From: Xiphophorus maculatus
Taxonomy: Eukaryota > Chordata > Actinopteri > Cyprinodontiformes > Poeciliidae
Direction: 5' to 3'
DNA: 64,000 nucleotides
NCBI RefSeq assembly: GCF_002775205.1
Contig: NC_036464.1
Coordinates: 3,287,817 to 3,351,816, forward strand
Part shown: one piece after another, positions 1 to 64,000 of the stretch
How the letters are laid out: the number at the start of each line of letters is the position of its first letter
How positions within the stretch are numbered: the stretch's first letter is position 1
Notes under the pieces: model-generated
What the model was told of the DNA's origin: nothing
Database searches by the model: none
What the model saw: the letters and a program-made list of their open reading frames with translations, nothing else
Translations under genes and position numbers: made by a program

Positions 1-10
1 AGGAAGTTAC

Positions 11-23217
<23,207 letters not shown>

Positions 23218-23979
23218 GGTTGCTATGGAAACAGAGACACACATCAGAAATGGTCAAGGAACTGGACCTGGTTTTGTTTTATCCTCAGAGTCTGGAGGAG
23301 GAGGAGCCCGCCCCACAGGAGGAGGTTCTGTTGTCTGGAGGAGTTTGACCCAGACCAGAACTTCCAGACCAGAACCCCTCCCATCAGAACCTCCATCCTT
23401 CTTGGTGTCCCTTGGTGACGTTTCAGTCTAGGGTTCTTCAGCTGCACTCTCCCTAGCAGGACAGTCCAGTTCACCCTGGATCCGTCAGAACCGAGCCCAC
23501 TCAGGTCCTGAGGTTCCTCCAATCAGGGAGCAGCTCCACAAGTCAGCAGGTCCCGGTTTCTACCTCATGTGATCGACAGGTTTACTAACTGTTTAACTAA
23601 TGATTTAACTAGTTAGCAGCTTAACTAACTTCACCGCTAACTAGCTAGCTGACCAACTAAAGGTGTTTCTGTCCCTCTGTGCCGTTGACGCAACGTGCTG
23701 ACGTCACACCGAAGTCCGCTCCGGATTCAGAGGGTGTAAGATTAGACCCGTAAGGAGTCAGAACCTGCTGCAGTCGTGGATCACGCAAGACTCTGGTCTG
23801 CAGGTCCCTGATGTTCCGGAGAATTCGGCTCGGTTAAACACCAGAACCTGGTAACGGCTGAGGAGAACCGGATCCAGCAGCTGTTAGAGCTACACAGTTC
23901 CGGTTACAGACAGCATATGAAGCAGACCCGAAGCTAAACCGAAGCGGTTTGGAACGGTTCTGGTTCTAAACAAACCGTG

Positions 23980-24250
23980 TAGAGAACACAGTCGGCCGCT
24001 CCGGACCGGAACCCGATGGGCCTGCCCCCCTCCTCAGTGTGAGTCCGGTTTACCTGGCGAGTCCCGCACCTGCAACTGCGCGCGCACTTTCCTCTTTCGC
24101 CTTAACGCACTCTTTTCCAGCCTGGTTCTGTAGGTTCTGTCCGGGTTCTGCCGCAGGTTTGATGCGCACTGTCACACCACGGAGCGCGTCTTCCGCCTCT
24201 GTGCTAATCTTCCGGTAAGCTGTTAGCGCAGTAGCGCCCCCTCTGTTCGG
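23980..24250 (-). promoter_or_regulatory. cul9: probable cul9 promoter and 5' non-coding exon
   Basis: The stretch is richer in CpG than the AT-rich sequence just to its right. On the minus strand it contains an ETS-like ACCGGAAG near 24215 and a second GGCGGAAG. A plausible donor (GCAG|GTGCGG) at about 24069 would join a 5' non-coding exon to the acceptor at 23223, just before the start codon. No TATA box was seen. This is inferred from position and motifs only; transcript ends are unknown. Confidence 0.4.
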
Positions 24251-25150
24251 AGGAGTTCTGTCATGACGTCACGTTTTATCGGTTTGGTGCATCCTGGATT
24301 CTACGGAGATCAGCTTCACTCAAACTTAAATAAATACTGTCATAAATGAGTACATAATTGATGATTCCCCATGAAATAACATCAAATTAAAATGTTAATC
24401 TGGAGATCATGTCGTCAGTCACAGTTTTATTTATTTATTTCATAAGAGTGTTTTATTTTGTACAGTTATTTCATGGGCTTATGTTTTCTAACTGTTTTTA
24501 TTTCATGTTCTTATATTCAAACGAGAGGGCGGAGAAGGCCACATTCAGGGTTTTCAGAACCAAAACGAGAATCAGAACCGAACACAGGAGACAACAGTTC
24601 CTGTGAAAACAACTCTGTGAAAACCTGAGATGGTTCATGTGAAGCTTCTTTTGACCTTGTCATCAATCAGAGGTTCTGATGGATCTGAAGCAGTGTCTGC
24701 GGTGTTCTGGTCCGCAGGGGGGCTCAAACGAGTAATTTGTAAGTATTCAAAATGACTAATTATTTAACGTAATTATTTATTACGTTAAATAATTCAGTTG
24801 TTCCAGTGATGAAAGACCTCAGCAGGTTCTCCAGGAGGCTGAACCTCCTCTTCAGTGTGAAGAGTAGCAGTCCTCTTGGTCCTGGTCCGGTGTTCTGATC
24901 CGGGTCAGCCATCTGGACCTCTGTTTGGCTCCATCACCACGCCACTAGAGGCAGTATCAGGCCCGAAAAGATGCCACTAAGGAGCAGATTTAGAAGTTCA
25001 CAGAAAGCTACAGAATTTGTTAAAAACTGTGAGCTGAGCTGAAGTAAATAAAAGAGAGAAGTTCAAATACATGCTGAGAGTGAAAATCCTTCCTAAAGGT
25101 GAAGATATATCACAGATTTCAAAAGAAAATAAAAACGGGAGACCGCGGAT
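24251..25150. other. intergenic region between cul9 and the SynDIG-type gene
   Basis: AT-rich sequence between two divergently arranged genes. Apart from the hairpin at 24758-24794 no gene, conserved protein segment or clear element was seen. Confidence 0.5.
24758..24794. repeat. perfect 16-bp hairpin
   Basis: AATTATTTAACGTAAT is followed after TATTT by its exact reverse complement. It lies between the cul9 and SynDIG promoters and may be a small palindromic element; no terminator role is expected in a vertebrate. Confidence 0.7.
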
Positions 25151-25159
25151 TATATGGGA

Positions 25160-25460
25160 AATAGCGCCCCCTTCACTTCCGGAGTGCAATGGTCCCATTT
25201 CCAAATAAGGTCTGAGACTGACAGCGGTCCGTCCCGCCCCTTTCTGTTTGCTGCAGCGAGGTGGACTTGCATCCTCCTGGACACCTGGGCGCTCTGCTGC
25301 CCGCCCGCCGAGCTCCTCTCTCGGCTCTCAGAGGTCCAGAGCTCCGCGGCTCCTCAGCGGGTCTCTGTCAGCTCGCTGCCCGGCCCAGAGCGCTCTGAGG
25401 TCGGTCAGACGACGGACAACAGCCCCTCAGATGAAGACTTTCATGCCTCACCTTGCGAGG
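25160..25460 (+). promoter_or_regulatory. probable promoter and 5' non-coding exon of the SynDIG-type gene
   Basis: A TATA-like TATATGGG at about 25152 and an ETS-like ACTTCCGG at about 25179 precede a GC-rich block (25250-25450). The block ends in a consensus donor, GCGAG|GTGAGTATG, at about 25460. The next splice acceptor that could serve it lies upstream of the start codon at 27187. Inferred from composition, motifs and a splice site; no coding content is supported. Confidence 0.45.
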
Positions 25461-26500
25461 TGAGTATGTGCGCTCGCGTGATCACAGGGATGACGTCAGA
25501 GGCTGTGTATGGGTATTCAATTATTATCATGAGCTTCACGCATTTCTGCCCGTAAACAGCCATGCGCGTGCGTGTTGGTGTCCGGGGCAGGGGGAGGTGG
25601 AGATTGTTCTGCTGCATGAAAAGGTTCCGAACCGGGAGTCTGATCCAGAACTCAGGATGCCGAACGAGGAGCTGAGATGGTCCGCATATGGAAACCATGG
25701 CAACCAAGCAGGGCGCACCGGAGACAGAACCCGACCAGAACATGAGGATGAGACTGAGGCAGGCCGGGCCTTCAGTCTGTTAGAGCTGGGCATCAAAATC
25801 ACCTCAACGGTCCAGCTGTAAATACCGGTTACAGTATAAAACTATTTTAGTTTATAATATGATGAAACAGATCCAGTTTTAGTTACATAATGTTTCAAAC
25901 ATGTTTTTATTTACGTCATACTGCTAATAATACACATATCTCCATAATAACTTCTCTTCCGTCTTTTCATTGTTAAGCTGCCTTTATTAATACTTAAAGC
26001 TAACCCTAACACTAATCCCTTCAAAATAAAATCATATGCTCTCAAAACAGAAGTTAATCATTAACCGCCAAAAAGGGAAACAATAAAATACAGAACCAAA
26101 TTTAGAACATCATGAAGCGATTCATAAAGTCCAGAGGACTCCAAAGCTTCATTCAGCGACGAAGCTGAAGTTGGTTTCCGATTCGGGAAATGGCTAAAGG
26201 GCGATTCCACCTAATTATTTACAACCTTCCGCATCTTTATTCGACTCTAGTTTAAAAATTACAACATCTGGACTCTTCACACCTGGACTGGATTATTCTG
26301 CTCTTATAGCAGAATAATTAAAACCTTGTTTATCTTTTTGTGAAACCTTTATTTGATTTGTGAAACTTCACTTAACAGACAGCTGCAGATCTTTCCTTCC
26401 AGCAGCCATCAAAATCTACAATACCTCTCTGAAGAATGAATGAGTTACACCAACATTTAATTTCCCTTTGGGATTAAAAAAAAACCTGCATGGAACTATT
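25461..26500. other. presumed intron 1 of the SynDIG-type gene
   Basis: AT-rich sequence after the donor at 25460, with no recognisable exon or transposon protein. Only the tandem repeat that follows stands out. Confidence 0.4.
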
Positions 26501-26888
26501 AACATGTAACTACTATTAGCATGTAGCTACCATCAGCATCTAGCTACTGTTAACATGTAACTACTATTAGCATGTAGCTACCATCAGCATCTAGCTACTG
26601 TTAACATGTAACTACTATTAGCATGTAGCTACCATCAGCATCTAGCTACTGTTAACATGTAACTACTATTAGCATGTAGCTACCATCAGCATCTAGCTAC
26701 TGTTAACATGTAACTACTATTAGCATGTAGCTACCATCAGCATCTAGCTACTGTTAACATGTAACTACTATTAGCATGTAGCTACCATCAGCATCTAGCT
26801 ACTGTTAACATGTAACTACTATTAGCATGTAGCTACCATCAGCATCTAGCTACTGTTAACATGTAACTACTATTAGCATGTAGCTACC
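26501..26888. repeat. 51-bp tandem repeat, about 7.6 near-identical copies
   Basis: The 51-base unit includes ACTACTATTAGCATGTAGCT and CATCAGCATCTAGCTACTG. Copies are almost identical, which implies recent expansion or homogenisation. It lies in the presumed first intron of the SynDIG-type gene. Confidence 0.95.
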
Positions 26889-27153
26889 ACACGCTGATGG
26901 TGTCAGATCTGTCCGCGTTAGCGGTACTGCAGGTGCTACTATTTAGTGGACAGTAGCCCTGGCTGCCCAGTCCTGGGGTACTGAGGCCAGGCTGCCTGCA
27001 CAGCGTCCTCTGTAAGGACGGTGAAGTGTCTTGCCCAAGGACACGACGAGCCGCCACAGGGTGAACTGGTTGCTGATGGTTGCTCTCTAGGCCTCTTCAG
27101 GACCAGCAGCCAACAGTGACAGCTTCCTGTTCCTATTCCAGGTCACAGTCTGA

Positions 27154-28800
<1,647 letters not shown>

Positions 28801-29554
28801 CCATGGCAACAGAGGCTGGGTCTGGAGCCTCCGGGGTTCTACAGGTTTTTGGACTTTTGTGTCTTTTGGTTCTAGATTTTTCTCTGAAGGTTTTTGAATG
28901 TTTGTAAACCATCATCATCACCATCATCAGACTTTACCTGCCGGGTGGATGAAGAACCAACAGAACCTGCTGTGGTTCTGGTCCAGACGGTTCTGATTCC
29001 CACTGGGAGGTTCTGGTTGCTCTGAACTGAATCTGGGTTTGTTTTCCTTCTGCAGCCTGTTCTGGTTCTGGTTCTGGTTCTGTCCACGGATCTCCCGGTT
29101 TCTGATTTGATGGAGCCGGGTTTTGTTCACAGTGACAAGGGCCGATGGTGTCGGACCGGCCCAGCAGAACCACGTGGGCCGGGTTTCCCTCATTCAGATG
29201 TGGACGAGGTTCTGCAGCTCTGACCCTGATGCAGGTTCTGTTCAGGTTCTGGTTTCAATCACGCTGCCACCTGAGTGTCCAGAGCCCGACCCGACCTGAC
29301 CCGGTCCCCCCCGGTGTTACTTCCTGCGTCAGCAGAACTAATCTGTCCTCTGAGCTCATTAACGTCCTGATCCGTTTAGCTGCTGCTAATATGAACCAGA
29401 ACCAGCAGGTTCTGCCAGAACTCAGAATGTCTGATGAGGCTGTGACCTTTGACCGAGGTGCGGCCCAGGTTCTGGAGCCGTTTTGGGCCGATCCTCTCCA
29501 GAACCGGTCTCCTGTGGTTCTGTTCATGACCCGTTTAGCTCCATTTTGTTCCTA

Positions 29555-29560
29555 AATAAA
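29555..29560 (+). terminator. candidate polyadenylation signal of the SynDIG-type gene
   Basis: AATAAA lies about 755 bases after the stop codon on the same strand; a second AATAAA is near 29720. The sequence between has no competing gene. Confidence 0.4.
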
Positions 29561-29924
29561 CGGATTTTCCAATACTTGATCCTTTGATCTGAACGTCATT
29601 AAAGGAAAGTCTTTGGAGCCGCTGACCTTTGACCTCGGGAGCAGCCGGGGTGGGGAGGGACGTCTCCATGACGACGGGCTCCGGCTCGGCGCCACCTGCA
29701 GCTCATTTGGACGATGTTCAATAAAAGACGAACACGCTGATTGGTTCTGGACTTTTTATTTCTAGAGTTTCAGTCTGACTATGGGAAGCTTCGCCCTGAG
29801 CGCCGCCTGCCAGGCGCAGCTCCAGCAACACCACAAACACCACTCTGACATCACTTCCTGTCACAAATTTCCTGTGAAAATGTGATGTCAGTACTCAGGA
29901 AGTGCTGACATCATTTCCTGAGTG

Positions 29925-30165
29925 ATGACGTCATAAGCTGTGTCCGAATTCAGGGTCTGCGTCTGTTGAAGGACAGATTTGTAGGCCGATTACGTCATAG
30001 CGTGGCGAGAAGGCCCGTCCGAATCCAGAGACTCGTCCAAATGCGTCCTTCTTTTCCCCAGGTTTGAAGGATGGGTCGGCCCACCGTATCCCATAATTCA
30101 TTGCAGGTCCCAAGCGGGCATTCAGGCAGAGCGACGATGGCGGTGAAAAGCGGTAAATTATTTTG
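29925..30165. repeat. possible DNA-transposon remnant
   Basis: The stretch starting GTGTCCGAATTCAGGGTCTG and containing paired TCCGAAT, GAAGGAC and CGTCC words resembles the ends of dispersed fish DNA transposons. It includes a short ATGGCGGTGAAAAGCG followed by a GTAAAT donor-like site. No transposase was found. Confidence 0.3.
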
Positions 30166-30714
30166 TTACATTACACTTTAAATGACACAACGTGATTTTG
30201 TACAGTGTAAGTGTGTAAGTCTCCAATATCAGCTCTGACATGGTGACTAGTTTCCCCAGTGACTGGAAGTTAAACACAGATATTATTCAGACATTTAACA
30301 TTTAGCTGTAAATGTTTGGTTTACTATTGAATTTATTCCTGATCAAATCGGTTTGATTGATTAAAGTTAAGCCTTCAAACATGCTAGTTTTATTTAACTC
30401 TAATGGTTTATCTGAGATTATATTTGAAAATGAATCATTTGCTTATATTTATTCCTGGTAGAAATGTGCTCTACATGTTTGAACATTTAGAATCAAACTA
30501 ACGGATTCATTTTTTCCTATGAACAAACTTTACTATAAAGGTGAAGAATAATACAGGAATCAGTAACACATGACTGAAAGACAATCTTCAGCTCCGTTGC
30601 TGTTTTTATCTGCTTCACGGTTGCTAGGCAACCTGAGTTACGCTGAGGTGGGGGCGGGGCAGTTGGAGGAGGCAACACCTGTGTGAATTCACTGCTTCTC
30701 TCTTCAGGTCTTGG

Positions 30715-30720
30715 TTTATT
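30715..30720 (-). terminator. prph2: candidate prph2 polyadenylation signal
   Basis: AATAAA on the minus strand about 780 bases past the prph2 stop codon (TTTATT on the plus strand). It is the first clear hexamer seen downstream. Confidence 0.3.
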
Positions 30721-31311
30721 CTCCTTCCCAGGATGCAGACCTTGAATCCGGACACAGATAGTCCGTCTGGCCACCTGACTTCCAGTGACATCGACTTGTT
30801 GAAACTCTTGTCATCTACTATCTGCTAGTAAAATACTCTGACATCACTTCCTGTTACTCTGAGGTCACTATTTGCAATTAGGCATGACTTCCTGCCTGCT
30901 GCTGTGTGTCTCTAACAGAACACCTGCAGCACAGCTCTGCATAAACTCCAGATGTGGAAGTGTTTACCTGCACAGGTGAGTAGGAAGGTGACCTGCTCTT
31001 TGGCTGTCTGTTTCCATAGCAACCCACCCAACCGGTACCGACCGGTACCGAGCCACCCGACCATCAGCGACGCACAAACTAAAATCTGGGCGTAAAAAAA
31101 GAAATGTTTGGCAAGAATCCTCCAAAGCTGCGCCCCCTGCAGGACAAACTGAGACACTGCAGCAGGAAGCCAGGAGTCAGGGCTGCCAGGTGGTACCGGC
31201 TGGTACCGGTCGGGCTCAGGTCATCTGGACCTCAGGTTCTGTTCAGTTAAAATGTTCTGGTGACAAATTTACAGACTGGAAGAAAACACACACAGTTCTC
31301 TGGCAGGGTGT

Positions 31312-31441
31312 GTGTTCAGTGTGTGTGTGTGTGTGTGTGTTCTGCACATGCTCAGTAGAGTCCGTCAGTCCGGGAAGCGGCGCCTCCTCTGTCGGCCCCC
31401 CGGCTCGGTGGGGGGTGGGGGTGGGGGGGGGGGGGGGGGGG
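31312..31441. repeat. prph2: (TG)n and poly-G/poly-C tracts in the prph2 3' UTR
   Basis: A (TG)n run lies near 31318-31341. From about 31409 to 31441 almost unbroken G follows, reading as a run of more than 20 C on the coding strand, some 60 bases after the stop codon. Confidence 0.9.
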
Positions 31442-31501
31442 CAGACGGCTGCGGTGGGGGAAGGGGAGGGGAGAGACCTCAGGATGCTGGTGGGCGGGGC
31501 T

Positions 31502-31714
31502 TCAGGTGGCGTCGGCGTCGGGGGAGGCCCCGCCCTCCTCCACCTGGTTGGCGCGGCCGAAGGTCTTGACCTTGGACAGAAGGTCGGCCAGCGTCTCCTT
31601 GAAGCCTTTCTCCAGCAGCCAGCCCTCGCTCTCACACTCCGGGTTCTCCGGGTCGGCCATCGTCTCCAGGGCCGTGCTCAGGTACTTCAGGCCCGCCACA
31701 TCCCCCGCCTGGCT

Positions 31715-31745
<31 letters not shown>

Positions 31746-34700
31746 GAGAGGTGAGTCTGGACAGATCAACATGGTTCAGCTCTGCACCAACCAGCAGCTT
31801 CCTGTTCCTGTTCCTGCAGCGATCTGATTGGAGCTTTCAGCTTTCTGAACCAGGAGCACAGGCCCCCCGTCTGCCCCCCCTCCAGGTGAGCTCAGGTGTG
31901 TCCTTCAGCCAGTAACTTCAGGTGTTGAACTTGTTGTTCTGACCCAGATAACAGGCCTCTTAGGCAATGTCCCTGACTTCCCAGAATGCACCCTGCTGCG
32001 GCAGATTAACCCCCCAGGAATAGTTCCTGCCCCCCAGGCAGATTACCTGCAGCAGCTCAGCCTGGACTCGGCTCTCTAGTCAGTCCGAGTCGCTGACGGA
32101 CTGGACTCGGACTGCGGCGGGTTTCCGTGACCGGTCCGGTTCAGAAACAAACATGGCGGTAAATCTGATTAACGTGGCAGCGTGCCGGGTCACCTGGTGC
32201 CGGTTCGGTCCAGGTGTTCTGACAATCGTCTTGTTTTAAAACGGAGGATTAGGAACACGGCTGATCCTCCGTGAACCCATCCACGGGTTAAAGACTGAGG
32301 CTGGAGGAGGCGGGCAACCAGTTACCATGGCAACACAGCGCCAGGCCCAGATCGATGGTTCTGTTCTGGTTCCAGTTAGGTTTTGGTTCTTTTCATGTGT
32401 CCTGTCCAAGAAGCCAGGTTCCAGCTACATCAACCCGCCAGCATCAGGCAGGATCGTCTCACTCCGACTCCCTGAAAACTTCCCAGAATGCAGCAGAGGA
32501 CGAACTGGAGCGGCATGCTGCAGTTAGCATGTTAGCTGATGAAGGCTGGCTTTGAGTCTTCATCACTGGAGGCTTTCATCCACAACTTTCACCTTCAGAA
32601 GCAGGACCAGCTGAAAACAGAGGCTGCCTGTTAGCATGCTAACAGCTATCATTAGCATGCCACGCTAACTTTAAAGCAGTTTTTTATGTTCATGTGTTCC
32701 TTTGTCAGCATAAAGGACGAGTTTTAAAGTTCATTCTGTGAAGAATGAAATCCAATTAATAACCTCGCCTTGTTAGCTTAACATGCCAAGACTAATGTAA
32801 TGCTAACTAACATGCTAAGGCTACCTTCAGGATGTTACTGACTCTGAAGGTTATAGTTATATAATAAGTTTCTTTCTTTCTAATGTTTCCTTTGATGCTG
32901 TGAAGCATGTTAAACTGCTATGCTATCCCATGCTATCTGATGCTATTCGATGCTAACCAGATGAACTCGTCTCGTATCAATTCAACGTCACACACCAACG
33001 GCCGAGCGTGTTTTAGCAGGAAAGGAGATCCGACGGTTTGAACGAGAAACGGTGCAACTTCCATGAAAGAAAAGCTTGAAATAAGCTAACAGGCGGGTTT
33101 GGTGAGTCTTGGGTCCTGAAACCAGACAGCGGCCATGATGAGCTGCAGCTGATAATCTACTTGATTTGACTGACATTTACTTCCATAACTCTCTCATTCA
33201 ACATTACAGAACAAATCAACAGATGTCGTTCATCATGGATGATGATCTTTGAGTTTCTGAATGTTTGCCTCCATCTGTTGCTACAGCAGTAGCATGCTAA
33301 TGCTAATCCTTAATGTTAGTCTGTCAGGATTATTTTGTGAAGGTTTTTGCTCTAGTAAACGGCTTTGAACAGATTTCTGAATGAATGGTACAATACGGTG
33401 GTGGACACAGATAGCTAAAAGGTTAGCTGCTCTAACCCTAATGCACTAATAAACTTTAGTTTAGCTAATGCTGGACTAATGCCATGGCATTTAACAGGGG
33501 CTAAAGCTAAAGCTCTAGACCAGCATGGTATTTAGCAGGAGCTAATGCTAAAGTACTGAATCCAATCATGTTGAAATCCAGCATGATGAGCAGAACATGA
33601 AGAAACTCAAAGCTATTCATATGTGAGCTACTGTATTTATCTGAATAACATCCTGGTTATGTGTTCACATGTTTTTCTTTTATTTTGTCTTTTTATTGTC
33701 AATTGCTAAATAAAGTTTCTTGTAAAAAAGGGAACGCAACAACAGGAAGTGGAACTGCTGCATCTAAAACCACTTCAAAATAAGAGTTGAGTATTTAGGT
33801 CTAACTACCCAACAGTTGATAACCAAACCTTCAACACAGATGTTGATCTTTATTCAGATAAAATTGGACAAAACTGAAGGAAATTTGCACTTTAGACTTT
33901 GTTACCAAAAATGCGGAAGCACTAAATGAAAATCTGGTAACTAAACCTGCTAAGGCTAACAGCCATTAGCCTGCTAAGGCTAACAGCCATTAGCCTGAGA
34001 TGTTCAGGGTGTTCCAGTGGCCTGAAGCTAATTTATAGCCACTGTTAATAAATCTATAATGGTTTTATGTAAATATATCAAATAGTGTTGAGCAGCTTGA
34101 GCTCTGTGGAAACCACAGCAGATCAGCTCATAGCCGCCCTTATAAAAAATCCCATCAAAGTCACATGAAAACCACACATGTGGTTCACACAACTTTTTAC
34201 ATGTGAAAGATGTGAATCACATGTGAAAGCACATGTATACTTGATTTTGGAACATTTCGTGGTAAAATCACGTGATTCCCATGTGATCACATGGGAATCA
34301 CATATGATACACATATACATTATATACAATTATAAAATAATGGGACCACCTTTTTTACCATGAAAATGTCCGATTTCTTCATATTATTCACTTTTCATGA
34401 TGAATATGAGGTCACATGTTAATCTGATATAATTTTCTAAGACATAACTGCAAACTAAAGCAAACTTGTAGCTATGAATCAAGACTTCTTAGACAAGTAT
34501 ATATGTACACAAAACAACAATTTATTTACTTCTGTTTGAAACTGTTGAGAACCAGAAACAACTTTTAACACCTGAGAATGACACCATACAGGTTTGCCCC
34601 AAATTAGGCCCAGATAATAAACATGTGGAAACCAGAAACAGGTTTAATACCATCAGTGCCGGTCCAGAGAGGGAAAACAGAACCTCAGGTAAAACCTGAC

Positions 34701-34784
34701 TGGTCCTTCACGTTGTTTCAGGAGAGACTGTAGCATTCGACTGTGAGCTCTCTGAGTCTCCTTAATGTCTTTAAGGGTGGTTAG

Positions 34785-34835
<51 letters not shown>

Positions 34836-37795
34836 TTGCATTGGTGGCTTGTATAGGGGTCTTATTATATGTGCCAGTAACCACAGGTGCAGGTGCTGTG
34901 GGTGGTGATGCTCAGGTGGGGAGTTTTCCTTCTCCAGTGCTGAAGGTGATCAGGTCTCTGGGTCCTGATCTGTTGCCCCATTCATTCCCCCTCTGAGCTT
35001 CACTGGACCACTGGCCTCCAACAAACTGTAAAAAATTAATAAAACAAAGCTCCTATGATCTGGACTACATTTTATTTACACACACCCACAGCAGAGTCCT
35101 ACTTTTACATCAGTGTGTAATTGGCCAGAATGACTCTGATCTGCTAAATAAAGCAGCATAACGTGACGTTGTTTGGTGATTATCCTGTCAGGCTAAAAAA
35201 CATTCAGTTGATAAAACTATGATTCTCTTGGCAATTAAAAGAAAAATCATGCAGTGTTAAAAACAGTAACAGGTCAATTTATATTTTTCTAATGGAAGAA
35301 CGTCATCATAATAGCAGCTCACACATCACGGAGGGAGAAATGGCCGTTTTATTATAACGGTCCTCAATTTTAACTTTGACTGAGTAAACAGCTGCCGTCT
35401 GTTGTTCCCTCCTTTAAAAAGAGGTAAAGTTTAAGTAGTGAAGCATCAAATCCACACTAATTTGTTTTAGGAGCTGTAGGACTCAGGATAAAGCCTTCAA
35501 ACTGTAAAATGGGCCAGCCTTCAGCTAACGTTCAGCTAGCTTAGCATGACGTCAGTACTAAGGAAAAGTTCACCGGTACATCACTATCATCAGTACGTGT
35601 TACTTTACAGATTTATATTTTTGTCTAAACATTTTCGATACACCTCGAGATTCAAATCAAGTAAAACATTTCTTACCTTTTGTTCGGGAAAAAAGCCAAA
35701 CTCTTCAAGTCCATTTTATCCATGAAAAAATCCTTTTTTCTTCTTTTTTTAACGTCCTCAACTGTCTGAAGAATCTTCTAGAGTTGGTTGGGCTTGAAAA
35801 CATCTCGCGAGATTTTTGAAATAATGAGATCTGAGATAAATCTTTATTGTCATTGTCACAAGGACAACGAAATTTAAAAGGTTCCATCAGTCGGTGCATA
35901 TGCTTAAAAACAAAAAATAACTGTCTCACAATTCACACACAATGCAAGAAATAACAAATAACTGGCAAAAAAACAAAAAGTAAGAACAGCCACATTCTCA
36001 CATCCATCATTTATGATGATTAATGGTTGTTTTTGATTGCATTTAGTTTTGTTATTGCTGTCGGGTAGAAACTGTCTCTGAGACGTTGGTTCTGGTTCTG
36101 GTTGCTCTGTATCTTCTGCCTGAAGGCAGCAGTGTGAACAGAGAAGGTCCGGGGTGAGAAGTGTCCTTTGTGATGTGTTGTGCTTTTCTTAGACAGCGGT
36201 CGCTGTGCAGGTCCTCCAGTGAGGGGAGAGGGCAGCCAATGATTTTTTGGGCTGTATTCACAACCCTTTGGAGAGCTTTCCTTTGAGCCGCAGTGCTGCT
36301 GTTATACCAGACGCAGATACAGTAGGTCAGTATGCTCTCTATGGAGCACTTGTAGAAGGACACCAGCAGCTTCTCCTTGATGCTGTTCCTCCTGAGAACC
36401 CTCAGGAAGTTCAGTCTTTGCTGGGCCTTTTTTATCAGTTCGAAGGTGTTCATGTTCCATGTGAGGCCCTGCTCAATGTGGACCCCCAGGAAACGGAAAT
36501 CAGCTACCCTCTCCACACATTTTCCCCCAATGGTTAGTGGTGTAATGTCCGTTTTATTCCTCCTGTAATCTATTATGAGTTCTTTTGTCTTTGAGTTGTT
36601 GAGGAGCAGATTGTTCTCCCTACACCACTGCAACAACCGCTCCACCTCTCCCCTGTAGGCGGACTCGTCGCCTCCTGAGATGAGCCCCACCACTGTGGTG
36701 TCATCAGCAAACTTGGTGATGGTGTTGCTGTGGTGGGCAGAGGTGCAGTCGTATGTGTACAGACAATAGAGCAGGGGGCTCAGCACACAGCCCTGTGGAG
36801 AGCCAGTACTAAGGCTGAGGGCAGTGGATGTATGTTTTCCCACCCTAAATCTCTGCTGTCGGTTGGTCAGGAAGCTCAGGATCCACATGCAGGTGGAGTG
36901 AGGGAGGCCCAGGTCCCCCAGTTTGTCCACCAGTCTGTGAGGGAGGATGGTATTAAAAGCAGAGCTGTAGTCTACAAAGAGCATCTGCACATAGCTCCCC
37001 TGCTGCTCCAGATGTGACAGAGCAGCATGGAGGGCCGTGATCACAGCGTCCTCTGTGGATCTGTTGGCTCTGTAGGCGAACTGGTGGTGGTCAAAGCCAG
37101 GAGGGAGAAGTGCTGTGATGTGACCCCGGACCAGTTTTTCAAAACACTTCGTCACCACAGGGGTTAGTGCCACTGGCCGGTAGTCATTGAGGCAGGAGAT
37201 GTGAGGTTTCTTGGGTATGGGGACTATGGTGGAAGATTTCAGGCAGGATGGGACTGTAGACAGGGCTAGGGACTGGTTGAAGGTCCTGGTGAAGACTCCA
37301 GCCAGCTGATCGGCGCAGTCTTTCAAGACACGTCCAGGGACGCCATCAGGTCCAGCAGCCTTCCTTGGGTTGACAGCCCGCAGTGTGCGCCTCACCTCGT
37401 GCTCCTCTACAACGAGGGGTGTGGTGTTGGAGAGAAACAGGCTGGTGGTTTGTGTGGTTGCCTCCGTAGCCTAGCTAGCAGGCTGGCCCTGCAGCCCCGC
37501 TTCTGCCTTCTCTCTCTACGCCGCCGTCGCTTCCTCCCTGCTGGGATGGTAATCCACGGCGCGCCGGGGCTCCTCGCTATGTCCCCCGGAATATTGAACA
37601 AGCGTTGAAAATCAGCTGTAACATCTCGTTCGTAGCGGGAACCGATCGTCAGGAGATCGTCCCGACTGTATATTTTGTTTGTCCGACATGACGGAACAGA
37701 AATCAACACGTTCACAAGCAGCCAAACATAACATAGCACCGACCGAGAGAGCCATGAGCTGCTGCAACTGCGTGCGCCGCCATCTTGGGAAAAAA

Positions 37796-37863
<68 letters not shown>

Positions 37864-39386
37864 ATGTGTATATGGACTGGAAACCCCGAGATCAAAGTGG
37901 GAAACACCCCCAAAGGTGGCGGAGAACGCCAGAGCTAAGATCCTGTGGGACTTCCAGATCCAGACAGACAAAATGGTAATGTTGAACCAACCAGACATTG
38001 TCGTAGTGGATAAACAACAGAGGAAAGCCGCTGTGATAGATGTAGCGATACCAAGCGACTGCAACATCAGGAAAAAGGAGCACGAGAAACTAGAGAAATA
38101 CCAGGGCCTCAGGGAGGAACTGGAGAGGGCCTGGAAGGTGAAGACCACAGTGGTGCCTGTGGTCATCGGGGCCCTCGGGGCAGTCACCCCCAAACTGGAC
38201 CAATGGCTACAACAGATCCCAGGAACAACATCAGACATCTCAGTCCAGAAATGTGCAGTCCTTGGCACAGCCAAGATACTGTGCAGGACCCTCAAGCTCC
38301 CAGGCCTCTGGTAGAGGACCCGAGCTCAGAGGATAAGAACCACCCGCGGTGGGTGAGAAGGGAATTTTTTATATACATATACACACACAGTCATGGAATA
38401 GTTACTTTGAAAAAGTAACTTTAATTGGATTACTAATTACTTCATTTGGAAAGTAACTGAGTTACAGTAAAAGTAACTTTTTTAGTTACTTTCAGCAGCT
38501 GCTAACAACAACGCTGTGAAAATGACATTGATCTTTGCCAATATTTAATTGTAAGCTATTTTATAATGATAACATCAACAATGTGTCTCCACTGATAAGG
38601 TTGAACTGAAGGGGAGATTTTTTAATGGTTACAATAAAAAACAACGTTAGTAATTTGTGCAGTTTTTGTGTTTTCCACTATTGTCTGGAAAACTCTAAGG
38701 ATTTTAACCCTCAGCCTCCAGGTTCTGTGTTTGGTGTCAGAGGTCAGAGGTCAGAGCTCCTCCTGCGGCTCCACAGTTCAGATGGCTGATGCACAGATTA
38801 GTGACATTTATCTTAATATTAATAATTATAATGGCGTTTAGTTGCACAACTTTACAGACTCGTTCATTCGTGGCTGTTTTCACGTTTATTGCTCTGTTCA
38901 TATTAGTCTCCGTGTTTCCAATGTCTGGACATCTGGACGTCATTCACAGGTAATATATTAACTTTAACAGAGACGCAGCGGGACGGATCATCCTGGAAAT
39001 GATGGGCAGGGAGAGTCTGAGTAAAACTAGCTGGAGGTCAGACACATTCTGGGGTTTCTGTCTGTTTATTTCCAAACCCAAATGAACAACTTCACCTTCA
39101 AAAACCAGCCCAGAAAGCGACTCAGTAAATCTGCTAGCAACTTAAAAAAAAAAAGCCACTTATATTAATCGGACTTGGCGACAGAAACTCAAAATAGTTC
39201 CTGTTTTTCTACCAAAAAAATGTGCATCTCCCTCCATTGTTTACGTTTCTGTCGCATAGAAACAGCGATCAGACGTAGAGGAAATAAAATTAAATTCCAA
39301 AAAAAAATAGTAACGCAAAATGATTTTGATAAGTAACTGTAGTCTGACTACTGGATATGAAATAGCAACGCGTTAGATTATTGGTA

Positions 39387-39421
<35 letters not shown>

Positions 39422-41502
39422 CTCAGACTTAAACCCTTTTATTTTGTATTATTTTATTTTATAAAACATTTTAAACTTTTATTTCACACCAGTTAGTTAT
39501 TTTTTTAGTTAACTATATACTTTACATTATTAGCAAATATTTCTATTAACACATAAATATAAGTGTTGCTTTGTCTAAAAGTTGAAGTTTATGCCTCTGG
39601 CATAACTTAACATTTATTTAATTTATACCAGAGGCACATAAACTGAGGCATGTGAGAAATATGTGATCCCATGTTGAATAAACCATGGATCACATGATCA
39701 AAATACTTTATCACATGTGGAACATATGAACCACATGTGATCACGTGAATTTCATGGGATTTTTTGTAAAGCACGGTGGAGGAGGGATGATGATGTGGGA
39801 CTGTTTGTGACTAATAGATTCCTGATAAGGAAGCTACAGTTCTGACTGACCAGTGAGAACCAGACAGACGTCACGACGCTTCACTTACTCCAGTTCTGTC
39901 CCTTTGACGCATGTCACTGATTGGCTGCGGCAGTGTGGGCGGAGCCTTACCTCCAGGACGATGGTGAAGATGAGCAGCGCTCCGATGCTGTTCATGATGC
40001 CGCTGTAGTAGGAGAAGACGGCCTGGCGGCAGCCGCGGTTCCAGATGTTCAGCTCCTCAGTGCGGTGGTCATAGTCGTAGTGGGCGGAGTTATTGGTCAG
40101 GTGATGCTGGATGCAGGGGCGGGGCGAGCCGGGGTTACAGCAGCTGAACGGGACGCTGTCCATCAGGTACTTCCCCTCCACATTACTGAGGACACGGCTG
40201 AGGGACAAACACACAGGTCAGACCCTGATGGGAGGCGGGCGGGGCGCCGGGCCGGGCGGGGCGCCCGGTGGGCGGAGCCTTTTAAAGGGTTCTGCTCAGA
40301 TTTGAGATGGAGAATCGTGGAGGGTTCCTCATAGAAGGCTGACCTTCCAAACTGAGCATGCTCAGACTGACTGATCAGCACAGAAGATACAAAACCTTTA
40401 AAAATCAGTGAAACGTCGCAGCAGCAGGGAGGTGAAGTTCTGGTTCTGGTTCTAGCCCCCTGAGCCTTCACACCTCCATCTGGTCGTGTTATCAGAGACC
40501 TGATTGGTCCTTCAGTACCTCCAACCACTTCCTGCTCCACCCACCCTAACCCTGGAACTCCACCAGAACCACCTCCAGAACCCCAGAGACCCAGACTGCA
40601 CTGCGGTGAAACCACCCTACACACTAATCAGTTCCGGACCTTCAACCACCCGCTGCTTTGTGTTATTATTGCCGTGATGACATAATCAGTTTTATGCAGA
40701 TTAGGCCCTTTTTGAGTTTCACTTTCTAACGGGTCGGGTCTGCTGCAGAACGTTCCCCTGCTGCTGCCTCAGAGGCCGTAAACTTTGACCTCCTTAAGCC
40801 CAGATTGATCCCCTGCCGAGTCCCTGAACGCAACAATCCACCTGCAGCTTTACCTCACCAAGGAACTAATACCAGCCCAGATTCTCCGTCTGAACCCGAC
40901 CTGCCGTGTTCAGGTACTCACTCTTTGACCACGTCGTTGCTCATGTCCAGGTAGCGGTTGCTGATCCACTGCACCTCGAACCAGTCCCTGAAGTTGTTGT
41001 TTCCGCAGCACCGGAACTCGATCTGAGTCATGTCCAGCGTCCTCTTCATGAAGCAGCGTCCCGGCGTGTCCGTGTCCTTGTAGAAGCGGATGGCGTTCTT
41101 CAGGCCCTCGGCCAGCGTCAGGTACACGGCGAACTGCATGAGGAAGGAGAGCAGCACCAGCAGCAGCAGCAGCGCATTGAAGCCGCAGCACAGCAGCATG
41201 TAGGGCCGCAGCATCGGCTTCATCTTGGAGAACTTCTGGGGGTCCAGAGAGTCGTGGCACAGCTTCCCCCCGAAGGCGTTCAGGCCGCAGGACAGCATGC
41301 CCACCAGGATCAGCAGGTTGGGCACCAGGTGGCTCTCGTTGTTGTCCATGATCTCGCTCCTCTTCCTCAGCTCGATCTTGAAGAAGATGCCGAGGCTGAA
41401 GAGGATGATGCCCACGATGACGGCGAGCCAGTAGAGCATCCAGAGACCCTGAGCCAGCTTGACCCGCTTCTGCAGGTTGAACTTCAGCGACAGGAACGGC
41501 AT
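31502..41502 (-). CDS. prph2: peripherin-2 (RDS), photoreceptor disc-rim tetraspanin, 344 aa
   Basis: Tetraspanin-like protein of rod and cone outer-segment disc rims, where it oligomerises with ROM1 to curve the membrane. Coding exons are 41502-40922 (581 bp), 40197-39951 (247 bp) and 31708-31502 (207 bp). The first two lengths are those I recall for human PRPH2, so numbering runs in step with human. Four transmembrane segments are visible (for example [20 protein letters not shown]). The large second loop carries [32 protein letters not shown] and RGC, so the tetraspanin cysteines are kept. DTPGRCFMK keeps the cysteine equivalent to human C150, used for intermolecular disulfides, and NNSAHY keeps an N-glycosylation site. 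The tail [15 protein letters not shown] to NQVEEGG fits the fusion/targeting region. Intron 2 is 8.2 kb and repeat-rich. ROM1 was considered, but the sequence follows PRPH2. Fish have duplicates; which one this is cannot be told here. Confidence 0.97.
31714..31742. repeat. prph2: (AC)n microsatellite abutting the prph2 exon 3 acceptor
   Basis: On the coding strand this is (TG)n ending in TGTGAGCCAG at the acceptor of exon 31502-31708, so the dinucleotide run stands where the polypyrimidine tract should be. Confidence 0.9.
32160..34140. other. prph2: prph2 intron 2, distal part
   Basis: AT-rich sequence with loosely repeated GCTAATGCTAA and TTAGCATGCTAA words. No exon, RNA gene or transposon protein was recognised. 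Confidence 0.5.
34141..34330. repeat. prph2: CACATGTG-rich palindromic segment, one end of a possible transposon
   Basis: AAAAAATCCCATCAAAG opens a stretch full of CACATGTG, TCACATG and GTGATCACATGG palindromes. A reverse-complement relative stands at 39655-39775, 5.6 kb away in the same intron. Confidence 0.5.
34785..34832. repeat. prph2: (AC)n microsatellite
   Basis: About 24 uninterrupted AC dinucleotides in prph2 intron 2. Confidence 0.97.
35826..37795 (-). mobile_element. CR1/L2-type LINE with an internal deletion
   Basis: The element keeps a 5' end (minus strand CCAAGATGGCGGCGCACG near 37793), an early coding piece, a reverse transcriptase and a 3' end (GACAATGACAATAAAG on the coding strand). 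The endonuclease region is missing between the early piece and the reverse transcriptase. It lies in prph2 intron 2 in the same orientation as the host gene. Confidence 0.85.
36052..37395 (-). pseudogene. LINE reverse transcriptase, about 447 codons open, N-terminal part deleted
   Basis: Conserved blocks appear in order: [20 protein letters not shown], the fingers motif [75 protein letters not shown], catalytic FADDTT and the thumb [11 protein letters not shown]. The C-terminal [15 protein letters not shown] matches the remnant at 9.4-9.9 kb. Reverse transcriptase is unbroken, but the endonuclease is absent and the upstream piece ([20 protein letters not shown], 37440-37680) is in another frame across the junction near 37440. 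The copy therefore cannot make a complete protein. The methionine at 37395 is only the first in frame, not the natural start. Confidence 0.88.
37801..37874. repeat. prph2: (TA)n(TG)n microsatellite between two LINE pieces
   Basis: About 24 TA units turn into TG units. The run separates the 5' end of the L2-type LINE from the R4/Dong-like fragment. Confidence 0.95.
37875..38345 (+). pseudogene. 3' end of an R4/Dong-like non-LTR retrotransposon (restriction-like endonuclease part)
   Basis: The plus strand encodes [40 protein letters not shown] and then [20 protein letters not shown] and [12 protein letters not shown] before a stop at 38312. The PD...DVA pattern resembles the PD-D/E core of the restriction-enzyme-like endonuclease at the C-terminus of R2/R4/Dong/Rex6-type elements. 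About 145 codons remain and the reverse transcriptase is absent. It runs opposite to the neighbouring L2-type LINE. Confidence 0.75.
38370..39390. other. prph2: prph2 intron 2, AT-rich stretch
   Basis: No coding segment was recognised. Stretches such as AAAGTAACTTTAATTGGATTAC and its related AGTAACGCAAAATG and TAGCAACGCGTTAGATTA near 39310-39380 suggest the inverted ends of a degraded DNA element between 38400 and 39385. Confidence 0.35.
39391..39421. repeat. prph2: (AT)n microsatellite
   Basis: About 15 AT dinucleotides directly after an AGTAACTGTAG/GTTAGATTATTGG segment. Confidence 0.95.
39655..39775. repeat. prph2: inverted counterpart of the CACATGTG-rich segment
   Basis: It ends with ATTTCATGGGATTTTTTGTA, which in reverse complement matches the start of the 34141 segment, and contains GAACCACATGTGATCACGTG. 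The two could be the ends of one element, or two independent MITE copies. Confidence 0.5.
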
Positions 41503-41639
41503 GGCGTCGGCTCACGGCGACGGTCCCGAACGGGTCTGCAGAACGATGAGGCTCAGAGCCGCAAGCCGTCCCAGGAGGAGCTCAGGAACTGGACCACAGG
41601 GTTCTGAGTCATGATGGGGAACCGGCAGCAGGAACCAGC

Positions 41640-41770
41640 GCGAAGCGGAGCGGAGGTGTGAATATGAGCGGCAGCCTGGCGTCCTGCTAAAGCCGCTCCT
41701 GATCTGATTAGCAGCGGATCATCTGAGGCTCTAATCCTCCAATTACTGCTAATGGGTTTGGAGCTAAGCA
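41640..41770 (-). promoter_or_regulatory. prph2: candidate prph2 promoter with OTX/CRX-like sites
   Basis: About 140-270 bases upstream of the start codon the coding strand contains GGATTAGAG, GCTAATCAG, TAATTGGAGG and CATTAGCAG. These are clustered TAATCC/TAAT homeodomain sites of the kind bound by CRX/OTX factors in photoreceptor genes. No TATA box is evident. The assignment rests on motifs and on the gene's known expression. Confidence 0.35.
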
Positions 41771-42800
41771 GCAGCTTCCTGTCAGACGGCTCACCTGGTC
41801 CCGCCCCCACACAGGTGAGGCCCAGCAATCAGCAATCTAAATCTGAGGATGCTGTTACTATGACAACAGCTTGTCAACAGTCAACACGTCATCGTCTATG
41901 GCACCACCTCCAGGGTCGGACAGGTCTTCAGTCCATCAGAGAACATGGATGGCTTAACCGTCGCCATGCCGAACACGACGTAGCAGGCGGAGCTTCCCTG
42001 GTAGTCATGGTAACCACCCCGAGTCCTGATCTGGGTCCACTGCCAATAAATGACGAGCCTGGCTGTCTCTGTGGGCGGCCATTGTTCCCAAATGTACCCC
42101 AATGCCGCCGGGCCTGGACTGAATCACTCATAGCTAACCCGCCCGCTTTAGCCTTAAAGGATCTCAGACTTTCGGCTCTTCTGCAGTTTTCTGGCAGTTT
42201 GTTCCAGATTTGTGGTCATAGAAGGGGACCAGAACCAGCAGACCTCAGGTCGGCAGGTTTACCCAGCAGTAATCTGGCTGAAGCTCCTTCCTGGTTTTAG
42301 CCAGAATCCGACCCAACCGGATCGGACCGGACGGGCACAATAGTCACCTGAGCTGGACCGGATCAGGAAGGACGGGCTTTTATTCTGGAACATTCACACA
42401 ATTTATCCTGGCTGAAACCCTGAAAGGTTCTGGACCCACCTGGACCCGTCCTGTTTGGGCAGAACCTCCATCGCAGCTTCAGCCGAGCCTTCTGGGTCGT
42501 AAATTATTTTATTTTTTAAACTTTTTTCAGGAGAAAAATCTGAACTAAAACTGGATCATGATCAAAGTAGTCTGGGAGAAATGAACCAAATGTTCCTTAA
42601 ACCGGGTCAGTACCAACCGACCACCAGAACCTGCTGCTGGGCATCCATCTTGTCTCCTCCTGGACGTTTGGACCAGACGGACTTCAGCAGGTCCGGTCCT
42701 CCAGAACCACATCAGAACCAGATGACCGGCTGTGGACCTTGCCCGGTTCTGGTCAGGTTGTTTGGTCAGTGACTGGACTCAGAGGTTCTTTAAAACCCGT
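41771..42800. other. intergenic region between prph2 and ubr2
   Basis: Contains GTCGGACAGGTC- and CTTAAAGGATCTCAGACTTT-like stretches typical of old dispersed repeats. No protein match, RNA gene or splice-consistent exon was found. Confidence 0.45.
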
Positions 42801-42806
42801 TTTATT
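42801..42806 (-). terminator. ubr2: candidate ubr2 polyadenylation signal
   Basis: AATAAA on the minus strand, about 540 bases after the ubr2 stop codon. Confidence 0.45.
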
Positions 42807-43341
42807 GGTTCTGTTCTACAGGTTAAAGTGACGTTACCGAGGCGGAGTGTCAGCCGGACTCAGTCCGGTTCTGGCGCTCCACCTCCCCAAACTCAAACAC
42901 ACAACAGGAAGTGATGTCACACGCTCGGCTCGTTAAATGAAACATTAAAGCGGAAGTGAATAAAACCCGATCAGATTCGGCTCGTCCACCTGGTTGCCAT
43001 GGAGACGGCATTCACACGGCTCTGGCTTCCGATTGGCTGAAGTCTTCATGATGTCGTCTCAGTGAGTAATCTGATTACTCACCTGGGTTGCCATGGAGAC
43101 CCAGTCCATCAAAAAGCAACGTACACCTGACAGAGGTCACCTGACCTCCTGCCAATCAGGACGATTCCTGAACAGGTGAATTCTGATTGGAGGACTGAGG
43201 GGGTAGGGTTGACAGTAAGAGGTCAAAGGTCAGGATCCAAACACCCTAGAAAATCCCTGAAAGCTGCTCCGACCTCAGGCTGCAGCTGCAGCAAGCCGAT
43301 TGGTTCAAAAAGGTTCGTTAGTGGGCGGGGCTAGTCCGCGG

Positions 43342-44773
43342 TCACAGGTGCTGCCAGTCGATGGCGACCAGCGTCTGATTGGCCTCCTGAGCGTGACCTA
43401 TGACCTCAGCAATGCCGTGCTGTCGCCACAGACGCTCGATCTTCTGGTAGCGCTCCGAGCAAAGGTGGAGCGGGTTCCCCCGCCTGCAGGGAACAAATAA
43501 AACCAATCAATAATCAGATAATCCCGACTCGGCTCCATCCTGGTTTCATCCGTTCAGACCAAACCAGCATCTATTCAGCAGACCAATGAGGTCGATCACA
43601 GATTCACTGATGCTACGCTACGTTCCTCACACCAAACCAAAACTCTTATCGATTATTGATAAGTTAAAGGAAGTAAACAATAGCAGATTGACTGAATGCG
43701 TATTTACATTTCCAAATGTTTGTTTAATAAAAACAAACATTATAATCCTCCCCGTCATTTGCTCAAATTTACAACTTTAATCTAATCCAGTGGTTCCCCT
43801 TTAAATACTGGTGCCAACCCAGTCATGTGGATCAGTTTGAACACTGCTGCCCCCTAGTGGCCGGAGGACTGTCTATCAAACACGCCTCTATTGGAGACGA
43901 ACTGAAGCAAAAGTATGAACAACTAATACGGCTCCACCTGATTACATACCTTTACCACTTTATGACCAATGGTCTATTAAAGGCCTCCAGAAACACTATG
44001 GAATAGTAACGGTAAATAAGGGCCATTTTAAAATCAATTGTGTTTAAAATGATACTACTTGAATCAAGAGCAAAATTAATTGGTGATATTTTAATGCAGG
44101 GTGATAAAAAAGACCAAACAGAAATAAGAAAAGGGAATCAGTAATAAAACTTATTGGCTCCTGATCGGCATGATAAGGCTCCAGCATGAACTCCGGCCGG
44201 CCGGTTCATCTGCTGCCCTGGTTTTGTGAAACAGCCCTGCGGTGGATGGGTCCCCCGCCTGGGCCCCAGACAGCAGAGGTAACCAACTCTGAGTAAACCT
44301 ACCCAGCTCTGTGATGCTCCGGACGGGAGAAATACTCTACTGAGTACAGAAGCCCTGATCAATGGAGCCCAGATAACACGATTCACCATGGCAACAGCAG
44401 TAAAAAGGACGTACTTGAGACCAGGGTCGGTTTCTCCATAGTCGTCCAGGTACGGCGGGGGATAGAAGCAGCCCTTAGTTTTACCTGCGACGAACAACAC
44501 CTGGCTCTCCCTGACCCTGCACACGCACACACACACACACACAGGTTACAGCGCCGAAGACTGAATCAACGGGTGTGATCCACGTGGAGGCAGCAGTGTT
44601 ACCTGAGGAAGAGGCCGATGCCCGCTCCACAGGTGAAGGTGTGGGCAGTGCAGGCTCCAACGTCCTCTCCCTCCACCTCCGTCTGGCAGCAGTAGCTCTG
44701 AGAGCACAGCATGCAGCCGCACACCAGGCACAGCGTGGGGGCGCGAGACTTATCCCCACCGGACCGCGGACAC
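43342..44773 (-). other. ubr2: ubr2 C-terminal UBR-leader zinc region
   Basis: Exon 44603-44773 reads [37 protein letters not shown] and [15 protein letters not shown]; exon 44415-44516 gives [18 protein letters not shown]. The final exon reads [18 protein letters not shown] and stops at TGA (43342-43344) after IDWQHL. This is the conserved UBR1/2 C-terminal domain reported to fold back on the core. Confidence 0.92.
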
Positions 44774-47700
44774 CTACACAGGGACACACAGGAGCTAGCG
44801 TCAGGAGCTAAGGTCAGGGCAGGGGTTAGCGTCAGGAGCTAAGGTCAGGAGCTAGGGTCAGGAGCTAGCGTCAGGAGCTAGCGCCAGGAGCTAGGGTCAG
44901 GAGCTAGGGTCAGGAGGTAGAGTCAGGAGCTAGGGTCAGGAGCTAGCGTCAGGAGCTAGCGTCAGGAGCTAAGGTCAGGAGCTAGGGTCAGGAGCTAGCG
45001 TCAGGAGCTAGCGCCAGGAGCTAGGGTCAGGAGCTAGCGCCAGGAGCTAGGGTCAGGAGCTAGGGTCAGGAGGTAGAGTCAGGAGCTAGCGTCAGGAGCT
45101 AGCGCCAGGAGCTAGGGTCAGGAGGTAGAGTCAGGAGGTAGAGTCAGGAGCTAGCGTCAGGAGCTAGCGCCAGGAGCTAGGGTCAGGAGGTAGAGTCAGG
45201 AGCTAGGGTCAGGAGCTAGCGTCAGGAGCTAGCGCCAGGAGCTAGGGTCAGGAGGTAGAGTCAGGAGCTAGCGTCAGGAGCTAGCGTCAGGAGCTAGGGT
45301 CAGGAGCTAGCGTCAGGAGCTAGCGTCAGGAGCTAGCGTCAGGAGCTAGCGTCAGGAGCTAGGGTCAGGGGTGCAGTCAGCCTGCAGTTCTCCTCCTGTC
45401 AGTCGGGGGCACTCACGTGAAGCTGGAGGCCTGGTTGATCAGGATGCTGTAGTCCTCTGGCAGATCGATCAACCTGTTGGACTCTCTGGGGAACCGCACC
45501 AAGACTCCGCCCCCACGGAGCACCTGGCCCACACCTGGATGGCAGCACCACCTGGAGCAACACACACACACTCAGCTGGATTGCGTCAGCTGTTGTTCCG
45601 GCTTCTGTTTCTCTAATGTTTTCATCCGTTTCCATGGAAACAGGAACCAGAGACCAGGTGTGAAGGACAGCAGCAGATCACCTGGCTGGTCAGAAACGGA
45701 CTGGGAGCAGACTGGGACAGGACTGGAAACGGACTGGGAGCAGAATGATAACGGACTGGGAGCGGACTGGGAGAAGAATGATAACGGACTGGGAGCAGAC
45801 TGGGACAGGACTGGAAACGGACTGGGAGCAGAATGATAACGGACTGGGAGCGGACTGGGAGCAGAATGATAACGGACTGGGAGCAGACCCCTCCCCCATG
45901 CGCTCCATCACCTTGCGGACTCTGGCTGGGGGCAGAGGGTAGGATCAGGGTCAGAGTTCGTGACTAACACATGGCACAGCTTCACAGCTCCTCCTCCTCT
46001 TTCTGCCCCCCCAGGGTTGGGTTTTGATCTGAAGCACCTGGCAGCTCACCTGGACCGGTGGTCAGGTGGGTTACCTGTGGATGAGCGGCTCCAGCAGTGT
46101 GCGGTGGTTCTGGTACAGCAGCAGCAGGTTGGAGGGAAGACTGAGGTAGCTACACAGCGCCTCCCACTGGCCAGGTCCAGTACCTGCAACCAATAACAGA
46201 CAGGTTCAGGTGAAGCTGCCGCAGGTGGAGGTGTGCAGCGTGCAGGTGTTCTCACCCAGCAGGTCAGCAGGGGGCGACGCAGAGTTCATGTAGTGGAAGA
46301 AGAGGGCTGCGGTCCGGAGGAAGGGCAGGACGCCGGCTCTGACACACCTCCACAGGCGCCACCCAGAGGACACGTCAGGTAAACACCTGCTCAACGCACA
46401 CACACACGCCTCGTCAGCCAATCACATTCTCCATCCACACGCCCGATGGAACCACCGTCACACACCTGCCCAGGTGATCCCTCAGCCTGCCGTACAGCTG
46501 ACAGGTGAGTCGCTCCTCCTCCGACTCCTCACCGTCCTGATCCATACTCGGCTCACCTGGACACCACAGGGACAGGTGAGTGACAAACAGGCGAGGGACT
46601 AGCCGTCTCTGTCTGAATGTCCTTCCCTACCGGCTGTGAAGGTGAGCAGAACCTGAACCAGGTGAGCCACAGTGACCAGGTGAAGCAGGTGAAGGTGAGC
46701 TGAATCCACAGAGCTTTGTCCTGATTGGTCCAGACTGTGCAGGGAGCTGGAGGACAAGACGCTGTACACCTGCAGACAGGAGGGCAGGGGTCACCTGGGG
46801 GTCACCTGGGGGTCACCTGGACACTACCGGGACTCACCAGCAGGTGGAACATGTCCACATCCAGGATGCAGGGAGGGTCCTCCAGCTGGGAGTCCGGAAC
46901 CAGAACCAGAACTGGACCAGACAGAAACCAGTTAGTGTGTGGTGTGTAGTGTGTGTGTGTAGTGTGTGTGTGTGTACTGTGTGTGTGTGTGTGTGTACTG
47001 TGTAGTGTGTGTAGTGTGTGTGTGTACTGTGTAGTGTGTGTAGTGTGTGTGTACTGTGTAGTGTGTGTGTGTGTACTGTGTAGTGTGTGTAGTGTGTGTG
47101 TGTACTGTGTAGTGTGTGTACCTGACAGCAGCCTGATGAAATGGTTCTGAACGGTTCTGATTGGAGCAGTGGTCCAGCAGGCTGAACTGAACCGGGTCAG
47201 AGAACTCAGACAGTCATTCTGAAACACAACAGGTCAGGCAGAGGTCAGAGGTCACCCTAAGGCTGAAGGCATAATACCAGGAGGCGCTCTCACCTGTCGA
47301 CAAGGTAAGCTTCCAAACAACGGCTTCTTCTCATCCATCAGGAGGCGCTCTGCAACGAAAAGACAGGAAACTAAATCACTCCTGACCCGGGGTTACCTGC
47401 CAGGTAACGAGTCAGCAGATGACCTGTAGGCCAACCTGCCAGGTGAGAGCGTACCTATGCTCTGCATGGTGTAGGCGCAGGTGGACCAGCTCAGCACCGG
47501 GACTCGGGGGTCCTGCTCGTTGGGGTTGACCTTGAGGCCGACCTTGTAGGCCGACATGCTGAAGGTGTTGATCATCTCACCGACGCCGCTGGAGAACGGA
47601 TTCCTGAGGGAGGAAGTGATATCGCTGCTGACATCATCAGCAGTACCGCTCAGCCCCGCCCCCCAGGCGTTGGGACTCACTGTGGCACAAAGCCGACCCC

Positions 47701-50700
47701 GAACCTGTCAGGAACCGCTGGCTCCGCCTGCTGGGCCGCACCTGCAACAGACACCCACTTGAACACCTGAACGCCGGCTGATAGCCCCGCCCCCCGGCAG
47801 GTGACTGACCGTGTGACTGCTTCCTGTGGGTGGAGTCTAGTGCTGCTGCTTGCTGATTGGTTCTCTTCAGCCAGGTCTCCAGACACAAATGCTCCACGCT
47901 GAGGACAAACAACCGTCAGGAAGCTCCGGCAGCGCGGCACGTCACACCTGTACCTGAGTGTGGGCACTACCTGCGGTCAGGTGAGGAGGCGTGAGGCAGC
48001 AGGGGGATGACGGTGTTGCTCAGACATTCGCACAGCGGACACAGGAACTCCCCGTTCTCCACGTCGTAGCTGGTGTGACCTCTGAGCCGCTGCTGCCGCC
48101 TCTGCTCCTTCTGCTGCACCGCCTCAAAGTACCTGAGCACACACAGGTAGGGGTCAGGTGGGGTCAGGCCAGCTGGCTGCCGATGGGACGACGTGGCTGC
48201 AGGGGGTCACCTCTGCCAGCAGGTGGCATGCATGATGTGTCCACAGCTGGCGGTGTGGACGCCCACCGAGAGGTCAGGGTGCACGAAGAGCGGGTCGAGG
48301 CGTTCTACAACAGAGAGACGAGTCGTCAGCGCCGACCAATCGGGGAACAAGCGGCTGGACGCCGCGGCTAAGCTCCGCCCACCTGGGTCGGAGACGCAGC
48401 GACTGCGGTTCTTGGACAGCACGGTGGATCTCTGGATGAAGGCTGCCAGCACCATGGCTCTGCCGTGACCTCTGACCTCCTGCACCTCTTGACACAGGAT
48501 GCAGGTGACCAGCTGGCGGCGCTCGGCCCCGCCCACCCGCCTGGGGCCCACGCAGATCTGAGCGGCACAGGTGGGCTCCGAACTGGGAGGACTGGGAGCG
48601 AAAAGGAGAACACGGTGGAGACAGAGAAAAACCAGTATACAGAGCTGTGCCTCCAGCTGTGCCTCCAGCTGTGCCTCCAGGTGTACCTGTGCTCGGCGGT
48701 GGCGGCGGCCGCCTCCAGCTCCTCCATGCTCTGCTGGAACAGCTCCTTGTTCTCATTGATGAAATGTTTCTGCATCTCAGACATCTGGGCCATGACCTTC
48801 TCCCTGCGGAGCCGCGCCATCTCCGCCTTCCGCTTCCTCTCCGCCTTGTCCTTGTCCCTCACCGTCTGCAGGAAGCCGTCCAATCAGAGCAGAGGGCGGG
48901 TCAGACAGGAAGCCATCCAATCAGAGCAGAGGGCAGGTCAGACAGACGGGAAGTGAAGGACTCACCTCCTCTGGGCGGCGGCCATGGCTGACGCTGACGC
49001 TGGAGCCAGACGTTCGCTCCCTCGTGGTTTTGATGTTTCCCACCATCTGCACACCAACACACCACGTCTAACTCACTGGGAACCAGTCAGGCCACTGGAG
49101 CAGCTACACCTGCAGCTGCAACTACCTTGAGGATCCAGGTGATCATGTCCTTGTGGACCTCCAGGTGAGGGGCGCTCTGCAGGTTCTCCAGCAGAGCCAG
49201 GATGCTTCCAGAGGTGCTGGGAGCCTCACCTGGACCTGAACACACAGGTGAATCACAGTCAGACCGGCTGCTCCTCACCTGCACACCAGGTGAGCTGAGC
49301 TCAGGTACCGACGTGTGATCTTGCTGCTGAAGGTGAAGGAGACGTCTTCGTCTCCGCCGCTGCTCTCCAGCTGCTGCTGCTCCTCCAGCAGCGCCATGGC
49401 AACCAGGTGCAGCACCTGTAGGGAGAGGGAGAACTGGATCAACACCAGACCCAGACCCAGGTCCAGAACCAGACCCAGAATCGGGTCCAGAACCAGACCC
49501 AGAATCGGGTCCAGAACCAGAACCAGACTCAGAACCAGACCCAGAATCAGGTCCAGAATCAGACCCAGAACCAGAACCCACCCTCTGCAGCATGGACTCG
49601 GTCCAGCCTCCTCCGCTGGGCTCTCCTGCCCACTGCAGCACGGCGCCCTCTAGTGCCAGCAGCACGTCGCTCTGCAGCAGGTTGACCAGGCTGGCGAACG
49701 GCGGGCAGAGGGGGGGCGGCCGGGGCGGGGGCAGGGCTGCAACACACACACAGGTTACCATGGTGACCAGGTGAGTCTATGACGGCTCTGTATCTCGTAC
49801 AGAGACAAGGAGCTGCCAAAAAATTAATAACATTTGTTGTTTTTTTAAAGTAAATTAAAAAGATGTTTAAAATAAGTTGCTTTATAGCTAAAAGGGTTAA
49901 AGGTCAGAGTTCGGCGCAGCGCCTGCAGCTGACGGCTGGACCCACTCTGGTACCTGCAGGGCAGAATAATTTCTGAATTTGTATTATCCAACCGGCTTCA
50001 CTGTTAACAGAACTGTAGAAAAAAAGATCTTTTGTGCCAAAACATCTTGTATGCAGCGGGTCTGTGGGGGTCAAAGGGCACGCCGAAGCCTAAATCTTAT
50101 TGGTCAGTTTGCTTTTGTTAATCTGGCGGCTTGGCGTTTCTCTGTGAGCTAAAAATGAACGAGTGGAGTTTGAACCTCCTATAGTTCTAAGAAGTGGTTT
50201 GGACCCGGCGGAGCGTTTTAACGGGTGCGGTTCTGACGGGTCGCTGGTTCTGACGTCCGCTCTTTCTGAGCAACTCAGACTGCGAGTTAAACCATTTAAT
50301 CTAGTTGAAACATTTCCCAAAAGCAAACATTGTTGCTTCACCTTCTGTCCTCTGGACGTGTGAAGCTGTGACCAGCAGCCTCGTCTCTCTGAGGTCACAG
50401 GGTCGGCTTCGCTCTCACGTCTTTCATTTAGCATCGATTGTACCGAGAAAAAATGTCCGCTGGGTAAATTTAGGGTTGAGCTGGTGGCCTGGACAGCCGG
50501 TTGTGCTCTGGCAGGTCCGGTGCGGCGATAGTTTAGTGCTGCCCTCAGATCTGTCGGACATTTTTTCTGACTTCTGCTGATGTCAGCCACCAGGTGAGCT
50601 GTCAGCTACTCAAAAAACAGCTCATGACCCAGCGACCCGCCAGAACCGCACACGGTAAAAAGCTCAGGCTGAATCTTAGAACCACGAGAGGATCGAACTC

Positions 50701-53700
50701 CAGCCATTCCTCTTCAGCTCACAGAGAAACGCCAAGCCGCCAGATTAACAAAAGCAAACTGACCAATAAGATTTAGGCTTCGGCGTGCCCTTTGACCCCC
50801 ACAGAAGTACACGATGTTTTGGCACAAAATACATTTTTTTCTACACAGTTTTGTTAATAGTGAAGAGGGTTGGACTATAACTATTCTTTTCTTTTTTTTA
50901 TTTAAAGGAAAATCTCAAGGTCTCACAGCTGCAGCTGCCGCAACAATCAAACCGTCATTCTGGGTCATTCAGAATCAGAAAAGCTCCAGCAGGGAATCAA
51001 AGTTAAAACGGTGAACTAAATCACCACTGATGGCTGCATTAGTAAGACCAGGATGTAATCGTACATGTCTGATTGTGATAAAGCCAAAATAATTCATGTC
51101 CTGCCCTTCGTGTTGCTCTGGACCATGAAGCGGCCCCCGGCCTCAGGTTGGTGACCCCTGACCTATGACAGGAACCGCTGCTCACCTGTGTCCTCGCCGT
51201 TCTGTCTCCTCAGCTTCCTCTGAGCCTCCTCTGCCTGAAACGCAATCCGTAACCATGACAACCCATAACCATGACAACCCGTAACAAGCCGCCGAAGCCC
51301 GACCGGTTCCGACCCGGTTACCTTGGACTGATCCGCCCGGCTGTAGTGATGGAAGTAGAGGTCGAAGTGTCTGGACCACTCAGGACGCAGCTCATACAGG
51401 CCCCGCCCCGTCACACCTGGCTTCCTGTCAACACAACACACCTGCTGCTGACCGCTGTTAAGGTGGACATGTTTAAGGCGGAAGGCCAACAAACACAGAC
51501 TGACCTGAATGATGCAATGCTGTCAATGACTCTCTCCAGACCCGTCTCTTTGTTGCCCTGAAAAACACCATGCAGCCAGGTGAGCAGCCAGGTGAGCAGC
51601 CAGGTAACCATGGTAACGGCTGTGTCTTACGTTCTCAGGCAGACCCTTGACCAGCTCGCTGTGAGCCATGGGTCTGATGCACAGCTGGTGGAGGATCTCC
51701 CTCCTGACCTCATCCAGCGGCTCCACCTGGCCGACACCCGGAACGTAGCGCTCACCTGGAGGACCGGGACACGTCGGAGGTCAGCTCACCTGCTGCAGGT
51801 CAGCCGGAGGTCAGCTCACCTGCTGCAGGTCAGCCGGAGGTCAGCTCACCTGTCGGACTCACCTACCACCATGATGACGAGATGCAGCATCTCCTCTATC
51901 AGCGTGTTCTGTTGGGCCAGGTCCTGCACACAGAGCACACAGAACCGGGTCAGAACATCAGAGAATTATATGTCCATATCGCCCATCTCCAACCTGACCC
52001 GGTTCTGGGTTCTGACCCAGTTCTGACCTTGTTGGCCTCCCTGTATCTCCTCCGCAGGTCGGCGGCGCTGAAGGTGTGGAAGAGTTCGAAGCGGCTCAGA
52101 ACGATCATCAGGAAGTGATTCGGATCCATCATGGAGGCGCCGACCTGGAGAAACAGCAGCCGTTACCAGACCCAACCAGAACCAGAACAGAACCAGAGCT
52201 GACCCAAGCAGGACCAACCAGAACCAGCGTACCTGCAGCATGGCCAGGTCCTTGTCGAACATCTCCACTCTGCACTTGACGTTGTGATAGTAGTAGATCT
52301 GGAACACAGGAAGCATCAGCCGCTGTTGCTGCACACCTGGGCCTCTCAGCCAATCACAGACACTCACCTGGTTGATCAGAGAGAAGCCATTCCTCCTCCA
52401 CATCCCAGCATGCACCTGTGCACAGAGCACCAGGCAGCGCAGAGGCAGCTCTATCAGCAGGTGAGGGCTGAGCTCCCCCTGGTGGACAGAGGCAGTGATT
52501 GGTCAGGAGCCTGGAGGTCGACTGGCCGGAGGTCACCCAAACAGAGGTCGCCCGAACAGAGGTCACCCGAACAGAGGTCGCCCGAACAGAGGTCGCCAAG
52601 AGGTCACCCGAACAGAGGTCGCCCGAACAGAGGTCGACCGGCCGCTGGCCGGAGGTCACCCGAACAGAGGTCGCCCGAACAGAGGTCGCCAGGAGGTCAC
52701 CGAGCTGCCCACCAGAGGTCACCCGGAGGTCGCCCACCAGAGGTCACCCTGAGGTCGCCCGGCTGGAGGTCACCCGAACAGAGGTCGCCAGGAGGTCACC
52801 CAGCCGCCCACCAGAGGTCACCCACCAGAGGTCAACCACAGATCGCCCACCAGAGGTCACCCACCAGAGGTCAACCACAGATCGCCCACCAGAGGTCGCC
52901 CGGCTGCACAAAAAAGAGGTCAACCAGAGGTCAACTGGAGGTTGCCTGTCGACTGACCAGGGGCAGCTGTTCGGGGAGTCGTGACGCCACCTCGGTCCTG
53001 CTGAGGAGAACATGGAGTCCTGAGAGGAGAAACAGCCAGGTGAGGATCAGGTGAGCTGCAGATACCGTGATGCTCCTCTGGTCGCTCCCGCTCACCTGCT
53101 AGCAGCCTGCATACAGGCAGGTGGATGGACACCTTCTCCTGGGACACCTGGTACCTGAAGGTGTCCACGGCGTGACCCGCCAGGCTCAAGCTGATTGGCT
53201 GCTCGCCGTCCGGCAGGTCGCTCTGGCACTGACTGAGCGCGCTCAGACACTTCTTATACGCCTCGATCAGAACGTGCTCCTGAGGGCGCAGATGGTCACA
53301 TGATCAACACCTGAGTAACACAAGCCCCGCCCCCAGAGTAACTAGGTAATGTTGGCCAAGATCTCCAACATCCTGCATCACATGATGAATGCATGCAGCT
53401 TGTTGCTGCAGGGACTGCAGGCTCACGTCACTGCTGCACTGTGCTACATGCTACAGCTACATGCTACGGCTCACGTCAGTGCTGCACCATGCTACGGCTA
53501 CATGCTACGGCTCACGTCAGTGCTGCACCATGCTACGGCTACATGCTACATGCTACGGCTCACGTCAGTGCTGCACCATGCTACGGCTACATGCTACGGC
53601 TCACGTCAGTGCTGCACCATGCTACGCCTACATGCTACATGCTGTGGCTCACGTCAGTGCTGCACCATGCTACAGTTACATGCTACGGCTACATGCTACA

Positions 53701-56700
53701 TGCTGCGGCTCATGTCAGTGCTGCACCATGCTACGGCTACATGCTACATGCTGCGGCTCACGTCAGTGCTGCACCATGCTACGGCTACATGCTACATGCT
53801 GCGGCTCACGTCAGTGCTGCACCATGCTACGGCTACATGCTACATGCTGCGGCTCACGTCAGTGCTGCACCATGCTACGGCTACATGCTACATGCTGCGG
53901 CTCACGTCAGTGCTGCACCATGCTACGGCTACATGCTACGGCTACATGCTGCAACTCACGTCAGTGCTGCACCATGCTACGGCTACATGCTACGGCTACA
54001 TGCTACGGCTCACGTCAGTGCTCCACCATGCTACATGCTACGGCTACATGCTGCGACTCACGTCAGTGCTGCACCATGCTACGGCTACATGCTACGGCTA
54101 CATGCTGCGGCTCACGTCAGTGCTGCACCATGCTACATGCTACGGCTACATGCTGCGACTCACGTCAGTGCTGCACCATGCTACGGCTACATGCTACGGC
54201 TACATGCTGCGGCTCACGTCAGTGCTGCACCATGCTACATGCTACGGCTACATGCTGCGGCTCACGTCAGTGCTGCACCATGCTACGGCTACATGCTACG
54301 GCTACATGCTGCGGCTCACGTCAGTGCTGCACCATGCTACGGCTACATGCTACGGCTACATGCTGCGACTCACGTCAGTGCTGCACCACTCCTGCATCAT
54401 GGTGATGATGTGCGTCAGCTTCATCTGCAGGGTGAAGGCCGCCTCCCACTCCGGCTCCATCTCGATGTGTTGGCCCACCTGTCTCACCACCGGGTCCATG
54501 CCCTGCAGGGACACGCAGGTCCAGTGAGGAGCGGGCCCCAGCTGCAGCTCCTCCTCCCGGCCGCAGCTTACCTGCATGCACCTGAGCAGGTCCAGGAAGG
54601 CTTCGAAGCCGTCCAGAAACTTGGTTCTGAGCTGCTGGCTCCACTGTGGGGGCGGGGAGATCAGGACGTACCTGCAGACACAGCGCACCCGGTGAAGAGC
54701 CTGGGGGGAAAATACCAGGTACCGGGCCAGACCGGGCCTTACTTCAGGTCTCCGATGAGGCTCTGGACCCGGCCGAACTTGAAGGCCTGCTGGGCGGTGT
54801 AGCGGTCGAACTGGAAGCGGCCCTGAGCGTCGCGGTGGCGAAGCTGATCCACGAAGGTTCTGATGATGGTCATCATCAGGTTCTCCTCCACCATCAGCAT
54901 CCGGGCCTGCAGGTACACACAGCCGCTTCTGAACCGGCCCGCTTCCTGACGCCAGCGGTGGCTGCACTCCAACAGGTGAGAACTGGTGAGCATAGGCTCC
55001 GCCTCCTTCGTCTGAGACTCACTACGCCTGAGCCGGCTTCCTTAACGCTAACGGCAGCTAAGCTAACTGTGGCTAAAGGCTACAGATAGCAGCTCACTAA
55101 CATTTACAGATCTCTGAAGCCTTCATGCTCTACATTATTAATTTTCTGATCACTGCAGTAGGTGGCAAATAGATAATCAATTATCCTATTGATTTCTCAT
55201 TCAGTCAAAACTAATCAACACTGTTTCCTCAAAGTAACGTTCTGTCGTTTGCATAGTGAACTTATTTAATAAGTTCAAAACGATTTCGTTAATTTATGCA
55301 CTGCAGATCCGCTAGAGGGCGCCAGTGAGCCGGTTCAGACTGTGAACTGGTTCCAGTCCAGGCTGCATTCCTCCAGTCTTCCACTCAGAGTTTCTAGATG
55401 AACAGTTGACCTCTGACCCCGCCCTCCTGGCGGTGTTGGACCAGAACCCACCTCAGCTCAGCAGAACCGGGTCAGTACCACCGGGGAACCAGGAACTCAC
55501 CAGCGAGGGAACAGTGAAGATCTGCACCGACAGGTCAGTGACGGAGAACTGCCGGTCGTGGTCGTCTCTGATGAAGTCGCTCTGCAAGCGCTCATAGTTC
55601 TGGGGTCGGGGGTCGGGGGTCAGGGGGGACAGAGAGAGAGCGGTGTTGGGGCAGCAGAAGAAGAAGAGCTACTCACCACGGTCGGCACGGTGAACAGCTG
55701 CACCGACAGCGCCGTCACCGACACCAAGCGGTCGTGGTCGTCCTCCATGAAATCTGTCTGCAGCCGTCTGTAGTTCTACAGGGGGACAGGTCACCTCTGG
55801 GTCAGAGGTCAGAGGTCAGCCCCCAACACATACTGCTGTTACCAGGGAACCAATCAGAGCCCAGCAGAGTGTGGCTGCCATCAGTTGGTTCTGCTGACCT
55901 CTGACCTGTAGCATGACATGGGTCACCCAGAACCGGTTCTACTGGTTCAGTTCAGTGGTGATCAGAACCAGAACCAGAGGTCACACTGACCTACGAGACT
56001 GGTCTGGATCTAAACCTGGACCTGGTTCTGGACCAGTTTCTCAACTCAGAACCTAGGTACAGTTCTGCAGGCGGTCCGGTCCAGGTTGGGTCAGGTCAGG
56101 TGAGTTCTGAGTGTGGTCAAGTCTGTCCGGTCCATCTGGTCCGGTCCGGTCCAGTCCCTCTGGTCCGGTCCGGTCCATCCGGTCCAGTCCAGTCGGGTCC
56201 GGTTACCTTGGCAAACCGGATGGCGAACAGCTTCTTGAACTTGCGGTCCATCAGAAGGCTGTTCATGAGCAGCTGGTGGTAAATGTTCCGAGCTCCTGCA
56301 CAGACAGCCAGAACCATCAGAACCTGGCAGGCCCGGCGCCCTCCCCAGCCTGTGAACTCTGACCTTTCCACATCTTGGAGTCGTTGAGCATCAAGCGGTC
56401 CACCAGTGAGGAGTTCTCGCCCTCCGGACCGGGTCGCAGCCCCACCTGGCACAGGACCCGCCTCAGGCCATCTGAAAGAGCCACAGTGAGCAAAGCCATG
56501 CCCCAGGGCATCGTGGGTAATGCGGCCGAGACGTACCAGAGTACTGGATGATCTGGCCCAGCCAGCTGAGCGCCTTCAGAGCGAAGCACTGATGAGCCAC
56601 CAGCGCCGAGTGCATCACCTGGACCCGCAGGGGCTTGGACTGCCGGCTGGTGCTCCTCTGAGGGGCAGAGGTCAGGGGTCAGAGGTAAGGGACAAACTCT

Positions 56701-59700
56701 GGCTCCGCCCACACAGCTGTCTGCAGCTCACCACAATGACGGCCTTCGCCTGTTCACAGAACTGATGGTCCCCAAACCGGACCGACTTCCTGCCCTGCAG
56801 AGACAGAGAAGGTGACGACCAGAGGTCACGCCGACCTACGAGACCCGTCTGGATCTAAACCCAGACCCGGTTCTGGACCGGACCAGAACTAGTCCAGGTG
56901 CTGTACTGACGTCTCTGTCCACGGTGGTGGCGAAGCTGACGGCTTCCTTCTGGCTGCAGCTGACAGCTTTCTGCAGCGTGTAGATGACCTGCTCGTAGGT
57001 GTGGGCTTCATCATTAAACAGCATGCAGTAGTAGCTGTCGCTCCGCTGCCTGGAGGGGAAAGAGACACTCAGAACAGCAACACGCCACTCTGCTGCTGCT
57101 AAAGCTAACTTTATTTATGAAGCAGCTAACAATCCCACAATGCACTGCAAGCCTTCTCTCTGTCCTGACCCAAGGCCCAGCGGCCAGCCGGTCCTCTTGT
57201 GACGCGCTTATCAAAATATTCACTAAGATCCAAAACGTTTGTTACTAAAGAACAAAAAAAGTCAACAAGGCGTGTTCAAATTAATGACCCAACAACAATA
57301 ATAGTCTAGGTATTATTGTTTCAACAAGGTGTTGTGCCACTCTGAGCGTTTCGGCTCTGCTAAATCAAAAACGGACTCAAAGACCGACTGACCATCAGAG
57401 CAGGAGTTTAAATCGGCTCACCAGCCTCCGCTGTGATTAATAATCACTAAATAAACATCCAGCCTGAAAACCTGATGTCGTAACGGACCGAACGTTGTGT
57501 TTTCAACCCAATCTCTGCTCGGCTTGCGGTTGCCACGGCAACAAAGAGAGCAAAAAGGTCGTCGTGGTTTAGAGCGGATCACCTGTTCAGGTGGTTTCAG
57601 CCGCGTTCAGAGTTTCTGAACGTTCAATAAACCACAAACTTGGACTAATGACCTGGTTCCTTTGTGAGTTTACGCCACAACAAACATCAAACAGGACAAA
57701 TTTATTTCATTTAGTATTTAACAAACAAATGGCTCCTACCGCAATAATTATATGAAATTAATATCATTAATATTAATTGTTGGATATTAAAAACCAGCTT
57801 GCTGCTCTCTGGCGTTGAGCTCAGAGTCTGAGAGGATTTTCCTCCATCAAACATCAGATTAATTTTCGCCTCTTATTTAGTGGAAATATTGATGTTGGTG
57901 AGACTTTGTCCAAAATGACAACCTTTCTAGCTCCGCTGCTGAAAATGAGGAGCAACATTCACAAATGAGATTGAAATCAAATCCAGTTCAACATCTGAGC
58001 TGATTCCTCTGGATCCTGTTGGAGGAAAAATATCTAAACTTCACAAGATGTGCTTTAACCTAACAGAGCTCTGTGGTTCCTGCTGGCAGTCTGATGTTTC
58101 TCATACTGAGGTCAAAGTTCAGATCTGCCATAACTGACTGACAGCTGCTGCTGCCTCAGGTTTGTAACCAGTTTCTGACTGTGAAACCAGTAACCTCCTA
58201 CCAGTGTCAGAATCTCACTGAGGAAGAAACTGCATCAGGTTTCCATCACTTTAATATTTCTGCTGTATCTGATGTATATTTGCATATAAAATAAATCAAA
58301 AGAGTTTCATTTACGGTTTTTATATCTTCATGTCATGGGGCAGATCTCAGACAAAACGTAGATGTTGGTTTCAAAATGTTTGGGCATCCCTGGTTTAGAG
58401 GCTAGCTGTTAGCCAAGGAGCTAACAGGGTTAGCTAGCTGAACCTGCTCAGTTATAGTGTCTGAACTATTAGCTTAGCATGATTAGCATCTTCGCATTAA
58501 AAACTGTTCCAGACTGATCCATCCCTGGAGCAGCAGCAGCTCAGGTTTGGCCCAGTCTGGACCAGTTAGGCCCAGCTCAGTCCAGTCCGGACCACTGTGA
58601 CCAGGTTTGACCTGTTCGGGACCTACGGCGGCTCCAGGCCTGCAGGCAGCTGGTCCTCCTGCTCCCAGGTCAGCAGGTCGACGGCGTACTGCAGGATGAT
58701 GGAGAAGATGCTGTAGCTCCTTTCCTCCACAGCAGGGGGCAGCAGAGAGACCGGGTCCTGGAACACAGTCAGCAGGAACAAGCTGTGAGTCTGGGCCAGG
58801 GCGGGTCAGAACCGGGCCAGCAGCAGTCTCACCTCCTCGGTCTCCCGGTTCCGGTTGGCAGGTGTGTGGTTCTGGCAGGACGGACCGGTCTTCCAGGCCT
58901 CGGCGTCTCCACAGTCGCAGAAGCCTCCGCCTCCTGACGTGGTCATCTGGGGACAGAGAGGTCCGGTCAGCCGGGTTCTAATGGTTCTGGTTCTGGTTGG
59001 ACTCACCCGGTAGCGATGGTGGCAGTGGGCGCTGGCCAGGAAGCACTGCATGCACAGAACACAGGTTGGGTCGGCCGCACACTCCCTGAGGACACACCGG
59101 GTCAGAGTGGGTCAGAACCTCGGCCCGGTTCTGATCCCTGAACACTGGCTTTGCTGCCATCCTGTTCCAATACCAGTCTGAAGAACCAGTTCACAGCTAG
59201 CGAACCAGAACCTGTGAGAACAGAACCTCTACCTGACCTCCAGGGAAACACAGAACCGGGTCCAAAAGACTCCTACACCTACCAGTCCCTACCGGACCAA
59301 ACCGGTCCCTACCGGATCATACCAGTCCCTACTGGACTAAACCAGTCCCTAATGGACTAAACAGGTCCCTACCGGTCCAAACCGGTCCCTACCAGCGAGA
59401 CTGGAGGTCCTCCAGGCCACTAGAGGGAGTCGATCAGGGGACTCAGTACAGACAGGATGTGCAGAAGAAAGTTTTAGGAAGGCAGAAACGCGGCTCTTCT
59501 TCACATTAACATTACAGCAGCATATTTACGTTGGTGATCTTAGCGACTCCAGGCTCCCCCTAGTGGATTGGAGGACTTCAGCCTGTGGAGGCAGGTGGCA
59601 GTTTTATACTTGCTGTTTTTGCCGTTTGCATAATTTATTCTTGATCTTCTGTTTCCTGTGTTTGCAGCGTTTCCCTGTTTGTGTATTCAGTTAGCATCAT

Positions 59701-61656
59701 TAGCAACGTTAGCAGCTAGTTTCACCGAGTAACGACCTTTTCTTCCTGTTCCTACATCACAGAAATAGAGGCATGAATTATCAGAGAAGGCCAGATTTTG
59801 TTGAACGATAAATTGTTCCAGAAGTTATTGTGATAAACAATAATATTGCTGTTTTGAATATAATGGTAATAGCAAAGTAATGCAGGAACACATTCTCAAA
59901 TTTAAATTTTGATGAACATTTAACACTGAACTGGAAGACATTTTAAATATCCAAAATAAATAAACAAAACAAAGTGAATGATGACATTTATCATCCATGT
60001 TTTGGTAGAAAGAGAGAACTGATAAATCATGCCAATGGAAATTATTGATATTGTTTCTCCATGAACAGGTCAGGTGACTTACCTGCAGGAGTAGGTGGGC
60101 TCCCCCACCTTGAAGACGTGTCCACAGAGCGCCGCCGCCCCCCCGCCCTGCTGCAGCAGCGCCAGGCCGGCCGCTGGCTCCCCCCCCAGCAGGAGCCACT
60201 CCAGGGGGGCGAGGAGCAGCAGCTGGAGGGCCAGCTCCTCCCGCTGCTCCTCCCGCTGCTCCGCCACGCCGCCCCCCTGGCACAGGACGCGGGGCACGTA
60301 CTCAGCCAGGTGGCGGTACACCTCCTGCTGCAGGTCGGCACACGCCAGCCAGCGCTGAGGAGGAGGAAGGTCAGAGGTCAATCAGGTTACTGCCAGAAAG
60401 AACCGGATAAAACCTGCAGCTGATCCAGAACAGAAACGGTTCTGATGGAAAACACATCCAGATTACCTTCATCGGTTCCCTGTTAATCCAGATTACAATC
60501 TATAATCAATAACCCTAACCCCACTTCAAACTGGTTCTGTTGGGTCCAGGAGTAGAATGGGAGGCGGATCCTTCAGTCCCAGTTCACCCTGAATATTTCC
60601 CGTATTAAAACTTTCCTGACCTGCTGGCCGGGGTCATCCTGAGCTCCTCCTGTAGTCATGATGCTACCGGCTGCTGCAGGACAAACTGGCCACTCCTCCT
60701 CCCTTTCTTCTTCTACTACTCTCCAGTTTGCACCGTTTGCCGTCATTTTAACCTTTGGTTTCCTGTTCTTTTCTCTCCATGGCAGCTTCACCTGCTCTGT
60801 GTTCTGATTGTCTGCTTCCTTCCTGGAGGCGGCTGACATGATGCTGCCATCACCTAATCGCTCTCCCTCTCCTGGTATGAACCTACTTCTCTTCTGTCCA
60901 GGTATCCAGAACCTTCTTCTCTGGGTCCGAGTCCGGATGCGGTTCCGTGTTCCAGCAGTAATCTGGAACGCTGACCCGGATCCAGCCGCCGCTCTAAGGT
61001 CATTACTGGCCGGCTTCAAACCTGCAACCTCAATCTTAGACCCCATAGTTGCCGCCAGGGTCAGGGGGTCCGACCTGACCTGACCTTTGACCCAGGTCGG
61101 CCTCAAGGACTCCTCCACACCCAGAGCCTCAGCCTGGGAATCGAACCAGCGACCCTCGGCACCCTGCGGGGTGTCTAGAGGAAGGCGTCCACAGCCACGC
61201 AGCTCGCCATCATCCTCAGCTGTTTCCATGGCAACTGTCATCTGGTCCACAGGTGCAATGGGCCACACCTGATCATGTTTGTTAACCTGGCGTGACGTCA
61301 CCAGCTGTCCAACGACCCACAGCCCGCCAGAACCGACCCAGAACTCCCCAGAACCCAGAATGAGAGTAAGAAGCCCCGCCGCTGCTACCGGGAAGAACAG
61401 CTGGAGCTGACAGCCGCCAGCTGTGGCTACAGGTGTTCCTCCAGGAGAAGCGGCGCTAGCGCCGTTAGCTCCGCGGAGATTAAGCCGAAACAGGAGCCTC
61501 AGAGGCGGCCTGGGTCCGGCGGGCCGCCCCGCAGGACGGACCGCGCCGGACGGACCCGCAGCCTCCGGAGCCACTCACCGAGGCGGTGTCTCCGGGGGAG
61601 AAGCTCATGAAGTCAGCGCTCAGAGCGGACGGAGGATCTCTGGAAGGCTCCGCCAT
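43342..61656 (-). CDS. ubr2: UBR2, N-recognin E3 ubiquitin ligase (N-degron pathway), 1,751 aa
   Basis: RING-type ligase that binds destabilising N-terminal residues and marks proteins for degradation. Coding exons, 5' to 3': 61656-61579, 60354-60083, 59085-59007, 58946-58833, 58757-58627, 57049-56911, 56794-56732, 56657-56537, 56471-56364, 56295-56207, 55775-55677 or 55599-55501, 54906-54743, 54671-54572, 54502-54374, 53279-53096, 53019-52958, 52478-52368, 52298-52233, 52144-52028, 51923-51863, 51755-51631, 51557-51505, 51424-51322, 51234-51186, 49736-49582, 49415-49313, 49235-49126, 49046-48966, 48865-48687, 48591-48383, 48304-48211, 48132-47971, 47898-47810, 47741-47681, 47603-47455, 47349-47294, 47218-47122, 46911-46838, 46769-46631, 46556-46466, 46386-46256, 46183-46075, 45551-45417, 44773-44603, 44516-44415, 43483-43342. 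With one alternative exon the phases give 1,751 codons plus stop, close to human UBR2 (1,755). The C-terminus [19 protein letters not shown] is UBR2-like; UBR1 fits less well. The first 26 residues are not conserved. Confidence 0.97.
44791..45368. repeat. ubr2: 12-bp minisatellite (GTCAGGAGCTAG), about 48 copies
   Basis: Units GTCAGGAGCTAG alternate with GCCAGGAGCTAG, GTCAGGAGCTAA and GTCAGGAGGTAG. On the coding strand the array starts about 50 bases after the donor of exon 45417-45551. Confidence 0.95.
45692..45892. repeat. ubr2: minisatellite (ACTGGGAGCAGAATGATAACGG-related)
   Basis: Repeats of about 11 and 22 bases built from GACTGGGAGCAG, AATGATAACG and GACTGGGACAG, in a ubr2 intron. Confidence 0.9.
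46930..47121. repeat. ubr2: GTGTGTAGTGTGTACTGT tandem repeat
   Basis: Interrupted (GT)n with regular GTGTACTGTGTAGTG units. On the coding strand it begins at the donor of exon 47122-47218 itself (GTACACACAC). Confidence 0.92.
47971..48591 (-). other. ubr2: ubr2 RING-H2 region
   Basis: Exons 48383-48591, 48211-48304 and 47971-48132 give [19 protein letters not shown], then [16 protein letters not shown] and [19 protein letters not shown], the extended RING of UBR1/UBR2 with a long loop between the zinc-ligand pairs. The basic coiled-coil [19 protein letters not shown] lies in the exon before (48687-48865), as expected for the helices that bind the E2 RAD6/UBE2A-B. Confidence 0.92.
49434..49581. 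repeat. ubr2: minisatellite (CCAGAACCAGACCCAGAATC-type)
   Basis: Units made of CCAGAACCAG, ACCCAGAATC and GGGTCCAGAA. On the coding strand it starts inside the donor of exon 49582-49736 (GTGGGTTCTGGTTCTGG). Confidence 0.9.
49987..50876. mobile_element. ubr2: foldback (long inverted-repeat) element
   Basis: The left arm (about 49987-50290) returns in reverse complement as the right arm (about 50590-50876). GGGGGTCAAAGGGCACGCCG and TTGGTCAGTTTGCTTTTGTT, and the rest of a roughly 120-bp core, match base for base. A loop of about 300 bp lies between, with no transposase. It sits in the 1.4 kb ubr2 intron between exons 51186 and 49736. Such long palindromes are non-autonomous DNA elements mobilised in trans. 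Confidence 0.85.
51776..51852. repeat. ubr2: 30-bp triplicated segment carrying splice-like sites
   Basis: Two and a half copies of a 30-base unit fill most of a 107-bp ubr2 intron. Each full coding-strand copy contains CTGCAGCAGGTGAGC, that is an acceptor-like CTGCAG directly before a donor-like CAG|GTGAGC. Confidence 0.85.
52500..52935. repeat. ubr2: minisatellite (GAACAGAGGTCGCCC-type)
   Basis: Units of about 15 bases (CGAACAGAGGTCGCC, CACCAGAGGTCACC). On the coding strand the array starts some 20 bases after the donor of exon 52958-53019. Confidence 0.92.
53421..54373. repeat. ubr2: minisatellite with about 20 copies of a captured 5' splice site
   Basis: Units of about 40-55 bases (variable insertions of CTACATG and CTACGG) each contain CACGTCAGTGCTGCACCATG. 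On the coding strand this is TGGTGCAGCACTGAC|GTGAG, identical to the last bases of ubr2 exon 54374-54502 plus its donor. The array begins at that donor and occupies the first 950 bases of the intron. Very long plus-strand open frames here are artefacts. Confidence 0.95.
55501..55599 (-). other. ubr2: ubr2 alternative exon copy B (99 bp)
   Basis: In-frame 33-codon exon beginning [20 protein letters not shown] and ending with the PSL codons. It has a CCCCAG acceptor and GTGAGTTCC donor and lies 77 bases after copy A. The two share about 20 of 33 residues. Human UBR2 has, to my knowledge, isoforms that differ in exactly this segment, which supports mutually exclusive use. Confidence 0.85.
55677..55775 (-). 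other. ubr2: ubr2 alternative exon copy A (99 bp)
   Basis: In-frame 33-codon exon beginning [20 protein letters not shown] and ending with the PTV codons. It starts with AAC after a CTGTAG acceptor and ends at a GTGAGTAG donor. It is the first of two adjacent homologous exons of identical length and phase. Confidence 0.85.
57235..58620. other. ubr2: ubr2 intron between exons 58627-58757 and 56911-57049
   Basis: AT-rich intron sequence. No exon, transposon protein or tandem array was recognised. Confidence 0.6.
59265..59400. repeat. ubr2: short minisatellite (CCGGTCCCTACCGGACCAAA-type)
   Basis: Seven or so copies of a 15-21-base unit CAGTCCCTACCGGACTAAAC and variants in the second ubr2 intron. 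Confidence 0.85.
59405..60080. other. ubr2: ubr2 intron 2, proximal part
   Basis: AT-rich sequence in which I see no coding segment; it contains a TTGAACGATAAATTGTTCCAG and TATTGTGATAAACAATAATATTG palindromic stretch near 59800-59850 that may be an old repeat. Confidence 0.4.
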
Positions 61657-61770
61657 CTTGGCTCCTTCTCTCTGCTCGAAAACATCCGGAAGCGGAAACT
61701 GTTACGGTGGGGGAGGAACTTCGGCCAAATTTGGCCACATTAGGGCGGAGCTTATGTCAAATGGGGCGTG
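61657..61770 (-). promoter_or_regulatory. ubr2: ubr2 core promoter
   Basis: The coding strand holds CTTCCGGATG (ETS-like) near 61690, and the start codon lies inside CCAAGATGGCGGAG, which is both a strong Kozak context and a YY1-like site. No TATA box was found. Together these fit a TATA-less housekeeping promoter. Confidence 0.45.
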
Positions 61771-62367
61771 GCTCATTTGTTGATTTATAGATTGATTGGT
61801 TTTAAAAAAAAAAACAAAGAAACTGAGAAAATGTTTTTATGTTTTTATGACATAAATTAAGGCACTTACTGATGAAATATTCCAAAAATAAATCATCATA
61901 GCACCAGAACCACTGGAAACGGACCAGAACCACAGCCTTCTGGACTGGACCAGAACCTTTCAGGAGAAACATCAGAGCCAGCTGAAGGCCACTGACGTCA
62001 TGGTGGCTGTTGTGGACGGCTAGCTCTGATCACGTGGTGTTGGTAGTGATTGTAGATCAGCTGCTGATCACCTGGTGACTTTAGTGAGTGGGTGATGAGG
62101 CAGGTCTACTTTTTGCTGACCGCTTTAAGCTAGTATGTTTTTGTCTTTGATCTCTGTTTAAACCAGCAGATCCGTTTTTAATGCTGCTTTTTTTTGTTCT
62201 GCCTTAGATTTTTGATGATATTGAGGAAAATAAAATCATTTTAACTGCAGCTTGGATTTAAGTTTTGATCAGCTGGCGCATCAACAAATGATTCCCCTAT
62301 TCAGCTGAAGTATTACCTCATAAATGAAACTTCAAAACTCATTATGTGGCATTGTCTTCATTCGGTC
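61771..62367. other. intergenic region between ubr2 and the channel gene
   Basis: AT-rich sequence without a recognisable gene or element. The 3' end of the channel gene begins at its right-hand side. Confidence 0.5.
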
Positions 62368-62373
62368 TTTATT
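62368..62373 (-). terminator. candidate polyadenylation signal of the channel gene
   Basis: AATAAA on the minus strand 95 bases after the stop codon. Confidence 0.55.
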
Positions 62374-62467
62374 TTTCATTTGAAATCAAGAACATTTCAG
62401 TCAGTAAGTCCACATGGACCTTCGTGGTTCATCAGGTCATAGACTAGATACCAGGTTCAAGCTGGTC

Positions 62468-64000
62468 TCAAACAAAGTCATTCCTGATCTGGACCAGCTG
62501 CTGGACCAGAGATCGAAGCTCCTTCAGCTCTGCCTGAACGGCCTGGAGTTCCTGTTGCAGGTTCTTGGGATCTTGGACCTGCTGGTTCTGTCTCTCTAGG
62601 CTCTCCTGGCTCTGGTTGTGATGTTTTTTTGGTCCCTGAAGCTTCTGTTTCTGAGCTGTCTGAGACTCTTGGATGGAGAGGTTTTGAAGCTCATGGTTCT
62701 CCTGGACCTGAAGCTGTTGGTTCTGCTGGTGTTGTTCTATTGGGAACCTGCCAGAGAGACTGGAGGTCAGACTTGCTGTTTAGTTTAGCACTGACCTGTT
62801 CTGTGTGTCCTGGTGTTCTTGTCATGAAGTGCGGTGGTGTGAATGGTGAGCCAGACGCAGCAGACCCAGGATGAAATGATTATGGTGATTTAAGGTTGAG
62901 AACAAGGTGCAAACAAAAACAGTCCAAAATCCTGGCAGCACAGCAGAGCGGAAGGCAGAGGCTCAGCACTGGTAGCAACAGGACATACGACAACACACAA
63001 CAAGGACCCGACAAAGACACAGAGACACAGGTGACACTAAATACACAGGAGGTAATCAGGGAACAAGACACACCTGGGAACTAATCAAGGGGAGACAGGA
63101 CAACATGGAGACTCAGAAACAGAGGAAACTCAAAATTAATACACAGAAAAACTCAAACCATGACAGTTCTCACCTTGATCTGCTGGCTGCCTCCACTTCC
63201 CTCTGAAGGACCAGGAACTGGTCCAGAGTCTCCTGCAGGACAAGCCATCCCATCATGCCCCGGGAAGGAGGGACATGAAGTAGGAAATGTACGGATACCC
63301 ACCCTCACCTGTCCTGTGACCTGTCCAAACTCATGGTGGTAACAGGAGCTCACTGAGACGTTATCGCAGGCCTCGCCCAGTGGAGAGCAGTGCTTGGAGA
63401 TGTACTGGTTGTCATAGAAATGATGGAGGCGGGGCATGGAGTCTTCCACCTGCAGGATGACGGCGGCCTGCTGCATCACGGCATTAGCCCGGGAGTTATC
63501 ATGCACCCTGAAACCACCAATCAATCAATCAATCAATCAATAGCAAGTCAGTCGATAGCTTTTATGGTGTTGGTTTAAATGTCTTTTCAGGTCATTTAGG
63601 TTACAGTCCGTATGTTGAGACCAGTCGAGGTGTGACCTCTGACCTCTGGAAGGTGTCAGTTAGTAGTGCAATCAGGAGGTTGATACACAAGATGGAGGAC
63701 GCTGCCAGGAATGTTCCACACAGTAGAGGAGCCATGATGTTGTCCACAGTTACCATGGCAGCGTACTCGTACTCGTCCACCAGAGTGATCCGGTAAAGGC
63801 TGTAGAGTAGACCTGAGACAGACTGCATGCTGGGAACGGAGGGCGTTCCTGAGAACACAACACAGTTTCTGTCAGAGCAGAGCTGAACTCAGAACCTTCA
63901 CAAAGTCGGACCCACTGATGTTCTGACCTCCGAATATGATCCAGAAGCTGCAGGCGTAGGGGATGAAGATCTCAGCATACAGGAACAGGAAGCACATCAC
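62468..64000 (-). CDS. TRP-like cation channel, last five exons (5' part outside window)
   Basis: Exons 64000-63928 (partial), 63848-63644, 63507-63309, 63232-63174 and 62747-62468 join in one frame to a TGA stop. The first reads CFLFLYAEIFIPYACSFWII (a transmembrane helix, probably S5). The next holds a pore-like loop (YSLYRITLVDEYEYAAMVTV) and a strongly hydrophobic S6 (TFLAASSILCINLLIALLTD) followed by TFQRVHDNSRANAVMQQAAV. A cytosolic part with several cysteines follows. The last exon encodes about 90 residues rich in Gln and Glu (EQHQQNQQLQVQENHELQNL to LKELRSLVQQLVQ), a predicted coiled coil that could drive tetramer assembly. The NLLIALLTDTFQR post-S6 pattern is TRP/polycystin-like, but I cannot assign a named subfamily. 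Confidence 0.7.

Follow-up and report, generated by a model that had tools for sequence, protein, structure and literature searches.

In the human gene ABCA7, intron 18 carries a variable number tandem repeat (VNTR) with a 25-bp unit that is present in 23.7 units in the human reference, and a cryptic donor one unit downstream of the exon is used, which results in a frameshift and a premature stop (PMC5954066). Use of this one-unit donor is low (apparently 2 +/- 1 percent) and independent of array length, while skipping of exon 19 rises and expression falls with array length; SRp30c, YB-1 and Nova-1 motifs, and not RBFOX, are named in the Discussion of that study (PMC5954066). The CBS gene contains a VNTR designated c.1444_1467+7(16_21), described as polymorphic in man and as having units of invariably 31 bp (PMC2630376). 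A comparable arrangement in the ubr2 gene of Xiphophorus maculatus is described here, using a window of 64,000 nucleotides (the whole stretch of DNA that was analysed) to which all coordinates refer.

The ubr2 exon and its donor-spanning minisatellite

The gene is located on the minus strand of the window, where 43 exons joined in order gave a single open frame that begins with an ATG at 61656 and runs to about 46075; the exon model ends there although the gene continues, and two similar 99-nt exons were both included. A 353-residue query scored 597.6 bits against the solved UBR2 chain 9wbv_A and 403.4 bits against the UBR1 chain 9wbw_A, and by this sequence comparison the gene is closer to UBR2, an N-recognin E3 ligase, than to UBR1. 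The identity proposed in the initial annotation is thus supported by the bit scores and the continuous frame, and the exon that it had placed at the array, with its GTGAG donor, was recovered exactly (Table 1). The last 15 nt of this exon, TGGTGCAGCACTGAC, make up the exonic portion of the repeated junction and encode WCSTD, which aligned without gaps to WCASDE in solved UBR2 and WCACDE in UBR1. The two introns neighbouring the array intron are 69 and 76 nt long; the median of the 25 ubr2 introns measured, array intron included, was 87 nt, and 7 of them exceeded 400 nt.

Table 1. Coordinates of the array-bearing ubr2 exon, its intron and the junction copies
Feature	Coordinates	Strand	Remarks
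ubr2 exon, 15th in model, 129 nt	54374..54502	-	frame continuous; phase 0 at 3' end
Authentic 5' splice site GAC/GTGAGT	54368..54373	-	U1 pairing -5.8 kcal/mol
In-frame TAG, at +16 to +18	54356..54358	-	met after use of any downstream donor
Array-bearing ubr2 intron, 1,094 nt	53280..54373	-	
Minisatellite, 20 junction copies, units 41/48/54/61 bases	53420..54388	-	starts 15 nt inside exon
First intron base, junctions 1-10	54373, 54319, 54265, 54217, 54163, 54115, 54061, 54013, 53959, 53905	-	
First intron base, junctions 11-20	53857, 53809, 53761, 53713, 53652, 53604, 53563, 53515, 53474, 53426	-	
Inactivated copy, ATGAGC instead of GTGAGC	53708..53713	-	CTCATGTCAG on + strand
Last, most divergent copy, CAGTGCAGCAGTGAC/GTGAGC	53421..53426	-	unique intron follows
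Following ubr2 exon, 184 nt (length not divisible by 3)	53096..53279	-	exon model

The array sits right at the exon-intron border, and the 5' splice site of the exon is itself part of the repeat unit. Allowing up to 3 mismatches to CAGCACTGACGTGAG, 20 junctions were counted including the authentic one, in agreement with the roughly twentyfold amplification recognized in the initial annotation. All 19 downstream sites listed there were present, although the coordinates given for them were off by 1 to 3 bases. A repeat every 40-55 bases through the first 950 bases of the intron had also been described; this extent was borne out, with the last junction at base 948 of 1,094, but the spacings are 41, 48, 54 or 61 bases (in order 54, 54, 48, 54, 48, 54, 48, 54, 54, 48, 48, 48, 48, 61, 48, 41, 48, 41 and 48). 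GT is kept at 19 of the 20 junctions, the exception being the copy at 53713, correctly reported before as having a changed donor (ATGAG). The array fills most of the intron and leaves a unique remainder of 140 nt, and the donor at 53426, if used, would leave an intron of 147 nt.

The exact 20-mer TGGTGCAGCACTGACGTGAG was found 17 times in the 704,300,149-base genome (101 contigs), always on the minus strand within the array and with the authentic junction included; the three junctions missed, at 54013, 53713 and 53426, are variants, and the reversed-pattern control had 0 matches in the whole genome. Since the exact 20-mer occurs genome-wide only in the array, chance origin of the junction copies is excluded. 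The 19 units comprise 12 unit types, with identical sets formed by units 1, 3 and 5, units 4 and 6, units 9 to 12, and units 15 and 17. The only difference between the authentic unit and the first copy among 54 bases is at +6, and therefore the exon border belongs to the array, in keeping with the near-identity of the copies to the true junction that had been claimed. The array is nested, with steps of 6, 7 and 13 bases that stem from inner repetition of ATGTAGC and CGTAGC. This nesting, the weakness of the true donor and the 56 intronic GCATG motifs (both described below) are absent from the initial annotation.

Donor strength, accessibility and the shared stop codon

Pairing with U1 was calculated with ViennaRNA as a duplex between each donor and the 5' end of U1. 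A value of -5.8 kcal/mol was obtained for the true donor and for the copies at 54163, 54061 and 53959, all with T at +6, compared with -4.7 kcal/mol for 15 copies (1.1 weaker than the true donor) and -1.5 for the dead copy at 53713. By the standard of this gene the true donor is weak: the median over all 42 modelled ubr2 donors was -8.05, and 12 of the 41 others pair more weakly. The predicted probability of being unpaired from -3 to +6 was 0.0075 for the true donor and ranged from 0.0007 to 0.029 across the 19 copies, the last of which were predicted to be somewhat more open (0.029, 0.017 and 0.0076). RNA accessibility was therefore rejected as a discriminator of the true donor. Because both U1 pairing and accessibility overlap, donor sequence by itself does not explain a choice of the first donor, and exon context must account for it, if that donor is chosen. 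Pairing of splice sites across the exon would favour the first few donors (exons of 129, 183 and 237 nt), and pairing across a short intron would favour the last few (introns of 147, 195 and 236 nt).

As had been predicted, downstream donors lead into an in-frame TAG within a few codons. All 19 extensions read V-S-R-S-M-stop because this codon precedes every downstream donor, so that the remainder left by extension length is irrelevant (15 lengths are multiples of 3, and the other four divide evenly between remainders 1 and 2). Among the 18 inner copies, positions +1 to +5 had 1 variant (90 cells) and positions +7 to +18 had 7 (216 cells; p = 0.44), indicating neither an excess nor a lack of donor-killing changes relative to those positions. 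The exon-like part had 1 variant in 270 against the same 7 in 216 (p = 0.025); unit duplications are not independent, and nothing is drawn from this lower variation.

Origin of the array and its probable effect on splicing

As judged from the sequence, the coding exon is older than the array and copying went from exon to intron, because the exon end is conserved as protein in UBR2 and UBR1, which makes the exon the source. The initial annotation had proposed a seeding duplication spanning the exon-intron border, and the 15 exon bases within the repeated piece support this. A tandem duplication across the 3' end of the exon and the start of the intron would have seeded the minisatellite, and several rounds of slippage or unequal exchange would have expanded it, as the local recurrence of unit types points to several rounds of local expansion. 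The copy at 53426 likely marks the old right edge, since it has diverged furthest and gives way to unique intron, and the predicted pre-array state is GTGAGC followed by CTGCAGTCCCTGCAG in an intron of roughly 150 nt. The inner-repeat word AGCATGTAGC had 0 matches on either strand in 200 kb of this genome, sampled as 20 stretches of 10 kb. It is nevertheless not peculiar to the ubr2 locus, because a second array in the window, at 26495-26889, has a 51-bp unit that contains AGCATGTAGCT. The opposite order of events, in which the repeat already existed in the intron and replaced the end of the exon through gene conversion, would fit an exon border homogenised with the array, but it is extremely improbable, as the exon end keeps the W-C-x-x-D-E of UBR2 and UBR1, which an unrelated intron repeat is unlikely to encode. 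Tandem repeats are a classic site of assembly error, so the length or even the existence of the array could be an artefact; 12 unit types in 19 units, their regional arrangement, unique flanks on both sides and the intact surrounding frame make this very improbable, a simple misjoin not being expected to yield such a pattern, although the precise number of copies could still be wrong.

The array, a donor-spanning minisatellite, most likely arose by duplication and expansion and is tolerated as a by-product with a modest leak at most, rather than being an evolved switch. The first donor, being joined to the real exon and its acceptor, would probably serve in the majority of splicing events, and a small share of transcripts would probably leave from a later copy, read through the V-S-R-S-M-stop extension and be degraded by nonsense-mediated decay; array length would most likely set a modest leak at most. 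Such leakage is plausible because U1 pairing is equal in 3 copies and slightly weaker in 15, and the one-unit retention in ABCA7 offers, by analogy, a measured precedent for low-level use of a copy. Against a small leak stand the short neighbouring introns, as intron pairing could make leakage large, and the predicted openness of the last copies; the few donor-killing changes may only reflect a young array.

The initial annotation had instead suggested that the copies act as poison donors and that copy number sets the amount of productive ubr2 mRNA. This is consistent with a stop codon shared by the 19 downstream junctions, with the three copies that equal the true donor in U1 pairing and with the weakness of that donor, and the title of Lievers et al. 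(2001) ties the CBS VNTR to reduced CBS activity. It is nevertheless rather unlikely: the donors of the copies carry no selection signal, and in ABCA7 unit retention is independent of length while next-exon skipping and expression are length-dependent (PMC5954066), a pattern that argues against a simple rule of more copies, more decoy use.

A variant with less probability still adds RBFOX proteins, which would bind downstream and promote the true donor, so that copy number would change decoys and enhancers together. The array intron contains 56 GCATG in 1,094 nt, compared with 12 in the 14,376 nt of exons and introns examined from the rest of ubr2 (Fisher p about 3e-53, the repeats not being independent), and each unit combines one decoy donor with two to four GCAUG sites. 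All 56 are downstream of the true donor and 1 is downstream of the last. GCAUG is the RBFOX core motif, bound at low nanomolar affinity (PMC9911399), and in Ntrk2 removal of both (U)GCAUG clusters abolished isoform regulation by RbFox1 (PMC12435732). Loss of either Ntrk2 cluster alone, on the other side, had little effect (PMC12435732). Further points against RBFOX are that 55 of the 56 motifs, all within the array, are AGCATG and only 1, beyond it, is TGCATG; that every donor from 54373 to 53809 has 6 GCATG within 100 nt downstream, so that near sites do not favour the first donor; and that GCATG-rich stretches occur elsewhere, the 200-kb sample having a mean of 0.865 per kb and strand and a maximum of 17 per 950 nt. 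The abundance of GCATG may be a coincidence of repeat make-up. RBFOX-dependent donor choice would be a bold reading of the sequence, and a self-made two-part rheostat, with each unit adding a poison donor and two to four candidate RBFOX sites, is a long shot. If it were true, productive ubr2 splicing would respond to copy number as well as to the level of RBFOX, and RBFOX-rich tissues would differ in it from RBFOX-poor ones. Brain and muscle are rich in RBFOX.

Other arrays and comparison with known systems

Donor arrays were searched for with a pattern of three [AC]AGGT[AG]AG sites 10 to 70 bases apart, which is blind to the GAC/GTGAG array of ubr2. It had 0 matches in the 200-kb sample, which is too small for a rate, and its reversed control had 0 in the sample and in the window. 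In the window, the pattern occurred in the ubr2 intron at 51862-51756, with two starts (51852 and 51822), and at three + strand starts from 46501 to 46638, antisense to ubr2. Array positions were counted from 20 spans, 2 of which lie beyond the exon model and 1 of which is exonic; the 17 remaining rows became 16 when two of one intron were merged. Seven of these 16 intronic arrays start no more than 10 nt from the donor, and 1 ends equally close to the acceptor, a bias toward donors that probably reflects constraint, because acceptors need a longer free stretch.

Among the matches listed from openly licensed PMC papers, those on splice donors and tandem repeats included CBS and ABCA7 but no fish case, and ubr2 appeared in none of the 15 listed of 647 in the search naming it; this is weak evidence of absence. 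The locus offers a natural competition between 5' splice sites, with one exon, one acceptor and 19 near-identical junctions at graded distances, of which three equal the true donor in U1 pairing, fifteen are slightly weaker and one is dead. The shared stop makes use of any copy countable, and related species would allow changes in copy number to be traced. With ubr2, a layout linked in humans to altered splicing is extended to a ubiquitin ligase gene of another animal; the link was measured for ABCA7, and for CBS it comes from the title of Lievers et al. (2001) and from their abstract, which reportedly describes alternative splicing at the CBS VNTR.

The ubr2 array is a striking new case of the donor-spanning minisatellite of the CBS and ABCA7 type, a layout already known in human genes. 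The CBS 844ins68 differs in being one duplication, not an array, and in involving an intron-exon rather than an exon-intron junction. The name of the CBS VNTR implies a unit made of the final 24 bases of the exon and the first 7 of the intron, and its 16 to 21 tandem copies of an exon-intron border are similar in number to the 20 in ubr2; the CBS units are invariant at 31 bp and polymorphic in number, whereas those of ubr2 vary from 41 to 61 bases and are seen in one assembly. In ABCA7 the first two bases of the array (GT) are likewise the exon 18 donor, but the array begins at this GT, whereas that of ubr2 also copies 15 exon bases. The 25-bp ABCA7 unit contrasts with the 41-61 bp units and nested inner repeat of ubr2, and the ABCA7 array is known from RNA and population data, the ubr2 array from the sequence of a single assembly.

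Donor-like sites in a second ubr2 intron

Within the 107-nt intron of ubr2, the 30-bp repeat holds three additional CAG/GTGAGC donors, at 51849, 51819 and 51789. The true donor of this intron, TAG/GTGAGT, gave a U1 pairing energy (ViennaRNA duplex with the U1 5' end) of -10.6 kcal/mol, compared with -11.1 kcal/mol for CAG/GTGAGC as computed at two other ubr2 donors. If splicing took place from 51849 instead, the transcript would gain 13 nt and its reading frame would change.

Coordinates of the repeats and exons (window positions)
Feature	Position	Strand
51-bp-unit array, near-perfect, 7.7 copies, 99 percent match	26495-26889	
13-bp array, ~44 copies, unit CAGGAGCTAGCGT	44789-45369	minus
CA-rich array, 188 bp, starting 1 nt from a ubr2 donor	46933-47120	minus
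12-bp repeat, 2-nt overlap with another ubr2 donor	48643-48688	minus
107-nt ubr2 intron with 30-bp repeat	51756-51862	minus
99-nt ubr2 exon	55501-55599	minus
Adjacent 99-nt ubr2 exon	55677-55775	minus

Other repeats

Copies of the 12-bp repeat are not donors because they read CAGCT, and the CA-rich array occupies most of the 210-nt ubr2 intron whose donor it adjoins. The 13-bp array apparently lies in an additional ubr2 intron, past the end of the exon model. The unit of the 51-bp array includes AGCATGTAGCT, which resembles the inner repeat (ATGTAGC and CGTAGC words) of the main ubr2 minisatellite.

Paired 99-nt exons

The peptides encoded by the two 99-nt exons resemble each other, as would be expected if these exons were mutually exclusive.
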